Shown: positions 1-64,000 of the stretch, one piece after another
How the letters are laid out: each line of letters opens with the position of its first letter
Position numbering within the stretch: position 1 is the first letter of the stretch
Assembly: GCF_025698945.1 (NCBI RefSeq)
Contig: NZ_JAILWM010000001.1
Span: forward strand, 744,001-808,000
Direction of reading: 5' to 3'
Length of the DNA: 64,000 nt
Source of the DNA: Nitrosopumilus sp.
GTDB taxonomy: Archaea; Thermoproteota; Nitrososphaeria; Nitrososphaerales; Nitrosopumilaceae
Program-made: the position numbers and the translations under genes
The notes under the pieces: model-generated
What the model saw: the letters and a program-made list of their open reading frames with translations, nothing else
What the model was told of the DNA's origin: nothing
The model's database searches: none

Positions 1-2863
1 CTGCAGATGCAGACTTTGTGATGGAGGCTTGACTTGATTGACCTCTAAAATCATAGTATCTTGCACCGATATCAACACCACTTACTGATTTTACAGTCCC
101 CCCAGTGTTTCTAGAACAATATTCAGATGGAATTTTGAAATGTCCTTGGAATTCTCCAGTATCAGTTCCAGTCTCAACAAGTGTGAATCCAGTAGAGTAC
201 AATCCATCAGACCCAGAAATCGGAGAGCATTTTTTGCCATCTGATACGATTGAAGACTTTAACCATCTTTCACCATCAAATGTAATCTCCATTAATCTGC
301 CAAATGGTTGATTTTCCTTAGTTAGTCCAAGATTTGCCAATCCAACAGTATCAGCTGCAGGATCATTAGGATATTTGGTAGGATCCACAACTGTAAAAAT
401 ATCAATCAGATCTGAATCAGTGTTAAGATCCTTATCAAAAACGGTTACAGTTACAACATCTCCAGGTTTGTATGATTTTGCAGAAAGGGCTATAGTTCCA
501 GGATAAGAAAGAACATCCTGTTGATCAGATACTCCAGTAAGTACACCATCAGGTCCTAAATCATTGTAACTCAAACGTGGGGCATCATTTCCCTTGAGCT
601 CATCAATGATTATGAATGTAGGTTCATCATCAATCGGGATTATTTTTTCATATGTTTTTTCATCAAATATGTTTAGTTGGTTTAATGCAATGAATTCTAG
701 ACTTCCTCTAAATTTTCCAGAATCTTTTTTGACTTCCTCCATTTCAAGTCGAATTATTTGGTTTGCAATCCTGTCTGCTTTTTCTAGACCATCATCAATC
801 AAACCATAAGAGAAAAAATCAGCAACTATAGGTCTAGTTTGTGTTCCTATATTTTGAATATTTGAAAAAGCAAACATCAATCCAATGGGTTCATTGCCAC
901 TAAAACTTTGGGAGAATAAATTAGAATGCAGAGTTTGTGGGTTTGCAATCTGTTTGGTTGAATTGAGATTTATCAGATTTTGCAGTCTAGTATCGGATGC
1001 TATTTTAATTGCAGTCAAATCATTTGTAGGATTTCCCAAAGAGTCAAGTATCGTAGAGGAAGATGCTCCAACTAACAAGTAAATATCTACGCTGTTAATG
1101 GTATCATTAAGAGAGCGAATATCATAGTTGAACATGTTAATTCCTTTGAAATTTTTAGAAGCATCAAATGGATTATTTATGGAATTGTGTAATTCCTTGA
1201 GAGGGGTTTTCAAATCAATTACAAGTGCATTTGCACTAGTTGATACTATAGGATCTATTCTTGCCCTGTCACTGAATTTTTCTACACTGGTATTAGTGAA
1301 TGTTCCAAGTATAGTTGAAGATAAAGTGAATTTATCGGCATTAGGTGTAAGTGTGAATCCTGAAAGAAATGATGATTGAATCTTTGTTGCGCCTTCTACG
1401 CCACTCTCACCTAGAGTGTATGGGTCACCAGTGCTCAAAGCAGGGATTGCCTTGTAGGCAGGACTAAACAAGTCAAGAACTTCTTTTTCCAAATTGTTTT
1501 TGTTGGCATCTGAATCAGTCAAAATGACAGGCATCTCCTCACCAGAGTTCCACTCAGCTCCCTTTACTTTTTCATCGAGGGACAATGTTGCTTTTCCAAA
1601 TCCGATTACTAGAGATACTGATTTTTTGTTATACTCTATAGTTGCAGATGTTCCCCTCAGTGCATTCTGAGTTGTAATTAGAACAGAATCGTTGTTAAAA
1701 TCATATGTCGTAAAGACACTGCTATTAGGAGATGTTTCAGTAATTGTTATTGGTTGCTTACCAGCTGCAATTGTACCAGCAGATGTTGCAATCAAAGATA
1801 TGTCAGTCTCACCATCGCCATTTGTTGCAGAGTTTTCATTGTCCTTGATGGTTAGAACATTTGTTTGTCCTTGTGTACTAGGATTTATCTTAAGAATTCC
1901 ATTATCTTTGAACATCAACGAGTTCAAACTAGGTACTAAATTGACAGCACCAGTAGTACCATCAGAATCTAGCATTCCAGATTCTTCATACAGTAAATAA
2001 TAGACAGAGGGGTTTGAAGTTGTTGTACCAAATGACCAAGAATCCTCATCAGTTGGATCTATGTTAAGTGAGAGATCGGTAATTTTGAGATTGACATCAG
2101 ATGATCTTGGATATGAAGTCCTATCAAGTTCATGTTTGATTAATTGTTCAGCATTATCAAATGTCAGGGTTGTTTGTTGTGGACCTCCCCCTCTGTTGTA
2201 TTGAATTACAACATTTCCACCTTTTGCAAAATCATATAGTTGAATAAATGGCCATAGATCTGCAGAGGCCAAACCAATTTGACCAAGACCTACACTCCCA
2301 CTTCCAGGATTGATAGTTTTTGCTTGCCTTACAACGTTAATGTTGTTTTTCGTATATGGAGTTGAAAAAGAGCAATCACTTGAAATTTCATTTGGTGGAT
2401 TTACTCCATTTTGACCGCCAATTCCTGTACCACTAAGAGGTATTGCTATTCCCTGAGTTTGACTAACGGATACACCAAGAACAGAAGTAGAACTAGTACA
2501 GAGAGTTCCAAAGTCAAGTCCTTTTCCAGTCAAACCAACGGTGCTATCTGCAATTTGAGCTTGTTTTCTATCTGCAAAATAAGCATACCAATTTCCATCA
2601 GTTGCCTGAACCATTCTCAAAGATTTTCCATTAATAGTAACATTGGGTTCTCCCTTTCCCTGTCCAGTATCAGAAAGATTTTGATCACGAATTACAACTT
2701 CTATTACTTGAGGACCGGAGAATCTATTATTTGTAGAAGGATTGTTTGCAGAAACATAAAGATTGGTAGTCTGGGCATCCACATTTGAAAAATTACTTAG
2801 AGATACACTTCCAGTAAAAATTAAAACAGATAATATCGCAACAGTAAAGATTTGATTTTTCAT
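1..2863 (-). CDS. S-layer protein, Nitrosopumilus type (C-terminus outside window)
   Basis: A continuous reading frame of about 954 codons runs from an ATG at 2863 leftwards off the window edge, so the C-terminus is missing. Residues 1-31 form a signal peptide (Lys-rich start, hydrophobic core, cleavage near VDAQ). The mature part is rich in Asp, Asn, Ser, Thr and Gly and poor in Lys, with repeated beta-sandwich-like units. These carry the signature ETG-x-[ND]-TG-x-F followed by a short strand ending in IP, typical of thaumarchaeal surface-layer proteins. The family forms the proteinaceous outer lattice around the cell, the only wall layer in these archaea. The long, single-gene unit with its own promoter fits a very highly expressed protein. 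It is most like the major S-layer protein of Nitrosopumilus; a minor paralogue is possible. Confidence 0.8.
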   Translation of the reverse strand, partial: MKNQIFTVAILSVLIFTGSVSLSNFSNVDAQTTNLYVSANNPSTNNRFSGPQVIEVVIRDQNLSDTGQGKGEPNVTINGKSLRMVQATDGNWYAYFADRKQAQIADSTVGLTGKGLDFGTLCTSSTSVLGVSVSQTQGIAIPLSGTGIGGQNGVNPPNEISSDCSFSTPYTKNNINVVRQAKTINPGSGSVGLGQIGLASADLWPFIQLYDFAKGGNVVIQYNRGGGPQQTTLTFDNAEQLIKHELDRTSYPRSSDVNLKITDLSLNIDPTDEDSWSFGTTTSNPSVYYLLYEESGMLDSDGTTGAVNLVPSLNSLMFKDNGILKINPSTQGQTNVLTIKDNENSATNGDGETDISLIATSAGTIAAGKQPITITETSPNSSVFTTYDFNNDSVLITTQNALRGTSATIEYNKKSVSLVIGFGKATLSLDEKVKGAEWNSGEEMPVILTDSDANKNNLEKEVLDLFSPAYKAIPALSTGDPYTLGESGVEGATKIQSSFLSGFTLTPNADKFTLSSTILGTFTNTSVEKFSDRARIDPIVSTSANALVIDLKTPLKELHNSINNPFDASKNFKGINMFNYDIRSLNDTINSVDIYLLVGASSSTILDSLGNPTNDLTAIKIASDTRLQNLINLNSTKQIANPQTLHSNLFSQSFSGNEPIGLMFAFSNIQNIGTQTRPIVADFFSYGLIDDGLEKADRIANQIIRLEMEEVKKDSGKFRGSLEFIALNQLNIFDEKTYEKIIPIDDEPTFIIIDELKGNDAPRLSYNDLGPDGVLTGVSDQQDVLSYPGTIALSAKSYKPGDVVTVTVFDKDLNTDSDLIDIFTVVDPTKYPNDPAADTVGLANLGLTKENQPFGRLMEITFDGERWLKSSIVSDGKKCSPISGSDGLYSTGFTLVETGTDTGEFQGHFKIPSEYCSRNTGGTVKSVSGVDIGARYYDFRGQSSQASITKSASA

Positions 2864-2911
2864 TTCGTGTTAATTAATGGACGGCATGATACGTAAGTGT
2901 TCCTCACAAAT

Positions 2912-2945
2912 TATGACGGTCATAGTTTTCATAATATTTAAGTAA
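2912..2945 (-). promoter_or_regulatory. Putative promoter and operator of the S-layer gene
   Basis: On the minus strand a TATA-like AT tract (CTTAAATATTA, 2934-2944) lies about 75 bases before the S-layer start codon. A perfect 11-base palindrome ATGACGGTCAT lies at 2913-2923, where transcription should begin, leaving an untranslated leader of roughly 50 bases. No ribosome-binding site is obvious just before the ATG. The palindrome is a candidate repressor or regulator site; its function is inferred from position only. Confidence 0.4.
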
Positions 2946-3012
2946 AAAAAGATATTTCTATATGGCTAACTTTTTGTGGTATGCCTTTATTATTAGGATT
3001 ATTCGAAAGAGT

Positions 3013-3858
3013 TTATTTTAATAAGGTTGATTTTTCCCAAGATAACTCAAAGAGAGAATCCATTATTCCAATTAGACTCTCAGAATCAGACCACCATGCA
3101 AATACTTGTTTTGTTGGGTGAGTGGCATTTCTCATGAAAATTAAAACCTGTTTTGAGTCATTAATTAGAAAACATATTTTATTTGATTCATTTGCAACTG
3201 TACGAATATTATCAGAATTTATCTCGGAGATAAATTCAGGAGGTTTTTCAACAGATGTTATCAATAGTTTTAGTAGGGATTTAGATTTATCTGTCCATTC
3301 AAATACATCAGAGTGATAGAATCGCATAACATCTTGTAAGCTGCCAAATATCTTAAAATCATCTACGCTGGAATTTATCATTTCTTGAATTTTATTCATT
3401 ATAGGGCCAGTACCATGAATCATCTGCATCTTTTCAGTCTTTGATTCATCAGTCTCTACGGCAAAGAATGGAAGTTCTTCCCACATTGTAGACAACATCT
3501 CTTCTTTGTCAGCTAGAGCGTTAACTTTGGTTTGTTCTTTATGGATTAAAATCTCAACAGCTTTTTTCAGATCTATTGCAGTGTATTTGGTAGGGTGTGC
3601 AAGCTCTGCTACAATTAACCCCAAATTCTGCAAAGAATTGATGATTTGATAAGTTTCAGTTCTAGGAAGACTGAGAGATTTTGCAACATCAGATGCAGTA
3701 TTGGATCCATATTTTCCAAGATAAACAAAAACTTTGACTTGGCTTTTTGTCAATCCAAATCCAATTAGTTCTTGATTAATCTTCTCAAGTGTAACATTAA
3801 ATTTCTGCAGTTGAGTTTCAGAATTGTTTCGAAATATTGTGATATCCTTTGAGGTCAA
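3013..3858 (-). CDS. TrmB-like transcriptional regulator, paralogue 1
   Basis: This 281-residue protein has an N-terminal winged helix-turn-helix at about residues 30-85 (LTKSQVKVFVYLGKYG, then the recognition stretch LPRTETYQIINSL). It continues into a helical linker and a C-terminal region like that of the TrmB family of archaeal sugar/metabolite-responsive regulators. It is clearly paralogous to the gene at 4409-5266: both share the same HTH and an almost identical C-terminus around VFAWWSDS and LFELSWEK. The start is TTG at 3858, supported by a GGAGG ribosome-binding site about 10 bases upstream and by overlap with the stop of a 43-residue ORF (TTGA). An upstream in-frame stop rules out a longer form. 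The effector is unknown; many thaumarchaeal TrmB-like proteins are not tied to sugars. Confidence 0.85.
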   Translation of the reverse strand: MTSKDITIFRNNSETQLQKFNVTLEKINQELIGFGLTKSQVKVFVYLGKYGSNTASDVAKSLSLPRTETYQIINSLQNLGLIVAELAHPTKYTAIDLKKAVEILIHKEQTKVNALADKEEMLSTMWEELPFFAVETDESKTEKMQMIHGTGPIMNKIQEMINSSVDDFKIFGSLQDVMRFYHSDVFEWTDKSKSLLKLLITSVEKPPEFISEINSDNIRTVANESNKICFLINDSKQVLIFMRNATHPTKQVFAWWSDSESLIGIMDSLFELSWEKSTLLK

Positions 3859-3986
3859 CAGGGTTCCTCCTGAACATCAGATTGTATAAGATTGTTTTTT
3901 ATTTTCTTTACAAGTGTGATAGTATTCTCTAAAATGTGTTCATAGTCTTTAAATTCATAATTCTGTTCAATTCTAGCTATACTCAT
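3855..3986 (-). CDS. 43-residue protein translationally coupled to the TrmB-like gene
   Basis: ATG at 3986 opens 43 codons (starts MSIARIEQNYEF, ends QEEPC) and stops in a TTGA overlap with the TTG start of the regulator. Its last codons contain the GGAGG site used by the downstream gene. A TATA box (4008-4015) lies about 25 bases before the ATG, so the transcript would be leaderless and begin with this ORF. The predicted peptide is charged and helical. Promoter, length and coupling support a real gene or a leader peptide; no family was recognised. Confidence 0.6.
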   Translation of the reverse strand: MSIARIEQNYEFKDYEHILENTITLVKKIKNNLIQSDVQEEPC

Positions 3987-4005
3987 AATGATGTGTAATT
4001 TTTTT

Positions 4006-4016
4006 AATTTATAACT
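4006..4016 (-). promoter_or_regulatory. TATA box for the 43-residue ORF and TrmB-like gene
   Basis: The minus strand reads GTTATAAATT here, about 22-29 bases before the ATG at 3986. This is the spacing expected for an archaeal leaderless transcript and makes the small ORF and regulator one transcription unit. Confidence 0.5.
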
Positions 4017-4155
4017 GGATCAGGTATTTCCCACATTTGGAACATTATTGCAGGCTAAGGATTGATGGATATCAAATTAAATGTCTAATTTGCACAAACA
4101 AGAGACTTTGAGCAATCAATAGTAATTATTAAAATCAAGAATACAAATTTTATGC

Positions 4156-4344
4156 ATGGATGTATACCAATTAGAGTTAGAGGCAGAATCGGCAAAAGAG
4201 AACCTATTACAAACAATTCAAAATAATCATGAGAACCCAGATTCACATTTTATTATAAAGGCAATCAAAGACTATGTGAGAAATTATGAAAAATATAATT
4301 TTGAGAAAAAAAGAATGCTGGAATTTATCTCAAATGAGTTTTAG
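4156..4344 (+). CDS. Small charged helical protein, unknown function
   Basis: A 62-residue ORF starts at ATG 4156 (MDVYQLELEAESAKEN) in the gap between the two TrmB-like genes, on the opposite strand. It is predicted to be almost entirely alpha-helical, with many Glu, Lys and Asn, and has no membrane segment or cysteine. An AT tract (TATTAAAA) lies about 25 bases upstream as a possible promoter. The end converges on the second TrmB-like gene. No family was recognised; it might be a small partner of the neighbouring regulators, but only position suggests this. Confidence 0.5.
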   Translation: MDVYQLELEAESAKENLLQTIQNNHENPDSHFIIKAIKDYVRNYEKYNFEKKRMLEFISNEF

Positions 4345-4408
4345 AAAACAACCATATCAAATATCCATAAAGTAGATTTAACAACTAATTATAGATAAAC
4401 ACAATTAC

Positions 4409-5266
4409 TCAATATAGCATCTCTCCTTTTTCCCAAGAGAGTTCAAATAATGAATTCATCATATCGACTAGCGTATCAGAGTCAGACCACCATGCAAATA
4501 CTTGACGTGTTGGATGATTTGCATTTCTCATAAATATTAAAATCTCTTTTTTGTCATTTACAATAAAGCATTTGTTTTCAACATTTGAGGCAATTATACG
4601 AATACTGTCAGAATCAAACTTAGCAAGGAATTCAGGTATTTTATTTAATGGAGATATTACAATTTTGAGATTTGTTGATGCGTTTGCAATCCAATCAAAC
4701 ACGTTAGAATTATACAGTCTAATCAAATCAGAAACACTTCCATAAATTTTAAAATCACTTTTACTGGAACTAATCATTTCACGTATTTTGTTAGTGATTG
4801 GACCTATTCCATTTAGTAATTGCATCTTTTCAGATTTGGATTCATCAGTTTCCACCATAAAAAAAGGAATTTCTTTCCACATCTTAGACAAGGATTCTTC
4901 TTTGTTTGCCAGAATGTCAATTCTCTCTTGCTCTTGCTTTACTAAGGTAGAAATGGCTTCTTTCATTTCTTTTGCAGTATATTTTGTAGGATGGGATAAT
5001 TCTGCAACTACCAATCCATAATTCTGTAATGAGTTTACCAGATGATATGTTTCAGTTCTTGGTAACTGTAAAGCTTTTGCTATCTCTGAAGCTGTTTTGG
5101 ATCCATACTTACCAAGATAGATGAATACCTTGGCCTGACTTTTGGTTAGGCCAAAATTAATCAACTCATTTCTTATCTTCTCAAGAGTGAGTTTGTGTTT
5201 GTATATTTCAGTGTCTGATTCAAAATCAAGCAATTTATTGAATGTAGGCGGGATTGAGTCTGGCAA
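4409..5266 (-). CDS. TrmB-like transcriptional regulator, paralogue 2
   Basis: A 285-residue protein with the same build as the gene at 3013-3858: winged HTH around residues 35-90 (LTKSQAKVFIYLGKYG, LPRTETYHLVNSL), linker helix, and a C-terminal domain ending in the shared VFAWWSDS and LFELSWEKGEM stretch. The two are similar over their whole length, so they arose by tandem duplication. The start is TTG at 5266; no ATG or GTG exists between it and the upstream in-frame stop. A good TATA box (CTTATAAAAC, 5287-5296) sits about 26 bases before the TTG, which implies a leaderless TTG-initiated message. The ligand and targets are unknown. Confidence 0.85.
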   Translation of the reverse strand: MPDSIPPTFNKLLDFESDTEIYKHKLTLEKIRNELINFGLTKSQAKVFIYLGKYGSKTASEIAKALQLPRTETYHLVNSLQNYGLVVAELSHPTKYTAKEMKEAISTLVKQEQERIDILANKEESLSKMWKEIPFFMVETDESKSEKMQLLNGIGPITNKIREMISSSKSDFKIYGSVSDLIRLYNSNVFDWIANASTNLKIVISPLNKIPEFLAKFDSDSIRIIASNVENKCFIVNDKKEILIFMRNANHPTRQVFAWWSDSDTLVDMMNSLFELSWEKGEMLY

Positions 5267-5501
5267 TGTGAATATAGTAAATGATTGTTTTATAAGACTT
5301 TTCTAGTAAAGAAAACACAAGACAATAGGTAAAATATTAAAAAAGATTTTCCCATTTAGTAAATTCTAATCAGTGAAAAATAGGATCAACAGTGTTTTTT
5401 CAATAAACACAAAACGAGTAGACGGGTTATTTTGGTAAAAATTTATGATATTGTATTATAATTTCAAATTACTTACCTCAAATATCAAGAGACTAGTTAA
5501 A

Positions 5502-5657
5502 ATGGGATTAAAACAGTACAATACCATGAAAGCAAAATTTAATGGAAAATGTGTTGAATGTGGAGGAGATATTAAAGTTGGAAAAGAGATCCTAAAAAAT
5601 TCTAGCGAAAAATGGGTCCATAAAGCATGCTCGGATCTAGAAGATGAATTGCCGTAA
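5502..5657 (+). CDS. Small zinc-binding protein, CxxC...HxxC type
   Basis: The protein has a single treble-clef or LIM-like metal site: CVECGG, then WVHKACSD about 20 residues later (C-x2-C and H-x2-C). The frame is open from 5445, but a TATA box (TATTATAA, 5454-5461) puts the transcript start near 5483, so the ATG at 5502 (MGLKQYN) or 5526 (MKAKFNG) is the likelier start; I chose 5502. Proteins of this kind are common in thaumarchaeotes and may bind nucleic acid or other proteins. The function is unknown. Confidence 0.65.
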   Translation: MGLKQYNTMKAKFNGKCVECGGDIKVGKEILKNSSEKWVHKACSDLEDELP

Positions 5658-5717
5658 ATAAAATTGGAATGAATTAGTCATAAATTTTTTAAATTACCTC
5701 AAATAATTAGATTCACC

Positions 5718-6137
5718 ATGAGTAAATCAGGCCTAGTTTTAATGGCAACAGCTATCGCAGTAATTGGAATCATGATGATTCCTGAAAACATTTCAGCTGA
5801 GCAAAACAGCGTTACAGTAACTCCAATTAACGAAGAAATTAGTCTGAAACAGACCATAACTACAATGAATGTTCCTGAAGATAACACACTCCCATGGGGG
5901 ACTGTTAGAGGAGCACCATCAGACTATGTAGAAAGGTATCCAATAATCATTCAATTTTACAAAGGAGAAGATCCTGTGCATTTTGCACAAGTTGATGTCA
6001 AAGGAGATGGCTCTTATGAATACAAATTCAGAGTTAGAAACGTAGATTTAGAAACTGGAGAGGCAGTAAACATATTCCAAGGGGAATACACCGTAAAAAT
6101 ATTTAGAGTAATTCCAAATTCCAGTGAAACGATTTAG
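5718..6137 (+). CDS. Small secreted beta-rich protein, unknown function
   Basis: This 139-residue protein starts with a signal peptide (residues 1-27, hydrophobic core LVLMATAIAVIGIMMI, cleavage near ISA-EQ). It is followed by a compact domain of alternating short strands with VDVKGDGSYEYKFRVR and EYTVKIFRV, suggesting a beta sandwich. An AT-rich promoter element lies about 25-30 bases before the ATG, so the message would have almost no leader. It is probably anchored or free outside the membrane under the S-layer. No specific family was recognised. Confidence 0.7.
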   Translation: MSKSGLVLMATAIAVIGIMMIPENISAEQNSVTVTPINEEISLKQTITTMNVPEDNTLPWGTVRGAPSDYVERYPIIIQFYKGEDPVHFAQVDVKGDGSYEYKFRVRNVDLETGEAVNIFQGEYTVKIFRVIPNSSETI

Positions 6138-6211
6138 CATAACCATTTGTTAGATTATGTCCTCCCAGTAAGAGAATTCATATACTGAAGAAATTTTTGA
6201 AGAGCTAGAAA

Positions 6212-6751
6212 ATGAGTAAGAATTTTTGGCATGATATTGAACCTGGAAATGATATTCCTGAAATTATCAATGTCGTAGTAGAGATTCCAAAAGGTTCAAT
6301 GAACAAATACGAATATGACAAAAAGCACAACATGGTAAAACTTGATAGGGTTTTGTTCTCACCATTTCATTATCCTGGAGATTATGGTCTGGTTCCTCAG
6401 ACTTTGTCGGATGATGGAGATCCACTTGATGCATTAGTATTAGTCACAAATCCAACATACCCAGGAATTTTAATTGAGGCAAGACCAATAGGATTGCTTC
6501 AAATGAAAGACGATGGCAAATTGGATGACAAGATAATTTGCGTTGCAACAAATGATCCCAGATACCTTCATACTACAGATATTTCAAATGTAGAAGATCA
6601 TTATAGATCTGAGATTGCGCATTTTTTCCAAGTATACAAAGATCTCGAAGGCAAAAAAGTAGAGATCATAGGTTGGAAGTCAGCTAAAGAGGCCAAGGTT
6701 GTAATTATTGATTCAATAAAGAGATACAAAGACACTTTGAAAAAATATTAG
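6212..6751 (+). CDS. ppa: Inorganic pyrophosphatase, family I
   Basis: A 179-residue cytoplasmic enzyme that hydrolyses pyrophosphate to two phosphates and so pulls biosynthetic reactions forward. The family signature DGDPLDALVL (about residues 68-77) carries the metal-binding aspartates. Other family I landmarks are the early KYEYDKK stretch, the DRVLFSPFHYPGDYG segment and the C-terminal WKSAKEA. The length is that of prokaryotic hexameric enzymes. A TATA-like ATTCATATACT lies about 30 bases before the ATG. A membrane pyrophosphatase is also present at 49248-51287, so the cell can both waste and conserve pyrophosphate energy. Confidence 0.97.
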   Translation: MSKNFWHDIEPGNDIPEIINVVVEIPKGSMNKYEYDKKHNMVKLDRVLFSPFHYPGDYGLVPQTLSDDGDPLDALVLVTNPTYPGILIEARPIGLLQMKDDGKLDDKIICVATNDPRYLHTTDISNVEDHYRSEIAHFFQVYKDLEGKKVEIIGWKSAKEAKVVIIDSIKRYKDTLKKY

Positions 6752-6752
6752 C

Positions 6753-7007
6753 ATGACAAAAGTATGTGAACATTTCTCAATTAAAGACAATATTTCACCA
6801 AAGACTAAAAGCTGTGAAGAGTGTGAAAAAGAACATCTTCCAGTAGTAGCAATTAGAATGTGTTTAATCTGTGGTCATGTTGGATGTTGTGATTCATCAA
6901 TTGGAAAACATGCAACAAAACACTTTGAGGAGACAGGACATCCTGTAATAAAGGCAATTCCAGAAAACACTTGGAAATGGTGTTACATACACAAAGAATA
7001 TTATTAA
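6753..7007 (+). CDS. UBP-type zinc finger protein
   Basis: An 84-residue protein made of just one zinc finger of the UBP (BUZ) type. The ligand pattern C-x-H near the N-terminus, CEEC, CLICGHVGCC, HATKHFEETGHP and a C-terminal WCYIH matches the family. In eukaryotes this fold binds the free C-terminal Gly-Gly of ubiquitin; free-standing copies exist in bacteria and archaea with unknown ligands. It starts one base after the ppa stop and is likely cotranscribed with it. A ubiquitin-like ligand is inference from the fold only. Confidence 0.85.
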   Translation: MTKVCEHFSIKDNISPKTKSCEECEKEHLPVVAIRMCLICGHVGCCDSSIGKHATKHFEETGHPVIKAIPENTWKWCYIHKEYY

Positions 7008-7125
7008 AAAACTAAAAAAAGTCCATTGCCCAAATAGCAGTTAAAAAATAACAACATATCAATAAACAATCCCAAAAATGGGAATTTCATACCTAGTTTT
7101 TATACAAATTTTATAACCAAATTAC

Positions 7126-7239
7126 ATGACATCCCAACTAATCGAAATTCCTAATTTGATTAGTTTGGAAATGTACACATTATTTCATCAAACAGAAACA
7201 GTTTTGTCAAAAATTAAATCTTTGAAAAAAATAGCATGA
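7126..7239 (+). CDS. Candidate 37-residue small protein
   Basis: ATG at 7126 opens a 37-codon frame (starts MTSQLIEIPNLISLEMY, ends in KIKSLKKIA). A TATA-like TTTTTATA at about 7097-7104 lies about 25 bases upstream, the correct spacing for a leaderless message. The 3' end overlaps the convergent gene at 7214 by 26 bases. The peptide looks like an amphipathic helix with a basic tail. This call rests on promoter position alone. Confidence 0.35.
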   Translation: MTSQLIEIPNLISLEMYTLFHQTETVLSKIKSLKKIA

Positions 7240-7984
7240 TAGATTTTTCAAATGAGTGATTTAATTTCTCAAGATGAGAATTATCAGTTTTTAGTGTTCT
7301 ATCATCAAACCAAGGCTCCGATAAATACAAACTTCTGTTCATCTCAACTTGGATCCATGGGATCGGATTATTTCCATATGTTTTGGTAATATGCCCACCA
7401 TGAAATGGATCATTAAGAGATATATCATCTCTTTTAATTGAGAATGATTTTGAAATACAATCAGCTAAGAGTTCTAGCATTTCAGCAGAGGATGTTTCAC
7501 CATCTTGATTAGAAATACAAAACAGAGGTCTTTTTTTGTTGTTGCCATCAGGGGAGACATTTGGAGCAATGGCAGCCATAGAATGACAATCAAGACACAG
7601 TTGTAAATCTAGTTCATGAGTACTCTTTTGAATTTCTCGATGATATGGCAGATAGTACTTTTCAATCAATGTTTTTCTAAGAGAGTCATCTGGTTCCTTA
7701 CCTGAAATATAGATTGGTTTTTGATAACATGTTGCACTTTTTATCAGACCGTCAGGATTTTTTGGTGGAAGATCTTGTAATGAACGATTAAGATCTACAA
7801 ATGCTCTTGCAATATCAGATTTGATTACTTTTTGAACTTTGTCCTCAAGATCATAAATCTCAATTACAAAAGGATCAGAGTCATCAAACTGATCTTTTTC
7901 TGTAATGCACAAATGCCCATCAAGTTCTGGAGGTTTTTGTGTTCCACCATGAGGAATTGATAACAATATTGGAAATTTACTCAA
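7214..7984 (-). CDS. N-formylglutamate amidohydrolase-like hydrolase
   Basis: A 256-residue protein of the N-formylglutamate amidohydrolase (HutG/FGase) family, zinc-dependent amidases related to carboxypeptidase-type folds. Seen in sequence: N-terminal LLSIPHGGT, the LDLQLCLDCHSMA stretch with its DxHxM core, and DPFHGGHIT further on. It starts at TTG 7984 in a TTGA overlap with the stop of the gamma-glutamyltransferase gene, so the two are translated from one message. Together they suggest recovery of glutamate from formyl- or gamma-glutamyl compounds; the true substrate is not known. Confidence 0.8.
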   Translation of the reverse strand: MSKFPILLSIPHGGTQKPPELDGHLCITEKDQFDDSDPFVIEIYDLEDKVQKVIKSDIARAFVDLNRSLQDLPPKNPDGLIKSATCYQKPIYISGKEPDDSLRKTLIEKYYLPYHREIQKSTHELDLQLCLDCHSMAAIAPNVSPDGNNKKRPLFCISNQDGETSSAEMLELLADCISKSFSIKRDDISLNDPFHGGHITKTYGNNPIPWIQVEMNRSLYLSEPWFDDRTLKTDNSHLEKLNHSFEKSIMLFFSKI

Positions 7985-9612
7985 TCTAATCCTTCAGCAG
8001 TTCCATCACGTCTGACTTCTGCCACTCCATGAAATCCAGATTTCGATTGCAATTTCATTACTGCATGAATTGCTCCGTGATAAAATGAATAACGTTCTTT
8101 GACAGATATTTCATATCCCATTTCTTTTAGATAATTAATAATTTCAGGCTTAAAACCTCCATCTTCAATACTGACCATTCCACCAATAGAGCAATGAAAT
8201 CGAGGTCTCCTAATTGCCTCATTCATTGGAAGATTTCCGTCAATTATTCTGGAAAGAAATTGAGTAATGGTTGAGAATATTCTCTGACTACCAGGACTGC
8301 CCACGACCATCCAAATCTTGGAATCATTAATAATCAATGTAGGAGATACAGATGTCCAAGGAATTGCATTTGGTCTAACAAAATAAGGATGATTGGGGTT
8401 GGTGAATTCAAATGCAGACATGTAGTTATTGTATAAAAACCCCAGTCCATCTGCTGCTACCTTTGAGCCATATGCAAGCTCAATTGATTGTGTTATCCCT
8501 ACTGCATTTCCCTCATCATCCATTGTTGATAGATGTGTAGTGTCTTCCCCTCCAAAATCAGGATCAGTCATTGGCAAGGTTGCATCCATAGAGTTGTGAA
8601 TAGATTCGGCCATCTGTTTTGCAAAAGATCTTTGCAGATGAAGTTTATCTTGGATTTGATCATACGTGTGTGGATTAAATGGTCTCTGAATTCTATGCAA
8701 GAATGATTTTCTAAATGTCTCTGCAACAAAGTGGTATGAGCTTGGTTTTCCACTACGCAAAAACTTTGAAGGTAAATGGTTGAGCATCATCAGTGTCAAC
8801 AACAAGGTTCGTCCAGCAGCTGGTGGCGGTAAAGTAACTACAGTGAGATGCCTATATTTTCTGCCTATAGGTTTTCTCTCTATGGGTTCTGGGATGTATG
8901 CCAAATCTTCTTCTCGGATTAATCCTCTATTTGACTTCATATCATTGGCAATTTTTTTTGCAATCTGACCATGATAGAAACTCTGGAATCCATGTTCAGA
9001 GATAGTAGTTAGTGTTTGTGCTAAATCATCTTGAATAAATCTATCACCAACATCATATGGAACTAACCCATCTTTTAGGAAGTATTTTGCTCCAGATTTA
9101 GATTTTATTGAAAGAAAACTTGCAAGTTCTCGTTGTTGCAAACCATTTTGTAGTGCAGTAATTTTGTATCCTTTTTTTGCAATTCTAATTGAGGGGGCAA
9201 CAATCTTTTGCCATTCTAATCTACCATATCTTCCATGTAAAAATCCAATTACAGCTAAAGTGCTTGGAACTGTAGTTGCCTTGTAACCTATTTTCCTTCG
9301 TCTTTTTCTTCGAAAAACTGACGAATGTGCCAGCGAGGGAGAGCGACTAGAACCGTCAAGAGCTATTGTTTTTCCATCAATATGAAAAATGGCCATGGAT
9401 TGGCCTCCAATTCCAGATGCCTGTGGTTCACAAACACCTAATGCCAATGCAGTTGCACATGCAGCATCAATTGCATTTCCACCCTTTTTTAGCATCTCAA
9501 CTCCTGCCTTTGTTGCATCAGGAAATGCAGATGCTACCATTCCCTTTTTTGCAGTTGAGGATTTTTTATCAGTGGAGGTTCTGAAGGCGTTTTCTATTTC
9601 TTTAACAATCAA
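7981..9612 (-). CDS. ggt: Gamma-glutamyltransferase
   Basis: A 543-residue N-terminal-nucleophile hydrolase of the gamma-glutamyltranspeptidase family. The self-cleavage site and catalytic Thr lie in EDTTHLSTMDDEGNAVGIT (Thr near residue 357), which would give a roughly 39 kDa large and 20 kDa small subunit. GMVASAFPDATKAG and GGNAIDAACATALALGV mark the N-terminal lobe, and GSPGSQRIF carries the small-subunit glycine motif. No signal peptide is seen, so it may act in the cytoplasm, unlike many bacterial enzymes. The start is TTG at 9612; upstream codons as far as the in-frame stop contain no ATG or GTG. A TATA box (TTTATAAA, about 9693-9702) lies upstream. Confidence 0.92.
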   Translation of the reverse strand: MIVKEIENAFRTSTDKKSSTAKKGMVASAFPDATKAGVEMLKKGGNAIDAACATALALGVCEPQASGIGGQSMAIFHIDGKTIALDGSSRSPSLAHSSVFRRKRRRKIGYKATTVPSTLAVIGFLHGRYGRLEWQKIVAPSIRIAKKGYKITALQNGLQQRELASFLSIKSKSGAKYFLKDGLVPYDVGDRFIQDDLAQTLTTISEHGFQSFYHGQIAKKIANDMKSNRGLIREEDLAYIPEPIERKPIGRKYRHLTVVTLPPPAAGRTLLLTLMMLNHLPSKFLRSGKPSSYHFVAETFRKSFLHRIQRPFNPHTYDQIQDKLHLQRSFAKQMAESIHNSMDATLPMTDPDFGGEDTTHLSTMDDEGNAVGITQSIELAYGSKVAADGLGFLYNNYMSAFEFTNPNHPYFVRPNAIPWTSVSPTLIINDSKIWMVVGSPGSQRIFSTITQFLSRIIDGNLPMNEAIRRPRFHCSIGGMVSIEDGGFKPEIINYLKEMGYEISVKERYSFYHGAIHAVMKLQSKSGFHGVAEVRRDGTAEGLD

Positions 9613-9813
9613 TTTCTCATCTTTCCAGACGATAGTAATAGAATTTTTGGAAACAGTACTCCAAGTAGAATAGTTTGTTTAACAAAATATTTTTTTTATA
9701 AATAAACTCCAACAGTTAGTTTGTTTCAAACATGCTAAAAAAGTGATCATTTGTCGTTTTAGAAAAAACAGAAAATGTTCAAATACAAGATTAATCTGCG
9801 AAAGAGTTTTGCA

Positions 9814-11460
9814 TTAAAGCCATTTTCGTTTCTTAAACCAACCAATCATCATACCAGAAATAGTTGCCATTGCAATTAACATCACAAAGTAGCTTCCTTC
9901 CCACTCCAACTCTGGAACATACGAAAAGTTTGTTCCATATATTCCAGCAATAAAGGTAATTGGGATAAAGATACTTGCAATAATTGTTAGTGTTTTCATT
10001 ACTTCATTCATTCGATTACTAACACTGGACAGATATGTGTCAAGCATTCCGCCAATAACATCACGTAACCCTTCAATAGAATCAGTTACTTGGATTACGT
10101 GGTTGTAAACATCTCTTAGATAAGTTCTAGTATTATCTGAAATTAACGGAGTAGAATCACGTCCAAGAAAATCCAATATTTCCCGAGCTGGCCAAATAGA
10201 TTTTCTCAAAGATATCATTCTTCGTTTTAAAGTTTGAATTGTTTGCATTGTTTTTCCAGTTGGATTTTGCATTAGCTCTTCTTCCAAGTCCTCTGTAACA
10301 TCACCCACTTTTTCAATTACCAGAAAATAACTATCAACAATTGCATCAATGATTGCATAAGTAAGATAATCACTTTGCAATTTTCTAATAGAACCGGCTT
10401 TATTTCTAAGACGCTCTCTTATATGATCAAAGAAATCAGCTTCTATTTCCTGAAACGTCAATACATGATGTTCAGCCAAAACTATTGAGATTTGTTCTAA
10501 TTCGAGCTTGCCTGTCTCTGCTATATAATGAGGCATCTTGAGCATAATTACAATATAATTATCTGAAACCTCAATTGAAGGTCTCAGTTCTGTATTCATT
10601 ATGTTTGCTTGATGTAATGGATGCAACCCAAAACTATTTCCAAAACTTTCAATAATTTTTGGGTCATGTATTCCTATAATGTTAATCCAAGAAACATTAG
10701 GTTTGTCTTTTGATTCTAGGCATTCTTCTATTGTCACATCAGAGTTTTCAGACATATTTTCAGCATCATACTCAATGATATCCATTCGAATATGTTCTAC
10801 CTTTTGTTCACCAACATGAATTAAGGCACCAGGACTTGATCCAATAGTATCAGATAAGGTGGTTCTTTGTGTTTTTGTTTTATTTAGTAATAGTTTAATT
10901 CCTGTGATTTCTTGCAAACCCAAATCCTTGGTAATTTCTTTTACTTTAGCAGTCTTACTTGTAACACCAATTATTATGAAGCCAGTCATAATTGAGAATA
11001 TCAAACTAAGATAAAGAGGAATAAAGTTCCCACTTGTTGCTGCTTCATAAATTGCTTGCACATCAGCAGATGTATTTGCTCCAACAAAAAATCCAATTAC
11101 AGTGTCCATTAAAAAGAACATAAATGAAATGATTGAACCAATTACAATTGCAGTAACAATTGTAATCCTTGGTGGAATTTCAATATTTTTTTCTCCTCGG
11201 TATGGTGAGAAATACCATTTGTATTTTACAATAAAGATGGCAATAACAGTAATCAAAATTGTAGAAACAATCCACCATATGATTAGCAAAAATCCTTCTT
11301 CAGATTCTATTTTTCCTATTCCTGAGAAAAGATCAGAAATGTTACCTGTTAGAGGAATTGAAAGTACTGAAGTTGCAACTCCAACTACAATCTGATAAAT
11401 TAGTGCAAAAAGAAATCCAATTGCAAGTCGATTGATTAGTTTTCCCACATTATCTATCAA
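9814..11460 (-). CDS. corA: CorA-type divalent cation transporter with extra N-terminal membrane domain
   Basis: The C-terminal 350 residues are a CorA magnesium/cobalt channel subunit: an acidic cytoplasmic domain, long stalk helices with RKSIWPAREIL, then two membrane helices with the family signature GIYGTNF near residue 517 and a basic C-terminus (FKKRKWL). The first about 180 residues are not part of standard CorA (usual length about 320). They hold four predicted membrane helices (around residues 8-33, 57-78, 99-127 and 150-168), with a short soluble link to the CorA part. The extra domain may anchor, gate or sense. It is a single-gene unit with its own promoter region. Confidence 0.85.
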   Translation of the reverse strand: MIDNVGKLINRLAIGFLFALIYQIVVGVATSVLSIPLTGNISDLFSGIGKIESEEGFLLIIWWIVSTILITVIAIFIVKYKWYFSPYRGEKNIEIPPRITIVTAIVIGSIISFMFFLMDTVIGFFVGANTSADVQAIYEAATSGNFIPLYLSLIFSIMTGFIIIGVTSKTAKVKEITKDLGLQEITGIKLLLNKTKTQRTTLSDTIGSSPGALIHVGEQKVEHIRMDIIEYDAENMSENSDVTIEECLESKDKPNVSWINIIGIHDPKIIESFGNSFGLHPLHQANIMNTELRPSIEVSDNYIVIMLKMPHYIAETGKLELEQISIVLAEHHVLTFQEIEADFFDHIRERLRNKAGSIRKLQSDYLTYAIIDAIVDSYFLVIEKVGDVTEDLEEELMQNPTGKTMQTIQTLKRRMISLRKSIWPAREILDFLGRDSTPLISDNTRTYLRDVYNHVIQVTDSIEGLRDVIGGMLDTYLSSVSNRMNEVMKTLTIIASIFIPITFIAGIYGTNFSYVPELEWEGSYFVMLIAMATISGMMIGWFKKRKWL

Positions 11461-11506
11461 ATACTATCAATATTCTGTAAAAATATCAGGTATTTATGAA
11501 CACGTT

Positions 11507-12841
11507 TTATTTTACTTGTAAAAGTAAACCATAAAGTTTTGCGCGTGACTCCAAAAGGTCAGCACGTAATTTGCTAATCTTTTGTGTAATTTCAGATGCT
11601 AATTCTTCTTCAGCAGGACCCAATTGTTTTGATACGAGTTTATTTAGTGCTGTTCTTTCAGAACCCAATTGAGTTTCTAAATCAGAAATTAGTTTTTCCA
11701 AATCAGCAATTTGTGTTGAAACACCAGAGTTTTCACTAATTGTGGTCACAATAGAATCAGAATCTATTGCATTGATTCTTGTAATTCCTACTTGACATGA
11801 ATTTGGAATAATTTTATCAATGAATTTAACATCTACTGATTCAGAATCAGAGCTCACAGTAATCAGAGGCAATCTTATTGTATCTTTTCCAGAACATGCT
11901 TCAAAAACTACATTGTATCGTTTTAGATCAGGAGAACCTGTTTCAGGTTTTAATACACTTTCAGTAACAGAAATGAGTTCAGTTGTTAATCCTTCAAGAG
12001 GTTTTCCAGTCAGAGTTTTTGGGATATTTAGTTGTGACACATTTAGATTTGAAGGAACATAAAGAACCATCAAATATCTCCTTAATTCGTCTTGAAAGGA
12101 TTGGAGTTCTTTCTTCATTGAAATAATACTAGTCAAATTTTCACCATCAGGTTTTTGCTCAGAGGATACTGGAATTTTTTGCTTAGCAGTGTTTATTTTA
12201 TTTTTGAGTTCTGCAATTTTATTTTCCAATGTAATGATCTTGTCAGACACTCCTCCCATATTCACCATTGTACCAGTAATAGAATCAGGGTTTGCTGCTT
12301 TGATTAAAACAGATGTAGTATAGCATGAATTAGGTTTTAGCATACTACCCAATTTTACACTATGAGTTTCACTATCAGAGGTTACAATTATTTCAGGCGT
12401 TCGAATTTCAGTTGATTTTGCACATGCATCAAAAACAAACGCATATCCTGTTATGCTAGTAGAGGTTCCTGCCTTGGTATTTTTAGAGAGTTGTTTTAAA
12501 ACAGCAATCTTATTTATTTTCCCAACAGGTTCTCCTTTGGATAATTTCATAATTCTTATTTCTTCAAGGTCTTCTGCAGATAGTTTTTTTGCCCAACCAT
12601 ACTCAGATAATTTTTCTGCAGTTGATGGTGTTACACAAGATGGAGCACTAGAAGATATTTTGAATACTTTAACTAAACCTTCACCACAGATTACTTGGTC
12701 AGCTGAAAAATTTAGTTTTATTTGTTGTTTAGGAGAAATTACATCAGCAAAAGTTTGTGAATGTAAAGTTCCAGATATTAAAACAACACCTAAGAACATC
12801 GCAATCCAAATAGAGGATTTCACATTAGATATTTTATACAT
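11507..12841 (-). CDS. Secreted protein with internal duplication and coiled coils
   Basis: The frame is open from 12856, but the ATG at 12841 (MYKISNVKSS) gives a cleaner signal peptide of about 32 residues ending near FADV. The mature part starts with a cysteine-pair module, C-x-EGL then CVTPSTAEKL, also found at 58254-59237. Two copies of a unit follow, each with a beta domain (FDACAKSTEIRTPEI and FEACSGKDTIRLPLI; SDSETHSVKL and SDSESVDVKF) and then a heptad-rich coiled coil. It is probably an extracellular or S-layer-associated structural protein. I recognise no enzyme motif. Confidence 0.75.
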   Translation of the reverse strand: MYKISNVKSSIWIAMFLGVVLISGTLHSQTFADVISPKQQIKLNFSADQVICGEGLVKVFKISSSAPSCVTPSTAEKLSEYGWAKKLSAEDLEEIRIMKLSKGEPVGKINKIAVLKQLSKNTKAGTSTSITGYAFVFDACAKSTEIRTPEIIVTSDSETHSVKLGSMLKPNSCYTTSVLIKAANPDSITGTMVNMGGVSDKIITLENKIAELKNKINTAKQKIPVSSEQKPDGENLTSIISMKKELQSFQDELRRYLMVLYVPSNLNVSQLNIPKTLTGKPLEGLTTELISVTESVLKPETGSPDLKRYNVVFEACSGKDTIRLPLITVSSDSESVDVKFIDKIIPNSCQVGITRINAIDSDSIVTTISENSGVSTQIADLEKLISDLETQLGSERTALNKLVSKQLGPAEEELASEITQKISKLRADLLESRAKLYGLLLQVK

Positions 12842-12950
12842 GACACTAAAAAGCATTACCCATGATTATTGTTTTAGAACAACTCAGATTGTAGAACATT
12901 TTTCTATTTTTTGATATAGGGAATTCATATCTATTAATTACTTTTGAAAT

Positions 12951-12962
12951 ATGGCATGCCAA
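12951..12962. promoter_or_regulatory. GTGGYATGCC-family motif copy (palindromic TGGCATGCCA)
   Basis: The stretch 12952-12961 is the perfect 10-base palindrome TGGCATGCCA. It sits 10 bases beyond the stop of the zinc-ribbon gene at 12971-13174. It is one of eight related intergenic copies in the window. Confidence 0.4.
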
Positions 12963-12970
12963 AAATCGTA

Positions 12971-13174
12971 TCAATGCAATATGCCCATCAGAGGTTTTTT
13001 AGTATTGGATTCATCCACTCTAAAACATAATTGATCATGTGATCTCGGAATAGTTGGATATGCACAAATTCTACAAATAAACTGTGTAGCTGCTTTACAT
13101 TTTGCGCAAATTAAAAGTTCCATGAGCAACCCACCACAACGTCTACATGACTCATCAGGCAAGTCCCACATCAC
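12971..13174 (-). CDS. Small double zinc-ribbon protein
   Basis: A 67-residue protein dominated by cysteine pairs: CRRCGG, CAKCKA and CRIC, with a further HDQLC near the C-terminus. This suits two zinc-binding knuckles. It starts at ATG 13174 (a second ATG follows at once). A TATA-like CAATTATAAC lies about 40 bases upstream, and a GTGGCATGCC motif lies 63 bases upstream on the far side of that TATA element; another copy lies just after the stop. Such proteins usually bind nucleic acids or act as adaptors. The function is unknown. Confidence 0.65.
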   Translation of the reverse strand: MMWDLPDESCRRCGGLLMELLICAKCKAATQFICRICAYPTIPRSHDQLCFRVDESNTKKPLMGILH

Positions 13175-13236
13175 CGTTTTTTGATAGTTTCATACAGCAG
13201 GTTTTCCCAGAGTTATAATTGGATGACCAACATGTT

Positions 13237-13250
13237 GTGGCATGCCATAG
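13237..13250. promoter_or_regulatory. GTGGYATGCC-family motif upstream of a zinc-ribbon gene
   Basis: GTGGCATGCC at 13237-13246 lies upstream of the TATA-like element of the gene at 12971-13174. Read towards that gene it is GGCATGCCAC, the same orientation as the copies before the genes at 17575 and 18931. An operator role is inferred from this arrangement. Confidence 0.4.
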
Positions 13251-13302
13251 AAAATGAGCCTAGAAGAAAAGCAGATTTGCAAAAATCAGTATCTGTTTGA
13301 GA

Positions 13303-13857
13303 TTATAGTAATTTTCTTACCATTTTTGAGGGTGGAAGAGAATCATAGATCCAAAAAAACTCTGTAGTGTCAGGATTTTTAGCTGAGATTTGAGCCCAAA
13401 ATGAGCCACATTTACCTTCAAATGGCCTTGGAATATTTCCATAAAATTGTTCTTTATCAGAGATAATTAGAACATATTTTGATTTTTGATTATTTTCAGA
13501 GCATAAACTAAATTTTACCAAATACTGCTCATGTCCAATTTTCATTTTAGAGATAATATTAGGATTCGATTGAGATTTAGATGTAATACTAGTTAAAAAA
13601 GAAAGATATTTTTCATCAACAAGATCTTTCCCAACAAAAGTCCAGTTATGAGAATTGAATAATTTCAAACATGCATCTAATGTCGGATGTGCAGGATAAC
13701 GTTTTCGTAATCCATCTTCTCCCAAATTTTTAAATTTTTCATAGAAATTTTTACATCTTTTTTCCGTACTTTGTTTCAAAGTTTCTGCATGAGATTCTAA
13801 AATCACATAATTTGAAAACAATAATACAGACATAAGCAACACGATAAATTTTCTCAT
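13303..13857 (-). CDS. Secreted protein, unknown function
   Basis: A 184-residue protein with a clear signal peptide (residues 1-24, core FIVLLMSVLLFSNYVIL, cleavage near SHA-ET). The mature domain contains four cysteines (RCKNFYEKF, DACLKLF, FSLCSENN, GKCGSFW) that could form two disulfides. A mixed alpha/beta pattern with strands around YLVKFSLC and KYVLIISD is seen. No membrane anchor follows. Four evenly placed cysteines in an exported protein suggest a compact, disulfide-stabilised fold. No family was recognised. Confidence 0.65.
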   Translation of the reverse strand: MRKFIVLLMSVLLFSNYVILESHAETLKQSTEKRCKNFYEKFKNLGEDGLRKRYPAHPTLDACLKLFNSHNWTFVGKDLVDEKYLSFLTSITSKSQSNPNIISKMKIGHEQYLVKFSLCSENNQKSKYVLIISDKEQFYGNIPRPFEGKCGSFWAQISAKNPDTTEFFWIYDSLPPSKMVRKLL

Positions 13858-14307
13858 ATCAAATTTTTAAAAAGTAAAACTAAAAACAGAATAATAACAA
13901 ACCGGAATTATATTTCAATTGGGGTTTTTGAATAAATTGAAACATGATAGATTTACATCTTATGTTTCATTAATACCAAGTTGAGTTTTTGTCTGTTTAC
14001 CAATGTAAGAACCTCCAAGTCAACATTTGGCAGTTATTATTTAACCATAGATTGATACCTGTGGCATGCTACATTGTTATTAATCAGTTTTTTTGGAATG
14101 AAATCTTTGGCCAAGAACCATATTTTGTTTTTACTCTATTGATTTTCATATTCTCACCACCTATAGGATTTTTCTGTAACAGATATTGTTTTCAGAGTAG
14201 AAGATTCAGATACTTTTTTTGAAATGATGTTAGTATTATTCATGCATGTTGTTAACATGATTATAATTAGTGAAGTTATTATTTGGGAATGCCCAACATA
14301 ATGTGGC
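13858..14307. other. 450-base non-coding stretch with inverted repeat and two motif copies
   Basis: I see no convincing gene here. The longest frame (77 codons from a TTG at 13989) has a composition rich in Phe, Cys and Ile and no start signal. The stretch holds an 8-base inverted repeat (TGAAACAT at 13938-13945 and ATGTTTCA at 13962-13969), a GTGGCATGCT copy at 14061-14070, and a GTGGCATGCC copy at 14303-14312 that runs into the next start codon. It could contain a decayed gene or regulatory RNA. Confidence 0.4.
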
Positions 14308-15171
14308 ATGCCATCAGAACCACTTGAAACATTTTATGGGAATTTACATGCCTATAAGATGTATACAAGGCCAACGGCTCAAAGGCTGTTTGGAAGTTAT
14401 TCCTTTAGAAAAAGATCAGGCACCAAACATCACGAAAATGTTCAAAAGATGTTGGAGATTTTAGCCCTTAATGGAACACTAACAACATGGGGAATGGCAA
14501 AAACTCACCTAGACAAAACGGAGGGAATCAGGACTAAAGAGAAAGAATACAGAAGATTACTTGTTGGAAGAATGGCAAGAGGCAAACATACAATGGGTCT
14601 CTTAGAAGTAGGTCTTGTTGTAAAAGATGGGAAAAGTTTTGCAAAAGCTCCTGCTGATCAATACAGATTATCATTGCATGGAATTTTGTATTGTTTGGAT
14701 GTTTTAGATCTATCAGATAAACAAATTGATACAATGGCTGAAAAATATGCAAATGTGCTGCCTATGGTTTTTGAAAAATGGAAAGATCTGAAAGCAAATA
14801 TCGGAAATGAAGTTTATCGATTAAAAAATTTAGCTTCAGGTTTGTTTATGGACAATATTCAAATTGCAAAGATTTCAAATTTTCCCGTTTATGAATTAAT
14901 GACATATTTGAATGTAAAATATCAAAACAATTTTGAGCAAATATCAGAAGAAGATTTGGCAAATCAAATTTCCATATGGTTTTATACAAATCTGCTTGTC
15001 CCTACAAAATTTAGAACAACTGGTAAACATTCATCATTAGAGATAAAACAATGGAAAAAAATTATTCAGAAAGATCCAAAAATCAAAAAATGGTATTACG
15101 ATTTTGTAAATGAAGCCATCAAATTCTACAATAACAGATTCAATAAGTTAAAGAAATTAGAAAAAAATTAA
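14308..15171 (+). CDS. Thaumarchaeal protein with helix-turn-helix-like N-terminus
   Basis: A 287-residue cytoplasmic protein, basic at both ends (C-terminus NRFNKLKKLEKN). Residues 40-115 look like a winged-helix domain (HHENVQKMLEILALNGTLTTWGMAKTHL, then a basic region and a turn LLEVGLVVKDG). The rest is helical, with no enzyme motif that I recognise. The ATG lies inside a GTGGCATGCC motif, so binding of a regulator to that motif would cover the start. It overlaps the convergent receiver gene by 4 bases. It may be a DNA-binding regulator; this is inference from the HTH-like region. Confidence 0.6.
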   Translation: MPSEPLETFYGNLHAYKMYTRPTAQRLFGSYSFRKRSGTKHHENVQKMLEILALNGTLTTWGMAKTHLDKTEGIRTKEKEYRRLLVGRMARGKHTMGLLEVGLVVKDGKSFAKAPADQYRLSLHGILYCLDVLDLSDKQIDTMAEKYANVLPMVFEKWKDLKANIGNEVYRLKNLASGLFMDNIQIAKISNFPVYELMTYLNVKYQNNFEQISEEDLANQISIWFYTNLLVPTKFRTTGKHSSLEIKQWKKIIQKDPKIKKWYYDFVNEAIKFYNNRFNKLKKLEKN

Positions 15172-15536
15172 TCAGTAAATTTTGTGACTATATCTTCAAG
15201 TTGTTCAAAAGAATAGGGTTTGTTTATAGTAGCTAGTAATGACATACTTTTTGCTTTAAGATGTTTTTTTTCATCTACTGCAAATGCGGTAATTAGAACA
15301 ATTTTGGCTTCAGAATCAAATTGTTTAATTTTAAAAAATGCATCAAATCCATCCATTTTAGGCATTTTAACATCCATGAGTGTCAAATCAGGACTAATTT
15401 CTTTATATTTTTCAACAGCATCTTGTCCATTCTCAGCAGTCACAACATCACAGCCTAGACTCTTAATCATATAGGCTGTATTTTCTAAAAGATCAATATC
15501 ATCATCCACCAAAAGGACAGTTTTCTTTAATGACAT
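15168..15536 (-). CDS. Single-domain response regulator (CheY-like receiver)
   Basis: A receiver domain with no output domain, 122 residues from the ATG at 15536; a TTG at 15554 would add six residues but is less likely. Seen in sequence: acidic triad DDD at 11-13, phospho-acceptor Asp55 in LMDVKMPKMDG, switch Thr near 84 (LITAFA) and Lys near 105 (INKPYSF). It is encoded directly downstream of the sensor kinase at 15594-17501, 57 bases apart, and surely takes phosphate from it. It should signal by protein contact rather than direct DNA binding. Confidence 0.93.
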   Translation of the reverse strand: MSLKKTVLLVDDDIDLLENTAYMIKSLGCDVVTAENGQDAVEKYKEISPDLTLMDVKMPKMDGFDAFFKIKQFDSEAKIVLITAFAVDEKKHLKAKSMSLLATINKPYSFEQLEDIVTKFTD

Positions 15537-15593
15537 AGTAAATTCCAGTATCAATGCTTGTGATAAAACTTTCGAAAGAATTGTCTTTTTTTA

Positions 15594-17501
15594 TCATAGA
15601 AGAGGCAAAGTCACAATAAATCGAGTTGGGTTGTTTTGGGCAACAATAGTTCCATTATGTAGTTCTATGACATTTTTACATGTAGATAATCCAAGTCCTG
15701 TTCCTTTTTGTTTAGATGAGATCAAGGGATCAAATATCTTAGGGAATACATCTTCAGGAATTCCAGGACCTGAATCTTGTATCATAATAATAGCAGAGGT
15801 ATTTTTTTCTTCAATTGTGCAGTTAATAATTCCAGCCTCTTTTCCTATGGCTTGAATAGCATTTAAAAACAAATTAATAAAAACAATTTCTAATTTTCTT
15901 AGATCACCTCTTATTTCTAGATTAGATTTTGGAATAACAATGGATACATTATCTGGAATTTCTAAAGAAGTTTTTGCAGATTCTAATAAATCCTGAATTT
16001 TTATTGGTTGCAATTCTAAAGGAGTGATTCTTACAAAATTAAGTACATCATTAATTTGATGTGACATTCTATCAATTGCGCGATTCATTCTATTTACAAC
16101 CTCATTTAGTTCGTCTGTTTGTTTTGCATTATTTTTTAAAATTTCAGTTGAGCTTTTTATTGTTGCAAGAGGGTTTTTCATGTCATGTGCCATACTTGCA
16201 GCTAGTTCACCAATAGCAGTTAATCTTTCATTTTTAATTTTGACTTTGGCTTCAGCTAATTGTTTTTCTGTTTCAATAAGCTTTTTTAGATGACTTGTCA
16301 TATCTTCAAAAGAATTACTTATTGTTTGAATTTCATTAATTTTGCTAGGTTTAATTTTGATATTAAAATTTCCCCTTGAAATAGAATTAGCAATTTTTGT
16401 AAGACGCTTCAATGGAGATGAAACTGTGCTTGAAATTAAGAATCCACCAATTATCGAGGCTGCCATTCCTGCAATAGATACTGCAAAAATTGAATTTCGA
16501 AGTTCAATGAATTCGCTCACTATTGAGGAACTATCCTGCTCAATTACTACTGTCCAATCAAATCCCTCAAATGTTCTATATCCGGTAGATTTTGCATAGG
16601 AAATTAATTTAAAATCATCAATAGCATCATCCAATTCAAAAAACTCTACATCTTCACCTTGAATTAAAATATCAAAATAAGGAACTGTTAAAGCAGAAAG
16701 TAGAATAGTTTGTTCCGAATAAATTGGACGTCCAAGCTCATCTAAAAGTACAACACTACGTCCAGGAATTGTAATTACATCAGATTCCTCGCTGAAGTCA
16801 CTTAGAAGATCATTTAATGTAATTGACGCTCTTAAAACTCCTATAAAATTATCATTCTCATCATTAATGGCATAGGCAAAATCCATTGAGTAAGAATTTG
16901 TAGATTCATTAAATTTTATTTTATCAATATGTAATCCAGTATTTTTAGTAATTTGCCACCATTCTTCTTCACTTTGAGAATATACTGAAGTTCCCGAGGT
17001 AAGTGCAACATTTGCACCATATGCATTTGTTACAAATAATTCCTCAATTACATCGTAATTATATTCATCATGATAAAATTCAATTGTGTCCAATAATTCA
17101 TCTGTGAGAACACGATCCTCAAGTTCGCCAAGAAAAGGAGTCGTTTCAGTAAATTTAGCATCAGTGGATTCTAAATTCAAATGAGACTTCATTTCCTGGA
17201 ATCGCTCATATTTTTTATTTGAGTCAAGTAGTACATCCTGAATTATTTTTAAATTAGTCAATTCCTTAAAAGCCAAAATTCTGTTTTCAATGTGCTTGTC
17301 AAGGCCTTGGATCATGTTAAATGCAAATCCCTCATTTCTTGAGCCCAATAATTCCTTTATTTCATCAACTGTAATTTCAAAAGTCACATATCCTACTATA
17401 GTAAAGGATAGAGAGATTGCAAACATCACTGCAATTATCATAAAAGAGATTTTCAAGAGATATACTAGCCAAGATCTAAGACATTTGAATTTAAAGATCA
17501 C
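15594..17501 (-). CDS. Membrane sensor histidine kinase with extracytoplasmic sensor
   Basis: A 635-residue kinase. It has a first membrane helix (about residues 10-36), a roughly 300-residue extracellular sensor of the double Cache type, and a second membrane helix (about 341-362). HAMP, the HisKA helix with phospho-His near residue 438 (AHDMKNPLATI) and a HATPase domain with N box (FINLFLNAIQAIG), DSGPGIPEDVF and GTGLGLSTCKN follow. It senses an external small molecule and phosphorylates the receiver encoded next to it. The start is GTG at 17501; a GTGGTATGCT motif lies 20 bases upstream. The ligand is unknown; Cache domains often bind amino acids or organic acids. Confidence 0.93.
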   Translation of the reverse strand: MIFKFKCLRSWLVYLLKISFMIIAVMFAISLSFTIVGYVTFEITVDEIKELLGSRNEGFAFNMIQGLDKHIENRILAFKELTNLKIIQDVLLDSNKKYERFQEMKSHLNLESTDAKFTETTPFLGELEDRVLTDELLDTIEFYHDEYNYDVIEELFVTNAYGANVALTSGTSVYSQSEEEWWQITKNTGLHIDKIKFNESTNSYSMDFAYAINDENDNFIGVLRASITLNDLLSDFSEESDVITIPGRSVVLLDELGRPIYSEQTILLSALTVPYFDILIQGEDVEFFELDDAIDDFKLISYAKSTGYRTFEGFDWTVVIEQDSSSIVSEFIELRNSIFAVSIAGMAASIIGGFLISSTVSSPLKRLTKIANSISRGNFNIKIKPSKINEIQTISNSFEDMTSHLKKLIETEKQLAEAKVKIKNERLTAIGELAASMAHDMKNPLATIKSSTEILKNNAKQTDELNEVVNRMNRAIDRMSHQINDVLNFVRITPLELQPIKIQDLLESAKTSLEIPDNVSIVIPKSNLEIRGDLRKLEIVFINLFLNAIQAIGKEAGIINCTIEEKNTSAIIMIQDSGPGIPEDVFPKIFDPLISSKQKGTGLGLSTCKNVIELHNGTIVAQNNPTRFIVTLPLL

Positions 17502-17520
17502 TAATTGGTATTAAAAAAAT

Positions 17521-17562
17521 AGCATACCACAAAATACAAGTTAATTCCAAATAGCATACATA
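17521..17562. promoter_or_regulatory. GTGGYATGCC-family motif between divergent kinase and zinc-protein genes
   Basis: AGCATACCAC at 17521-17530 is the reverse complement of GTGGTATGCT. It lies 20 bases before the kinase start and 45 bases before the zinc-protein start at 17575. A partial second copy (TAGCATACA) lies at about 17552-17560. A shared regulator for both genes is a reasonable inference. Confidence 0.4.
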
Positions 17563-17574
17563 ACAAGAATTTGC

Positions 17575-17868
17575 ATGTTAGGCTTATCGTCTTTCAAAAA
17601 CTTGATGGAAAAAGAATCAAAGAAGAGTCACAGCAATTCAAATCTTAAGGATAGTTTAGATAAAGAAGACATATCCAGAGAGATTTTTTATGCCTGTGGT
17701 ATTTGTGAAGGACCATTAGTTCCAGTGTCTAGCTGCACATTTTGTAAGAGAACATCATTGAGGAGATGTAATAGGTGTAATAGAATTAAAGATATGAAAG
17801 TTCATGAATCGTGTAAGATTTTAGTGAATTTTGGATGGGCTATTGCAAAAAAGCATCTTCAGGAGTAA
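17575..17868 (+). CDS. Zinc-ribbon protein, unknown function
   Basis: A 97-residue protein with a Lys/Ser-rich N-terminal tail of about 35 residues. A cysteine-rich core follows: CGICEGPLVPVSSCTFCKRTS, then RCNRCNRIKDMKVHESC, matching two C-x2-C pairs plus further C/H ligands. The fold is probably a double zinc ribbon or treble clef. The stretch between cysteines is basic, as in nucleic-acid binders. It is divergent from the histidine kinase and shares with it the GTGGYATGCC-type motif. No specific family was recognised. Confidence 0.65.
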   Translation: MLGLSSFKNLMEKESKKSHSNSNLKDSLDKEDISREIFYACGICEGPLVPVSSCTFCKRTSLRRCNRCNRIKDMKVHESCKILVNFGWAIAKKHLQE

Positions 17869-17953
17869 TTTGGATTTATCTAAGATAATTTTCAATAATG
17901 TTGTTTTATACACACCATAAAATCAATTAGTTAATACTAAAATTACCATAAAA

Positions 17954-18358
17954 ATGTCAATAATCATGCCAATACTCTCAGCAGAAGATCTCAAAAAACT
18001 TGATGAACAATGTCAAAAACTCTCAGAAGAAGAGAAAGTAAGACATGTAGGAGTAATTAATGAACTAGGACATTTAATTGCAGGAGGATTTAGAAAAGGA
18101 GTCACCCCAATATTATCAAAAGACAGAATTAAAATGGTATACATGCAAATGCAATTAGATTTTAACATGAGACAAGAATTAGATGACGTTCTTGGAACTA
18201 TTGATTATATTGCATCACGAAGAACAAAGCAACTTATTATCAGTGTACCTGTTGGAGAAAACTTGGTTTTAATAACTGCAGAGCCAGATGCAGATGATAA
18301 AAAAATCATCAAAAAAGCTGAAGAATTATTTGACGGTATAACAATATCAACAATTTAG
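17954..18358 (+). CDS. Conserved-looking thaumarchaeal cytoplasmic protein
   Basis: A 134-residue protein without signal peptide or cysteine-rich motifs beyond one Cys (DEQCQKL). The pattern is helix (residues 8-32), strand (HVGVINELGHLIAG), long helix, then two strands (KQLIISVPVGENLVLITAEP) and a final helix. It looks like a roadblock/profilin-like alpha/beta fold of the type frequent in thaumarchaeotes (I think of the DUF6659 group, but I cannot check). Its promoter region is AT-rich. The role is unknown; roadblock-like proteins often pair with small GTPases. Confidence 0.6.
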   Translation: MSIIMPILSAEDLKKLDEQCQKLSEEEKVRHVGVINELGHLIAGGFRKGVTPILSKDRIKMVYMQMQLDFNMRQELDDVLGTIDYIASRRTKQLIISVPVGENLVLITAEPDADDKKIIKKAEELFDGITISTI

Positions 18359-18474
18359 AAAATAAAACAAGTAGAAAATGAATTTTCAAATAATTACTAT
18401 CAATAATAAGAGAATAAGGTAAATAGGTTTTCAAATTATCTAGCCTGAAAAATAATTAGAAAATTTTGAAAAAG

Positions 18475-18657
18475 TTATGAATGAACCTGTTGTGTTTTTT
18501 TAGTACTCCAGATTTGCTCATTTATTCCATGACATTTGCAATCAGAGGATTTTTCTTTACAATTTTTTTGGTGCAGTGGTTTATCACATTTGTTACAATC
18601 AGGATCACGCCAGCTACATTGATTTCCACAGTTAGAACATCGCATTTTTATAATCAC
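18475..18657 (-). CDS. Small zinc-binding protein, third gene of a micro-operon
   Basis: A cysteine-rich protein of 60 residues from GTG 18657 or 56 from ATG 18645. Metal ligands CSNCGNQC, DCNKCDKPLHQKNC and CKCHG suit two zinc sites. The GTG overlaps the stop of the preceding 39-residue gene (GTGA); the internal ATG would leave a gap of 8 bases. It is the last of three tiny overlapping genes read from 18931. The function is unknown. Confidence 0.6.
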   Translation of the reverse strand: MIIKMRCSNCGNQCSWRDPDCNKCDKPLHQKNCKEKSSDCKCHGINEQIWSTKKTQQVHS

Positions 18658-18773
18658 TTGTGTTTTGTTACTTTTTTGAGATATTCTCTACGTCTCAAAG
18701 ATTTCTCTTGAAATGGTGCAGAATCATCTCCAAAAAGTCTGGCTAATGAATCTTCAACATTGTCATTCGTCAT
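18654..18773 (-). CDS. 39-residue protein, second gene of a micro-operon
   Basis: ATG 18773 opens 39 codons (starts MTNDNVEDSLARLFGDD, ends YLKKVTKHK). The start overlaps the stop of the upstream gene as ATGA, and its own stop overlaps the next start as GTGA. The N-terminus is acidic and the C-terminus strongly basic. The chain of exact overlaps is strong evidence that this very short frame is translated. No family was recognised. Confidence 0.6.
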   Translation of the reverse strand: MTNDNVEDSLARLFGDDSAPFQEKSLRRREYLKKVTKHK

Positions 18774-18931
18774 TTGAGTGACACCTCTTGAAAAATCCAA
18801 CTAAGGCCAAGGGCAGTGTAGGAGGGTTGAGTCTTAAAAGAAAAAACATGTTCTTCTTTTACTGGTAATTTTTCAACCAAAATTTTTGTGGCCTTAGTAT
18901 ATCCAGTGAGAATGCTTTGATTTTCTTGCAT
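18770..18931 (-). CDS. 53-residue protein, first gene of a micro-operon
   Basis: ATG 18931 opens 53 codons (starts MQENQSILTGYTKATKI, ends WIFQEVSLK). It is joined by a 4-base ATGA overlap to the 39-residue gene. It appears as a small alpha/beta peptide with a Trp-Ile-Phe hydrophobic end. The GTGGTATGCC motif lies 48 bases before its start, in the same orientation as before other zinc-ribbon genes. The first two genes of this operon code for no zinc motif, so they may be partners of the third. No family was recognised. Confidence 0.6.
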   Translation of the reverse strand: MQENQSILTGYTKATKILVEKLPVKEEHVFSFKTQPSYTALGLSWIFQEVSLK

Positions 18932-18978
18932 TTGAAATATGTATCAATTATCTGATATTTGAAAATAGATTAAGATTT

Positions 18979-18990
18979 GTGGTATGCCAT
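18979..18990. promoter_or_regulatory. GTGGYATGCC-family motif upstream of the micro-operon
   Basis: GTGGTATGCC at 18979-18988 (GGCATACCAC read towards the operon) lies 48 bases before the ATG at 18931 and upstream of AT-rich promoter-like sequence. Spacing and orientation match the copy before the gene at 17575. Confidence 0.4.
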
Positions 18991-19016
18991 ATTCAAATAA
19001 AATTTAACATGAAATT

Positions 19017-20804
19017 TTATTCATGAGGAGATTCTTCATCTTCTTTCATTAGACTATCCATTATATGACCATGAGATAATTTTTGAAAAACAAATACTGA
19101 ATCTGCGATCAATATGATTGCAAATGCAAGCCCAATTCCAGATATGATAAATGGTAAAAATGGGATAAATTCAATATCGCCAATATAGGGCTGAATGATT
19201 GCAATAAGTATCAAAATAAACCCAACAAAGAAAATATTTCGAAGTAATCGGTGTAATGGTTTCTCCTCTATTATTTTGGTATCAGCAGGGATAAGTTTGG
19301 TGGATAAAACATCAGAAATGTTTGTTACAAGTTTTTCAATTTTACCAAGCATTGCAACAACAGGATAAATGATCAACAGCATGCTAATTATTGTTAACAG
19401 TATTTCGGGATCTATTGCTAAAGGAATACCAATTTCATTTATCATCATAATCATATCATCATTAAAGTAATCAATTACTGCTAATATTGCAATAACAATA
19501 GTCAAATTTACAAAAAATTTTGGCCCATGAGCCTTGAGCATTTTTGTAAATTGGTTGTTATCATCAGGAGTATTCATTAAATTATAAAAAAATCTTCCAA
19601 CAACATGAATTGGATTCAAAATTCTCATAGGTATTGCACTTGATTTATCTGCTAATGTTGGAAAAATTCGAAGTAGTAGTGGCATACAAAACATTGTTAC
19701 CAGTGTTACAAGCATAGTTACTGGATATAGTGAATCTCTAACAGCACCACTATCTACAGCCTGTTTTGCCATGATAAATGAGAATTCTCCCCTTGGAACC
19801 ATCACAGATCCAATTGTAGAGGCACCTGTTACATCATGTCCTCCAATTGATGCTCCAAAGAAATTACCTACAAATTTTCCAACTACTGCCAAAATAGCGA
19901 TTGGTATTGAAATCAGCACAACTGCAGGAATTGAATTAATATTTACCAACATCCCAATTGATACAAAAAAGATAACACCAAAGAAATCTCTCAGAGGAAG
20001 AACTTTCTTTGTGATACTCTCAGAATGCTTTGATGATGCAATAATCATCCCCATGATAAATGCGCCAATTGCAGAACTCTGCCCCAAAAAATGAGCTAAT
20101 ACTGCCAAACCAAATCCTAAAGCAAGTGCAGTGATAAAGGGTCCTTCTGGAATGTTCAATCCATGAATTTTTTCTAATAGTTTAGGAATTAGTTTAATTC
20201 CCAATCCTAATGCGATGACAAAAAATGTAAGGCTTTGTAAAATCAAAATCCCGACTCCAGTAAAATCAAGCTCTGCACCAGCTGATGCATTTCCTAAAAT
20301 TACTAAAAGTAAAACAGCAGCTAGATCCTCAACAATTAAAATTGTAATTACAGTATTGAATTCCTTGGTTTTAACTAATTTCAGATCTCTCATGATTCTC
20401 AGAGAAATAGCTGTGCTACTAATTGACAAAATTCCAGCCAGGTAAAGAGACTCTAAATGAGTCCATCCAAAGGAATAAGCCCCAACATATGCTAAGAAGA
20501 ACATTATTGACAGTTCGGACATTCCCACAATGATTGCCTTTATTCCAGCTTTTCGTAACTTTTGAAGACTAAATTCCAAACCAACCACAAAAAGTAAAAT
20601 GATAATTCCAAGCTCTGCTAAAAGATTAATCAGCTCAACGTCATCAACTATTCCTAATCCATACGGACCAGCAATCATTCCAATTAAAATAAATCCAATA
20701 ATTGTTGGAAACTTTATCTTTTTCATAATACCTGCTCCTATCATGCCTCCGCCTAACAACAAGGCAAGCAAAGCAAGAAATTCAGTTACTTCTACACCAG
20801 ACAA
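19017..20804 (-). CDS. Cation/proton antiporter, CPA2 family
   Basis: A 595-residue membrane protein. The first about 390 residues form the 12-13 helix core of CPA2 (Kef/NhaS-type) Na+ or K+/H+ antiporters. Landmarks are GLEFSLQKLRKAG, SSTAISLRIM, the paired acidic VEDLAAVLLLVILG on the unwound-helix segment, and the GEFSFIMAKQAV helix. A C-terminal region with three or four more helices and a short acidic tail follows; no TrkA-N domain is present. The enzyme should control pH and cation balance. TTG at 20804 is taken as the start. It is divergent from the oligopeptidase gene. Confidence 0.88.
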   Translation of the reverse strand: MSGVEVTEFLALLALLLGGGMIGAGIMKKIKFPTIIGFILIGMIAGPYGLGIVDDVELINLLAELGIIILLFVVGLEFSLQKLRKAGIKAIIVGMSELSIMFFLAYVGAYSFGWTHLESLYLAGILSISSTAISLRIMRDLKLVKTKEFNTVITILIVEDLAAVLLLVILGNASAGAELDFTGVGILILQSLTFFVIALGLGIKLIPKLLEKIHGLNIPEGPFITALALGFGLAVLAHFLGQSSAIGAFIMGMIIASSKHSESITKKVLPLRDFFGVIFFVSIGMLVNINSIPAVVLISIPIAILAVVGKFVGNFFGASIGGHDVTGASTIGSVMVPRGEFSFIMAKQAVDSGAVRDSLYPVTMLVTLVTMFCMPLLLRIFPTLADKSSAIPMRILNPIHVVGRFFYNLMNTPDDNNQFTKMLKAHGPKFFVNLTIVIAILAVIDYFNDDMIMMINEIGIPLAIDPEILLTIISMLLIIYPVVAMLGKIEKLVTNISDVLSTKLIPADTKIIEEKPLHRLLRNIFFVGFILILIAIIQPYIGDIEFIPFLPFIISGIGLAFAIILIADSVFVFQKLSHGHIMDSLMKEDEESPHE

Positions 20805-20933
20805 TAATTCACTCCGTTATTTTTGAGAAATACTAGCATAAAATGATTCCAGAATCAAAAATGTCATGGTTCAAATTTAATTCAATAAAGTTGAAGGATT
20901 GATTTTTTAATAGTTAGAGAATCATGAAATTCG

Positions 20934-22706
20934 ATGTCCGAATACAAATTAGGAATGTGGGATTTGTCTGAATTAGCAAAGAATCCAAAAAGTCCTGCTT
21001 TTCAAAAACAAATTCAAGAATTAGAAAAAAAAGCAAAAGAATTTGAAAAAATAAAATCAAAATTGAACCCAAAAATGTCTTCTAAGAAGTTTTTGAATAT
21101 TTTACATCATGTTGAAGAGATTTCAGAGAAGATGAGTAAAATTGGAGGTTATGCATCATTGTCATATTCTTCAGACACTCAATCAGATGAAGCAACATCC
21201 CTGATGACAAGGATGTCAAAATTAGGATCAGATATTTCAAACAAAATTTTGTTCTTTGATTTATGGTGGAAGATTCAAGTAGACGAAAAAAATGCCAAAC
21301 GACTCATGAATGACGCAGGTGAGCTAAAAGAGTATCTAGCTCATAAGAGATTATTTGCAAAATATGCATTAAGTGAGCCAGAAGAGCGAATTATCAATAC
21401 TTTAGATGTCACAGGAATTTCTGCACTTGTAAAACTGTATGATAAAATTACAAACGCCTATGAGTACAAAATGAAATTAGGCAACAAAACTAAAAAAATG
21501 ACAAGAGAAGAACTCACAAATTATGTAAGAAGTACCAATCCAAAGATTCGGGAGACAGCTTACAAAACTATTCTTTCAAAATATGCTGAAAACAAAGGAG
21601 TGATAGGAGAGATTTATCAAAATATAGTTCTTAATTGGAAAGATGAAGGTATTGAAATTAGAGGATACAAGACACCCATATCAATGAGAAATATTGGAAA
21701 TGATGTTGATGATAAAACAATAGAATCACTTCTTTTGGTATGTAAAAGTAATTCATCGGTTTTTCAAAAGTTTTTTGTCCAAAAAGCAAAGATGTTAAAA
21801 ATGAAAAAGCTAAGAAGATATGATCTTTATGCACCAGCTACTGCAAAAATTAAGGAGAAAAATTACTCATATAATAAATCTGTAAATCTCGTGTTTGAAT
21901 CGTTAGGTAAATTCAGCAACACACTAGAAGAATTTGCAAGGAAAGTTTTTAATGAAAATCATATTGATTCGTCAATTCGACCAGGAAAAAGAGATGGAGC
22001 ATTTTGCAGTACACTTACTCCAAAAATTACCCCATATGTTTTAGTAAATTTTACCGGAAAATCAAGAGATGTTTTTACTTTGGCTCATGAGATTGGACAT
22101 GCAGTACATAGTCAAGCAGCACAAGATAGATCAATACTTGTTCAAGATGCACCATTACCTTTGGCTGAGACAGCCTCTACATTTTCAGAATTACTATTAT
22201 ACGATAATATTTCTGACAAAATTTCTGATGATGAAAAAAAGATCATGTTATCTGAGAAGATAGATGATTTGTATGCAACAATTCTAAGACAATCATTTTT
22301 TACAATTTTTGAAATTGATGCACATAAACAGATTGGCAAAGGAACAACAGTAGATGAGATTTCAAAAACATATCTTCAAAACTTGAAAGAACAATTTGGA
22401 AATTCAATTAATTTATCAGATGATTTTTCAATTGAATGGAGTTGTATTCCACATTTCTATCATACGCCATTTTATTGCTATGCATACTCTTTTGGGAATT
22501 TGCTTGCATTATCACTTTTTCAAAGATATAAAAAAGAAGGCAAAGACTTTGTCCCATCATACATCAACATTCTTGCTGCTGGCGGCTCAAAAAAGCCTGA
22601 AAAATTACTCTCAGAGTATGGATTTGATATTAGATCCCCCAAATTCTGGAAAGAGGGTTTTGATTATATAGATACACAGGTTAAAGCACTATCCAAATTG
22701 AATTGA
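20934..22706 (+). CDS. pepF: M3-family oligoendopeptidase (PepF-like)
   Basis: A 590-residue cytoplasmic zinc metallopeptidase that degrades short peptides. The zinc motif HEIGH lies at residues 385-389 inside FTLAHEIGHAVHS; the third ligand Glu follows in LAETASTFSE, and the C-terminal FYHTPFYCYAYSFG is the substrate-binding Tyr/His segment of the family. The N-terminal half is the helical lid of M3 proteins. Length is typical of PepF. The start ATG follows an AT-rich promoter shared with the divergent antiporter. Sure of family; substrate range is general knowledge. Confidence 0.95.
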   Translation: MSEYKLGMWDLSELAKNPKSPAFQKQIQELEKKAKEFEKIKSKLNPKMSSKKFLNILHHVEEISEKMSKIGGYASLSYSSDTQSDEATSLMTRMSKLGSDISNKILFFDLWWKIQVDEKNAKRLMNDAGELKEYLAHKRLFAKYALSEPEERIINTLDVTGISALVKLYDKITNAYEYKMKLGNKTKKMTREELTNYVRSTNPKIRETAYKTILSKYAENKGVIGEIYQNIVLNWKDEGIEIRGYKTPISMRNIGNDVDDKTIESLLLVCKSNSSVFQKFFVQKAKMLKMKKLRRYDLYAPATAKIKEKNYSYNKSVNLVFESLGKFSNTLEEFARKVFNENHIDSSIRPGKRDGAFCSTLTPKITPYVLVNFTGKSRDVFTLAHEIGHAVHSQAAQDRSILVQDAPLPLAETASTFSELLLYDNISDKISDDEKKIMLSEKIDDLYATILRQSFFTIFEIDAHKQIGKGTTVDEISKTYLQNLKEQFGNSINLSDDFSIEWSCIPHFYHTPFYCYAYSFGNLLALSLFQRYKKEGKDFVPSYINILAAGGSKKPEKLLSEYGFDIRSPKFWKEGFDYIDTQVKALSKLN

Positions 22707-22719
22707 ATTTTGAATAAAT

Positions 22720-22800
22720 GGGGCTGACAGTCCAACGCAAGGACTGCCAGCTTGTTCCCCGAACGGTTTGAATTCGATGTCATTTTAAAACCAACGATAT
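22720..22800. ncRNA. GC-rich stem-loop between convergent genes, candidate structured RNA
   Basis: In a genome near one-third GC, this gap holds a GC-rich stretch. The outer arms GGGG and CCCC enclose CTG-A-CAGTCC, a six-base loop, and AGGACTG-C-CAG, a near-perfect stem of nine or more pairs. It lies between the converging ends of pepF and the membrane-protein gene at 22821. No poly-T tract follows, so a simple terminator is less likely. It may be a small RNA or a 3'-end structure; strand and ends are unknown. Confidence 0.35.
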
Positions 22801-22820
22801 TCAGATTTAAACCTTTGAAA

Positions 22821-23387
22821 TTATTCTAATTTTTTAGGTTTTATCTTTCTAATAGTGCCTGCCAATATTCCAATTGTGATACCTAACTGATATAGAAAAT
22901 ACAAGAGAACCTCAAATGTACTAGGAGTAAGATCAGTAAATCTACTCAAAGCAGTAAGTATGAGTAAAAGAATACTAAAGAAGAAGATGAATCCTTTTGA
23001 TACTCCATGAAGATGTGTAAATTTTAGAAGTACAAATGTCATAACAGTAATAGAAATAGCAAGTACAGTCAGAAATCCAGTATTCATTCCAAAAATTAGA
23101 AATAAGACAGATGCAATCTCAGACGGATTTGCAGCAGATAAATTGGATAGTTCAATTTTTTCAGGAGATGCAAAACGTGGAACACTAAGAATTGCATTGA
23201 TTAAAAATAAAACAAACAAAGTAATAGAAACCGTTTTTAGATGATTTTGAAGACGTGGAAATCGTAAAAGAATTGCCCGACCTAAAATAATTCCTTGAAA
23301 TAAACCAATTCCAAAAGTTCCCAAGACAGATATTATCGAAAAAATAGGATCTTGAAAGATATCAACAAGAAAAGGGATTAAGGCCAT
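22821..23387 (-). CDS. Membrane protein of a thaumarchaeal family, paralogue 1
   Basis: A 188-residue protein with about six predicted membrane helices and a basic C-terminal tail (RKIKPKKLE). Motifs GMNTGFL near residue 100 and FLYQLGITIG near the end recur in the longer protein at 36995-37705 (GMNTGFL, YTFYQAGIVGG), so the two are paralogous. No transporter or enzyme signature is visible. The function is unknown. Confidence 0.7.
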   Translation of the reverse strand: MALIPFLVDIFQDPIFSIISVLGTFGIGLFQGIILGRAILLRFPRLQNHLKTVSITLFVLFLINAILSVPRFASPEKIELSNLSAANPSEIASVLFLIFGMNTGFLTVLAISITVMTFVLLKFTHLHGVSKGFIFFFSILLLILTALSRFTDLTPSTFEVLLYFLYQLGITIGILAGTIRKIKPKKLE

Positions 23388-23489
23388 TTCAATTATTTAA
23401 TTATAAAAATGAGAATATTAGTTAGTCGATGCATTGATTAAAAAATCACAAAAGGATGAAATAAGAGTAAATTTAATAATTTCATCTAA

Positions 23490-24656
23490 ATGGGTCTAGC
23501 TATGCAAAAAAGTCTATTTGTTATCGGGATGATTGTTTTTGCAAGTATTTCAATTAATTTCGCTTTCTCTCAAGAAATTGGACTATCCACATTTCAAGAA
23601 ACAGCACAATTTTTTGTAGACAAGAGCATCTCTAAAAACGTAACAGCATCAATTACATTGCAAACAACAAGTATTCAGGAGATGAAAATCCCATCAGAGT
23701 TAGAACAAAAAATTAGGGAAAGCGGGAATATTTCAGCAGTGACACTAACCAATCAAAATCAGTGTATTTTAGGCGTGGATAATCAATCATGTATTTTGAT
23801 AAATGTTAAAAGAAATCCAGAAGATAAAAATTTCTTACAAATACAAAATACAACACTGAGAGTAGCAAATCAGTTTATTGATGATATTAACCAAGTATTT
23901 GATACAAATGCCAAATTACATTCTACATTTATTCATAGTAATGATGAGACAAGCATGGCATTAGAAACATCAGGCATTATTTCTGGAAAGGGTACAGTTT
24001 CAGCAGTATACACTATGCCTATGGAAGATACATCTTCAATGTATGAAAAAATATCAGCACTTCTGATTCCAAAAGAGATCAGAGAAGACGGTGGGTTTTA
24101 TGATGTTGCAAGAAATCTCTCAATTAATGAAAATGCAAAAATGACATTTTCCATTATCCCTTCAGAGACCAAATCATTAATGCAATTAAGATTAACTGCA
24201 ATATACCCAAACACAGCCCCATCCATAACTGAGATTAACCCATTGAAATTTCTAAAAACAGACGAATTAAAGAGATCAAAATATTTTTCATCTGGAAATT
24301 ATCCCCTAAATTCAATAATTCAAGTGGTGATTTTATCACCTGAAGATACAAAGGTTTCAGATGTTAAAGGGAATATTTTACCAACGCAGATGATTGGAAA
24401 TGAAATGATTCCTACAGATATTACAAAAGCAGGTTGGGTTTTTGATCCAATGGAAGGACAAAGAATTCAAGGAAAATATATTTTCGGAGATAAATCATCA
24501 GTGAGGAGTGAAGAGTTAGTTTTTTCATTGGGTGGAGAACATCTTAAAGTTGATAATACAAAAATAGAATTTGATGAATCAATCGCAGTTGTTACAATAA
24601 TTACAATAGTTGCAATTGCTGCTGCCTTGTTTTATCTTAAAGGGTATAGAAAATAA
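23490..24656 (+). CDS. Exported membrane-anchored protein, unknown function
   Basis: A 388-residue protein with signal peptide (core LFVIGMIVFASISINFAF, cleavage near SQE) and a C-terminal membrane helix (IAVVTIITIVAIAAALFYL) followed by a short basic tail. This places the 330-residue body outside the membrane. The body is beta-rich with an isolated Cys pair (QCILGVDNQSC). The ATG at 23502 (MQKSLF) is an alternative start that fits the TATA-like TTTAATAA at about 23470 better. It ends directly against the convergent arginine decarboxylase gene. No family was recognised. Confidence 0.7.
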   Translation: MGLAMQKSLFVIGMIVFASISINFAFSQEIGLSTFQETAQFFVDKSISKNVTASITLQTTSIQEMKIPSELEQKIRESGNISAVTLTNQNQCILGVDNQSCILINVKRNPEDKNFLQIQNTTLRVANQFIDDINQVFDTNAKLHSTFIHSNDETSMALETSGIISGKGTVSAVYTMPMEDTSSMYEKISALLIPKEIREDGGFYDVARNLSINENAKMTFSIIPSETKSLMQLRLTAIYPNTAPSITEINPLKFLKTDELKRSKYFSSGNYPLNSIIQVVILSPEDTKVSDVKGNILPTQMIGNEMIPTDITKAGWVFDPMEGQRIQGKYIFGDKSSVRSEELVFSLGGEHLKVDNTKIEFDESIAVVTIITIVAIAAALFYLKGYRK

Positions 24657-25208
24657 TCAAAGCAAAAGGACTGCAGCTGCAAAAACAGTTGTCCATTTCC
24701 CATCCTTATCTCCTTTAGCTGATTGTGTGATGTTATGTGTGTTATAGATTTGTCCAGAGATTGACCACTGTTGTCTTTTCTCATCCCAGTTTTTATCAAC
24801 ATCAAATGGAATACCTAAAGAAGAGGCCAACATCTGTGCAGCAATATCTTCAGCATATTCACCAGCTTGAGTTTCATTTTGACCAAAGGACTCGTATTCT
24901 GAGAGGTATCCATATCGAGCCTTATCTTTTGGTCGTGCAAGTCCAACAGATGCAGCACATACACGATAAGGTTCATTTGTTTGATTCTTAGAGTAGATTG
25001 TAAACAGAATTTGCCCAGGTTTTATTTTGGTTAATCCCTCTTTTCTTGAAATCAGTTTTGCATTAGGAGGAAAAATACTAGAAATCAAAACAAGATTAGT
25101 ACCTGCAATTCCTGCATCTCTTAGAGCATATTCAAAACTTGTTAATCTATCTTCATGAACACCCTTGCCCTTTGTAAGAAAGAGATTTTTTGCAACTAAA
25201 TCGAGCAT
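24657..25208 (-). CDS. pdaD: Pyruvoyl-dependent arginine decarboxylase
   Basis: A 183-residue proenzyme that converts arginine to agmatine. It self-cleaves at the Ser43-Ser44 bond in VLISSIFPPN, turning Ser44 into the pyruvoyl cofactor. The family landmarks KGKGVHEDRLTSFEYAL, the GQILFTIYSKN strand and the AASVGLARP segment are present, and length matches archaeal PvlArgDC. Agmatine feeds polyamine synthesis and, in archaea, agmatidine modification of tRNA-Ile. Starts at ATG 25208 and is convergent with the gene before it. Confidence 0.92.
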   Translation of the reverse strand: MLDLVAKNLFLTKGKGVHEDRLTSFEYALRDAGIAGTNLVLISSIFPPNAKLISRKEGLTKIKPGQILFTIYSKNQTNEPYRVCAASVGLARPKDKARYGYLSEYESFGQNETQAGEYAEDIAAQMLASSLGIPFDVDKNWDEKRQQWSISGQIYNTHNITQSAKGDKDGKWTTVFAAAVLLL

Positions 25209-25262
25209 TTCTGAATTGATGAATTATAGTTATTATTTATAGTTTAATTTACAAACAGATTC

Positions 25263-25718
25263 TCACATTTGTTTTAAAAAATCGGCAATTTGTTTACCAT
25301 GTTTTTCAACATCAATATCACGAAAAATTTTTCTAACAATTCCTTTTTTATCAATAATGAATGTAGAACGTTTGGGCAATCCAACAATATTCAAGCCCGC
25401 ATACTGTTTACATGTATCTTTGGATGTATCACTTAGATGAAGATATGGAATGTTATAGTCAGTTACAAATTTTGCTTGATCTTCAATGGTATCAATAGAT
25501 ATTGCAAAGAGTTCAGTTTCAGTTGAGACAATATCGCCATATGAAGAAATTACACTTTCTGCCATTTTGAAAACTTTTTTTGAAGGACATCCAAAGAGAT
25601 GATTTTTAGGATAAAAACAAAGAACCACGTTTTTTTTATCTCTAAAAGAATCCAAAGTTATAGAATCACCATTATTTGCAACTAATGTGAAATTTGGTGC
25701 CAATTGGCCTTCTTGCAT
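25263..25718 (-). CDS. Peroxiredoxin, Bcp/PrxQ-like
   Basis: A 151-residue thiol peroxidase that reduces hydrogen or alkyl peroxides. The thioredoxin fold begins at GQLAPNFTL; the peroxidatic Cys is Cys44 in FGCPSKK. The usual family segment is TPGCT; here the Pro-Gly and Thr around the Cys are replaced (LFGCPS), and a further Cys34 sits in VVLCFYP. A late Cys (KDTCKQYAGL) may act as resolving Cys. The altered active-site loop is unusual but the overall match is strong. Not in an obvious operon. Confidence 0.85.
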   Translation of the reverse strand: MQEGQLAPNFTLVANNGDSITLDSFRDKKNVVLCFYPKNHLFGCPSKKVFKMAESVISSYGDIVSTETELFAISIDTIEDQAKFVTDYNIPYLHLSDTSKDTCKQYAGLNIVGLPKRSTFIIDKKGIVRKIFRDIDVEKHGKQIADFLKQM

Positions 25719-25787
25719 AACCGTAATTATTTACAGAGTATATAACAACTAACTATCAATTTTTCCAAGTATTTTTAAACAAACATA

Positions 25788-26027
25788 CTAGTCGGTTTTT
25801 CTTTTTTTCTTTCTTTTATCAGGGGACTTTTGAGTCTGAGTCAACAGGATAAATGAAAAGAATGCACCTAATCCAAAATTAATCACACCCATAAAAGTAA
25901 TTATCATAGTCATTGATGGAGGAGCAATTACCAAACCAATAATCATCCCCATTATCCCGGTTGCAAAAAACATCATCATTAGAACCTTAACTCTTGTTGG
26001 TTCAATGTATCTCATAACAGGTATCAA
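25788..26027 (-). CDS. Small two-helix membrane protein
   Basis: A 79-residue protein with two predicted membrane helices (about residues 15-35 and 42-64) and a strongly basic tail (KSPDKRKKKRKTD) that should lie inside the cell. A start at the fifth codon (MRYIEP) is possible. No motif was recognised. It is a separate unit between the peroxiredoxin gene and tRNA-Thr. Confidence 0.55.
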   Translation of the reverse strand: MIPVMRYIEPTRVKVLMMMFFATGIMGMIIGLVIAPPSMTMIITFMGVINFGLGAFFSFILLTQTQKSPDKRKKKRKTD

Positions 26028-26102
26028 AATACGGCATTATTATAAATTGACGGAAATTCGATCAAATTTTTAAAAAAATTGTTTCAGATAAACTCTGGTA
26101 AC

Positions 26103-26113
26103 ACTTTAAAGCT
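26103..26113 (+). promoter_or_regulatory. TATA box of tRNA-Thr
   Basis: ACTTTAAAG lies about 28 bases before the first base of the tRNA, the usual archaeal TATA position. Confidence 0.5.
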
Positions 26114-26136
26114 TGAAAAATTTCATTTTACATCGT

Positions 26137-26211
26137 GCCAATGTAGCTCAGCCTGGTTAGAGCAGCTGATTTGTAATCAGCAGGTCGTGGGTTCGGATCC
26201 CGTCATTGGCT
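26137..26211 (+). tRNA. tRNA-Thr (anticodon TGT)
   Basis: A full cloverleaf can be drawn. The acceptor arms are GCCAATG and CATTGGC, the D arm GCTC/GAGC, and the anticodon arm GCTGA/TCAGC with loop TTTGTAA (anticodon TGT). The variable loop is AGGTC and the T arm GTGGG/CCCGT with loop TTCGGAT. The discriminator base is T (26211). CCA is not encoded and no intron is present. A T-rich tract follows directly and should end transcription. Confidence 0.97.
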
Positions 26212-26287
26212 TTTAATTTATTTAAAAACCAAAATTCTCAAAGATATGGCAATACGAATAAGTATACAGAAACTGGGAATATCTTAA

Positions 26288-27091
26288 ATGAGTTCAGATG
26301 ATGTAGATTTTTCTTCCCCTAGCAAAAATACAGTATCAGTAAAAAAATCAACTTTTAATGGATTGATTATTGCAGTAATTATAGCAGTTGCAATAGCCGC
26401 ATTTTTTGCAGGATCCTACTCAAGTATTAATTCTAACCAAATTTCTGAAGAAAAATTAGATGAAGCCTTGGCAAAGCTTGAACTCAAAATGTTACAAAAA
26501 CAATTACCATCAGAACAACCAAAACTACCAGTAAAAATTTCAATGGATAATGATCCCATTATTGGAGATCCTGATGCCCCAATTACAATAATAGAATTTT
26601 CTGATTTTCAGTGTCCATTTTGTGCTAGATTCCACATTCAGACACTTCCCTTAATTTTACAAGAGTACATCGATCAAGGCAAAGTCAAACTAGTCTTCAG
26701 AGATTTTCCAATTCAAAGCATTCATCCTAATGCTTTGCCTGCAGCAGTTGCAGCAGAATGTGCAAATGAGCAAGGACAATTCAGAGCAATGCATGACATG
26801 TTATTTGATAATCAAAATGAGTGGAATGATCAAGAAACAGTAATTGCAGTTTCTATTTTTAGCCAATATGCTACTGCAATTCAGTTAGATCAAGAAAAAT
26901 TTGATTCCTGTCTATCAAGTGGAAAATACATTGACGAGATAATAAAGGATCTTGATGATGGGAGAGATTATGGAGTTACAGGCACACCAGGATTCTTTGT
27001 AGGAAATGACAAGTTAGGATATGTAGAGTTGAAAGGAGCTCAGCCATTTGATAGTTTCAAAAAAATTATTGATGTGCAACTAGATGCATAA
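26288..27091 (+). CDS. Membrane-anchored DsbA-like thiol-disulfide oxidoreductase
   Basis: A 267-residue protein with an N-terminal membrane anchor (about residues 24-44), a Gln/Lys-rich stalk and a DsbA/DsbG-type thioredoxin domain outside the membrane. The active site is CPFC (Cys109, Cys112) in FSDFQCPFC. The cis-Pro loop GTPGFFVG follows late in the domain, and the inserted helices contain AAAVAAECANEQGQF-like DsbA features. It should make or rearrange disulfides in exported proteins such as those with paired cysteines in this window. Thaumarchaeotes often carry several copies. Confidence 0.9.
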   Translation: MSSDDVDFSSPSKNTVSVKKSTFNGLIIAVIIAVAIAAFFAGSYSSINSNQISEEKLDEALAKLELKMLQKQLPSEQPKLPVKISMDNDPIIGDPDAPITIIEFSDFQCPFCARFHIQTLPLILQEYIDQGKVKLVFRDFPIQSIHPNALPAAVAAECANEQGQFRAMHDMLFDNQNEWNDQETVIAVSIFSQYATAIQLDQEKFDSCLSSGKYIDEIIKDLDDGRDYGVTGTPGFFVGNDKLGYVELKGAQPFDSFKKIIDVQLDA

Positions 27092-27100
27092 AAAATAACA

Positions 27101-27194
27101 AGCGTTTATTAGACCTAAGCCGGGTCTCAAAATATCGGAATAATGACGAGTAGGCAATGAGCTTTTTCGTCATTGCTAAAGAGAAGTAAATAAA
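27101..27194 (+). promoter_or_regulatory. Structured 5' leader of the DEAD-box helicase with two exclusive hairpins
   Basis: Three complementary pairs are visible. AGACC (27111-27115) pairs with GGTCT (27123-27127). AATGACGA (27142-27149) can pair with TCGTCATT (27167-27174). GCAATGA (27154-27160) can pair with TCATTGC (27170-27176). The last two share the same 3' arm, so only one can form at a time. A TATA-like CATAAAAAATA over the end of the preceding gene would start the message near 27111. The arrangement suggests a temperature- or helicase-sensitive switch; this is inference. Confidence 0.45.
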
Positions 27195-28511
27195 ATGACA
27201 AAATTTCAAGAATTAGGATTAAACGAAAATATACTGAAAGGGATTGCTGATCAAGGATTTGAGGAAGCATTTCCAATCCAAGAGGCTGTAATTCCAGTAT
27301 TACTTTCAGGAAGAGATGTTGTAGGACAAGCACATACAGGTTCAGGAAAAACTGCCGCATTTGCATTATCAATGTTACAAGAGATCAAACCAAAAAATGG
27401 AATTCAAGGATTGATCATGGCACCAACTAGAGAGCTTGCAATGCAGATTTCCGAAGAGATTAAGAAATTTGGAAAATATACCGGAATCAAGGTTGCAACT
27501 GTCTATGGAGGTCAAGGAATGGGTCTGCAGTTAGATATGCTAGACAGAGGAGTAGAGATTGTAGTTGCAACTCCAGGTAGATTAATAGATCATCTCAAGC
27601 GTGGTTCAATTGAATTACGAGACATTACTCATATTGTTCTTGATGAAGCAGACACCATGTTAGATATGGGATTTATTGACGATATTCAGTTCATTTTAGA
27701 TCTTGCACCAGAAGACAGAACAATGTCACTGTTTTCAGCTACAATGCCAACAGAGATTCTAAGACTATCAGAAGAATATCTAAACAATCCAAAGCAATTC
27801 CTACTTGATGCTGATGATTTAAGTGGAGAGGGAATTGATCAATCATACTTAGTCATTAAAGACAGAGACAAATTCAAGTATCTAATTGATTTTATCAAGC
27901 CAGTCAAAGGTCAATGCATTGTCTTTTGTTCAACCAAATACAGAACCAGAGATGTTGCAAAATTCCTACATCAAGAGAAATTTGATGCAGTAGCAATTGA
28001 AGGAGATATGTCGCAACACAGAAGAGAACAATCAATGGGAAAATTCCGCAGTGGTAAAGCAGACATTTTAGTTGCAACAGATGTGGCATCAAGAGGAATT
28101 GATGTTCCAAGAGTAGAATTGGTGATTAATTATGATGTTCCAAACGTGGAAATGGCTTATTTTCACAGAATTGGCAGAACTGCTCGTGCAGGTGCCAAGG
28201 GAAAAGCAATTACATTTGTATCATATTCATCAGTTGGAGACTGGAATCTAATCAAGCGACAAATCAAAGTTCCACTTAGAGATTTGAATGAGGAAATGGG
28301 AATTCAAATTTCAATACCAGATCCTCTAAAGAGACAAACGCCTTCAAGAAGATATGGAGGTCAATCAAGATCCAACTATTCAAGAGGGGGACGTTCTGGA
28401 GGATATGGAAGATCTGATAGAGGTAGCAATCCAAGAGATAACAGAGGTCCACGAAAAAGATACAATGACAAAGACAATAGAAATAGCTACGGTGGACGTA
28501 GTAGATGGTAA
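27195..28511 (+). CDS. DEAD-box RNA helicase
   Basis: A 438-residue ATP-dependent RNA helicase. All family motifs are visible: Q motif with F upstream (EAFPIQEAVIPVLL), motif I AHTGSGKT (46-53), Ia APTRELA, II DEAD (in VLDEADTML, near 152), III SAT, V DVASRGIDV and VI HRIGRTARAG. After about residue 375 the protein ends in a Gly/Arg/Ser-rich tail with RGG and YGGRS repeats, which binds RNA loosely. Related helicases unwind mRNA and rRNA at low temperature. The unusually structured leader suggests self-regulation. Confidence 0.96.
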   Translation: MTKFQELGLNENILKGIADQGFEEAFPIQEAVIPVLLSGRDVVGQAHTGSGKTAAFALSMLQEIKPKNGIQGLIMAPTRELAMQISEEIKKFGKYTGIKVATVYGGQGMGLQLDMLDRGVEIVVATPGRLIDHLKRGSIELRDITHIVLDEADTMLDMGFIDDIQFILDLAPEDRTMSLFSATMPTEILRLSEEYLNNPKQFLLDADDLSGEGIDQSYLVIKDRDKFKYLIDFIKPVKGQCIVFCSTKYRTRDVAKFLHQEKFDAVAIEGDMSQHRREQSMGKFRSGKADILVATDVASRGIDVPRVELVINYDVPNVEMAYFHRIGRTARAGAKGKAITFVSYSSVGDWNLIKRQIKVPLRDLNEEMGIQISIPDPLKRQTPSRRYGGQSRSNYSRGGRSGGYGRSDRGSNPRDNRGPRKRYNDKDNRNSYGGRSRW

Positions 28512-28565
28512 AACAACTGCAAAACTTAAAGGCCTGAACTTCTAAATTATAATCAGGATTAGCAA

Positions 28566-28799
28566 ATGCATAGAGGATTTATTTTATTGAATTGTGATCT
28601 GGGGGCTGAAGAATACATTGTTGACGAATTAAAACAAATGCAAGACATTAGCAATGCATACCTTACCTTTGGAGCATATGATGTAATTGCAGAAATTCAA
28701 ACAGAAAACCAAGAAGCCTTTGAGAAAGCAATTGGGATGATTAGGAAACTATCCAGAGTAGTAAGTACAATGACTCTAAATGTAATAAATCCCGAATAA
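28566..28799 (+). CDS. Stand-alone Lrp/AsnC ligand-binding (RAM) domain protein
   Basis: A 77-residue protein that is just the effector-binding domain of Lrp/AsnC regulators, with no DNA-binding part. Seen: a first strand AYxxxNCDLG-like segment, the YLTFGAYDVIAEIQTEN core and the final LSRVVSTMTLNVI strand. Stand-alone RAM proteins form rings that bind amino acids and may feed into full-length Lrp proteins. A second one lies at 37992-38222. It follows the helicase gene closely but has its own spacing. Confidence 0.85.
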   Translation: MHRGFILLNCDLGAEEYIVDELKQMQDISNAYLTFGAYDVIAEIQTENQEAFEKAIGMIRKLSRVVSTMTLNVINPE

Positions 28800-28832
28800 T
28801 TGTTATAGGAGTAAATTAGGAAATTTTTCAAA

Positions 28833-29123
28833 TTGCAAAAAATAGATTATGAAGGGACAGTTTGGGTACTAAATAATAACAACCCTCAACCTCTTCTTGA
28901 TCATGCTCTTCATATGATTGAGAGACACGGGGTAAATCCAGATGATATTGTAATTACAGATGTTCCAAAAGTAAAAGTTGGCTCCATAGTTGTAGAAATT
29001 TGGCCATATGAATTAGTTATTGCCAGGGTAAGATCTGTACGTAATGAGTCATTTATCAGCGGTTCAGAATTCACCATAGAATTAAAGTTAGATGAAAATG
29101 GAAATTATGTAGATTATCTTTGA
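28833..29123 (+). CDS. Small cytoplasmic protein, unknown function
   Basis: A 96-residue protein, start TTG at 28833 with a TAGGAG-like ribosome site about 20 bases upstream. The first half is helical (PQPLLDHALHMIERHG) and the second half strands (VKVGSIVVEIWPYELVIARV, FTIELKLDENGNYVDYL). The stop overlaps the next gene start as TTGA, so the two are cotranslated. No family was recognised. Confidence 0.55.
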   Translation: MQKIDYEGTVWVLNNNNPQPLLDHALHMIERHGVNPDDIVITDVPKVKVGSIVVEIWPYELVIARVRSVRNESFISGSEFTIELKLDENGNYVDYL

Positions 29124-29809
29124 AAAAAAAGACTATTCAAAATATAACAATAGCAGCAATAGCAATTTTGATTGTAAGCTTGATTATAGGATATAATTAT
29201 TCTGTAGATCAAACTAAACAAAAAGGACTTCAATTTGGAATAGAGTTAGAACAAATCCAAAATGACATAAAAGATCTTCAAACAAAATTCTATTCAGAAA
29301 AAACAAGATGGGAAGAAGGAGACATTTCTAAGGAAGAATTATTAGAATTTTATGATGAACATCTAGATAAATTCAAAGATATCATTTTGCGATATGACCA
29401 TCTTAACCCACCTGAACTCTTCAAGAGTTCAGTAGAACTATTGAAATTATCATCACAAACTCAGCTTGAAAGTGATTCACAGTACATAGAGTGGATTAAA
29501 ACCGGTGATGAGTTGGCAAAGGTAAGATCAGATACACAGTTTCAGGAAGCATTAGAATATGAAATGCTAGGACTAGTTGAATTTTATTCAGCCAAAACAG
29601 GAATAAAGAGTTTTGATGAACCAGAAAAGTTTGAAGCACCACAAACAGGATTGATACAAAAGGTAATTCAAATTTCAGAAAATATGAAAAAAGAATGTGA
29701 TAGTCAATACAAAAACGAGTTGGGTGAATTTGATTCTGATAATATAGAAGTAGAGTGGTTTAATTGTGTCAATGAGGCTCAAAAATGGAAGATTGAGCAT
29801 ATGCCTTAA
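29120..29809 (+). CDS. Membrane-anchored protein with extracytoplasmic helical domain
   Basis: A 229-residue protein starting at TTG 29120 in a TTGA overlap with the previous gene. One N-terminal membrane segment (about residues 8-26, NITIAAIAILIVSLIIGY) is followed by a long helical, acidic domain with heptad-like spacing. Two cysteines near the end (KKECDSQY, WFNCVNEA) could form a disulfide outside the cell. No enzyme motif is seen. It may be a scaffold or a ligand-binding helical bundle. Confidence 0.6.
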   Translation: MKKKTIQNITIAAIAILIVSLIIGYNYSVDQTKQKGLQFGIELEQIQNDIKDLQTKFYSEKTRWEEGDISKEELLEFYDEHLDKFKDIILRYDHLNPPELFKSSVELLKLSSQTQLESDSQYIEWIKTGDELAKVRSDTQFQEALEYEMLGLVEFYSAKTGIKSFDEPEKFEAPQTGLIQKVIQISENMKKECDSQYKNELGEFDSDNIEVEWFNCVNEAQKWKIEHMP

Positions 29810-29868
29810 ATTCTAAAAATATAAAATCACAACATAAACTTCTTTAAAGAATAGAACACTAAAGAGGT

Positions 29869-30627
29869 ATGAAATGGATTTCCATTTTTTCCTTACTTTT
29901 TGTTTCAACAATTCCAGTTGCTTTTGGTGATGCATATATTGAAAATGATCAACAATACATAGGCGATGATGGGACATTTCATATTGTGGGTGAAATTATA
30001 AACAACCTACAAGCCCCGCTAAACCAAATTAGTATACATGCAACATTATTTGATAAAGATGGTCAGATTATAGAGAGTAAAAAAACAAGTTCACTTGTAA
30101 ACACCATAATGCCGGGAATGAAAGGGCCATTTGATCTAATATTGACCAATCATAATGCAAAAAAAGTAAAATCATATTCTTTGGATTTGGACTATAATGT
30201 CAGTCCACCTAAAAATCAAGTAATTGGAATTTCAGAATCAAAATTATCAATGGATAATTTCAATAATTTGATGATAACTGGAACTGTTTCTAATAAAGGA
30301 GAAACAACTGCAAATATGATATCAGTTATTGCAACAATGTATGACAAAGATGGCAAAGTTGTTTCTGTAAACAGAGTAAATCCTGAGCCCGATTATCTAC
30401 GTTCTCAGGATAACGCATTTTTTCTAGTATCAATTCCAGACAAGATTCAAACCAATAAGATCACAGAATACTCTTTGGTTGCAGAATCTGAAGAATATGC
30501 TGCAGTACCTGAATTTCCCATTGGAACTGCTGTGGTACTTATCCTAACACTATCAGCATATATTGGAATTACAAAATTCTCTGGAAGAATTATGATAAAT
30601 CTGATTTCTGCAACAAATCTAAAATAG
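29869..30627 (+). CDS. Exported two-repeat beta protein with PEFG-like C-terminal sorting signal
   Basis: A 252-residue protein with a signal peptide (residues 1-20), then two homologous beta-sandwich units of about 90 residues. Each has a start like DDGTFHIVGEIINN or NNLMITGTVSNKG and an IHATLFDKDGQII or VIATMYDKDGKVV strand. The C-terminus has VPEFPIGTAVVLILTLSAY, a membrane helix and a basic residue cluster. This resembles the PEFG-CTERM signal for archaeosortase processing in thaumarchaeotes, with a Pro inserted (PEFPIG). The protein should be displayed on the surface. It overlaps the convergent gene by 38 bases. Confidence 0.7.
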   Translation: MKWISIFSLLFVSTIPVAFGDAYIENDQQYIGDDGTFHIVGEIINNLQAPLNQISIHATLFDKDGQIIESKKTSSLVNTIMPGMKGPFDLILTNHNAKKVKSYSLDLDYNVSPPKNQVIGISESKLSMDNFNNLMITGTVSNKGETTANMISVIATMYDKDGKVVSVNRVNPEPDYLRSQDNAFFLVSIPDKIQTNKITEYSLVAESEEYAAVPEFPIGTAVVLILTLSAYIGITKFSGRIMINLISATNLK

Positions 30628-31048
30628 GAAAAATTTCTTCTAGTAATTGATTTTTTTCTAGCGGAGTAGGTTTTGAAAATTTAACTGGAAATGTAATGGT
30701 TAGCATATCTTGATCAGTGTGAGAAATTCTAATTGAATGAAATGCAGGGTTAAATGTAGACAAAAACTGCTTCCATTTTTGCAAATGAGTATTAACTCTA
30801 ATCACATTTCTTTCAATTTCTGAGAGTTCAGTTTCTAAATCAGTATCAAATAAACCAAATTTAACTAATGGTACCATTATAACCCCACCTAGAACTTTAT
30901 CATGGTTTTTCACCATAGATTCAATAATATCTTCAGTTTTTTCTTTTGGAAAAATATCACCATAATCAGGATCAAAATACCCTGCAACTAATTTTTTTTC
31001 ATCCAATATTCTAAAATAACCATCATCAAATTCTAATTTCCACAACAT
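30590..31048 (-). CDS. Cytoplasmic protein, unknown function
   Basis: A 152-residue protein from ATG 31048, without membrane segments or cysteines. It starts with short strands (LWKLEFDDGYFRIL), has a long central helix with heptad character (TELSEIERNVIRVNTHLQKW) and ends in strands and a helix. Its 3' end overlaps the convergent exported-protein gene by 38 bases. No family was recognised; the length and codon use look genuine. Confidence 0.6.
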   Translation of the reverse strand: MLWKLEFDDGYFRILDEKKLVAGYFDPDYGDIFPKEKTEDIIESMVKNHDKVLGGVIMVPLVKFGLFDTDLETELSEIERNVIRVNTHLQKWKQFLSTFNPAFHSIRISHTDQDMLTITFPVKFSKPTPLEKNQLLEEIFPILDLLQKSDLS

Positions 31049-31123
31049 CTTGAAAATAATTGATGAATAATTAAACGGTTAAGCAAAAGACAATTAAATA
31101 AACTAGGGATTCATCAAAAAATC

Positions 31124-31465
31124 ATGGGAATATCAAAAGAGAATAAAGACTTCATTGACAGTTTAATTGATTATTACATTAGCGAATCAGAGTCTTATAG
31201 ACAAATTGCCGAAAATTTTGTGCCAGAAGTCGAATCAGTACCAGATACAGCATTTGGAATAATTACAGGATGTGTCTATTCTGGATTTTTACAGGCATAT
31301 CAAAATCAACATTTGACGCCCGGATTGGATGATATGAAGGAATTCAATCAAATAATTAAAGAACGAGCACCCCTAATCAAAAAGGCAATTTTGAATCCAG
31401 AAGTATCAATAACCTCAAAGAAAGATGCTCAAGAAACGCCTGATGAGAATTCAACCAATGATTAA
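31124..31465 (+). CDS. Small acidic helical protein, unknown function
   Basis: A 113-residue protein from ATG 31124. It is helical with a glycine-rich turn in the middle (AFGIITGCVYSGFLQAY) and an acidic, disordered-looking end (DAQETPDENSTND). No zinc or membrane motif is seen. A TATA-like AATTAAATAAA lies about 30 bases upstream. It is divergent from the gene at 30590-31048. No family was recognised. Confidence 0.6.
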   Translation: MGISKENKDFIDSLIDYYISESESYRQIAENFVPEVESVPDTAFGIITGCVYSGFLQAYQNQHLTPGLDDMKEFNQIIKERAPLIKKAILNPEVSITSKKDAQETPDENSTND

Positions 31466-31553
31466 TCATAACTTTTTGTTTAAAATAAGCAATTTTTCTA
31501 ATAAAAAAAGAATCATAGTTACAGTTTAATTCTATTTTTGCATATTGATTTCT

Positions 31554-31998
31554 ATGAATGTGGATGGTAGTAAAATTATTTTTGGGTTAGGAGTCTCTGC
31601 AGCAGTAGCTACCGCAGTAATTGCTTTGTATTTTGCAATACGGTAAAGATAAATCATCAAAATTATACATCAAAGCATTGTCAGATACAAATGAATTTAG
31701 AATAACACAAATTGTCGATAATGGTCAAATGGTACAGCTTACACTAATTGAAAATGTTTCAACAGAGCCTATATCTCAAAAACAAATGATTATTGAAAAT
31801 GTTTCAAAAAAACTTGATGATGAAACCAAAGAGCAGGTCATGCCATTACTTGAGGCAATATTGCAAGCACAACCTACAGTGAATATAAAATCATATCAAC
31901 AAACACAGATCACTATCGCAATGCCAAAATCCAGATATGACAACATGGGAAGACCCCAAGTTGGCAATACCATTGAAGTCAATTTGAAAAAAGTCTAA
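31554..31998 (+). CDS. Single-pass membrane protein split by an apparent +1 frameshift
   Basis: ATG 31554 opens a 30-codon frame that encodes a perfect N-terminal membrane segment ([24 protein letters not shown]) and stops at TAA 31644. The next frame (+1) is open without its own good start and encodes a soluble domain of about 115 residues ([16 protein letters not shown]... to VNLKKV at 31998). Joining them by skipping the T of TAA gives AIR-KDKSSKL, a natural membrane-to-cytoplasm junction. The gene is either damaged, mis-sequenced or recoded. The soluble part has two similar strand-helix stretches around ENVS. It overlaps the convergent yyaL-like gene by 4 bases. Confidence 0.55.
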
Positions 31999-34022
31999 AG
32001 ATGAGAATCAATCTCTTCAATATTAGATAGGGGTAAAGAACAGGAAAAGTTTTTGCAAATATACACTGATGTTTTGTTAGGAAAAGATTTTCCTGCAAAG
32101 AATGAAAATTCAGATAACTTTTCAAGTTGATTTGAATTTTGAATTGTGACCATAAATGAATTAGGCAGATATCTTGTAAGTAGATGTTTGCAAAGATTTG
32201 AATTTTCAAGATTTAGAATTGTGATTTCTAGAGGTTTTTCCAGATAAATTGACAATGTGTTTAACAAATAACCAAATCCAAAGGGATTTTCAGCTGCAAT
32301 TTGAGCCTGAGATTCTAAAATTTTTGTAGTAATATCAAGAAAGTCTTGTTTTTGGGAAAAATGATACAACCTAAGCATTACAGATGCAGAAACTGAATTT
32401 CCAGATGGAAGAGATAAGTCATAATTGCTTTTAGGTCTAATTATTAGCTGCTCATGATCATCAGATGTCATAAAGAAATTACTATTTTTGGAATCCCAGA
32501 AATGATCAACTAGATGATCACCCAATTTCAAAGCAAGTTTAAGATACTTTGATTCAGGTTCAATTTCAAATACATCAAGTAATGCATTTGCAAAATAAGA
32601 GTAATCCTCTAGATAACCATCTATTTTTGCAGTTCCATTTTTGTATGTTCGAAGTAACTTACCGTTTTCAAATAGATTTTCTTCAATAAATGAAATACAT
32701 TTTTTTGCAGCATCAAGATATTTTGCATTTTCAGTTACACGATACCCTTTTGCAAATGCAGTTATCATCAAAGAATTCCAGGATACAAGTATTTTATCAT
32801 CTAAACCAGGATGAATTCTTTTTGAGCGAACTTTTAACAATTTTTCAGAACATGAAAGAAGAATTTCTCTTACTTTATCTTCAGTAATTCCAAAATTAAA
32901 TGCGACTGTTGAAATATTGAGATTATTGCACAAGATATTATTTCCTTCCCAATTTCCACCATCAGTCACATCATAATATAGACAGAAAATATCAGCATCA
33001 CTTCCAAGAATTTCTTTAATTTCACTTTTCGTCCATACATAGAATTTGCCCTCTACTCCTTCAGAATCTGCATCATACGCAGAATAGAATCCACCTTGAG
33101 GGGAAGTCATTTCACGTAAAACAAAGTCCAATGTTTTTTGTAAAACTTCAAGATAGAATGGATCCTTGGTAATCTGATAAGCCTCAGCATAATTTACTGG
33201 AATTAAGGCATTATCATAAAGCATTTTTTCAAAATGAGGTACTAGCCATCTTGAATCAGTAGAGTATCTATGAAAACCACCTCCTATCTGATCAAATATT
33301 CCACCTTTGGCCATTTTGTTAAGTGTCTTTAGTGCAAATTCATTGAATTTTGAGAGTCCGAATAGTTTTGCATAACGAAGTAAAAATGAAATGTTTGCAG
33401 CATTTGGAAATTTAGGAGCAGAACCAAACCCACCAAAAGTAGGGTCACCTAGCTGAAACAAATTCATTGCAGCCTCATCAAGTAGAATCCTGTCTAATGA
33501 AGAGGGAACTTTGATAGTTTCAGTTTTATTTAATGCATCAAGAAAATTTTCTGCTGCTTTTTCAATGTCTTTAGGTTTTTCTTTCCAAGCTTGAGATAGT
33601 TGTCTGCAAATACTTCCAAACCCAGGTCTACCATACGAATCTAAAACAGGAAAATAAGTTCCAACATAGAAGGGTTTTTGATCTGGAGTAAGAAAAATAC
33701 TCAATGGCCATCCTCCTTGACCAGTAGCTATCTGACAAACTTTTTGGTAGATATCATCAATGTCTGGCCTTTCTTCTCGGTCTACTTTGATATTAACAAA
33801 ATTTTCATTCATAAATTTTGCAACTTCTTCATTCTCAAATGATTCATGAGCCATCACATGACACCAATGGCATGAACTATATCCAATACTCAAAAAGATG
33901 GGTTTATTTTCATTTTTAGCTTTTTGTAATGCTTCATCATTCCACCCATACCAGTCAACAGGATTGTGGGCATGTTGAAGTAGGTAGGGACTGGTTTCAT
34001 TGATGAGTTTGTTTTGTGCCAC
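31995..34022 (-). CDS. yyaL: Thioredoxin-domain protein of the DUF255/YyaL family
   Basis: A 675-residue protein. The N-terminal about 160 residues are a thioredoxin-like domain with [14 protein letters not shown] (CxxC active site near residues 48-51) preceded by the family start [20 protein letters not shown]. The rest is an (alpha/alpha)6 toroid as in glycan-processing enzymes and N-acylglucosamine epimerases ([15 protein letters not shown]-type segment, [27 protein letters not shown]). The family is widespread and its function still uncertain; human SPATA20 is a homologue. Starts at ATG 34022. Confidence 0.93.
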
Positions 34023-34066
34023 AAGTATTCAGATTCATTAGAATATTTGTACCTAATTAAAAGAAA

Positions 34067-34300
34067 TTATCCCCAAATCCCTCTTCCTTCTTCTAATTCA
34101 TAGATTCTAACATTAATCTTTGCCAACAGTTTAACTTTGGATTTATGGGCCTTTTTGTCATGACTGTAATCTTTTTTTTCAACTAGTTCTTGTAATCGTC
34201 GTAATTGAGCAACTGAGAGTTTTTTAAATTCATGTTTTGATGATGTGACAAGTTGCAATAGTCTTACTCTTTCTTTGTCTTCCTCAGAAATTTTACTCAC
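34067..34300 (-). CDS. Small basic helical protein
   Basis: A 77-residue, highly charged protein from ATG 34300. It is helical throughout (EEDKERVRLLQLVTSS, LSVAQLRRLQELVEK) with a basic middle (HDKKAHKSKVKLL) and a GRGIWG end. It lies upstream of the yyaL-like gene, 44 bases apart, and is likely cotranscribed with it. The charge pattern would suit nucleic-acid binding, but this is inference. Confidence 0.55.
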   Translation of the reverse strand: MSKISEEDKERVRLLQLVTSSKHEFKKLSVAQLRRLQELVEKKDYSHDKKAHKSKVKLLAKINVRIYELEEGRGIWG

Positions 34301-34398
34301 AATTTACAGCAAATCTGGTCCTTTATTTTTCTAATGGCAAATTATGAAATCATGTTATTTTCAATACGCTTAAGTTAGAAATTATTTGGGAAAAATGT

Positions 34399-34614
34399 GT
34401 GGATATTACTCAGAGAAGGCTACCAATAATTTTGATAATAATTCTTGTGGGGGTTTTAATTTTTCAATATACTACAAATATTGAAAATGCCAGTAAATTG
34501 ATAGATTCAGAGACATGTGAGTTATACATCAAAGATAAACAAATCAACATAAAGAAATATCTCAATGAATTTGATTCAAAGTGTTTAGAGATAAAAAATC
34601 TAAACTCACCTTAA
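34399..34614 (+). CDS. Small membrane-anchored protein
   Basis: A 71-residue protein read from GTG 34399. One N-terminal membrane segment (LPIILIIILVGVLIFQY) is followed by a 45-residue outside part with two cysteines (SETCELYI and SKCLEI) suited to a disulfide. No motif was recognised. An ATG just upstream is in another frame that does not give a membrane segment. Confidence 0.5.
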   Translation: MDITQRRLPIILIIILVGVLIFQYTTNIENASKLIDSETCELYIKDKQINIKKYLNEFDSKCLEIKNLNSP

Positions 34615-34658
34615 TTCGTTTGCGAATCTTAAAATCCTGTAATAAATTTTAGTTAATC

Positions 34659-35693
34659 ATGGAGAAAATGCGTGCAATGGTACTTGAAAAATGTGATAAA
34701 ATTGAGAATAATCCATTAAAATTAACCAATATTGATAGACATGAAATTAAAAGACCTGATGAAATTTTGATAAAAATTGAGGCATGTGGAGTATGTCATT
34801 CACAACTTCATGGAATTGAGGGAGATTGGCAGGATATAGGAATCCCACCAACTCTTCCAACAGTTCCAGGTCATGAGTTAGTTGGCAAAGTCATACAAGT
34901 TGGTGACAAAGTTACAAAATTCAAAGTTGGAGATAGAGCTGGAATTACTCCACTTTTAGAGGCATGTAGAATTTGTCAATATTGCAAAGAAGGGAAAGAG
35001 TATCTCTGCGAATCATCAATAATTACTGGGGAATCCTACAAAGGAGGATATACAGAATACATTACAGTGGCAGAAGATTTTGCAACAAAAGTTCCATCAG
35101 ATATGAAACCAGAATATGCGGCTCCATTATTTTGTGCAGGAATTACGGCATACAAGGCAGTAAAAGCCTCAGAGCCACAGTCTCACAAAAAAATAGGAAT
35201 TTTTGGAATTGGAGGAGTAGGACATATGGCAGTTCAATTTGCCAAAGTAGAAAATTGTGATGTAATTGCATTTTCAAGATCACAGAATCATCTTGATGTT
35301 GCAAAAAGATTAGGCGCAATAGACACTATGAAATTTTCTGAAAACCAAGAGGAATTTCTCGCTAATCTTAAAGAGAAACACGGTCTGCTTGATGCTGCAA
35401 TTGTTTTTGCACCAGCAGATATTGTTACTGATACTGCAATAAAGGCAGTAAAGAAGGGGGGCCTTGTAGTAATTGCAACAATTGGTGAAAAACCGGCATT
35501 TATGGCATTTGAAGAAAAAACAATTAGAGGTACTTTGATTGGCTCTACAAAAGACATGGAACAAGTAATCAAAATTTGTGATGAGAAAAATTTAGAGGTA
35601 ATATCAGAAGTATTTCCACTAGAGAAAGCAAATCAAGTTTTAAAAAAATTAAAAGATTCAGAAATTAAGGCAAGAGCAGTTCTAATTCCATAA
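34659..35693 (+). CDS. Zinc-dependent alcohol dehydrogenase (MDR family)
   Basis: A 344-residue medium-chain dehydrogenase. Catalytic zinc ligands lie in CGVCHSQLHG and GHELVGKV. The structural zinc site is C-x2-C-x2-C-x7-C (CRICQYCKEGKEYLC), and the NAD(P)-binding Rossmann motif is GIGGVGHMAVQFAK. It interconverts alcohols and aldehydes or ketones with NAD(P)H. The closest type is the AdhP/ADH-like branch. It is a monocistronic unit. The substrate cannot be told from the sequence. Confidence 0.92.
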   Translation: MEKMRAMVLEKCDKIENNPLKLTNIDRHEIKRPDEILIKIEACGVCHSQLHGIEGDWQDIGIPPTLPTVPGHELVGKVIQVGDKVTKFKVGDRAGITPLLEACRICQYCKEGKEYLCESSIITGESYKGGYTEYITVAEDFATKVPSDMKPEYAAPLFCAGITAYKAVKASEPQSHKKIGIFGIGGVGHMAVQFAKVENCDVIAFSRSQNHLDVAKRLGAIDTMKFSENQEEFLANLKEKHGLLDAAIVFAPADIVTDTAIKAVKKGGLVVIATIGEKPAFMAFEEKTIRGTLIGSTKDMEQVIKICDEKNLEVISEVFPLEKANQVLKKLKDSEIKARAVLIP

Positions 35694-35730
35694 CTTTTGG
35701 GCATAAATAACAGAGTGGTAGTTTTTAATT

Positions 35731-35883
35731 ATGAATTGTAAAAGATGTCATCATACAAATGAAGCCCACATTCCAAATGAAGACAGTAATTCCTTAATCA
35801 AGATGGGCAAATGTCAGATTCCAACATGCACTTGTCAACAATACTTGGATCCTATTCAAGAAATTGATGAGGAGCTCTTGTAA
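35731..35883 (+). CDS. 50-residue zinc-binding protein
   Basis: ATG 35731 opens 50 codons (starts MNCKRCHHTNEAH, ends EIDEELL). Ligands C-x2-C-H-H near the N-terminus and KCQIPTCTCQQY later give one zinc site of C2HC or C4 type. An acidic tail follows. Such mini zinc proteins recur in thaumarchaeal genomes. A ribosome-binding site is not obvious. The function is unknown. Confidence 0.6.
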   Translation: MNCKRCHHTNEAHIPNEDSNSLIKMGKCQIPTCTCQQYLDPIQEIDEELL

Positions 35884-35916
35884 CAATTCATATAGTAAAA
35901 TCATCTACAAAGACTC

Positions 35917-36156
35917 ATGGATAAACACAAGCCATCTGATGAAATGATAAAGGATTTAGATAATATTTTATCAAAAATCAATGCGATGGAAATAGTAGCA
36001 TCAGATGATTTTCAAAAAAATACTGTTAAAATTATGAGAGTATTAGTAGAAGGGCAAATTCATTCAATTAATGAATTTCAGCATTTGAAAAAAGCAATAG
36101 ACTTGTTAACACTTCAACTATTTGATGTTCAAAATAAAATCAAGAGTCAAGTCTAG
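35917..36156 (+). CDS. Small coiled-coil protein
   Basis: A 79-residue all-helical protein from ATG 35917 with heptad-like hydrophobic spacing (IKDLDNILSKINAMEIV, LKKAIDLLTLQLFDVQNKI) and no cysteine or membrane segment. It likely forms a dimeric coiled coil. It overlaps the convergent gene at 36140 by 17 bases. No family was recognised. Confidence 0.55.
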   Translation: MDKHKPSDEMIKDLDNILSKINAMEIVASDDFQKNTVKIMRVLVEGQIHSINEFQHLKKAIDLLTLQLFDVQNKIKSQV

Positions 36157-36622
36157 TATCACTTATTCCACAATTAGTGCATCGGTATAAAGTAGATTTT
36201 TCAAGAATTTTCTCTGATTTCATTTCAGCCCCACAGCAAGCGCAAGTAATCTTTTCAGATTTTGATGACCTAACAATATAATCAGGTTTTGATTCTACTG
36301 TATCAGTATTGCATGGGGGTTTGTATCGTTGATTAATTCGAGTAAGAACATTTTGTCGTTGAATATTACTGGATTCAAACATTGGCAATATAGCAAGATA
36401 AAGAGATTTTTCTGAACCAGACTGCTTTATCCAGCATTGAAATTGTGAATGCTGAATAAAATATGACTTTTCTTCGGTTTTTTCACATTCTCCTGCATAG
36501 ATTATGTTAAATCGATCTTTGTCTCGAGATAATATCAAATATACCAATTTCTCCATAGGAGGGCCCCATTCATCAAGTGGGATTGGCCCTAGAAACTCAT
36601 ATTGAAGAATTTGTATGCTCAA
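36140..36622 (-). CDS. Zinc-ribbon protein with N-terminal alpha/beta domain
   Basis: A 160-residue protein starting at TTG 36622. Residues 1-95 form a mixed domain (LGPIPLDEWGPPMEKLVYLILSRD). The C-terminus is a zinc ribbon with CACCGAEM and CTNCGIS (two C-x2-C pairs 18 residues apart). The N-terminal part, with KDRFNIIYAGECE and CWIKQSGSEKSLYLAILPM, looks like a small conserved domain of unknown function. The TTG overlaps the stop of a 19-codon ORF (TTGA). Confidence 0.65.
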   Translation of the reverse strand: MSIQILQYEFLGPIPLDEWGPPMEKLVYLILSRDKDRFNIIYAGECEKTEEKSYFIQHSQFQCWIKQSGSEKSLYLAILPMFESSNIQRQNVLTRINQRYKPPCNTDTVESKPDYIVRSSKSEKITCACCGAEMKSEKILEKSTLYRCTNCGISDTRLDS

Positions 36623-36678
36623 TGAAGGTAGTTTTTAGTACTGTCTTTTCTTTTTTTCCCAAAAAAACCACTAGTCAT
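36619..36678 (-). CDS. Candidate 19-residue leader peptide
   Basis: ATG 36678 opens 19 codons (starts MTSGFFGKKRKD, ends KNYLH) and its stop overlaps the TTG start of the zinc-ribbon gene as TTGA. The same layout is seen before the TrmB-like gene at 3858. The coupling suggests that translation of the peptide delivers ribosomes to the TTG. The evidence is limited to this overlap and an AT-rich element about 30 bases upstream. Confidence 0.35.
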   Translation of the reverse strand: MTSGFFGKKRKDSTKNYLH

Positions 36679-36742
36679 ACGATTAAGATCGCAAAATAAC
36701 AACTTGAAAAGATTAAATTCAAGAGCTATGGATTTTTTGTAA

Positions 36743-36991
36743 ATGAAAGAGCCACACAATTATGCAAAGGTAGGATATTCTATGATTGTTGTGGCTGCAA
36801 GTTTAGCTGCTGTAGGATTAATAGCACTGGCAATAGGAGGAGATGTTCTTTATTCAGATAATATTCAAAGACACAACACATTGCATTTTAATGAATGTAA
36901 AGAAAATAACTTTGAAGATAAAAGTTGTGAGAAATATTTGGATAGGATTAATAACAAAATTTCTGGCGTCTATGTGGATTTAGATAAATAG
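36743..36991 (+). CDS. Small single-pass membrane protein
   Basis: An 82-residue protein with one membrane segment (MIVVAASLAAVGLIALAIGG, about residues 14-34) and a polar 48-residue part with two cysteines (FNECKENN and KSCEKYL), probably outside and disulfide-linked. It ends 3 bases before the convergent membrane-protein gene. No family was recognised. Confidence 0.55.
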   Translation: MKEPHNYAKVGYSMIVVAASLAAVGLIALAIGGDVLYSDNIQRHNTLHFNECKENNFEDKSCEKYLDRINNKISGVYVDLDK

Positions 36992-36994
36992 AAA

Positions 36995-37705
36995 CTAGTA
37001 ACCATTTGCAAAATCTTCTAGCATGTTTTTATTTTTGGTTAGTCTATTCATTGCAAAGAATGCCCCTCCAACAATTCCTGCTTGATAAAATGTATACAAA
37101 AATACACCAGAAGATGTAGGATCTGATTTTGTAAAGCTTAGTGCCAACATAGTAAAAAAGACAAAGGTTCCAACAAATGTCACCAATCGATTTAAGAATC
37201 CAGTATTCATCCCAACTATTCTTTTTGTTGCACCTGCCATCAATGTAATACTAGTAATAATTAGAAATGTAGCCCCTCCGTTTGCAGTAACAAATTCATT
37301 AAGCCATGGCAATAAACCATCCTCTAAAATAGAAATATCAGGCATAATACTTCCGCCATTAATTGCAAAATTTACAGAGCTGAACATCCCACCAATTACA
37401 AAAAAGAACAAGAAAATTTTTGTAATGGAACGCTTAAAGGAGCTTCTAATTTCACCAGGATTAACTGCTCTTTCAGTAATTCTTACCCCATAAAGAAATC
37501 CAATCGCCATTGCAGGGACAAACATCAAATTAATTAAAATTGGGGATTCTTTGTTTAAGGCCTCAATTTGAGGATGAAAAATTAGAAAGATCATTATTGC
37601 GATTAAGGCTGCTGATGAGAACAGTATCAAGCCTAAATACGAATGACCATGAGATTCATCAGTATAATTCCAATTATACAATATTGTACATCTTAAGATA
37701 GTCAT
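36995..37705 (-). CDS. Membrane protein of a thaumarchaeal family, paralogue 2
   Basis: A 236-residue protein with six or seven predicted membrane helices. It shares GMNTGFL and the late YTFYQAGIVGG helix with the 188-residue protein at 22821-23387, and both have an ALS-F segment before the last helix. The N-terminal region has SHGHSYLGLI, with two histidines just before the first helix, and is longer than in the paralogue. No transport or enzyme motif is visible. The start may be ATG 37705 or a later codon. Confidence 0.65.
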   Translation of the reverse strand: MTILRCTILYNWNYTDESHGHSYLGLILFSSAALIAIMIFLIFHPQIEALNKESPILINLMFVPAMAIGFLYGVRITERAVNPGEIRSSFKRSITKIFLFFFVIGGMFSSVNFAINGGSIMPDISILEDGLLPWLNEFVTANGGATFLIITSITLMAGATKRIVGMNTGFLNRLVTFVGTFVFFTMLALSFTKSDPTSSGVFLYTFYQAGIVGGAFFAMNRLTKNKNMLEDFANGY

Positions 37706-37786
37706 TAAAGATCAAATCGAAAAATCATTTGGTCAAATTATCAATTCTGTTTACCCTTTTTAATCAGAGAGGGAGGATTATTTTTG

Positions 37787-37999
37787 ATGAAGGTAGGCAA
37801 TCTACCAATAATAGTAGGCACAATCATAGGAATAATGGGAATTATTTTTCATCTTCAAGGGTATGGAGTAGTGGGTCCTGAAACATCATTCATGTATCAC
37901 AATCCAGACTGGATTAGTTATGGAATGCAGATTGCAATTGTTGGAGTAATCATAATTGGTACAGGTATTGGAATTAGTTATTATAAAAAATCTAGTTAA
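37787..37999 (+). CDS. Small two-helix membrane protein
   Basis: A 70-residue protein from ATG 37787 with a GGGAGGA ribosome site about 12 bases upstream, which decides this start over the TTG at 37784. Two membrane helices (IIVGTIIGIMGIIFHL and MQIAIVGVIIIGTGIGI) flank a polar loop with YHNPDWISYG. It overlaps the convergent RAM-domain gene by 8 bases. No family was recognised. Confidence 0.6.
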   Translation: MKVGNLPIIVGTIIGIMGIIFHLQGYGVVGPETSFMYHNPDWISYGMQIAIVGVIIIGTGIGISYYKKSS

Positions 38000-38222
38000 T
38001 TACTCGTAATGTGATGGTACTTCTAATTTTAGATAATTTTCGTACTTTGGATGTAATTACTTGATTCATTTCTGATGAATTCTCTGTAACAAATTCTGCA
38101 ACTAGATCATAACTACCATATGTGATTATACAATTTTTAACTTCAGGTATTTCATTTAATTCTTCAAATAGTTCTTGTTCTCCTCCAACTTCACAACTTA
38201 TCAACATGTATGCTTTTTCCAT
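37992..38222 (-). CDS. Stand-alone Lrp/AsnC ligand-binding (RAM) domain protein, second copy
   Basis: A 76-residue RAM domain without DNA-binding part: AYMLISCEVGGEQELFEEL, then IITYGSYDLVAEFVTEN and a final RSTITLRVI strand. It is homologous to the protein at 28566-28799 (shared YG-YD and AE pattern). It may sense amino acids and act with larger Lrp proteins. It is 59 bases downstream of truD on the same strand and could be cotranscribed. Confidence 0.85.
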   Translation of the reverse strand: MEKAYMLISCEVGGEQELFEELNEIPEVKNCIITYGSYDLVAEFVTENSSEMNQVITSKVRKLSKIRSTITLRVIN

Positions 38223-38281
38223 GATGGGTTATTAGAAAACATCAACTTAAAGACATCTAAGGAATTATTTCTAAACAGATC

Positions 38282-39478
38282 TCAGAAACCTGCAAGAATT
38301 GGATCTTGCGGTTTCATTATTTCTCTTAGCAAGATAGTTGCAAAAGATCCTCTTGAAAGAGAGAATTCCACAATATCATCATGAGAAGAATAATCAGTTA
38401 CATGAATTGAAGCTTGTCTGAATCCCCCTTCACTACTTACCTCTTGCATCTCTTTAATGTAGAAATCTTTAGGAGTAATTTCTTCTTGGGTCAAGATCTG
38501 AGATATCTGATAGTCAAATCTTGTTTTTTTGTAATAGGAGTATCCAACAAAAGGCAATGCCAAATTTTGATCCATTCCTTTGACATATTTTCCAATTATT
38601 CCATGATCATCAAAGCAAACATCACCTATTTGTGTCTCAAAAAGATCCTCACCATCAGAAAATGCCAAACTTAGAGACTTGTTGAATATAAAAGATTGAT
38701 AAGCCTGAATGTAAAATCTTCTCAATGACAGAGGAATTACTCGAATTGCCTTTGAACAATCATCTGAATCAATCATTTCTTTTAGAACAATTCTTTCAGT
38801 ATCCATCTGTTTTGGAACCTGTTCATAAAACTTTGAATAATTTTCTTTATCCTTGAGTTTTTCTCTTATCTCAGTATTCTCTTTAGAGTCATATGAGGAT
38901 GTAAAGCTAAGAATCAAATCAACTGCTTTTTGGAAGTTTCTTTGCAATATTGCCTTGCCAATTAGGTGAGTTACAGCTCTTTTAGAGCCAAATCTCTGAT
39001 ATCCATAAAAATTTAGAATTTTTTCATATTCAGTAAAATTAGTCAATCCATCAGAACAATCAGATATTTTTATTTTGAAATGATTTGATATCATATCTTT
39101 TTTTGACAATGGTTTGTTGACATAGCCTATTTTTGTAAGAGAATATTTTTCAGTTGAATAATCCTCAACGGAATGTCCTTTATTACCAGAACACACATAC
39201 TGTTCTGTAATTGCGTACGAATCTTTTAGACCAAGTGACTTTAGACGAATACCTTTTTTTCTAAAAATATCAGATAGGGCATGATTAGTGTCAATCTTTT
39301 TTTTCCGTAACTTGTAAACAGCATACCCATCGTTATCTCCAATTTCCTTTTGGGATTTTTCTGAAATTATTTCAAATACTTGAAAATCTTCAGGAGAATC
39401 TCTTATCTTTCCACCAATCCCAACAAAATCAGTACTATAAACATCAATACCAATTTGTGAATCTATATCAGGAATCAC
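38282..39478 (-). CDS. truD: tRNA pseudouridine synthase TruD
   Basis: A 398-residue enzyme that turns uridine 13 of tRNA into pseudouridine. The catalytic Asp86 lies in SLGLKDSYAITEQY, the TruD family core. Other features are the FQVFEI start, the NFYGYQRFGSKRAVTHLIGK segment and the C-terminal GSFATILLREIMKP. The start GTG at 39478 overlaps the stop of the upstream beta-propeller gene as GTGA, and pth2 lies further upstream on the same strand, so this is a tRNA-handling operon with an odd middle gene. Confidence 0.95.
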   Translation of the reverse strand: MIPDIDSQIGIDVYSTDFVGIGGKIRDSPEDFQVFEIISEKSQKEIGDNDGYAVYKLRKKKIDTNHALSDIFRKKGIRLKSLGLKDSYAITEQYVCSGNKGHSVEDYSTEKYSLTKIGYVNKPLSKKDMISNHFKIKISDCSDGLTNFTEYEKILNFYGYQRFGSKRAVTHLIGKAILQRNFQKAVDLILSFTSSYDSKENTEIREKLKDKENYSKFYEQVPKQMDTERIVLKEMIDSDDCSKAIRVIPLSLRRFYIQAYQSFIFNKSLSLAFSDGEDLFETQIGDVCFDDHGIIGKYVKGMDQNLALPFVGYSYYKKTRFDYQISQILTQEEITPKDFYIKEMQEVSSEGGFRQASIHVTDYSSHDDIVEFSLSRGSFATILLREIMKPQDPILAGF

Positions 39479-41070
39479 TCTATTGTCACTGTAATGAATT
39501 TACTAATTGCAACATCAGATAATTGAGCTCCAACTAAAATTTTGTAGGTTCCTGGAATTGCATCTTCAGTTGCATATATTGTTGTATGAATTGGTCTTGG
39601 GGCATCAGAGTCTAATTGAAATGACTCGGGAGTATTATGATCAGGCATTATTTGCAAGAATTCATGAGTTGAAGACAAAATTAGAGAAACACCAATGTCA
39701 TTTTGTGATTTTGGCGAGACAATGAAGTTAAAGTGTTTTGAATCACCAGGCAATAAATTAACAGAGTTTGATTCTATTTGAATCTCAAGTGGTAATGGAA
39801 CACTAGTATCAACTACTCCAATGTTATTTTCAACCCATTCTGTAAACCAAATTTTTTGTCCATTCACTGTAAAGTCAAAAACTTGAGCTAATCCACAATC
39901 AGCCAACATCATTCCAGTCCCAGGATCACAATCTGCCCAATTAGGATTCTTGGAAGGAACATGGTATTCAACAAGGGATTGTAATTTTGGATCCATTACG
40001 GAAATATTGTTTGCAGTTTGGGCATTGAATATTATTCGTCCTTGTTCATCGGACTCTATCCAGTATGGTCTTGATATTAGAGATTTGACTACACCTGTTT
40101 GGTTACCATAAGTACTCAATAGAGGATCTGCTGTAATGTATTGAGTGAATGTCTCAGTATTTGGATCAAAATTAAAGAACGATGATGAGGTTGTATCAGC
40201 TAACCAAACTGTTCCATCATCAGACACTACTGCACCATTTGGGGTTAAGAGTTCTGGAGGTAACTGATAAATTTCAATATAATCCATCAAGGGTAAAAAT
40301 TTGTCAACGGATTTTGCAGCTGTATCCATGTAGGCATTTTGGTTAAATTTGACTAGAACCCCTCCTTGTTGGAATAGCCAATTAGTAAACCAAACATTAT
40401 TGTCTTTATCAATTGCAAAGTCTGCAGTAACTGAATTATCAACAGGAGATGGAATGCTCAGATAATTTACATTCTCAGATAAGGTAGGATCTAAAAATGT
40501 TAGTTTGTTGCCAGTAAAGTCATTAATGATAATTTGAGAGCCATGCACTTTGAGTTTTTGTGGTAGAGAATCACCTTCTGAGGGATATGCCAATCTATCA
40601 TATTTCTCAGTAAGAGTTGAGAACTTCCAAACTGAATCATATGTCTCATCAGTAAACCATACTGAACCGTCTGGAGAATAATCAATCCCCCACATCATAG
40701 AGCGACCACCTTTTGGCCATGTAGGATTATCATATTCAGTAAATGTCAAAGTGTTAGGATCAAACTTTCCTAGTTTTCCAGTATTAGTTTCGGCAAACCA
40801 AACATTTCCATCATAATCAGTTACAATTGCAAGTGGGTTAGTACAAGCTGTTGGAATGGCATACTCTTGGACATACGCAGTTGACTTTGGAATTCCAGAG
40901 CCACAAAATTGTGCTCGTTGTTCATCAGGGAAATTATCAGCAGGAGTTCCAGTAAGAGTCATCTCCGGATCATCGTCACTAGGAAGTATTCCAGGTAATG
41001 TGATCATTACAGTAGATGAGAGTAAAATAAATCCAAAAAATACAGTTACAAAAATTGCTTTTTTCTTCAT
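39475..41070 (-). CDS. Exported beta-propeller protein, streptogramin-lyase-like
   Basis: A 531-residue protein with an N-terminal signal or anchor (AIFVTVFFGFILLSSTVMI). A six- to seven-bladed propeller of the Vgb/NHL type follows, with repeats of the type DGNVWFAET and DGSVWFTDE followed by KFDPNT and FTEY. The last 110 residues form a beta-sandwich (LLPGDSKHFNFIVSP). True Vgb lyases are cytosolic; here the surface location and length point to a ligand-binding or scaffold role. It lies between pth2 and truD, joined to truD by a GTGA overlap. Not an antibiotic-resistance gene on this evidence. Confidence 0.75.
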   Translation of the reverse strand: MKKKAIFVTVFFGFILLSSTVMITLPGILPSDDDPEMTLTGTPADNFPDEQRAQFCGSGIPKSTAYVQEYAIPTACTNPLAIVTDYDGNVWFAETNTGKLGKFDPNTLTFTEYDNPTWPKGGRSMMWGIDYSPDGSVWFTDETYDSVWKFSTLTEKYDRLAYPSEGDSLPQKLKVHGSQIIINDFTGNKLTFLDPTLSENVNYLSIPSPVDNSVTADFAIDKDNNVWFTNWLFQQGGVLVKFNQNAYMDTAAKSVDKFLPLMDYIEIYQLPPELLTPNGAVVSDDGTVWLADTTSSSFFNFDPNTETFTQYITADPLLSTYGNQTGVVKSLISRPYWIESDEQGRIIFNAQTANNISVMDPKLQSLVEYHVPSKNPNWADCDPGTGMMLADCGLAQVFDFTVNGQKIWFTEWVENNIGVVDTSVPLPLEIQIESNSVNLLPGDSKHFNFIVSPKSQNDIGVSLILSSTHEFLQIMPDHNTPESFQLDSDAPRPIHTTIYATEDAIPGTYKILVGAQLSDVAISKFITVTIE

Positions 41071-41116
41071 ATTTGAAAAAATATCAAGCCTTGTTATATC
41101 TTATTCCAAGAAATAA

Positions 41117-41470
41117 TTACAGTAATTTCAGATCACCTGTAATTTTATCAACTAAATTTTCAGGAGCTGGACCAATGGAGATGCATGTCGTGGTACCTGG
41201 AGCAATCTGAGTATGACCTGCATCAGTCACCTCAGACCATGGAAGATTCAGATCAATTGCGTGTCTTTTGACTTCATCTAATTCCTTAATCCCAGAAACC
41301 TTTACTACCACTTTTTCTTGACCTGCCCACCATTGCTCATACCATTCTGGATGAGACTTTCTGACATGTTCTGCACCCAATACGCAAGCATGACCTACCT
41401 GAGCTGCAATCTTACCCTTTCCCATATCAAGATCAGTTCTTACTACAATTACTTGCTTGATATCACCCAT
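41117..41470 (-). CDS. pth2: Peptidyl-tRNA hydrolase, Pth2 type
   Basis: A 117-residue enzyme that frees tRNA from peptidyl-tRNA dropped by ribosomes. Family landmarks are KQVIVVRTDLDMGKGKIAAQVGHA, the VVVKVSGIKEL strand, and the C-terminal DAGHTQIAPGTTTCISIGP with the conserved catalytic residues. Length is typical for archaeal Pth2. The TTG at 41473 would add one Met; ATG 41470 is preferred. First gene of the pth2-propeller-truD unit. Confidence 0.96.
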   Translation of the reverse strand: MGDIKQVIVVRTDLDMGKGKIAAQVGHACVLGAEHVRKSHPEWYEQWWAGQEKVVVKVSGIKELDEVKRHAIDLNLPWSEVTDAGHTQIAPGTTTCISIGPAPENLVDKITGDLKLL

Positions 41471-41590
41471 CAAGATTTCTTAAAAATGCTGAAATGAAAG
41501 TCTTTTGATTATTTGAAAAAATATAGGATTTTTCTTATCGTCTTTATCTTCATCTTGTCTTTTTTCTCATGACATAAACACAAAACAGCG

Positions 41591-41617
41591 TTTTGAGAAA
41601 TTCAGTTTTGAGAAATT
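41591..41617. repeat. Direct repeat TTTTGAGAAATT, two copies 15 bases apart
   Basis: Identical 12-base copies at 41591-41602 and 41606-41617 lie in the 183-base gap between the divergent pth2 and geranylgeranyl-reductase genes, 37 bases before the reductase start. The spacing is near one and a half helical turns. A binding site for a regulator of the reductase is possible. Confidence 0.35.
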
Positions 41618-41653
41618 AATGAAGTTAATTAACATCTATGGGACAAAAATATT

Positions 41654-42790
41654 GTGTATTATGATGTAGTAATAGCAGGTGGAAGTATTGCAGGACTAGT
41701 TTGTGCAAGAGAGATTGCTGCAAACAAAAACAGTGTTCTAGTAATAGAGGAAGACTATGAAATCGGAACGCCTGAGCACTGCGGTGGACTAGTTAGTATT
41801 TCAGGATTAGAAGAATTAGGAGTAATTCCATTTAGAAAAACTTTTGATCATATGATTGAATCAGCAGAAATTACAGCACCAAACGGCAAAAGTTTTACAA
41901 TAAATTCAGAAAGGCAAAAAGTAGTAGAAATTAGCAGACGTGAGCTTGACAAACAACTAGCACATCAAGCTCAAAAAAATGGAGCAACAATCAAAGTAAG
42001 AACATCATTTCAAGAAATTACGGATTCAGGAATTAGAACAAATGGAGAAAATATTGATTGTAAGATTTTTGTTGATGCAAGAGGGGTATCATCATTAATC
42101 CATAAAGACAGAACAGGAATTTTATCATCAGCACAATATGAGATTTATGCAGACTGGATAAAAAAGGGCAAAGTTCAAGTAATCTTTGATCAAAAAAAAT
42201 TTCCAGGATTCTTTGCATGGATTATTCCATCAGGGGAAGGAAAAGGCAAAGTAGGTGTGGCAGGAAAAGCAATCAACGTATCTGAAACTTTAGAAAAGAT
42301 GTTAGAAGAAAAAGGAAATTATTCCACAATTAGAAAGATTTTTGCACCAATCTGGATAAAGGGACCAATAGAGAATTTTATTGATGAAAAAACAATAATC
42401 ATAGGAGATGCTGCAGGTCAAGCAAAGCCAACTACGGCAGGAGGGATATATTCAAGTGGCATGGGGGGATTGTTAGCAGGAAGAGCAATTTCAAAATATC
42501 TAAAATCAAACAACCCTAAAGACTTGGAATTATACCAAAAGCAATGGATGGGTAAATTTGGAAAAGAGTTTGAAAAACAATTGCTTGCAAGAAAAATTCT
42601 AGAAAGACTAGACAATGATACAATAAACAAACTATTTGATTCAATCACACCTGAAATAATTCATGACATTTCACAAAAAGATGATTTTGATTTTCATACA
42701 GGATCAATTATTAAATTACTTGGGATCAAAAATTCTATCAAAACAGCTCAAGTCCTAATTGGAGGAGAGTTAAAAAAATTACTTGGTTAA
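41654..42790 (+). CDS. FAD-dependent geranylgeranyl reductase family protein
   Basis: A 378-residue flavoprotein. The FAD-binding motif is VVIAGGSIAGLVCAREI (residues 4-20), followed by EHCGGLVS. The second FAD segment is IIIGDAAGQAKPTTAGGIYSSGMGG. In archaea this family saturates the geranylgeranyl chains of membrane ether lipids, or reduces related isoprenoids such as menaquinone tails. The start is GTG at 41654. It is upstream of the zinc ribbon/aEF-1beta block on the same strand. The precise substrate cannot be read from the sequence. Confidence 0.88.
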   Translation: MYYDVVIAGGSIAGLVCAREIAANKNSVLVIEEDYEIGTPEHCGGLVSISGLEELGVIPFRKTFDHMIESAEITAPNGKSFTINSERQKVVEISRRELDKQLAHQAQKNGATIKVRTSFQEITDSGIRTNGENIDCKIFVDARGVSSLIHKDRTGILSSAQYEIYADWIKKGKVQVIFDQKKFPGFFAWIIPSGEGKGKVGVAGKAINVSETLEKMLEEKGNYSTIRKIFAPIWIKGPIENFIDEKTIIIGDAAGQAKPTTAGGIYSSGMGGLLAGRAISKYLKSNNPKDLELYQKQWMGKFGKEFEKQLLARKILERLDNDTINKLFDSITPEIIHDISQKDDFDFHTGSIIKLLGIKNSIKTAQVLIGGELKKLLG

Positions 42791-42843
42791 AACGTGCGCA
42801 ATTTCTAAGGAAGGTATAAATGATGTTTTTGAAAATTTGTGGT

Positions 42844-43023
42844 ATGTCATCTACTATATCATTACCATCTTGTAGTTGTTGCCACAGACATATTATGCCC
42901 AATGATAAATGTGTAAAATTCAACTGCCCTAATTGCGGTGAAGATTTAATCTGGAGATGTCAGAGTTGCAGAGAGGCAGCAAGAAATTATACTTGCTCAT
43001 CATGTAATGTTTTGGGGCCATAG
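42844..43023 (+). CDS. Zinc-ribbon protein of the HVO_2753/DUF1610 type
   Basis: A 59-residue protein with four C-x2-C knuckles: [22 protein letters not shown] and CSSCNV, with [10 protein letters not shown] and RCQSCRE matching the archaeal mini zinc-finger family. The frame is open from 42820 but ATG 42844 is preferred because it gives the family length; it lies in the motif GTGGTATGTC. It is encoded 4 bases before aEF-1beta, an arrangement known from other archaea (Haloferax HVO_2753 precedes the EF-1beta gene). A ribosome-linked role is possible. Confidence 0.8.
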
Positions 43024-43027
43024 AAAA

Positions 43028-43309
43028 ATGACACAGTTACTATTAGTTACAAAAATTTTACCTGAAGGAACAGAAGTTGATCTTGATAAATTAGCTGAAA
43101 CAATAAAGTCATCACTAAAAGAAGGCATCTCAATGAAGAGACATGCTAAAGAGCCATTAGCATTTGGATTAGAATTTCTAAAGGCCGAATTTATTTTAGA
43201 AGACCAAGAAGGTCAAATGGATTCTCTAGAAGATGCTATTAGATCAGTTGAGGGTGTAAGCGAATTTGAAGTCCTCAATATGAGCCGCATGTCAGTTGAC
43301 ATGAAATAG
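43028..43309 (+). CDS. ef1b: Translation elongation factor aEF-1beta
   Basis: A 93-residue nucleotide-exchange factor that reloads aEF-1alpha with GTP. It starts at ATG 43028; the open frame extends upstream but only through the previous gene. The pattern [20 protein letters not shown], then [19 protein letters not shown] and a C-terminal FEVLNMSRM fits the ferredoxin-like EF-1beta fold. It follows the zinc-ribbon gene by 4 bases and precedes cdc48 by 8, so all three are likely on one message. Confidence 0.93.
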
Positions 43310-43317
43310 GTGATCTT

Positions 43318-45486
43318 TTGGTACGCAAAGAAGAACCTTTGCAGATGCGAATTGGGGAAGCAAAGCAAAGAGATGTTGGCAAAAAAAGAGCAAGGATAGG
43401 TCCAGAAGCAATGGATTTTCTCAAAGTAAGTCCTGGCGATGTCATTGAAGTTATGGGATCACGTTCGAGTTGTGCTGTAGTTTGGCCAGTTGATGAAGAT
43501 GAAAAATTTCCAGACATAATTAGAGTTGATGGGCAAACAAGAAAAAATGTGGGTGCATCACTAAACGATATTGTAAAGATTAGAAAAGTATCAACAAAGT
43601 TTGCAAAAGCAGTTTCGTTAACTCCAGTAAATGATTCAGTTACAGTAGATAAAGAGTTCACAGACTTTGTAAAGAATCGATTAAAGGGATTACCAATTAC
43701 TCATGGAGATGAAATCTCTGTAATGATACTAGGTAACTCTATGGATTTTAAAATAACAAAAACCACACCAAAAGGGGTTGTAAAGATTGACCGCACAACA
43801 AATCTGAACATCTCAACTGATAGTGCAGTCGATAGAAAAGTTAGGGTGACATACGAGGAAGTTGGAGGACTAAGACGTGAAGTCAAAGCAATGAGGGAGA
43901 TTGTAGAGTTGCCACTTAAGCATCCAGAGTTATTTGCAAGATTGGGAGTTGAACCACATAGTGGAATTTTACTTTATGGACCACCAGGATGTGGAAAAAC
44001 ATTGCTAGCTAAAGTTATGGCAAGCGAATCAGAAGCGAACATGTTTCCAATAAACGGTCCAGAGATAATGAACAAGTATTATGGAGAAACAGAGGCCAAA
44101 CTCAGAGAGATTTTCAAAGAAGCAAAAGATAATTCTCCAAGCATAATCTTCATTGATGAGATTGATGCAATTGCTCCAAAGAGGGAAGAAGCATACGGAG
44201 ATGTAGAGAAGAGAGTGGTAGCACAACTACTAGCACTAATGGACGGATTAAATGACAGAGGAAATGTGATTGTACTAGGTGCAACAAATAGACCAGACAG
44301 TGTAGATCCTGCACTTAGAAGACCAGGAAGATTTGACAGAGAGTTTGAGATTTCAGTTCCAAACGAAGATGGAAGACTAGAGATTCTATTTATTCATACA
44401 AGAGGAATGCCAATTAGTGATGATGTAGATCTTAAAGATTTAGCAGCAGAACTTCACGGATATACGGGTGCTGATATCAAATCACTTTGCAGAGAGGCGG
44501 CAATGAAATCAATTAGAAGATATCTACCAGAGATAGATTTGGAGACAGAAAAGATTCCATCAGAAGTCTTACAGTCAATGCAGATAAAACTAATCGACTT
44601 CTATGATGCAATGCAAGAAGTCGTCCCTACTGCAATGAGGGAGTTTTATGTTGAGAGACCAAAAGTTTGGTGGGATGATGTTGGAGGATTAAATGAGATC
44701 AAAAAAGCATTAACAGATAATCTAATTGTTGCAATGAAAGAGCCAACAAAGTTTACAAAGATGGGAATAAGGCCACCAAAAGGTGCATTAATTTACGGAC
44801 CGCCAGGGTGTGGAAAGACATTGTTAGCAAGAGCAGTAGCTACTGAAACGGGAGCAAATATGATACTAGTTAGAGGACCCGAAATACTCTCAAAGTGGGT
44901 TGGAGAATCAGAAAAAGCAGTAAGAGAGATTTTCAGAAAGGCAAAAGCATCATCGCCATGTGTTGTAATCTTTGATGAATTAGACTCACTTGCAAAATAC
45001 AAATCAGGTGATGGAGGAGTTGGAGAAACAATACTTAGTCAGTTGTTAACCGAGATCGAAGAAGGAATTTCATCACGAGTGGTAGTTATTGGAATCACAA
45101 ACAGGCCAGATGTTGTAGACAACTCACTGTTAAGAACCGGAAGATTAGATTTGGTATTATATGTTGCACCACCTGACGAGAAAGGAAGACTGGATATTAT
45201 CAAAATACTAACCAAAAAGATGCCATTATCAAATGATGTAAAATTACAAGAGATTGCAGTTGCTACACAAAATTATACTGGTGCAGATTTGGCAGCTCTT
45301 TGCAGAGAAGCTGCAGTTCAAGCAATGAGAAACAACAGTATAAAAATTACTAGTCAAGACTTTGCAAACAGCTTAAAGCAAGTAAAACCATCAATTACAT
45401 CTGAAGTTGATCAGTGGTATAACACTGTAAGAGAAAGTATATCTAACGTGGTACCAAAGAATGGGGATAAAGCATTTTACGGTTAA
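43318..45486 (+). CDS. cdc48: CDC48/VCP-like AAA ATPase
   Basis: A 722-residue two-ring AAA+ unfoldase. An N-terminal double-psi barrel and second N domain (residues 1-190) precede D1, with Walker A GPPGCGKT (221-228) and Walker [14 protein letters not shown]2 has Walker A GPPGCGKT (about 494-501) and Walker [12 protein letters not shown]. Arg-finger segments [11 protein letters not shown] and [11 protein letters not shown] follow. CDC48 extracts and unfolds proteins, feeding the archaeal proteasome. The start is TTG at 43318, with a GGTGATC ribosome site. It is cotranscribed with aEF-1beta upstream and a small winged-helix gene downstream. Confidence 0.96.
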
Positions 45487-45488
45487 TC

Positions 45489-45785
45489 ATGACAATCCCT
45501 ATAAGAAATACAGTATTTGACAAGATAAAAGAAGCAGGTTCATTGACAGACGTTGAACTATACAAGATACTAACCAAAGAGGGGTTTTTAATTCCAGAAG
45601 ATAAATTCAACAAGATACTCTTAGATTTGGAGATTCTAGGATTAATCAAAGTATCTTGGATTACAAAAGATGAGCGTAGAATTGAAGTTTATGTTGTTGA
45701 GAAAGAAGTAGATGATGTAGACGAGCAAAATAAAGAAATGATGGAAAAAGATTATGAAGCAAGTTTCCCAGGCTTTGAAAAATAA
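45489..45785 (+). CDS. Small winged-helix protein, cdc48 operon
   Basis: A 98-residue protein that begins 3 bases after the cdc48 stop. Residues 8-75 form a winged helix (FDKIKEAGSLTDVELYKILTKE, KILLDLEILGLIKVSWI, then the wing RRIEVYVV). An acidic C-terminal tail (DDVDEQNKEMMEKDYEAS) follows. Conserved linkage with cdc48 in thaumarchaeotes would suggest a partner or adaptor; it could also bind DNA. No exact family was recognised. Confidence 0.65.
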   Translation: MTIPIRNTVFDKIKEAGSLTDVELYKILTKEGFLIPEDKFNKILLDLEILGLIKVSWITKDERRIEVYVVEKEVDDVDEQNKEMMEKDYEASFPGFEK

Positions 45786-45788
45786 ATT

Positions 45789-46682
45789 CTAAATTAACGG
45801 AATATGAAAAGCAGCATCTAATGCAACTGCTACAAAAATTATAGTCAAGTAGGGTGCTGTAACCTTGTATGCTTTCCATGCAAACTCAGATGTCGGAGTT
45901 TTTGTTAATTTGTAATGATACACTAGCATTAATCCTCCAGAAATAGCAGCAATTACAGTATACACAACTCCCATCCCATCTGGAATAAATGACAACAACA
46001 AAGAGTATGGAATTAAAATTATAGTATTTCCTAAAATGTATTTTGATGTTTTTTGCATTCCAATTACAACTGGCAACATTGGAACCTGTGCTTGTGCATA
46101 CTCATCTTTTATCTTCATTGCAAGACACCAAAAGTGAGATGGAGTCCAAACAAATACCAAAAAGCCAACTAAGAATCCCAACAAGTCCATACTACCAGTA
46201 GCTGCAGACCAACCAGCCCAAGCAGCAGCACTTCCAGCAATTCCACCAATTACAATGTTGGATGTATTGAGTCGTTTGAGCCAAACTGTATAAATTACAA
46301 CATAGGAGAATATTCCAACTGCAATAAAGAATGCAGATACTGCATTTAATGCAAAGTACCCATAGATTACAGATATGCAACTTACAACTAAACCATAGAT
46401 CATTACTTGAGATGCAGCCATTCTACCAGATGGGATTGGCCTAGTACTAGTCCTCTTCATTTTAGGATCAATGTCTTTATCATAATAATGATTAAGTGCA
46501 CTAGATCCTGCCGATGCCAATGCTCCTGCAACTATAATATGAAGATACGACCAATATTCAAGTTCAGGAGATCCTGGAACTAGTTTACTTGCAGCGTACA
46601 TTGATGTTACAGCAGTAATCACTAGGAGAATTACAATTCGAGGTTTGGATATCTCCATTATTTCTTTAAATCCCAATCTCAC
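45789..46682 (-). CDS. ctaB: Protoheme IX farnesyltransferase (haem O synthase)
   Basis: A 297-residue membrane prenyltransferase with eight or nine helices. It attaches farnesyl to haem b to give haem O, used by terminal oxidases. The prenyl-diphosphate binding Asp-rich motif is NHYYDKDIDPKMKRT (about residues 64-78), with the second acidic/charged site KIKDEYAQAQVPMLPVV in a later loop. TRPIPSGRM is family-typical. It is divergent from the membrane cupredoxin gene, suggesting joint roles in respiration. Confidence 0.95.
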   Translation of the reverse strand: MRLGFKEIMEISKPRIVILLVITAVTSMYAASKLVPGSPELEYWSYLHIIVAGALASAGSSALNHYYDKDIDPKMKRTSTRPIPSGRMAASQVMIYGLVVSCISVIYGYFALNAVSAFFIAVGIFSYVVIYTVWLKRLNTSNIVIGGIAGSAAAWAGWSAATGSMDLLGFLVGFLVFVWTPSHFWCLAMKIKDEYAQAQVPMLPVVIGMQKTSKYILGNTIILIPYSLLLSFIPDGMGVVYTVIAAISGGLMLVYHYKLTKTPTSEFAWKAYKVTAPYLTIIFVAVALDAAFHIPLI

Positions 46683-46774
46683 TCTATCCTATCCCAAAGC
46701 CATTTAATTTCTTCGTCTTGAGATCCACAATATTTCAAAAGGAATAAGTATCTCAGGCCTACCAGCTAATTTGA

Positions 46775-47866
46775 ATGAGTAATTGGGACCTCATGATGCC
46801 GGGGATGGGATTAACAGCCATAGGCTTAGCTGGTGTCACCATATCATACGCAGGAATTGCACATACCTTCATTGATGGAATGCATGCCCTGACAGGATTA
46901 ACAATGTTTGTAGGACTGATCTTTTTGGCAGCAGGAATACTAGATGGAGGAATTTCAACCAGTAACAGAGCAAAGGCTACAACTTTGGTTATTTTATCGA
47001 TTGCTCTAGGTTTTGGAATGTTTGCATTTACCATGAATACATCAAACTACACAGTTACCATTGCAGGAATTTTAATCGCAATAGCATTTCCAGCAATAAT
47101 TATCGCATATCTTGCAATGAAGCATCCTAGTTTCCTCAAACCTGTAGGATCAATTGTTAGTATTGCAGCAGCTACTGGAATTATTATGTGGGTAGTATTT
47201 GGATTTGTCACTCCAGATACATACATGATTCCTCAACAAGTAGGAGTTGAAGAACCATCTGAAGAGATGGAACCAACAGGACCAGTGTTTGCAATTACAA
47301 TTTTAGAAAATTCTTCTATAGAAGGGAATCCAGATTATGATCCAGACGTATCTGTTGTACCGCAAGGACACGTCATAGAATGGACAAATGCTGATGCAGT
47401 TCCACATACAGTTACAAGTTCAGTTGACTTTGGAGAAACTTTCGATTCAAGTTTAATTGATGCAGGAGGGGTCTATGATCTAGACACAACAGATTTGCAA
47501 GCAGGAGAGTATGAATATTTCTGCATTGTGCATCCTTGGATGATTGCAACACTAATAATTGAAGCACCAAAAGAACCAATCAAAATATCCATTCCAGAAG
47601 GAGCAGCAATTCCATCTGATGACCAAATATACTATGATCCAGAAATTATCGACGTTAAAGTTGGAGATACTATAGTATGGGACAATCTAGATAACACAGT
47701 ACATTCAGTTACTTCAGGCAATCCAAATTCAGGTCCAAATGGAAACTTTGATTCAGAAATGCTTGGAGCTGGCGAACAATTCAAATTTACATTTACAACT
47801 GCAGGAACAGAAGATTACTATTGTATATTCCATCCATGGATGGTTGGAACAATAAACGTAGAATAG
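46775..47866 (+). CDS. Membrane protein with two plastocyanin-like copper domains
   Basis: A 363-residue protein. The first 145 residues hold four predicted membrane helices; two cupredoxin domains follow outside the cell. Domain 1 has the type 1 copper ligands in VPHTVT and FCIVHPWM (His, Cys, His, Met), domain 2 in VHSVTS and YCIFHPWM. The two are recent duplicates by sequence. Thaumarchaeotes use such blue copper proteins in place of cytochrome c for electron transfer from ammonia oxidation. The gene is divergent from ctaB and followed at 2 bases by the JAMM gene. Confidence 0.9.
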   Translation: MSNWDLMMPGMGLTAIGLAGVTISYAGIAHTFIDGMHALTGLTMFVGLIFLAAGILDGGISTSNRAKATTLVILSIALGFGMFAFTMNTSNYTVTIAGILIAIAFPAIIIAYLAMKHPSFLKPVGSIVSIAAATGIIMWVVFGFVTPDTYMIPQQVGVEEPSEEMEPTGPVFAITILENSSIEGNPDYDPDVSVVPQGHVIEWTNADAVPHTVTSSVDFGETFDSSLIDAGGVYDLDTTDLQAGEYEYFCIVHPWMIATLIIEAPKEPIKISIPEGAAIPSDDQIYYDPEIIDVKVGDTIVWDNLDNTVHSVTSGNPNSGPNGNFDSEMLGAGEQFKFTFTTAGTEDYYCIFHPWMVGTINVE

Positions 47867-47868
47867 AT

Positions 47869-48270
47869 TTGAAAAAAATCACGATAACAGATTCTCAAAA
47901 ACAAATTCTACTAGAGCATGCTGAAAAAGAAAAACCAAACGAGTCTTGCGCCATATTATTTGGAAGTGAAAATGATGAAAATAGTACAGTTAAAGAAATT
48001 TTTCTTACTAAAAACATAGAAGAATCACCAGTAAACTTTACAATTTCAAATGAGCAGTTAATTGAAGGCTATAACTTGGCTGAGCAAAAAAATATGGATG
48101 TTGTTGCAATTTTTCATTCCCATCCCAATTCAATTGCGTATCCATCAGAGACAGATAAGAAATTCATGCATGGTAACCCAGTAGTATGGATAATTTATTC
48201 AGGAATAACAATGGAATTCAAAGCTTTTGTGTTAGATGAACACATTCAAGAGATTCAAATTCAAGCCTAA
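47869..48270 (+). CDS. JAMM/MPN+ zinc metalloprotease
   Basis: A 133-residue single-domain protease. The JAMM motif H-x-H-x7-S-x2-D is complete: His83, His85, Ser93, Asp96 (FHSHPNSIAYPSETD), with the catalytic Glu25 in NESCAILFG. In archaea such enzymes cleave ubiquitin-like (SAMP) modifiers from targets or process sulfur-carrier proteins. The start is TTG 47869, two bases after the cupredoxin stop; the frame is open further up but overlaps that gene. Function is inferred from the family. Confidence 0.88.
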   Translation: MKKITITDSQKQILLEHAEKEKPNESCAILFGSENDENSTVKEIFLTKNIEESPVNFTISNEQLIEGYNLAEQKNMDVVAIFHSHPNSIAYPSETDKKFMHGNPVVWIIYSGITMEFKAFVLDEHIQEIQIQA

Positions 48271-48319
48271 AAACGTCATAATTTCTCAGCATCATAAATG
48301 GCAGATATTAATTTTAAAA

Positions 48320-48704
48320 TTATTTTTTTCTAAATGTTACAGTTTTTCCATCAGCAATTTTTAGAACAGATTTATCAGGAGAGATTATCTTCCCAATTAT
48401 ATTTACTGGGGATGCAGGGGTGATCTCACCTTTTTTACCAATTGGTGTAGGACCAAAAAATAAACAGATTGCCTTTCCTGTTGGCCAGTAAGCAACATCG
48501 TTAAGATTTACAGGAGATTTTGCATTTTCCTCAGGCACATTGATTGGAGATGCGTTTGTGTAGATCTCCTCACCCCACACGTTGAGTCAATGTAAAGGGT
48601 AAATTGGATAAAAACTGCTTTACAGTTTGAGGAGAATTTACATCATCTAATTCTAAAATTATGTTTGATGTATTTGAAATGACAACATCAATCATTGTTT
48701 TCAT
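48320..48704 (-). pseudogene. Cyclophilin-like domain protein (DUF369) with an apparent +1 frameshift
   Basis: From ATG 48704 a frame encodes the N-terminal half (MKTMIDVVISN to FLSNLPFTLTQR) and stops at TGA 48572-48570. The other half is open in the +1 frame from 48580 (VWGEEIYTNASPINV to KTVTFRKK). The join TQ-VWGEEIY gives a normal member of the cyclophilin-like DUF369 family (TVKQFLSNLP, GEEIY, WPTGKAICLFFGPTP). One extra base lies between 48582 and 48572. The gene is damaged, mis-sequenced or recoded; type 'pseudogene' is a choice, not proven. Confidence 0.65.
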
Positions 48705-48753
48705 GGTTTTTGATGATCTTTGAAATAAATATCCCTTTTTTGATCAGATAATT

Positions 48754-49011
48754 ATGGAAATTCACGTATACGACACATATGTCAAAGCCGCAGATGGTCA
48801 TACCATGCACTTTGATGTAATAACTGGTGAAAAAGATCACGATAAAGCCTTAGCATATGGCAAAGAGTGGTTACAATCAATCGGTGAAGGAGATGCAGTA
48901 ATGACAACTAATGAATGCCAATTCTGCCATTCACAAGGTGCACCAGAGCCTGTAGAACAGGCAATTAAGGAAAAAGGCTACTTTATACAAAAAATGGAAG
49001 GCTGTCCTTAA
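48754..49011 (+). CDS. DUF2024 family protein
   Basis: An 85-residue protein. Start MEIHVYDTYVKAADGHTMHFDV and the ECQFCHSQGAPEPVEQAI stretch (C-x2-C-H, a possible metal or redox site) match the small DUF2024 family. The C-terminus has KMEGCP with a third Cys. Function of the family is unknown. It is divergent from the cyclophilin-like gene and starts at ATG 48754. Confidence 0.8.
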   Translation: MEIHVYDTYVKAADGHTMHFDVITGEKDHDKALAYGKEWLQSIGEGDAVMTTNECQFCHSQGAPEPVEQAIKEKGYFIQKMEGCP

Positions 49012-49062
49012 ACTTTTTTCTTTTTCTATAATGTTTTTTAAACAATCAATGGAGTTGATTTC

Positions 49063-49251
49063 ATGGAAGATAACAAATATTCAAAGTGGACAGTAGAAGG
49101 AGACAAAAAGACAAGATGGATTTGTGGTTGTTTTCAAACTGCAGATGACTATTTCAAATTCTGCGACTTTCACAATGAAACTCTAAAGAAAGCAATTCAA
49201 GCTCAAGTTGATGAGTTAGACATGACTTTGGTAATTGAAGAGAAAACTTAG
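49063..49251 (+). CDS. Small cysteine-containing protein
   Basis: A 62-residue protein from ATG 49063. A WICGCFQ and KFCDFHN pattern (C-x-C and C-x2-H) suggests one metal site, followed by an amphipathic helix (ETLKKAIQAQVDEL). It follows the DUF2024 gene by 51 bases and may be cotranscribed with it. It overlaps the convergent hppA by 4 bases. No family was recognised. Confidence 0.6.
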   Translation: MEDNKYSKWTVEGDKKTRWICGCFQTADDYFKFCDFHNETLKKAIQAQVDELDMTLVIEEKT

Positions 49252-51287
49252 ATTGCAATAATTGCTACAAATGCAGATACAAAGACTATTGCAATGGTAT
49301 TTAGTAATTTGATTACAGTGTTAAGAGCAGGACCTGCTGTATCTTTGTAAGGATCACCAATAATATCACCGACAACTGCTACTTTGTGAACCTCAGAACC
49401 TTTTTCTCCTTTCATCTCAACTAGCTTCTTTGCATTATCCCATGCACCACCAGTGTTTGCCAAATGATAAGCCAAAAGAATTCCAGTGACAACTGAACCC
49501 ATTAACAATCCAGCTACGGCAGTAGGACCTAGTAGAACACCTAAGATTATGGGGGCAGTTATTGCTACAATTGCTGGTTTCCATAGTTCTTTAATGGATG
49601 CAACTGTTGCAATATCTACACAGTTTGCATAATCTGGCTTTGATTTCCCTGTAAGAATTTCAGGATCCTCTTTGAATTGTCTTCGAACCTCATCTACCAT
49701 CTTTCCTGCAGCTCTAGAAACACCATTGATTAGCTGGCCTGTAATAATAAATGGGATTAATCCACCAATTAATAGTCCCACAATAATTGCAGGATTTGTC
49801 AAACTGTAATCTAAATCTAAAACACCTTCAAAGATATGTGCGGCCTCAAACTGAAATGCCTGAATCATGGCAAGCGCAGCTAGTGCAGCACTTGCAATTG
49901 CAAATCCTTTGGTTACTGCTTTTGTTGTATTTCCAACTGCATCAATTTCATCTGTAACTTTACGGTTTTCCTCACCCATTCCAGTCATCTCAACTATTCC
50001 ACCTGCATTATCTGCAATTGGTCCAAATGCATCAATACTTAGAACAATGCCTGCAAGACTCAACATGGCCATTGCAGTAAGTGATGTTCCAAAGATTCCA
50101 TACAGTACAGGATCTGCTCCTACAGGTGCAGCAGATGATGATATAGTGTAAGAGATGATAATTGCAACAACTAGTGCAATCATGAATGGTCCAGTTGATT
50201 GCATTCCTTTGATAATTCCCATTAAAGTTAGTGATGCATATCCCCATTTTGCAGAATCTGCAATCTCTTTTACAGGGCCATGCTTGTAACTTGTGTAATA
50301 GTCTGTAATCTTCTGAATGATTGGAACAAGAATAACACCAATTACAGTTGTACCAAATAATGCATATCCTGCATCAGATTTTTCAATGAATTGAGTAATG
50401 AATACAAAGTTTAATGCAATTGCAATTGCAGCTGAAACATAAAATGAACGATTAAGTGGCTTCATCACATCTGTAATATTCTTAGAGCCAACAATTACAA
50501 CACCAATTATTGATGCAATCATTCCAGAAGAACCAATAAGAATTGGATAAAGGAAATAGTTTGGTGCACCAATTAATGCTGCAATTAGTAATGCTGCAAG
50601 AATTGTAACAATATAGGACTCGTAAACATCAGAACCCATTCCAGCGGCGTCACCTACGTTGTCACCTACATTATCTGCAATCGTTGCAGGATTTCTAGGA
50701 TCATCTTCAGGAATGTTTGCCTCTACTTTTCCAACCAAATCAGCACCCATATCGGCTGCCTTTGTAAATATACCACCGCCAATTCTAATGAATAATGCAA
50801 TTAGACTTGCTCCAATACCAACACCTGCAATAGTGATTGGGTCAGGATAAATTAGATAAAGACCAGTAATTGCTAATAATGCCATTGCAGGAACTGCAAG
50901 GCCAACAGTTGCTCCACCTCTAAAAGCCATTGCAAATGTTTTACCTAATCCACTTCCACTTAGATTAGCTGCTCTTACTGCTGCTTTTACTGTAATTTTT
51001 AATGAAATAACTCCTGCAACTGCAGATAGTGTTGCACCAACTGCAAATGCTATTCCGTTTGAGGGTTGAAGAAACGCTCCAATAATTACCGATAATGCAA
51101 TAGCTACTGGAACAATAATTTTCATCTCTCTTTTTAGAAATGCCGCTGCACCTACTCGGACAGCATTTGAAATATCCATCATCTCTTTTGTTCCAGCAGG
51201 TTGCTTTGAAATCCAAGCAACCAATCCTCCTGCAACTAAAAATGATGCAATTCCTGCAATAAATGGCAGAATTTCAGATATTTCCAT
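49248..51287 (-). CDS. hppA: Membrane-bound proton-pumping pyrophosphatase
   Basis: A 679-residue protein of about 16 membrane helices that couples pyrophosphate hydrolysis to ion pumping. The catalytic loops are visible: DMGADLVGKVE with its acidic residues, DDPRNPATIADNVGDNVGD, the DAFGPIADNAGG loop, and the GGAWDNAKK and GDIIGDPYKDTAGPALN loops near the end. The GNTTKA segment has Lys where K+-dependent enzymes have Ala, so this should be the K+-independent, proton-pumping type. It works with, or instead of, the soluble pyrophosphatase at 6212. Confidence 0.97.
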   Translation of the reverse strand: MEISEILPFIAGIASFLVAGGLVAWISKQPAGTKEMMDISNAVRVGAAAFLKREMKIIVPVAIALSVIIGAFLQPSNGIAFAVGATLSAVAGVISLKITVKAAVRAANLSGSGLGKTFAMAFRGGATVGLAVPAMALLAITGLYLIYPDPITIAGVGIGASLIALFIRIGGGIFTKAADMGADLVGKVEANIPEDDPRNPATIADNVGDNVGDAAGMGSDVYESYIVTILAALLIAALIGAPNYFLYPILIGSSGMIASIIGVVIVGSKNITDVMKPLNRSFYVSAAIAIALNFVFITQFIEKSDAGYALFGTTVIGVILVPIIQKITDYYTSYKHGPVKEIADSAKWGYASLTLMGIIKGMQSTGPFMIALVVAIIISYTISSSAAPVGADPVLYGIFGTSLTAMAMLSLAGIVLSIDAFGPIADNAGGIVEMTGMGEENRKVTDEIDAVGNTTKAVTKGFAIASAALAALAMIQAFQFEAAHIFEGVLDLDYSLTNPAIIVGLLIGGLIPFIITGQLINGVSRAAGKMVDEVRRQFKEDPEILTGKSKPDYANCVDIATVASIKELWKPAIVAITAPIILGVLLGPTAVAGLLMGSVVTGILLAYHLANTGGAWDNAKKLVEMKGEKGSEVHKVAVVGDIIGDPYKDTAGPALNTVIKLLNTIAIVFVSAFVAIIAI

Positions 51288-51323
51288 GTTATACTCAGCT
51301 TGCCCCTTTCTGGGAAATATAAA

Positions 51324-51701
51324 TCAAATAGCAGAAATTTTACTTCTTTTTCTATATGGTAAAAATGATTTTCCCCTAAGTCCTTGTCTTACCAATTTAT
51401 TGAATCTCTTACCATGTGCAAGATATGGAAATCTCATATGGATCAGTTCATGAACTATAGTATTCTCCAAAGTTTTTTCATCTGGAATTTTTCGGACATT
51501 GATAAAGACAAGATTATGTTGCAAGTATGATACTCCATAATACTTGTATGCAGATGTTCTTCTTCCCTCAGTCATTTCTTTTGGAGTGTCTAGTACTTCT
51601 TTAGTTGATAATAGAATTTGAGGTTCAGGAATTGAGAAACGATTAGAGTAGATACCAACTTTTTCTAAAATGGACAACCTAAGTTCAGGGTCTAGTTTCA
51701 T
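51324..51701 (-). CDS. SprT-like zinc metalloprotease
   Basis: A 125-residue protein with a gluzincin-type motif: HELIH (84-88) and a further His96 in AHGKRF, the H-E-x2-H-x7-H-G pattern of SprT-like/WLM-like peptidases. The C-terminus is basic (LRGKSFLPYRKRSK), useful for DNA binding. Eukaryal relatives (Spartan) cut proteins crosslinked to DNA. Short archaeal copies are poorly known. The C/D-box RNA candidate lies between it and the dephospho-CoA kinase gene. Confidence 0.75.
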   Translation of the reverse strand: MKLDPELRLSILEKVGIYSNRFSIPEPQILLSTKEVLDTPKEMTEGRRTSAYKYYGVSYLQHNLVFINVRKIPDEKTLENTIVHELIHMRFPYLAHGKRFNKLVRQGLRGKSFLPYRKRSKISAI

Positions 51702-51792
51702 AATATCATGTAATGGAATCTGTGTTTATCTTCAAATGTCAATTGTTGTGAGAATTTTGGTTGATTTTGATTCTATAAAATAATGAATTAAT

Positions 51793-51851
51793 AGGGTCAG
51801 AGGTTTTAGTAGAGTAATCACAAATCATACAGCCACCGTCTCATCATACCC
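51793..51851 (-). ncRNA. Candidate C/D-box small RNA
   Basis: On the minus strand a C box ATGATGA (51847-51841) and a D box CTGA (51800-51797) stand 40 bases apart. Short flanking complementary ends (GGGT and ACCC) can form the kink-turn stem. Inside, ATGA (weak D' box) follows 12 bases after C, and GTGATTA (C' box, one or two mismatches) follows. Guide 1 would be GACGGTGGCTGT and guide 2 the stretch before D (ACTAAAACCT). It begins 4 bases after the stop of the dephospho-CoA kinase gene. Boxes and spacing fit archaeal methylation guides; targets were not identified. Confidence 0.5.
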
Positions 51852-51854
51852 CAA

Positions 51855-52349
51855 TTATTCCATTAAATCAAGAAGTCTTTGTGCTTTATTTCTAATTTCT
51901 GTAGTAATTTTAGTTATAACTAGTCCTTCGTTTGGCTGTCCATACATAACTATTGAATTTTCCGGAGCGTAAATACAGACAGGCAATACCAAGAGGTCTT
52001 CTTCACCATTAACAAGTATTCTTACAGGGGGTTTCATGGAAAAAGATTTTTTGATTACATCAATGCTTTGAGATGTGATCTCAGCTGCTGGATTATCAAT
52101 TTGTAATTCAGTGGCATTTGATAATTTGGTTGGTTCTCTTTTCTTACGTTTTTCTTTCCCATCAATTATCTGAAGGGATGGAATCATACCAAAATCAATC
52201 ATCTTCTCAGTGGTTCTATCACCTACTGTAATGATAAATGAATTTTCAGGGAGGAATTTTTTTATATTTTCTTTATTTGCTTTAATTTCAGGTAACAATA
52301 TTCCTAGAGGAGTCTTCAGTTGGTCTCTAATAGAATCAGGAAGTTTCAC
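51855..52349 (-). CDS. GTP-dependent dephospho-CoA kinase
   Basis: A 164-residue enzyme of the archaeal DUF359/COG1909 family, which makes coenzyme A from dephospho-CoA using GTP. It shows the family marks FIITVGDRTTEKMIDFGMIPSLQIIDGKEKRKKR (GDxxT and DGK motifs) and VNGEEDLLVLPV. No signal peptide or membrane segment is seen. It is 11 bases downstream of the Mrp ATPase gene on the same strand. Confidence 0.93.
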   Translation of the reverse strand: MKLPDSIRDQLKTPLGILLPEIKANKENIKKFLPENSFIITVGDRTTEKMIDFGMIPSLQIIDGKEKRKKREPTKLSNATELQIDNPAAEITSQSIDVIKKSFSMKPPVRILVNGEEDLLVLPVCIYAPENSIVMYGQPNEGLVITKITTEIRNKAQRLLDLME

Positions 52350-52360
52350 AGAAATCGCGG

Positions 52361-53470
52361 CTAGTTAGTACTTGCCTCAGGTGCAGACTCGCCAGAACTT
52401 TCAGATTTCATCTCTTCTTGTAGTTTTGATGCAAGAATACTACATTGAGCTGCAATGTTTTTTGCACTAGTTCTAAAAGCTTGTGCACTTGGAGAATCAG
52501 GATTTGTAATCATAATTGGTTTTCCCAAATCAGAACCAGACATAATTCCAGAGTTTAGTGGGATTTCACCTAAGAAAGGAATCTTAAATTGTTCACTGAT
52601 CTTTTTTGCACCACCATCGCCAAAGATGTAATGTTTATCACTACAATTTGGACAGATAAAGTGACTCATATTTTCCACTACTCCAATAATTGGAACATTT
52701 AATTTTTCAAACATTCCAATTGCTTTTACTGCAACATTACTTGCAACATCTTGCGGAGTAGTAACTACAAGAATTCCTGTAATTGGAATTGTTTGTGCTA
52801 ATGTCAATGGAATATCACCAGTACCAGGAGGAAGATCAACTATAAGATAATCTAAATCAGACCAATTAGTATCAACTAGGAATTGTTTTAAAATACCTGA
52901 GATTATAGGACCACGATAAATTGCTGCTTGATGGGATTGCTCTGCAAAGAAACCAAAAGACACTACCTGCAATCCATTTGATTTTGCTGGCTGAAGTTTA
53001 TTGTCTTCTACTTCCATATATCCATCTTTCATTCCAAGCATCAAAGGAATGCTAGGACCATAGATATCAGCATCAAGTAAACCAACTTTGGCTCCAGTTT
53101 GAGATAATGCAAGAGCTAAATTCAATGCTACTGTTGATTTTCCTACACCACCTTTACCGCTTGCCACACCAATAATATTTTTCACAGTTGCCATTCCAGT
53201 ATCAGCATCAAGGGAACGACCTTCCATGACTTTGGCAGTCACATTCATATCAAAATTCTTTAAGTCAGTAAGTTCTCCAATTGCCTTTCTAACATCATCT
53301 TCAATCTCAACGTTGAAGGGACATGCAGGAGTTGTTAATTCTAAAGTAAATTTGAGATTTCCATCATTAAGTTCCAAGTCTTTAATCATTCCCATTGAAA
53401 CGATATCTTTTTTCAAATCAGGATCAATTACTGTACTGAGCTTTTCTAGAACTTGGTCTATTCCTACCAT
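52361..53470 (-). CDS. Mrp/ApbC-type iron-sulfur carrier ATPase
   Basis: A 369-residue P-loop ATPase that carries or inserts Fe-S clusters. An N-terminal DUF59 domain (about residues 1-85) is followed by the deviant Walker A ASGKGGVGKST, switch DLPPGTGD and CPNC, the cluster-binding Cys pair (HFICPNCSDKHYIFG). A disordered acidic tail (ESSGESAPEAS) ends it. The open frame extends to 53518 but ATG 53470 (MVGIDQVL) gives the standard DUF59 start. Upstream of the CoA kinase gene. Confidence 0.94.
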   Translation of the reverse strand: MVGIDQVLEKLSTVIDPDLKKDIVSMGMIKDLELNDGNLKFTLELTTPACPFNVEIEDDVRKAIGELTDLKNFDMNVTAKVMEGRSLDADTGMATVKNIIGVASGKGGVGKSTVALNLALALSQTGAKVGLLDADIYGPSIPLMLGMKDGYMEVEDNKLQPAKSNGLQVVSFGFFAEQSHQAAIYRGPIISGILKQFLVDTNWSDLDYLIVDLPPGTGDIPLTLAQTIPITGILVVTTPQDVASNVAVKAIGMFEKLNVPIIGVVENMSHFICPNCSDKHYIFGDGGAKKISEQFKIPFLGEIPLNSGIMSGSDLGKPIMITNPDSPSAQAFRTSAKNIAAQCSILASKLQEEMKSESSGESAPEASTN

Positions 53471-53618
53471 TGCGTAAAAAAGCCATTGAACATTATTTAA
53501 ACATAAGTTACATAACAAAAGAAATTGTCATTTATTTGAAAAATTGCCAAAATCTTTGGAATTTTCAGCCTAAATTACCCAAAGATTCATAAATTCAAAT
53601 TCAAGAAAAATATCACAG

Positions 53619-54209
53619 TTGTTTTCTATATCTACCCTAGTTGATGTTGTTAGGATTCCTCCAAGCTTATTTGGAACTACACTCAAAAAGGCAGCAGTAA
53701 ACATACTCAAAGAAAAGTACGAGAGCATGATTAATGCTGATTTGGGATATATCATTATGATTTTAGACGCCAAAGTTGATGAAATGGGAAAAATGATTGC
53801 AGGAGACGGTGGAACATTTCACAAAGTTGAATTTGAAGCATTAACATTTTATCCAAAATTACAAGAGATTGTACAAGGAGAGATCGTAGACATTACAGAC
53901 TTTGGAGCATTTGTAAGAATTGGTCCAACTGATGCATTGCTTCACTTATCTCAAGTAATGGACGATTATCTGAAGAGCGATGTAAAGTCTGGAATGATTT
54001 TAGCTAATCAAAGCGGAAGAACACTAAAAGTTGGTTCAACACTTCGTGCAAGAATTACAGCTGTATCTCTAGGAAAAGCAGCTGCAATGGGAAAGATTGG
54101 AATTACTTGTAGACAACCATTCCTTGGTGCTGATGCATGGATTGAAGAAGAGATAAAGAAAGCAGGTGGAGAAGAACCTGCAAAAGAAGCTAAAGTAGAG
54201 GCAAGTTAA
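53619..54209 (+). CDS. rpo7: RNA polymerase subunit Rpo7 (RpoE1)
   Basis: A 196-residue stalk subunit of archaeal RNA polymerase. An N-terminal tip domain (VVRIPPSLFGTTLKKAAVNILKEKYES) is followed by an S1-type OB domain (GEIVDITDFGAFVRIGPTDALLHLSQ) and an acidic/Ala-rich tail beyond the usual length. The start is TTG 53619; a TATA-like TTCATAAATT lies about 26-30 bases before it, so the message probably begins at or near the TTG. Spt4 follows one base after its stop. Confidence 0.95.
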   Translation: MFSISTLVDVVRIPPSLFGTTLKKAAVNILKEKYESMINADLGYIIMILDAKVDEMGKMIAGDGGTFHKVEFEALTFYPKLQEIVQGEIVDITDFGAFVRIGPTDALLHLSQVMDDYLKSDVKSGMILANQSGRTLKVGSTLRARITAVSLGKAAAMGKIGITCRQPFLGADAWIEEEIKKAGGEEPAKEAKVEAS

Positions 54210-54210
54210 G

Positions 54211-54399
54211 ATGGCACGAGAGATGGCTTGCAGAAAATGCAAATTTGTTACAACAGGAAAAGTTTGTCCTGTTTGTAAATCATCGGACTTGACACCTGAT
54301 TGGAATGGAATTGTACTAGTAGTTGATCCAACAAATTCAGAGATATCAAAAACTTTAGGCATCACTCAAAAAGGAAAGTACGCAATTAAAGTTACATAA
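54211..54399 (+). CDS. spt4: Transcription elongation factor Spt4 (RpoE2)
   Basis: A 62-residue zinc protein with CRKCKFVTTGKVCPVC (two C-x2-C knuckles) and a following strand GIVLVVDPTNSEISK. It binds Spt5 and stabilises the elongating RNA polymerase. It is cotranscribed with rpo7, the usual archaeal pairing. Confidence 0.95.
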   Translation: MAREMACRKCKFVTTGKVCPVCKSSDLTPDWNGIVLVVDPTNSEISKTLGITQKGKYAIKVT

Positions 54400-54445
54400 A
54401 AAAAATTCTAAATCTTTAAAATTATAGATAGATTGTATCAGTGTA

Positions 54446-55261
54446 TTGACATTTAATTCTAAAAGACAATTATCAGAATTTCTATCTGAAGATATAGGAA
54501 AAGGCGATATAACAAGTAAATTACTCTCCAAAAAAAAGATCACAGCCAGAATAATATCAAGAGAGAACGCAATAGTTGCAGGAGTAGAATATGCCAAAGA
54601 GATTTTCAGATTAAAAGGATGTAATGTCGCCATATCAAAAAAAGACGGTACAAAAGTCAAACCCAATCAGACTATAATGAGCATAGTAGGAGATGCAGGA
54701 AGAATTCTAACATGTGAGAGAACAGCATTAAATTTACTTTCCAGAATGAGTGGAATTGCAACTCAAACAAATGAATTGGTAAAACAAATTCCAAACAAAA
54801 CCAAAGTTTATGCAACAAGAAAGACGGCACCAGGACTTAGATATTTTGACAAGGAGGCAGTAGAAATTGGAGGAGGAAAAAAACACAGACTAAGACTAGA
54901 TGAGATGATAATGATAAAAGACAACCATATTGCAGTAGAGGGTTCATTGTCAGCACTAATAAAAAAAGCAAAGAAAAAATACAAAAAATTCGAAATTGAA
55001 GTTGAAAATATACCAGATGCAATTCTTGCGGCAAGAGAAGGTGCAACTATCATCATGTTAGATAATTTTCCTCCATCAAAAATTAAAAAAACAATCAAAG
55101 TTCTAAAAAACAAAAAATTACGTAGTAAAGTGATGCTTGAAGCATCAGGTGGAATTAATTCAAAAAATATTCACAATTATGGAAAAACAGGAGTAGATAT
55201 AATTTCTGTTGGAAGCATTACAAATTCTGTAAAAGGAATTGATATGAGTTTAGAGATCTAA
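54446..55261 (+). CDS. nadC: Nicotinate-nucleotide pyrophosphorylase (carboxylating)
   Basis: A 271-residue enzyme that converts quinolinate and PRPP to nicotinate mononucleotide in NAD synthesis. Visible landmarks: N-terminal DIGKGDITSKLL, CERTALNLLSRMSGIAT, ATRKTAPGLRYFDKEAVEIGGG, KDNHI, and the phosphate site EASGGI. The start is TTG at 54446 with a TATA box (TTTAAAATTATAG) about 25 bases before it, so this appears leaderless. It converges with the TPR gene, beyond which lie nadA and nadX. Confidence 0.96.
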   Translation: MTFNSKRQLSEFLSEDIGKGDITSKLLSKKKITARIISRENAIVAGVEYAKEIFRLKGCNVAISKKDGTKVKPNQTIMSIVGDAGRILTCERTALNLLSRMSGIATQTNELVKQIPNKTKVYATRKTAPGLRYFDKEAVEIGGGKKHRLRLDEMIMIKDNHIAVEGSLSALIKKAKKKYKKFEIEVENIPDAILAAREGATIIMLDNFPPSKIKKTIKVLKNKKLRSKVMLEASGGINSKNIHNYGKTGVDIISVGSITNSVKGIDMSLEI

Positions 55262-55650
55262 GACTCTAGTTGAGATAATAGTTCTGCTACTGATTTATTT
55301 TTTGGATCAATCTCTTTAATTTTATCACAGCACTGAATTGCAAGTTTATTTTCATTTAATTTTTGATGAGAATAAGCCTTTAACAACAAGACATCAATAT
55401 CATAAGAACCAATTTCAAGGGCCTTACCAAAGTAAGAGATTGCTGTTCTATACTTCTTTTTGAGATAACATATTCCTCCTACAGTAAACAAAACATCATG
55501 ATTGTTAGGAACTTTGGCCAAATATTCTGTGCCTGATTTTAGTGCCTCATCATATTTTTTTTCTTTGACCAATTTTTGGAGTTCTTTGATCTTTGCTACA
55601 TTTTTTTTCTTTTGAGGATCTTTTGGTTCTCGTCTAAACAATCCAACCAA
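55258..55650 (-). CDS. TPR-repeat protein
   Basis: A 130-residue protein of about three tetratricopeptide repeats (LVKEKKYDEALKSG, AISYFGKALEIGS, NKLAIQCCDKIKEIDP) after a basic start (RREPKDPQKKK). It forms a small right-handed scaffold for protein contacts. The start is TTG 55650. It lies 15 bases downstream of nadA and may be cotranscribed with it. The partner is unknown. Confidence 0.8.
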   Translation of the reverse strand: MVGLFRREPKDPQKKKNVAKIKELQKLVKEKKYDEALKSGTEYLAKVPNNHDVLFTVGGICYLKKKYRTAISYFGKALEIGSYDIDVLLLKAYSHQKLNENKLAIQCCDKIKEIDPKNKSVAELLSQLES

Positions 55651-55665
55651 AGCAATTCACGTTGA

Positions 55666-56622
55666 TTAGCTGATTTCAAGCATTCTATCAATTGCTAAAC
55701 GAGCTTTGTCTGCAATTTCTTTAGGTACTGTGATGACATTTTTTTCATTTACTAATGCATCATATACTTTCTCAAGTGTAATCATCTTCATGTATTGACA
55801 TTCAGCCTTATCTGATGCTGGAATGAATGTTTTGCCAGGATTTTGTTGTCGCATCTTATATAAAATTCCAGTTTCAGTTGCAACAACAAAATTCTTTGCG
55901 GTAGATTGACTGACATGATTTAGCATTCCTTCAGTTGAAAGAATTGAAACTTTTTTATCATCATAACTTCCATCTGCAACATCATACATCATAGGAGTAG
56001 TACAACTACATTCAGGATGAATGACAAATTCTGCATCTTTAATTGAATCTATTTTCTTAATCACATCTTCAGCTGTTATTCCTGCATGTACATGACATTC
56101 ACCAGCCCAAATATGCATATTTTTTCTACCAGTAACTTTGGCAACATAAGATCCCAAAAACATATCAGGTAAGAATAAAATTTCTTTATCTTCTGGAATT
56201 GCTTTCACAACATTAATTGCATTAGATGATGTACAACAATAATCAAGTTCTGCTTTAATCTCAGCTGTTGTATTCACATATCCTACTGTAATTGCACCAG
56301 GATGCTGTTTCTTCCAATTTCTTAATTCATCTACAGTAATTGAATCAGACAACGAACATCCAGCTTCCAAGTCTGGCAGTAAAACTTTTTTTTCTGGACT
56401 AATTATTGCAGCAGTTTCTGCCATAAAGTTAACACCGCAAAACAGAATAGTTTTTTGTGATACTGTAGCTGCTTGTCTTGAAAGCCCTAAAGAGTCTCCT
56501 GTAAAATCTGCTACGTCTTGTACATCTGGAATTTGGTAATTATGTGCTAAAATTACCACATCTTTCTCCTTCTTGAGCCGTATTATTTCATCTTTGAGCT
56601 CTGATGATTGTTGTACAAGCAT
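55666..56622 (-). CDS. nadA: Quinolinate synthase A
   Basis: A 318-residue [4Fe-4S] enzyme that condenses iminoaspartate with dihydroxyacetone phosphate to give quinolinate. The three cluster cysteines are in LFCGVNFMAE, PECSCTTPM and the late SDKAECQYMK stretch. KDVVILAHNYQIPDVQDVADFTGDSLGLS is the start typical of NadA. Downstream of nadX on the same strand (94 bases), TPR gene further on. Confidence 0.96.
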   Translation of the reverse strand: MLVQQSSELKDEIIRLKKEKDVVILAHNYQIPDVQDVADFTGDSLGLSRQAATVSQKTILFCGVNFMAETAAIISPEKKVLLPDLEAGCSLSDSITVDELRNWKKQHPGAITVGYVNTTAEIKAELDYCCTSSNAINVVKAIPEDKEILFLPDMFLGSYVAKVTGRKNMHIWAGECHVHAGITAEDVIKKIDSIKDAEFVIHPECSCTTPMMYDVADGSYDDKKVSILSTEGMLNHVSQSTAKNFVVATETGILYKMRQQNPGKTFIPASDKAECQYMKMITLEKVYDALVNEKNVITVPKEIADKARLAIDRMLEIS

Positions 56623-56716
56623 GATACATGAAAAAGTGGAATTTGAGGTGATTTAAAGAAAGGGAAGATGTCTAGAATTCTCTGAAATCCCATCAAATGT
56701 GGCAATTATTGCCATA

Positions 56717-57535
56717 TTACGTTCCAATTTGAATCTCATTAGTGCAATATTTTCTCAATGTTTCAATTGCAGATAATATTGCCAGTCTACTTGTTTTAGG
56801 ATTATTTGGATCTGGAAAATTCTCAATAGTAAAAGTCATCTTTCCAAATCTTCCTGCAGCTTCAATTTGATGAGTGTTTTTATCAGTGTCAGGATCAGCC
56901 ATAATTTTTACTCTAGTTTTTTCACTTCCAATTCCTGTTAGGGATAATAATGCTGCAACATTGATGTTTGCAGGAAACAACGATACTGCTTCTTTTGCAG
57001 TGCCCTCAAAAATTTTAGTGACTGAATCAATTTTATCGAGATCTATTTTGGAATTTTCAAAAAACTTTGCGCCCTTTAGTGAACGTGGGTGTTTTGTAGT
57101 AGTAATTAAGAGAGATTCTAATTCTTTTCTTACTGACTTAATTCCATCCAGTCCAGCAATTGCCCCAGAAGGAAGATAGATAGTTTTTTTGAAATCTCTG
57201 CATGCATCATACAAAATATCATAAATCGATTCATCAAGTAGTGCACCAACACTCATTATCATTAGATCACGTTTATTTTGTAAAACACTCAATCCTACAT
57301 CTTTTACTGCGTCTTGTGATGCTGCTTCAACAACAATGTCAACAGGATGAGAAGATAAAAGATGAGAATTTTCAACAATAATGGGTTTATTTTTTAATTT
57401 TTCAACAAGGGATTCAGATGCACTCTTAGAGCCATCATATACATGAGTTAGAGTAGCAGGAATTTCTCCTGAATCAATAGCTAGTGCAATTTGAGTTCCA
57501 ATTGCACCACATCCCAGTAAAGCAATTTTTTTCAT
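56717..57535 (-). CDS. nadX: L-aspartate dehydrogenase
   Basis: A 272-residue NAD(P)-dependent enzyme that makes iminoaspartate for quinolinate synthase, taking the place of the oxidase NadB. The Rossmann motif is GCGAIGTQIA, and the PSGAIAGLDGI and PANINVAALLSLTGIG segments are family marks. With nadA and nadC nearby it completes de novo NAD synthesis from aspartate. The start is ATG 57535. Confidence 0.94.
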   Translation of the reverse strand: MKKIALLGCGAIGTQIALAIDSGEIPATLTHVYDGSKSASESLVEKLKNKPIIVENSHLLSSHPVDIVVEAASQDAVKDVGLSVLQNKRDLMIMSVGALLDESIYDILYDACRDFKKTIYLPSGAIAGLDGIKSVRKELESLLITTTKHPRSLKGAKFFENSKIDLDKIDSVTKIFEGTAKEAVSLFPANINVAALLSLTGIGSEKTRVKIMADPDTDKNTHQIEAAGRFGKMTFTIENFPDPNNPKTSRLAILSAIETLRKYCTNEIQIGT

Positions 57536-57558
57536 GCAATAATGCTAGAATTTATCAC

Positions 57559-58155
57559 TTAATTAATTCTAGTCCAATTTTTTATAATGTTGAATTTTCT
57601 TGAAAAATAGACCAAACCAATTACAGATATGCCTAGAATTATAATTGCAGATGCACCAAATTCTGGAATTACCTTTGTTCCAATAATCTCAATATTTTTG
57701 GTATCTTCTGAAATAATAAATCCAATTACATAGTCATTAGGAAATTTCATCAAATCATATCTAGTATCAATACCATTAACTATCACTGTAAATTTTTCAC
57801 CATCTGCATAAATGACATCTTCTGGCACTCTTACCCAAAAATCAGTTTTTTCAGGGACGGTTTCCATTACTATTTCAAGGGATTTTCTCTCTTCATTAAT
57901 GCTCATTGAAGATAAAATTGGGAAAACTGAGTTGGAACCCATTGCGTCAAGACTCCCATGATATCCATAGTAGACATCATAAGACACGTCATCGAAAGTA
58001 AAGGTCACTTTTTCTGCTTCTAGTTGAGAAATGTCTAGGTATTGGGCAAATGCTTCAGGATTAAAGACATGTTCTGCAAATGCAAAGCCAGATGTAGGGA
58101 TTATCAAGAGTAAAATAAAGAACATTAAATGAAAAATCATATTAAAATAATTCAT
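57559..58155 (-). CDS. PEFG-CTERM surface protein
   Basis: A 198-residue exported protein from ATG 58155 (frame open to 58188). The signal peptide (IFHLMFFILLLIIPTSGFAFA) is followed by a beta-rich domain (VTFTFDDVSYDVYYGYHG), which is also seen in other thaumarchaeal surface proteins. The C-terminus is a textbook PEFG-CTERM signal: IPEFGASAIIILGISVIGLVYFSRKF. A dedicated archaeosortase would cut near PEFG and anchor the protein to the cell surface. Divergent from the S-layer-type domain gene at 58254. Confidence 0.82.
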   Translation of the reverse strand: MNYFNMIFHLMFFILLLIIPTSGFAFAEHVFNPEAFAQYLDISQLEAEKVTFTFDDVSYDVYYGYHGSLDAMGSNSVFPILSSMSINEERKSLEIVMETVPEKTDFWVRVPEDVIYADGEKFTVIVNGIDTRYDLMKFPNDYVIGFIISEDTKNIEIIGTKVIPEFGASAIIILGISVIGLVYFSRKFNIIKNWTRIN

Positions 58156-58253
58156 TTTATTAAATTTAAGAAGAAGGCAGATTCTCAATCATGGTTTTAT
58201 TATGAACAAATCATACTCAATGCTTTTTTAATTAAAAAAATCAATTACAATTC

Positions 58254-59237
58254 ATGATGAATTATCAAAGTTTGATTTTTAGTGTATTTTTTTCACTTTT
58301 AATATTTTCAATTGGATTTCCAGCAAATGCTGTAATAGAATCGCCAAAAAAACAAATGATTGAAGGCACTACAGCAGAAGACATTCTATGTAAAGAAGGT
58401 TTAGAGTTAGTAATTAGAATAAATGGATATCCAGCATGTGTTAAACCAGAAACTGCTGACAGGATGGAAAAAAGAGGGCTAATCATCATTCCTTTAAAAT
58501 TTACTGATCTTAAGCAGAACAGCATACCAACAAAAATTGCAGAAAAAGAAATCCAAACTGTTCCTGCATCAAATAGGTCAATAGTGAATTTTTACATCAC
58601 TGATCAGGATTTGAATGTCGCTCATAATGGAGTTGAAATTGTATCAACTGAGGGATTGTTTGAATTTACAATTAATGGAATTCCAATTAATGGTCCAAAA
58701 GAAATGATAGAAACAGGTCCCAATACAGGTCAATTTTATTTAAAATTAGAATTGCCTGATACAATCAACGGAAAGCCAATTAGTCAAGATGACATCGTAG
58801 TGATAAAATATTTAGACGAATCAGATTATTCGGGAGAAAAAAGAACACTAGTCAAATCAATTCCTCTTAGTGCAACATATGCTAATTTCCAATCAAATGG
58901 AGGTTCAAGAATTGGTCATGAGTTTACACTTAGGATTTATGAGCCAGATGCAAATAGGGATTCAAAAAATGAAGACAAAATTCCCCTAAGTGAATTTGAG
59001 TTTAAAGTAAAAGGTGGAATTAAAACAACACTTGCAAATCCCAAATTTGATGCTAATAGAAGTTTCCTAGTTGAAACAGGTCCTAACACAAGTACATTTG
59101 AAGTTCAAATAAAAATCCCTAGAGAGATAGACGGTAAAGTAATTCACATTGGAGATACTTATGAAATTACATATCTTGACAGAAGTACACCTTCTGGAGA
59201 TAATGAAAAGACAGTTTTGAAAGGAAGAATTGGATAG
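58254..59237 (+). CDS. Exported protein with cysteine module and S-layer-type beta domains
   Basis: A 327-residue protein with a signal peptide (residues 1-26, FSVFFSLLIFSIGFPANA). A cysteine-pair module (ILCKEGLELV, YPACVKPETADRM) shared with 11507-12841 follows, then two beta-sandwich units. Each unit carries the ETGPNTG-F or ETGPNTS-F signature of the S-layer protein at 1-2863. It ends without membrane anchor. It probably sits in or below the S-layer, maybe as a minor lattice or linker protein. Confidence 0.75.
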   Translation: MMNYQSLIFSVFFSLLIFSIGFPANAVIESPKKQMIEGTTAEDILCKEGLELVIRINGYPACVKPETADRMEKRGLIIIPLKFTDLKQNSIPTKIAEKEIQTVPASNRSIVNFYITDQDLNVAHNGVEIVSTEGLFEFTINGIPINGPKEMIETGPNTGQFYLKLELPDTINGKPISQDDIVVIKYLDESDYSGEKRTLVKSIPLSATYANFQSNGGSRIGHEFTLRIYEPDANRDSKNEDKIPLSEFEFKVKGGIKTTLANPKFDANRSFLVETGPNTSTFEVQIKIPREIDGKVIHIGDTYEITYLDRSTPSGDNEKTVLKGRIG

Positions 59238-59311
59238 ATCGTTTTGATGGATCAGTTTTGTCAAGGTTTGATATAACCTAAAGATTTTATTCAAACAAAC
59301 GAACTATTGTT

Positions 59312-60148
59312 GTGCTCAATACTGTTTACAAGGATGCAATTATCAACAGAGACAAAATGTTATCAATTCTCAAAGGGCCCAAATTTGAGCAAATTTTACA
59401 AAAAGCACGAGAAAATTGGGTAGAATTTACGCCTAGCAAAGAAGAAGCAGTCACAGCAGGAATCGATAGTAGTTTTAACAACACTAAATTTCAAGGAATT
59501 GAGCTTTGGGCAACAACTGCAGTTTCAATTAAATCAGATGGAGAGATATTGGTGGATTTGCATGATTCAGGATTAGGTTCAGATACTGATCTTTCAAGAA
59601 TCGCAAGCAAAATGGAGATTGAAGCTTGTGAGAAAACTGTTGACATAGTGGATTTAGTTTTAATGGATGGCTCACTTCATTCTCAGTTTATGACAAGACA
59701 ATCATCGCTTGATTCATTGGTTGTAAAAACTATGAGAAAAAAAGACAATGTGATATTTATTGCAAAAACATCAAACACTAAAAAACAATTTGAAGGATTA
59801 GGTTCTTTGGCAGGAGATATTTTTTATTATAATCATGTAACTAATGGTCCTGGTTTTAGTAAAATATTTGTAGAAAAAAAATATGGAGCTGACAAAGTAA
59901 TTTCATCAACCTTTGTTAGATTAAGTGATTCAACACCAATTATCAAACTAGAATTTTTAGGAACACAGCATGACGATAATGAAATTAAATCAGTAATGAA
60001 CAAATTATTCAAAACCAGTGTAGGAGGATATCCATATGCACTAAAATTAGCTCATAATAACTGTAAAATATCTGATAAAGAGCTTTCAAAAATGGTGAGT
60101 TTATTGGGATTAAGTAATGAGATAGGTTCAAGAGAGGTATTAGGTTGA
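59312..60148 (+). CDS. nurA: NurA 5'-3' nuclease
   Basis: A 278-residue RNase H-like nuclease. The first metal Asp is in AGIDSSFNNTKF, the second acidic site in LVLMDGSLHS, and a late basic segment with KLAHNNCKIS follows, all NurA-type. It works with HerA to resect DNA ends for homologous recombination. The start (GTG) follows an AT-rich region; herA starts in a TTGA overlap with its stop. First gene of the nurA-herA-mre11-rad50 operon. Confidence 0.92.
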   Translation: MLNTVYKDAIINRDKMLSILKGPKFEQILQKARENWVEFTPSKEEAVTAGIDSSFNNTKFQGIELWATTAVSIKSDGEILVDLHDSGLGSDTDLSRIASKMEIEACEKTVDIVDLVLMDGSLHSQFMTRQSSLDSLVVKTMRKKDNVIFIAKTSNTKKQFEGLGSLAGDIFYYNHVTNGPGFSKIFVEKKYGADKVISSTFVRLSDSTPIIKLEFLGTQHDDNEIKSVMNKLFKTSVGGYPYALKLAHNNCKISDKELSKMVSLLGLSNEIGSREVLG

Positions 60149-61677
60149 GTTTAGGTTTTGTAATAGGAGAGTCAAAACCTACATTTGTAACTGCAATTAC
60201 ATCTAGAGCGTTATCTGTTGGAGAATACATCAAGATAAAATCAGAGAACAAAGAAATTTTGGGACTAGTAGAAAGATCCTCTGTATCAAGTGCAGCATTC
60301 ACAGATGTGAGAAATTTCGATGAGGCTGCAGAAAGTACAGAAATTGCAGAGATGAATAAAAGAGACAAAACATACACTGCCCATATAGGCATTTTAGGAT
60401 ATTTAGAAAATTTAAGAAAAGGTCAATCAATAATTCCTGCAATTCCCCCTATTCCAGGCACAGAAATAACTCAGCCTACTGCACAAGATCTTGAAGAAAT
60501 TTTTAGTTCCAAAAATGAAGGTTGGGTCAAAATAGGAACCCTGTTAAGAAACAAATCAGTTGATGCTAAAGTCAATTTAGATAAAATAGTTTCAAGACAT
60601 TTAGGGATTTTAGCAATGACAGGAATGGGGAAAAGTAATCTAGTTTCTCTTGTAACAAAACAAATTTCAAAATTAAAAGGAACAGTAATAATTTTTGATT
60701 ATCATAATGATTACACATCACTTAACATACCAAAAATCAATGTAGTTGATGCAAAAATAAACCCCAGATTACTTGATGCAGATCAATTATCAGAAGTTTT
60801 AGAAATTCGAGATGGGGCAAATGTTCAACAACGTGTATTAAGAATGGCTTTTACAAAACATGTTAAAGAATCAAAAGAATTTTGGAGTAAATTAGAAACT
60901 GAAATTGATTTCATAGTAAATTCTGAAGACAAGAAATTAAAAGAAATTAGAACTTCAGCATATAGGGTTCAAGATATTGTCGAAGAGGCACAAAGAAGAT
61001 TTGAAGATATTCTTGATCCAGATATGGGAGACCCCATAAGTTTCATAAAGGAAGGACGAACAAATATTCTAAACATTTCAGAATTATCAGAAAAACAAGC
61101 AAACGTAGCAGTGGCATTTTACTTGCAACAACTTCTCAAAGATAGAAAAGATGCAAGTATTGCAAAACATGCAAGAACAAAAAAAGAAAGATTCTATAGA
61201 TTCAATTCACCAATTTTTGTCATTATTGAAGAAGCACATGTATTCATCCCAAAAGATCATGACACTAGTGCAAAATATTGGGCAGCAAAAATTGCCAGAG
61301 AAGGAAGGAAATTTGGTCTTGGTTTAGGTATTGTGTCTCAGAGACCCAGAAGTGTAGATTTGAATGTTCTAAGTCAATTAGGTTCATTTGCAATTATGAA
61401 AATAATTCAGGAAGATGATCAACGTCAAATAGCCTCAGCAACAGAGTCTACTAGCCGTGATTTGATATCCCAATTAACATCATTAAATGTGGGAGATGCA
61501 ATTCTAGTTGGGCAGTGGACAAATTTACCATCATTAGTTCATGTTGAGGAAGTTAAAGAGAAAATAATGGGAGCAGATCAGAGTGCAGTTAATGCATGGG
61601 CAAATGCAGATAAAATGAAAGAGGTTGCAGTAGAATCAACTCAAGGATTAGTTCAAAAAGATTTGTTATTAGATTAA
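60145..61677 (+). CDS. herA: HerA bipolar DNA helicase/translocase
   Basis: A 510-residue hexameric FtsK/VirB4-like ATPase. An N-terminal HAS-barrel domain (residues 1-120) is followed by the P-loop AMTGMGKSNL (about 156-165), Walker B FVIIEEAHVFIP and the sensor/arginine segment REGRKFGLGLGIVSQRP. The C-terminal brace ends DLLLD. It pumps DNA into NurA for end resection. TTG start overlaps nurA by 4 bases; mre11 begins immediately after its stop. Confidence 0.96.
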   Translation: MSLGFVIGESKPTFVTAITSRALSVGEYIKIKSENKEILGLVERSSVSSAAFTDVRNFDEAAESTEIAEMNKRDKTYTAHIGILGYLENLRKGQSIIPAIPPIPGTEITQPTAQDLEEIFSSKNEGWVKIGTLLRNKSVDAKVNLDKIVSRHLGILAMTGMGKSNLVSLVTKQISKLKGTVIIFDYHNDYTSLNIPKINVVDAKINPRLLDADQLSEVLEIRDGANVQQRVLRMAFTKHVKESKEFWSKLETEIDFIVNSEDKKLKEIRTSAYRVQDIVEEAQRRFEDILDPDMGDPISFIKEGRTNILNISELSEKQANVAVAFYLQQLLKDRKDASIAKHARTKKERFYRFNSPIFVIIEEAHVFIPKDHDTSAKYWAAKIAREGRKFGLGLGIVSQRPRSVDLNVLSQLGSFAIMKIIQEDDQRQIASATESTSRDLISQLTSLNVGDAILVGQWTNLPSLVHVEEVKEKIMGADQSAVNAWANADKMKEVAVESTQGLVQKDLLLD

Positions 61678-62820
61678 ATGTTATTTTCTCACATATCAGA
61701 TACTCATTTGGGACTAGTGCAGTATGGTTCAGAAGAACGTGCACAAGACGTGTATGATGTATTTAATCAGGCAATCGATACATCTATCAAAGATCATGTT
61801 GATTTTGTAATTTTTGCAGGAGATATTTTTCACATTCCAAATCCGAGTGGAACTGCAATAGTACAAATGGGAAACGGTTTAAAGAGATTAAAACAAAATA
61901 ACATAGATTCATTTTTTATTTTAGGAGAACACGACATTAGTAGAATTAGAAATACACCTATACCATATGTCTATCATAATTTAGAATTTTCAAAATATAT
62001 TGGTCAAGGTAGACCAATTGAACACAAAGGGATTCTTATTGCAGGATTTGATAAAATTAGAAAAGCAGAAATTCCTCAATATGAAGATAAGTTTGTTGCA
62101 ATAGACAAGGCTGTTCAGAATCATTCTGGACATAAAATTTTAGTTTTACATCAAGGAGTAACTGAATTTAACAAATTTGCAGGAGAGATACAATCAACAG
62201 ATTTACCAAAAAACTTTACATATTATGCAATGGGTCATCTTCATGATAAAGACATCAAACATTTCAATCACCTTAATGGACCAATAGCATATCCAGGTTC
62301 AATTGAGTTAACTACTAGTGAAGGAATTAAGGAAACAACAAAAGGATTCTTTGAAGTCGACATATCAACTAGTGAAGCCAACACAAATTGGATTCAATTA
62401 GATACTAGGCCACAATTTTCGTTTAAAACTGAATATGAGGAATTATCAAAAACAATAGAAGATATTTCGGGCAAAATTTCAGAATCCAAGAAAAAACCAA
62501 TTGTGGAGATCAAAATACAAGGGAAAGACATAGAAACGGATCACATTCAGGCACAAATTGCACGCCTAAATGCTCTAGTTTTGAGATGTTTTTGGAGAAT
62601 AAGTACCAAACAAATTTCGGATTCATCAGTACTCATGGATAAACCTAATGTTATTGATGATGAGATGTTCAGGTTATCAGTTGATACTTTAGGTTCTGAA
62701 AAAATTGCAAATTTTGCAATAAGAGAATTATTACCAATATTAACAACAGGAGAAATCAAAGAGGCATCACAATTAATTTTTGAAAATTTTGAAAATTACA
62801 AAAAGGAGAAAAAACAATGA
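61678..62820 (+). CDS. mre11: Mre11 double-strand-break nuclease
   Basis: A 380-residue calcineurin-type phosphoesterase. Motifs seen: SHISDTHLG (4-12), FAGDIFH (47-52), LGEHD (82-86), VLHQGVTEF and MGHLHDKDIKH. A capping domain and a C-terminal Rad50-binding helix pair follow. In most phosphoesterases the third motif is GNHD; here Asn is Glu84 (GEHD), noted as a finding. Together with Rad50 it opens and trims DNA breaks. It starts right after herA and overlaps rad50 by ATGA. Confidence 0.94.
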   Translation: MLFSHISDTHLGLVQYGSEERAQDVYDVFNQAIDTSIKDHVDFVIFAGDIFHIPNPSGTAIVQMGNGLKRLKQNNIDSFFILGEHDISRIRNTPIPYVYHNLEFSKYIGQGRPIEHKGILIAGFDKIRKAEIPQYEDKFVAIDKAVQNHSGHKILVLHQGVTEFNKFAGEIQSTDLPKNFTYYAMGHLHDKDIKHFNHLNGPIAYPGSIELTTSEGIKETTKGFFEVDISTSEANTNWIQLDTRPQFSFKTEYEELSKTIEDISGKISESKKKPIVEIKIQGKDIETDHIQAQIARLNALVLRCFWRISTKQISDSSVLMDKPNVIDDEMFRLSVDTLGSEKIANFAIRELLPILTTGEIKEASQLIFENFENYKKEKKQ

Positions 62821-64000
62821 TCACTTCAGTGGAGTTAGGAGATTTCTTAGCTCATTCTGATACAAAATTAGAATTTGAAAATGGAGTTACTGTTTTTGTA
62901 GGAGATAATGGTGCAGGAAAATCTAGCATCATTGATGCAATAACATTTGCATTATTTGGACAACATACTAGAAAATCAAATAAAGGCTTGATAAAACGCG
63001 GATCAAATGAAGGATTTGCAAAAGTTAGATTTTCTATTAAAGATAAACAATTTGAAGTAGTAAGGAAAATAGATAGTAAAGGAACACTTGCTGCTAAATT
63101 TTCTGAAATTAGAGGAAATGATCAAATTGAGATAGCAGCTGGAGAAAGAAAACAATTTGGAGAATCCATGACTGAAGAAGTTGAAAGAACAATAGGACTA
63201 AATTTTGAAAAACTAAAGATAGCATCTATTGTCCAACAAGGCGAGTTAAATACCATAATTAATGCCAAACCAAAAGAATTCAAAGAATTACTTAATGCAA
63301 TTATTGGTATCGATAAACTTGATGTTGCATCTGAATCAATGAAGATAATTAGTAAGGAATTTCGACAAAGAATACAAAATGAAGTAGGTTATGATGATAC
63401 ACATATTGAAATCCTATTACGTGATTTAGAAAGATATGAAAAAGAAATAACAGAATCAAAACCTGAAAAAAATAAATTAGAATCTAATCAAGAAAAAATA
63501 AATGCTGAAATCGAGAATTTAAGAAAACAAGTAGAAACAGATACACCAAAAATAGATAAAATTAATCAAATTGAGTTACGAAAAAAAGAACTTTTAGCAT
63601 ATGCAAGGGAGGCAATACGTGAAATTCAACATGAAATTAGTGAAAATGAGCGTAAAATTAACGACTGTAAGGGATGTTTTGAAAACGCAGGTCAAAAAAC
63701 AGATTTGGAAGTAAAAATTCAGAAAATAGAGCAAGCAATTGAAGAGTCTATTAAAAAAATACAGGAAATAAGCAATCAAAGTATTTCTTTAAAAGAAAAA
63801 CTATCTTTAGCATCAAAACTTCAACTAAAAGACAACAAATGTCCTGTGTGTGATTCTAATGTAGAAAAACTAAATCCACTTTTTCAAGAAGAGCACTTAA
63901 AACAAGAAATTACATCATTAGATGAACAAAGAATTCTAAAAGAAAAGGAGAAAGAGATCTATATTCAAAAAAAGAAAGAGTTTACAAAAAAAATACAAGA
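62817..64000 (+). CDS. rad50: Rad50 ATPase (C-terminus outside window)
   Basis: The first 394 residues of an SMC-like ATPase are inside the window. Walker A is GDNGAGKSS (29-37), the Q loop lies in VQQGELNTI, and a long coiled coil runs from about residue 175. The zinc hook CPVC sits at 342-345, followed by the return coiled coil. With the hook this early the arms are much shorter than in Pyrococcus or human Rad50. It binds Mre11 to hold and process DNA ends. The ATG overlaps the mre11 stop (ATGA). Confidence 0.94.
   Translation, partial: MITSVELGDFLAHSDTKLEFENGVTVFVGDNGAGKSSIIDAITFALFGQHTRKSNKGLIKRGSNEGFAKVRFSIKDKQFEVVRKIDSKGTLAAKFSEIRGNDQIEIAAGERKQFGESMTEEVERTIGLNFEKLKIASIVQQGELNTIINAKPKEFKELLNAIIGIDKLDVASESMKIISKEFRQRIQNEVGYDDTHIEILLRDLERYEKEITESKPEKNKLESNQEKINAEIENLRKQVETDTPKIDKINQIELRKKELLAYAREAIREIQHEISENERKINDCKGCFENAGQKTDLEVKIQKIEQAIEESIKKIQEISNQSISLKEKLSLASKLQLKDNKCPVCDSNVEKLNPLFQEEHLKQEITSLDEQRILKEKEKEIYIQKKKEFTKKIQ

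Follow-up and report, generated by a model that had tools for sequence, protein, structure and literature searches.

We identified a candidate regulatory system in a 64,000-nucleotide stretch of Nitrosopumilus sp. DNA, here called the window. We consider it likely that a short motif recurring in the window is an arm of the operator of a transcription factor encoded at 14308, which would repress its own gene and activate a regulon led by microprotein genes. The computed basis of this explanation is the anatomy of the operator, the fixed position of the start codon relative to it, its autoregulatory placement, and its co-occurrence with the regulator; from these sequence patterns we infer binding, dimerization, and the direction of regulation.

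An earlier note on this DNA reported eight copies of GTGGYATGYY in the window and proposed that they define an undescribed regulon of zinc-ribbon proteins. Seven of the copies are exact (2976, 13237, 14061, 14303, 17521 on the minus strand, 18979, and 42839), but the one at 12952 reads ATGGCATGCC, and the palindrome assigned to two copies, TGGCATGCCA, was found three times (12952, 13237, and 14303). So many copies are indeed not expected by chance within the window (7 versus 0.46 expected, with none of 100 shuffles reaching 7), but this did not extend to the genome, where 21 matches to the bare 10-mer compare with 20 for the reversed control. The stand-alone 10-mer was rejected as a functional motif because of this absence of genome-wide enrichment, and it also fails the test set by the earlier note, which had named a genome-wide frequency equal to background as a refutation. 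Also rejected was a leaderless start-codon element in the orientation given by the earlier note, since the frames that follow mostly run into a stop after a few codons; the ATG within the motif is used as a start only by the regulator gene. The extended form TTGTGGYATGC, with two flanking T residues added and the last two bases of the 10-mer dropped, is enriched in the window's own genome (12 versus 0 in the control). Among relatives, the counts were 10 versus 2 in G013 and 10 versus 3 in G018, and most others were near background.

Read from the target gene, the site alignment gives the consensus GGCATRCCACAA-N7-GGYATT-N4-AAATAAT, followed by about 20 bases and then TCATG. The operator contains an inverted repeat with ATRCC and GGYAT arms separated by an 11-base spacer (ATRCC-N11-GGYAT), and the TATA box abuts it. 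A TATA-like hexamer lies on one flank of the aligned sites at fixed spacing, and on their opposite strand an open frame starts about 49 to 53 bases off. The earlier note had thus seen part of the motif, in the wrong orientation: the functional element is the 43-nucleotide operator plus TATA box, of which the 10-mer is only a part. For genome-wide counts, a pattern search was combined with a search using R1, a 43-position sequence model of the operator and TATA box, in which the invariance of the seed 10-mer partly reflects selection bias. R1 found 13 strong sites in the window's own genome, with a gap from E = 3e-4 to 0.27 before the next match. In the sites from which the model was built, the start codon falls at +50/51. 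At held-out sites, from genomes outside model building, an open frame of at least 35 residues has its start codon at +50 to +53 in 37 of 65 cases, compared with 2.6% of random positions; the associated P value is nominal, since orthologous sites are not independent and the binomial test ignores shared ancestry. At several of the sites, the start of the gene lies beyond +50. In ordinary genes of the window, the TATA position showed a weak peak near −26, the 42 ORFs being too few for calibration. The sites and genes in the window are as follows.

14308..15171, plus strand: candidate regulator gene, encoding a 287-aa predicted winged-helix protein, with its ATG inside the motif
14277..14314, minus strand: operator and TATA box, predicted to be autoregulatory, overlapping the start codon at 14308 (R1 E = 1.8e-6)
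18954..18993, minus strand: operator and TATA box of the putative microprotein operon (R1 E = 1.2e-8)
18770..18931, minus strand: GLSWIF microprotein, 53 aa, start at +53
18654..18800, minus strand: 48-aa small ORF located between the GLSWIF microprotein gene and the Cys-rich ORF, presumably cotranscribed
18475..18657, minus strand: small Cys-rich ORF, 60 aa, possible operon member, cotranscription presumed
17519..17553, plus strand: operator and TATA box of a zinc-ribbon gene, kept in orthologs (R1 E = 6.3e-5)
17575..17868, plus strand: zinc-ribbon-like protein, 97 aa, start at +50
13211..13249, minus strand: operator and TATA box of a double-zinc-ribbon-like gene (R1 E = 2.1e-5)
12971..13174, minus strand: Cys-rich ORF, 67 aa, weakly matching a double zinc ribbon, with its start at +68 versus the standard +50
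14035..14074, minus strand: operator and TATA box before a secreted-protein gene with a long leader, an arrangement shared by G062 (R1 E = 2.9e-4)
13303..13857, minus strand: putative secreted protein, 184 aa; in G013 and G041, its 182-aa orthologs begin at +53/+55
2950..2990, minus strand: operator and TATA box before a secreted-protein gene starting near 2863 (R1 E = 1.5e-7)
12929..12963, minus strand: degenerate site, the 12952 copy of the earlier note, before the gene at 11507-12856 (R1 E = 3.0 only)
42839..42848, plus strand: motif copy rejected as chance, with no R1 match and unconserved in seven orthologs

The clustering pointed out by the earlier note was borne out, in that the window contains 6 of the genome's 13 strong sites, all within 16 kb, an arrangement that none of 100,000 random placements matched. 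If the promoter were carried by a mobile or repeated element, its dispersed copies might also cluster in this way, and two sites on contig 4 of the window's genome (G000) share their gene-side flank. However, the flanks beyond the operator and TATA box are unrelated at most sites, and sites are kept at orthologous genes across genomes, which makes such an origin extremely improbable. The distance of 45 to 63 bp from site to start, as first reported, holds for the genes at 17575 and 18931. The gene "at 12971" is on the minus strand and has its 3′ end at that coordinate; the site belonging to it is the copy at 13237. Homologs of the 11507-12856 gene are likewise preceded by a weak site in G062 and G110. 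The zinc-ribbon gene that was said to start inside the motif (42839/42844) was dropped, its site having no R1 match even at E ≤ 10 and GTGGTATG being present in one of seven orthologous loci. As a separate observation, a DUF6659 protein (Pfam E 1.3e-11) is encoded at 17954-18358, adjoining the zinc-ribbon gene.

The main target class consists of microproteins of 48 to 60 residues that share, near the C terminus, the motif D-x-x-G-L-S/T-W-I-F, in the form D-M-x-G-L-S/T-W-I-F (GLSWIF microproteins). They belong to no Pfam or NCBIfam family, and the predicted structure is of low confidence (pLDDT 65). Other targets are one zinc-ribbon family (17575-17868 in the window), putative secreted proteins, and genes with structured 5′ leaders. 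The site upstream of the 17575 family, which starts at +50 to +55, is conserved in seven genomes (G000, G003, G013, G041, G062, G068, and G110), as the zinc-ribbon proposal had called for. A regulon dedicated to zinc-ribbon proteins could draw on this conservation and on the two or three Cys-rich targets in the window, but most sites precede microproteins or secreted proteins and the 42839 copy is a chance occurrence, so we regard it as highly improbable. What stands of the original proposal is the regulon itself; zinc ribbons are a minority of its targets, and most are GLSWIF microproteins.

Several observations were made alongside these targets. A conserved structured leader (GGCGAAAACGTAAGAGG...CCTCNTTACGTTTCACC) extends from about +50 to +140 from the site, before a secreted-protein gene, at L085, L016, L155, L159, L166, L179, L190, L191, and L154; it shows changes on both sides at 7 of 27 consensus pairs, and an Rfam search of the leaders in the loci tested matched only a tRNA. 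Downstream of the sites at L175, L160, and L183, a second folded sequence begins with ACGAGAAG and has no obvious open frame; it is possibly a noncoding RNA. Microproteins outside the R1 regulon (L245, L248, L250 to L254, and L256) carry ATGATTTGTTCRTTA-N-GTTTTAAGTAAAT upstream of the start and probably form another regulon. A third microprotein promoter class has TCAACYRGTT about 70 to 75 bases before the ATG (L246, L247, L249, L257, L258, L260, and L264).

The likely reader of the sites is the product of 14308-15171, which is probably a new winged-helix transcription factor, judging from its sequence and modeled structure. It belongs to no Pfam, NCBIfam, or PHROG family (zero Pfam families at E ≤ 0.1, the TrmB domain among those absent). 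Its AF2 model (pLDDT 86) has a winged-helix topology followed by a helical domain, with predicted helices at 40-55, 60-65, and 71-86 and strands at 87-90, 93-96, 104-110, and 116-121. A PDB sequence search with the regulator profile gave spurious matches only, and a fold search with the model found nothing at E ≤ 0.001. Genes for a histidine kinase and a response regulator are neighbors of 14308, the latter with a receiver domain only. Separately, a palindrome, GTGAATGTTTAAATTCAC, lies between the R1 site and the histidine-kinase gene, near the kinase start at L059, L084, and L089; it is degenerate in the window, at about 17480-17510.

The earlier note had named the 14308 product as an example of a regulator to be tested, and this choice is strongly supported by co-occurrence and by the autoregulatory placement of the operator, which occupies −31 to +8 at the regulator gene and does the same in orthologs. 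Nearly all members of the regulator family, down to about 50% identity and across genera, have (C/T)GGYATG across their own start codon; L204 is a family member in which this motif is degenerate. Among 250 Nitrosopumilaceae genomes, all 20 with a regulator ortholog of at least 70% carry at least three R1 sites, compared to 5 of the other 230 (Fisher P = 3e-25, with shared ancestry ignored), and all five exceptions, which have at least three sites but no close ortholog, contain more distant family members. The operator of a different paralog clade has the form TACCG-N5-CGGTATG; of 16 genomes searched, 11 contain a single copy, located at the start codon of the family gene, and in all 11 a divergent GLSWIF microprotein starts at exactly +50. 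Mapped on the protein tree, the operator class at the start codon changes 4 times, against a shuffled mean of 17.1; because operator and gene are linked, this agreement is weak evidence alone. Stronger evidence comes from the remaining sites: where a paralog's own gene has CCGCAA, other sites in the same genome also have CCGCAA (G053, G020, G042, and G043). As to the microprotein partner, the ORF divergent from the regulator in G000, the window's genome, is 34 aa and has no GLSWIF motif; no microprotein was detected in 19 of 65 genomes with a regulator family member, and microproteins occur in 20 genomes that lack the regulator. In G053 (L157 and L187 to L189), a CCGCAACACAATATCAATTG site recurs in near-identical form, in several cases ahead of MTW-type signal-peptide proteins; these copies probably represent a separate expansion under a paralogous regulator.

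A different protein, such as a zinc-ribbon target, a TFB/TBP variant, or the output of the kinase, might read the sites, with the 14308 gene merely another target. That gene is itself a target, and the kinase and response-regulator genes lie nearby. Nonetheless, the motif is found at the gene's own start even in the paralog clade that lacks other genomic copies, and the co-occurrence (20/20 versus 5/230), the predicted winged-helix fold, and the receiver-only response regulator all argue against another reader, which we consider quite unlikely.

With the 14308 product as the reader, the factor probably acts as a dimer on ATRCC-N11-GGYAT. At its own gene, the operator separates the TATA box from the start codon and lies over the probable transcription start, so that the bound factor would be expected to obstruct RNA polymerase (autorepression). 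At the remaining promoters, mostly of leaderless genes, it lies just upstream of the TATA box, and from this constant distance binding would most likely aid TBP/TFB loading (activation). As far as position goes, the operators fit both the upstream-activation and the downstream-repression cases. Alternatively, the same regulator and operator may repress every promoter, including the regulator's own, by blocking TBP/TFB at the BRE/TATA side. About 4 bp separate the TATA box from the end of the inner half-site, which overlaps the BRE position, and Pyrococcus furiosus TrmB represses from a BRE/TATA site (PMC4158304, PMC4706686); however, a rigid position at dozens of unrelated promoters is more typical of an activator, and we consider repression everywhere somewhat unlikely. 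By analogy, autorepression combined with activation is the reading we favor, with reasonable if not firm confidence.

The ancestral unit may have been a regulator and one microprotein, divergent around one TATA box, which in the window's clade would have expanded to a regulon of about 13 sites. We also suggest, as a speculation with a rather low chance of being correct, that regulator and divergent GLSWIF microprotein form a new type of two-gene control module in ammonia-oxidizing archaea. The microprotein would bind its cognate regulator directly and tune it by way of the conserved D-x-x-G-L-S/T-W motif, and in the expanded clade one operator would serve several microproteins in competition with each other.

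In the literature searched (bioRxiv excluded and few subscription papers covered), we found no regulon, operator, or cognate regulator of this kind in ammonia-oxidizing archaea, and the regulator family, operator, microproteins, and divergent arrangement are absent from the family libraries and that literature. These results provide a candidate regulator, an exact operator, the promoter geometry, and a microprotein family. The presence of microprotein genes under at least two further promoter motifs suggests that gene control in these archaea, abundant in the sea and in soil, generally includes such a layer.

We compared this system with known ones. A toxin-antitoxin module was rejected, as neither partner has a family match and the genes are divergent rather than in one operon; PADLOC gave weak matches only. 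The DNA-binding part of the regulator weakly resembles the MarR fold (best probability 0.97, to Escherichia coli MarR), but E is about 0.2, TM is 0.24 (query)/0.46, and the C-terminal helical domain is unmatched. Eukaryotic microProteins that bind transcription factors (PMC5381583) are likewise small proteins linked to a regulator, whereas here no domain common to regulator and microprotein was found. TFB-RF1 and Ptr2 (cited in PMC4158304; PMC5937170) are activators directly upstream of BRE/TATA that contact TFB or TBP; compared by description, the present system differs in that its regulon spans multiple promoters and the start codon of the regulator gene itself carries an operator. Winged-helix regulators with a position-dependent effect are already known: it is established that TrmBL1/Tgr activates when bound upstream of BRE/TATA and represses when bound downstream (PMC4158304, PMC4706686). 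The TrmB operator, TACT-N3-AGTA, and its sugar genes differ from the operator and microprotein targets found here, but TrmB/TrmBL1/Tgr of the Thermococcales and the candidate regulator are alike in the archaeal winged helix, the inverted-repeat operator, and the expected dependence of the effect on position.

Follow-up and report, generated by a model that had tools for sequence, protein, structure and literature searches.

The gene for a DEAD-box RNA helicase of a Nitrosopumilus species is preceded by an element that is conserved as RNA, is apparently found only at this helicase gene, and in folding predictions takes the shape of one dominant hairpin. This family-specific cis-acting leader element, an outer stem (H1) with a second stem (P2) nested inside it, most likely serves feedback control of the helicase, an explanation that leads the others and is nevertheless put forward tentatively. 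The parts of the locus are listed below in coordinates of the window, i.e. the whole stretch of 64,000 nucleotides that was analysed.

end at 27091: DsbA-like gene, 5' of the helicase leader
27101-27111, + strand: putative promoter element AGCG-TTTATTA, with a TATA-box-like word at 27105-27111 and BRE-like bases 5' of it
27111-27127, + strand: third hairpin, AGACC (27111-27115) with GGTCT (27123-27127), in the interval from the TATA-like word to the predicted start
27134-27138, + strand: predicted transcript start zone, about 30 nt past the T that opens the TATA-like word, where conservation resumes as ATCGGAATA
27142-27149, + strand: 5' arm of H1, AATGACGA, pairing with TCGTCATT at 27167-27174 (8/8 pairs)
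27152-27164, + strand: P2, nested inside H1 in the minimum-energy fold, AGGC (27152-27155) with GCTT (27161-27164) around the loop AATGA (27156-27160)
27154-27160, + strand: 5' arm GCAATGA of an alternative helix, H2, pairing with TCATTGC at 27170-27176 (7/7 pairs)
27167-27176, + strand: common 3' arm TCGTCATTGC, of which H1 uses 27167-27174 and H2 uses 27170-27176
27177-27194, + strand: A/G-rich single-stranded stretch 5' of the start codon, with no clear Shine-Dalgarno
27195-28511, + strand: DEAD-box RNA helicase gene, 438 aa with an RGG-like tail at the C-terminus (Pfam DEAD 1.8e-51, Helicase_C 8.1e-32)

The nearest NCBIfam model to the helicase is CshA, with a score under the CshA cut-off, and the genome has one close copy of the gene together with seven further, distant matches (23-37% identity, E of 2e-15 or weaker). 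On the 3' side of the helicase are two small genes, one for a stand-alone AsnC/Lrp ligand-binding domain (28566-28799; Pfam 2.6e-8) and one for a 96-aa product without a Pfam match (28833-29123).

Conservation of H1 as an RNA hairpin

The 59 nt from 27136 to 27194 fold at -15.5 kcal/mol as compared to -7.1 +/- 2.3 kcal/mol in shuffled sequences (z -3.65; 0/200 as good), which points to structure beyond chance, and the whole 103-nt intergenic stretch gave a z of -3.03 against its shuffles. The dominant fold is H1 with the nested P2 and the loop AATGA.

Leaders of relatives were collected from 127 helicase loci consisting of the window, 17 genome contigs, 29 loci from a genus search and 80 stretches taken by place. 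The 106 distinct leaders retained (differing in the last 62 bases) make up alignment A1; they belong to one family and represent 18 of the 21 genera having a helicase match. In three of the 127 loci (L148, L151 and L195) the start codon was placed three bases late, and L148 was kept in the alignment. Six leaders (L149, L150, L152, L192, L193, L194) are misaligned in A1 at the H1 5' arm; these were left unchanged in the paired-cell and shuffle counts and in RNAalifold, and were re-registered by three bases for the energies and for the R-scape-like, event and G.U tests. Event tests were run on an independent tree built from the helicase codons.

Across A1, 93.6% of the H1 cells are paired and 17 cells carry double changes, neither of which values was reached in any of 500 shuffles; 7 of the 9 pairs have changed on both sides, and partners slid out of register pair in only 6.6-58%. 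RNAalifold returned four pairs only, every one of them belonging to H1. On the helicase tree the core of the stem shows seven same-branch compensatory double changes (one at columns 16-57, two at 18-55, three at 20-53 and one at 21-52), the core being alignment columns 16-21, a choice made after the stem ends were seen to vary. One change can be followed from G.C through G.U to A.U across leaders L009, L178 and L181. Over all nine pairs, events in the 3' arm kept pairing in 23 of 34 cases (16.3 expected, p 0.005) and those in the 5' arm in 26 of 41 (22.8 expected, p 0.17); for columns 18-21, a subset picked after looking, events kept pairing in 16/17 cases and, in the partner columns, in 16/18. 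In comparison with the background mutation spectrum, single changes in H1 favoured G.U (18 times) over A.C (5 times; p 0.0078), a bias that points to RNA of the + strand and not to a DNA palindrome. One group of leaders has also co-inserted bases, G in the 5' arm and T in the 3' arm (TGACGGA/TCTGTCA), which results in an extra G.U pair.

No single base pair was significant in an R-scape-like null, where the best listed E was 0.145, for the neighbouring columns 23/26, and the best H1 pair had an E of about 18; covariation support for H1 is therefore collective. The nested P2 is paired in 87.5% of cells and was rejected as a covarying helix, showing no covariation beyond shuffles. Pairs of H1 are lost in L157 and L160. 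Other leaders (L141 and L144, genus g14; L145-L147, genus g15; L024 and L026) keep H1 with the H2 arm and the loop lost or rebuilt, and in L026 GGAAATG can pair with CATTTCC in a different register. Judged by these patterns of change among relatives, H1 is a real RNA hairpin, conserved as RNA. The earlier note's claim of a structured helicase leader is borne out, and the leader does show covarying changes, whose lack the note had named as evidence against it. The comparison with relatives that it called for came out in favour of H1 taken as a whole, although not of any one pair; for H2 the outcome was divided, with column shuffles in its favour and the phylogeny-aware tests giving it no separate support (below).

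A single gene partner

A covariance model of the leader (R1) was searched in 61 genomes and in 400 genomes of the class. All 28 matches below 1e-9 in the 61 genomes sit 0-17 nt 5' of the helicase, with the next match at E=0.042, and these matches together with the fold z of -3.65 mark the leader as structured and as peculiar to the helicase gene. Matches at E<=0.01 occur in 177 of the 400 genomes; 176 of these belong to this family, and the one outsider (G370) matches at E 0.0076. Some family members that possess the helicase have no model match; G100 and G244, with the divergent leaders L122 and L160 (both in A1), are examples. Two model matches each are seen in G126 (on C43 and C158), G048 and G010; a doubled or split assembly is likely for G126 and G048, since two helicase matches occur there as well. 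Rfam has nothing at E<=1 in 27080-27210, and at gathering scores the whole window holds one tRNA, tRNA-Thr(TGT) at 26137-26211, its sole tRNA or Rfam match.

By these searches the element is apparently found only before this helicase gene and looks like a private control element of the helicase, a single target being what self-regulation would give. It would belong to a kind already known, the structured helicase leaders.

Predicted promoter and extent of the leader

The word TTTATTA is present in 95 of the 106 distinct leaders and in variant form in the remaining 11, and its first T is located 35-38 nt 5' of AATGAC in 90/106. AGCG-TTTATTA resembles a BRE and TATA box and would serve as such. 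The position of TTTATTA and the usual archaeal distance from TATA box to start predict a transcript start near 27134-27138, which makes a leader of 57-61 nt (about 58) more likely than the roughly 85 bases first proposed. The predicted start is upstream of 27142, the point beyond which a start had been named in advance as evidence against the leader.

Identity between random pairs of leaders is 78% in the leader core (columns 10-60) and 30% in the adjoining spacer, with 49% at third codon positions of the helicase. The third hairpin, AGACC/GGTCT, exists as a pairing in the sequence but is probably untranscribed: it starts on the last base of the conserved TTTATTA element, its GGTCT is absent from most relatives, and it falls in the unconserved spacer upstream of the predicted start. 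It was rejected as an RNA part for the latter reasons, and is probably promoter spacer DNA with a chance pairing in this genome, outside the transcript. The accompanying statement that most other messages of the region look leaderless found no backing in a crude scan, in which a TATA-like word was present at -36 to -25 in 7 of 44 genes and, likewise, in 7 for a stretch of equal width further upstream.

The start codon region

Past the hairpin the 106 leaders are 65% A and 18% G, and the distance from the end of H1 to the start codon is 19-21 nt in 72 of them. The 16S tail, AUCACCUCCU, which corresponds to the archaeal consensus quoted in PMC7531240, forms a duplex of -2.9 kcal/mol with the window leader; pairing with this tail is weak among the leaders in general (median -3.1 kcal/mol; -4 or lower in 7/106). 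By computation the helicase AUG is about 0.9 unpaired, and H1 pairing goes from 0.99 at 37 C to 0.88 at 70 C. A thermometer acting by melting was rejected on this computed stability and is unlikely; the AUG is predicted to be exposed, and there is no clear Shine-Dalgarno. Known RNA thermometers of the ROSE and fourU type resemble the present case in having a leader hairpin 5' of a possibly stress-related gene; here, however, the stem covers neither a Shine-Dalgarno nor the start codon, and H1 is predicted to stay closed at growth temperatures.

Competing explanations for the leader

The leader was originally proposed to hold one of two hairpins, and as regards the pairings this is correct: H1 and H2 are both perfect, they share the 3' arm, and because both use 27170-27174 they are mutually exclusive. 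A two-state RNA switch, with H1 and H2 both functional and exchanging with temperature or helicase activity, would account for the constant AATGA loop that is otherwise unexplained, and it draws on H2 pairing in 87.5% of cells over 10 column pairs with 18 double-change cells (0/500 shuffles reach the percentage or the count), on a single change carried through all three arms in L178 and L181 with L009 as the G.U intermediate, and on leaders, such as L157 and L163, that fold as H2. The energies speak against such an exchange, since H1 with its nested stem is the lower-energy state in 94 of the 106 leaders and H2 in only 9. The gap between the two is 5.0 kcal/mol in the window (median 4.2 kcal/mol over the 106 leaders at 37 C) and the computed share of H2 in the window is about 2e-6 at 25 C, so that the leader lacks the near-equal stability of two ligand-free states that a bistable RNA switch would show; growing prefixes in the model form P2 and then H1. 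Nor is H2 supported as a helix of its own by the event tests (5' events keep pairing in 41/84, p 0.11; 3' events in 22/54, p 0.47), by its ratio of G.U to A.C (25:16, p 0.075) or by the losses of its arms, which are uncorrelated on the tree (P 0.17-1), and each of the three independent H1 compensations at columns 20-53 came at the cost of the H2 end pair. A balanced two-shape switch is not supported by the modelled energies, exchange between two functional states is rather improbable, and H2 might arise as a minor state in RNAs whose H1 5' arm is engaged elsewhere or missing. A self-remodelling RNA, in which the helicase would open H1 in its own leader and the common 3' arm would drop into H2, altering translation or decay of the message, is likewise improbable; if true, ammonia-oxidising archaea would have in this leader a built-in gauge of helicase activity.

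The hairpin might instead be a plain stability element at the 5' terminus that shields the mRNA from 5'-to-3' exonucleases and leaves the A-rich start region accessible, playing no part in feedback or sensing. A very stable stem (-15.5 kcal/mol at 37 C) that begins some 5-8 nt into the predicted transcript, with nothing sequestered around the start codon, is what such an element would look like. This explanation deserves serious attention and is still unlikely, in that the AATGA loop and its flanks are conserved beyond the needs of a generic stem and the element stands at no other gene. Three AATGA-like words, two direct and one inverted, directly past the predicted start could also be read as transcription factor sites of a DNA operator just 3' of the promoter; the excess of G.U over A.C in H1 (18:5) would be invisible to double-stranded DNA, and together with the co-insertion that adds a G.U pair it leaves the operator very unlikely. 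The leader AUGACG.. might finally be translated as an upstream reading frame that attenuates the helicase, an AUG at 27143 in the H1 5' arm being present in 98/106 leaders and opening a frame of five codons in 56 of those. This leader-peptide attenuator was rejected and must be considered extremely improbable, since the AUG is lost in 8/106 leaders (ACG in 4, TTG in 2, ATA in 2), partly via changes that keep H1 paired (L178, L181, L185), and the length of the frame is not kept, ranging from 3 to over 21 codons.

Feedback by the helicase on its own message is preferred to these because the sole gene partner of the element is a helicase of the kind able to open such stems. The stem-loop begins a few bases past the predicted 5' end and ends about 20 nt 5' of the helicase start codon. 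When the helicase is plentiful the stem would be opened and the message translated less well or decay faster; when the helicase is scarce, or in the cold, where structures harden, the stem would remain closed and the message would be protected or used. Both the direction of this effect and the step acted upon are hypothetical, and a single-target element would also fit a plain mRNA-stabilising hairpin or some RNA-binding protein.

Helicase leaders in sister families

In the leader of the helicase in a sister family (Nitrososphaeraceae in several records) the conserved words are others, namely ACAAARG..ACGGC..CTTCCGT..CTTTTGT. Alignment A2 consists of 19 sister-family leaders that are f8 or f8-like (L305-L308, L311, L313-L317, L319, L320, L326-L328, L027, L029-L031), and in it the candidate pairing of ACAAARG with CTTTTGT is kept in 90% of cells and that of ACGGC with CTTCCGT in 87%, or 83.1% for both together. 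The A2 leader is a lead only, since this pairing is not above that of shuffles (179/500) and RNAalifold finds no stems. The leaders of L322/L323 (f4), L324/L325 (f10) and L329-L331 (f8, genus g29) are different again, with recurring words of their own. The different conserved words 5' of the same helicase gene in sister families are a hint that control of this helicase through its leader may be a recurring theme.

Relation to known helicase leaders

For the cold-induced deaD genes of Methanococcoides burtonii and Thermococcus kodakarensis 5' untranslated regions have been implicated. Both genes are named as cold-shock genes in a review (PMC9800685), and since archaeal deaD genes are so listed, a cold response of the present leader is possible by analogy. 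The likeness is that these too are archaeal DEAD-box RNA helicase genes; they come from other lineages and are likened here by gene type. The E. coli DeaD protein is reportedly autoregulated at two levels, mRNA stability and Rho-dependent termination. The proposed likeness is that of a DEAD-box helicase limiting its own expression via its own message, whereas the Rho-based step is bacterial and the leader here is about 58 nt with a single short stem-loop. CrhR of Synechocystis is described as a helicase that, depending on temperature, regulates both its own transcript and its own protein (PMC3485376); the word UTR is absent from the main text of that account, and no leader element was seen there. 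The likeness proposed with CrhR is again helicase self-control, and the difference is that the organism is a bacterium.

To our knowledge cis-regulatory RNAs have been little described in ammonia-oxidising archaea, and a collection of limited coverage yielded no paper for this lineage. Present once per genome and linked to a single helicase in about 20 genera, the leader offers a clean and testable example of post-transcriptional control among organisms that are central to the nitrogen cycle.
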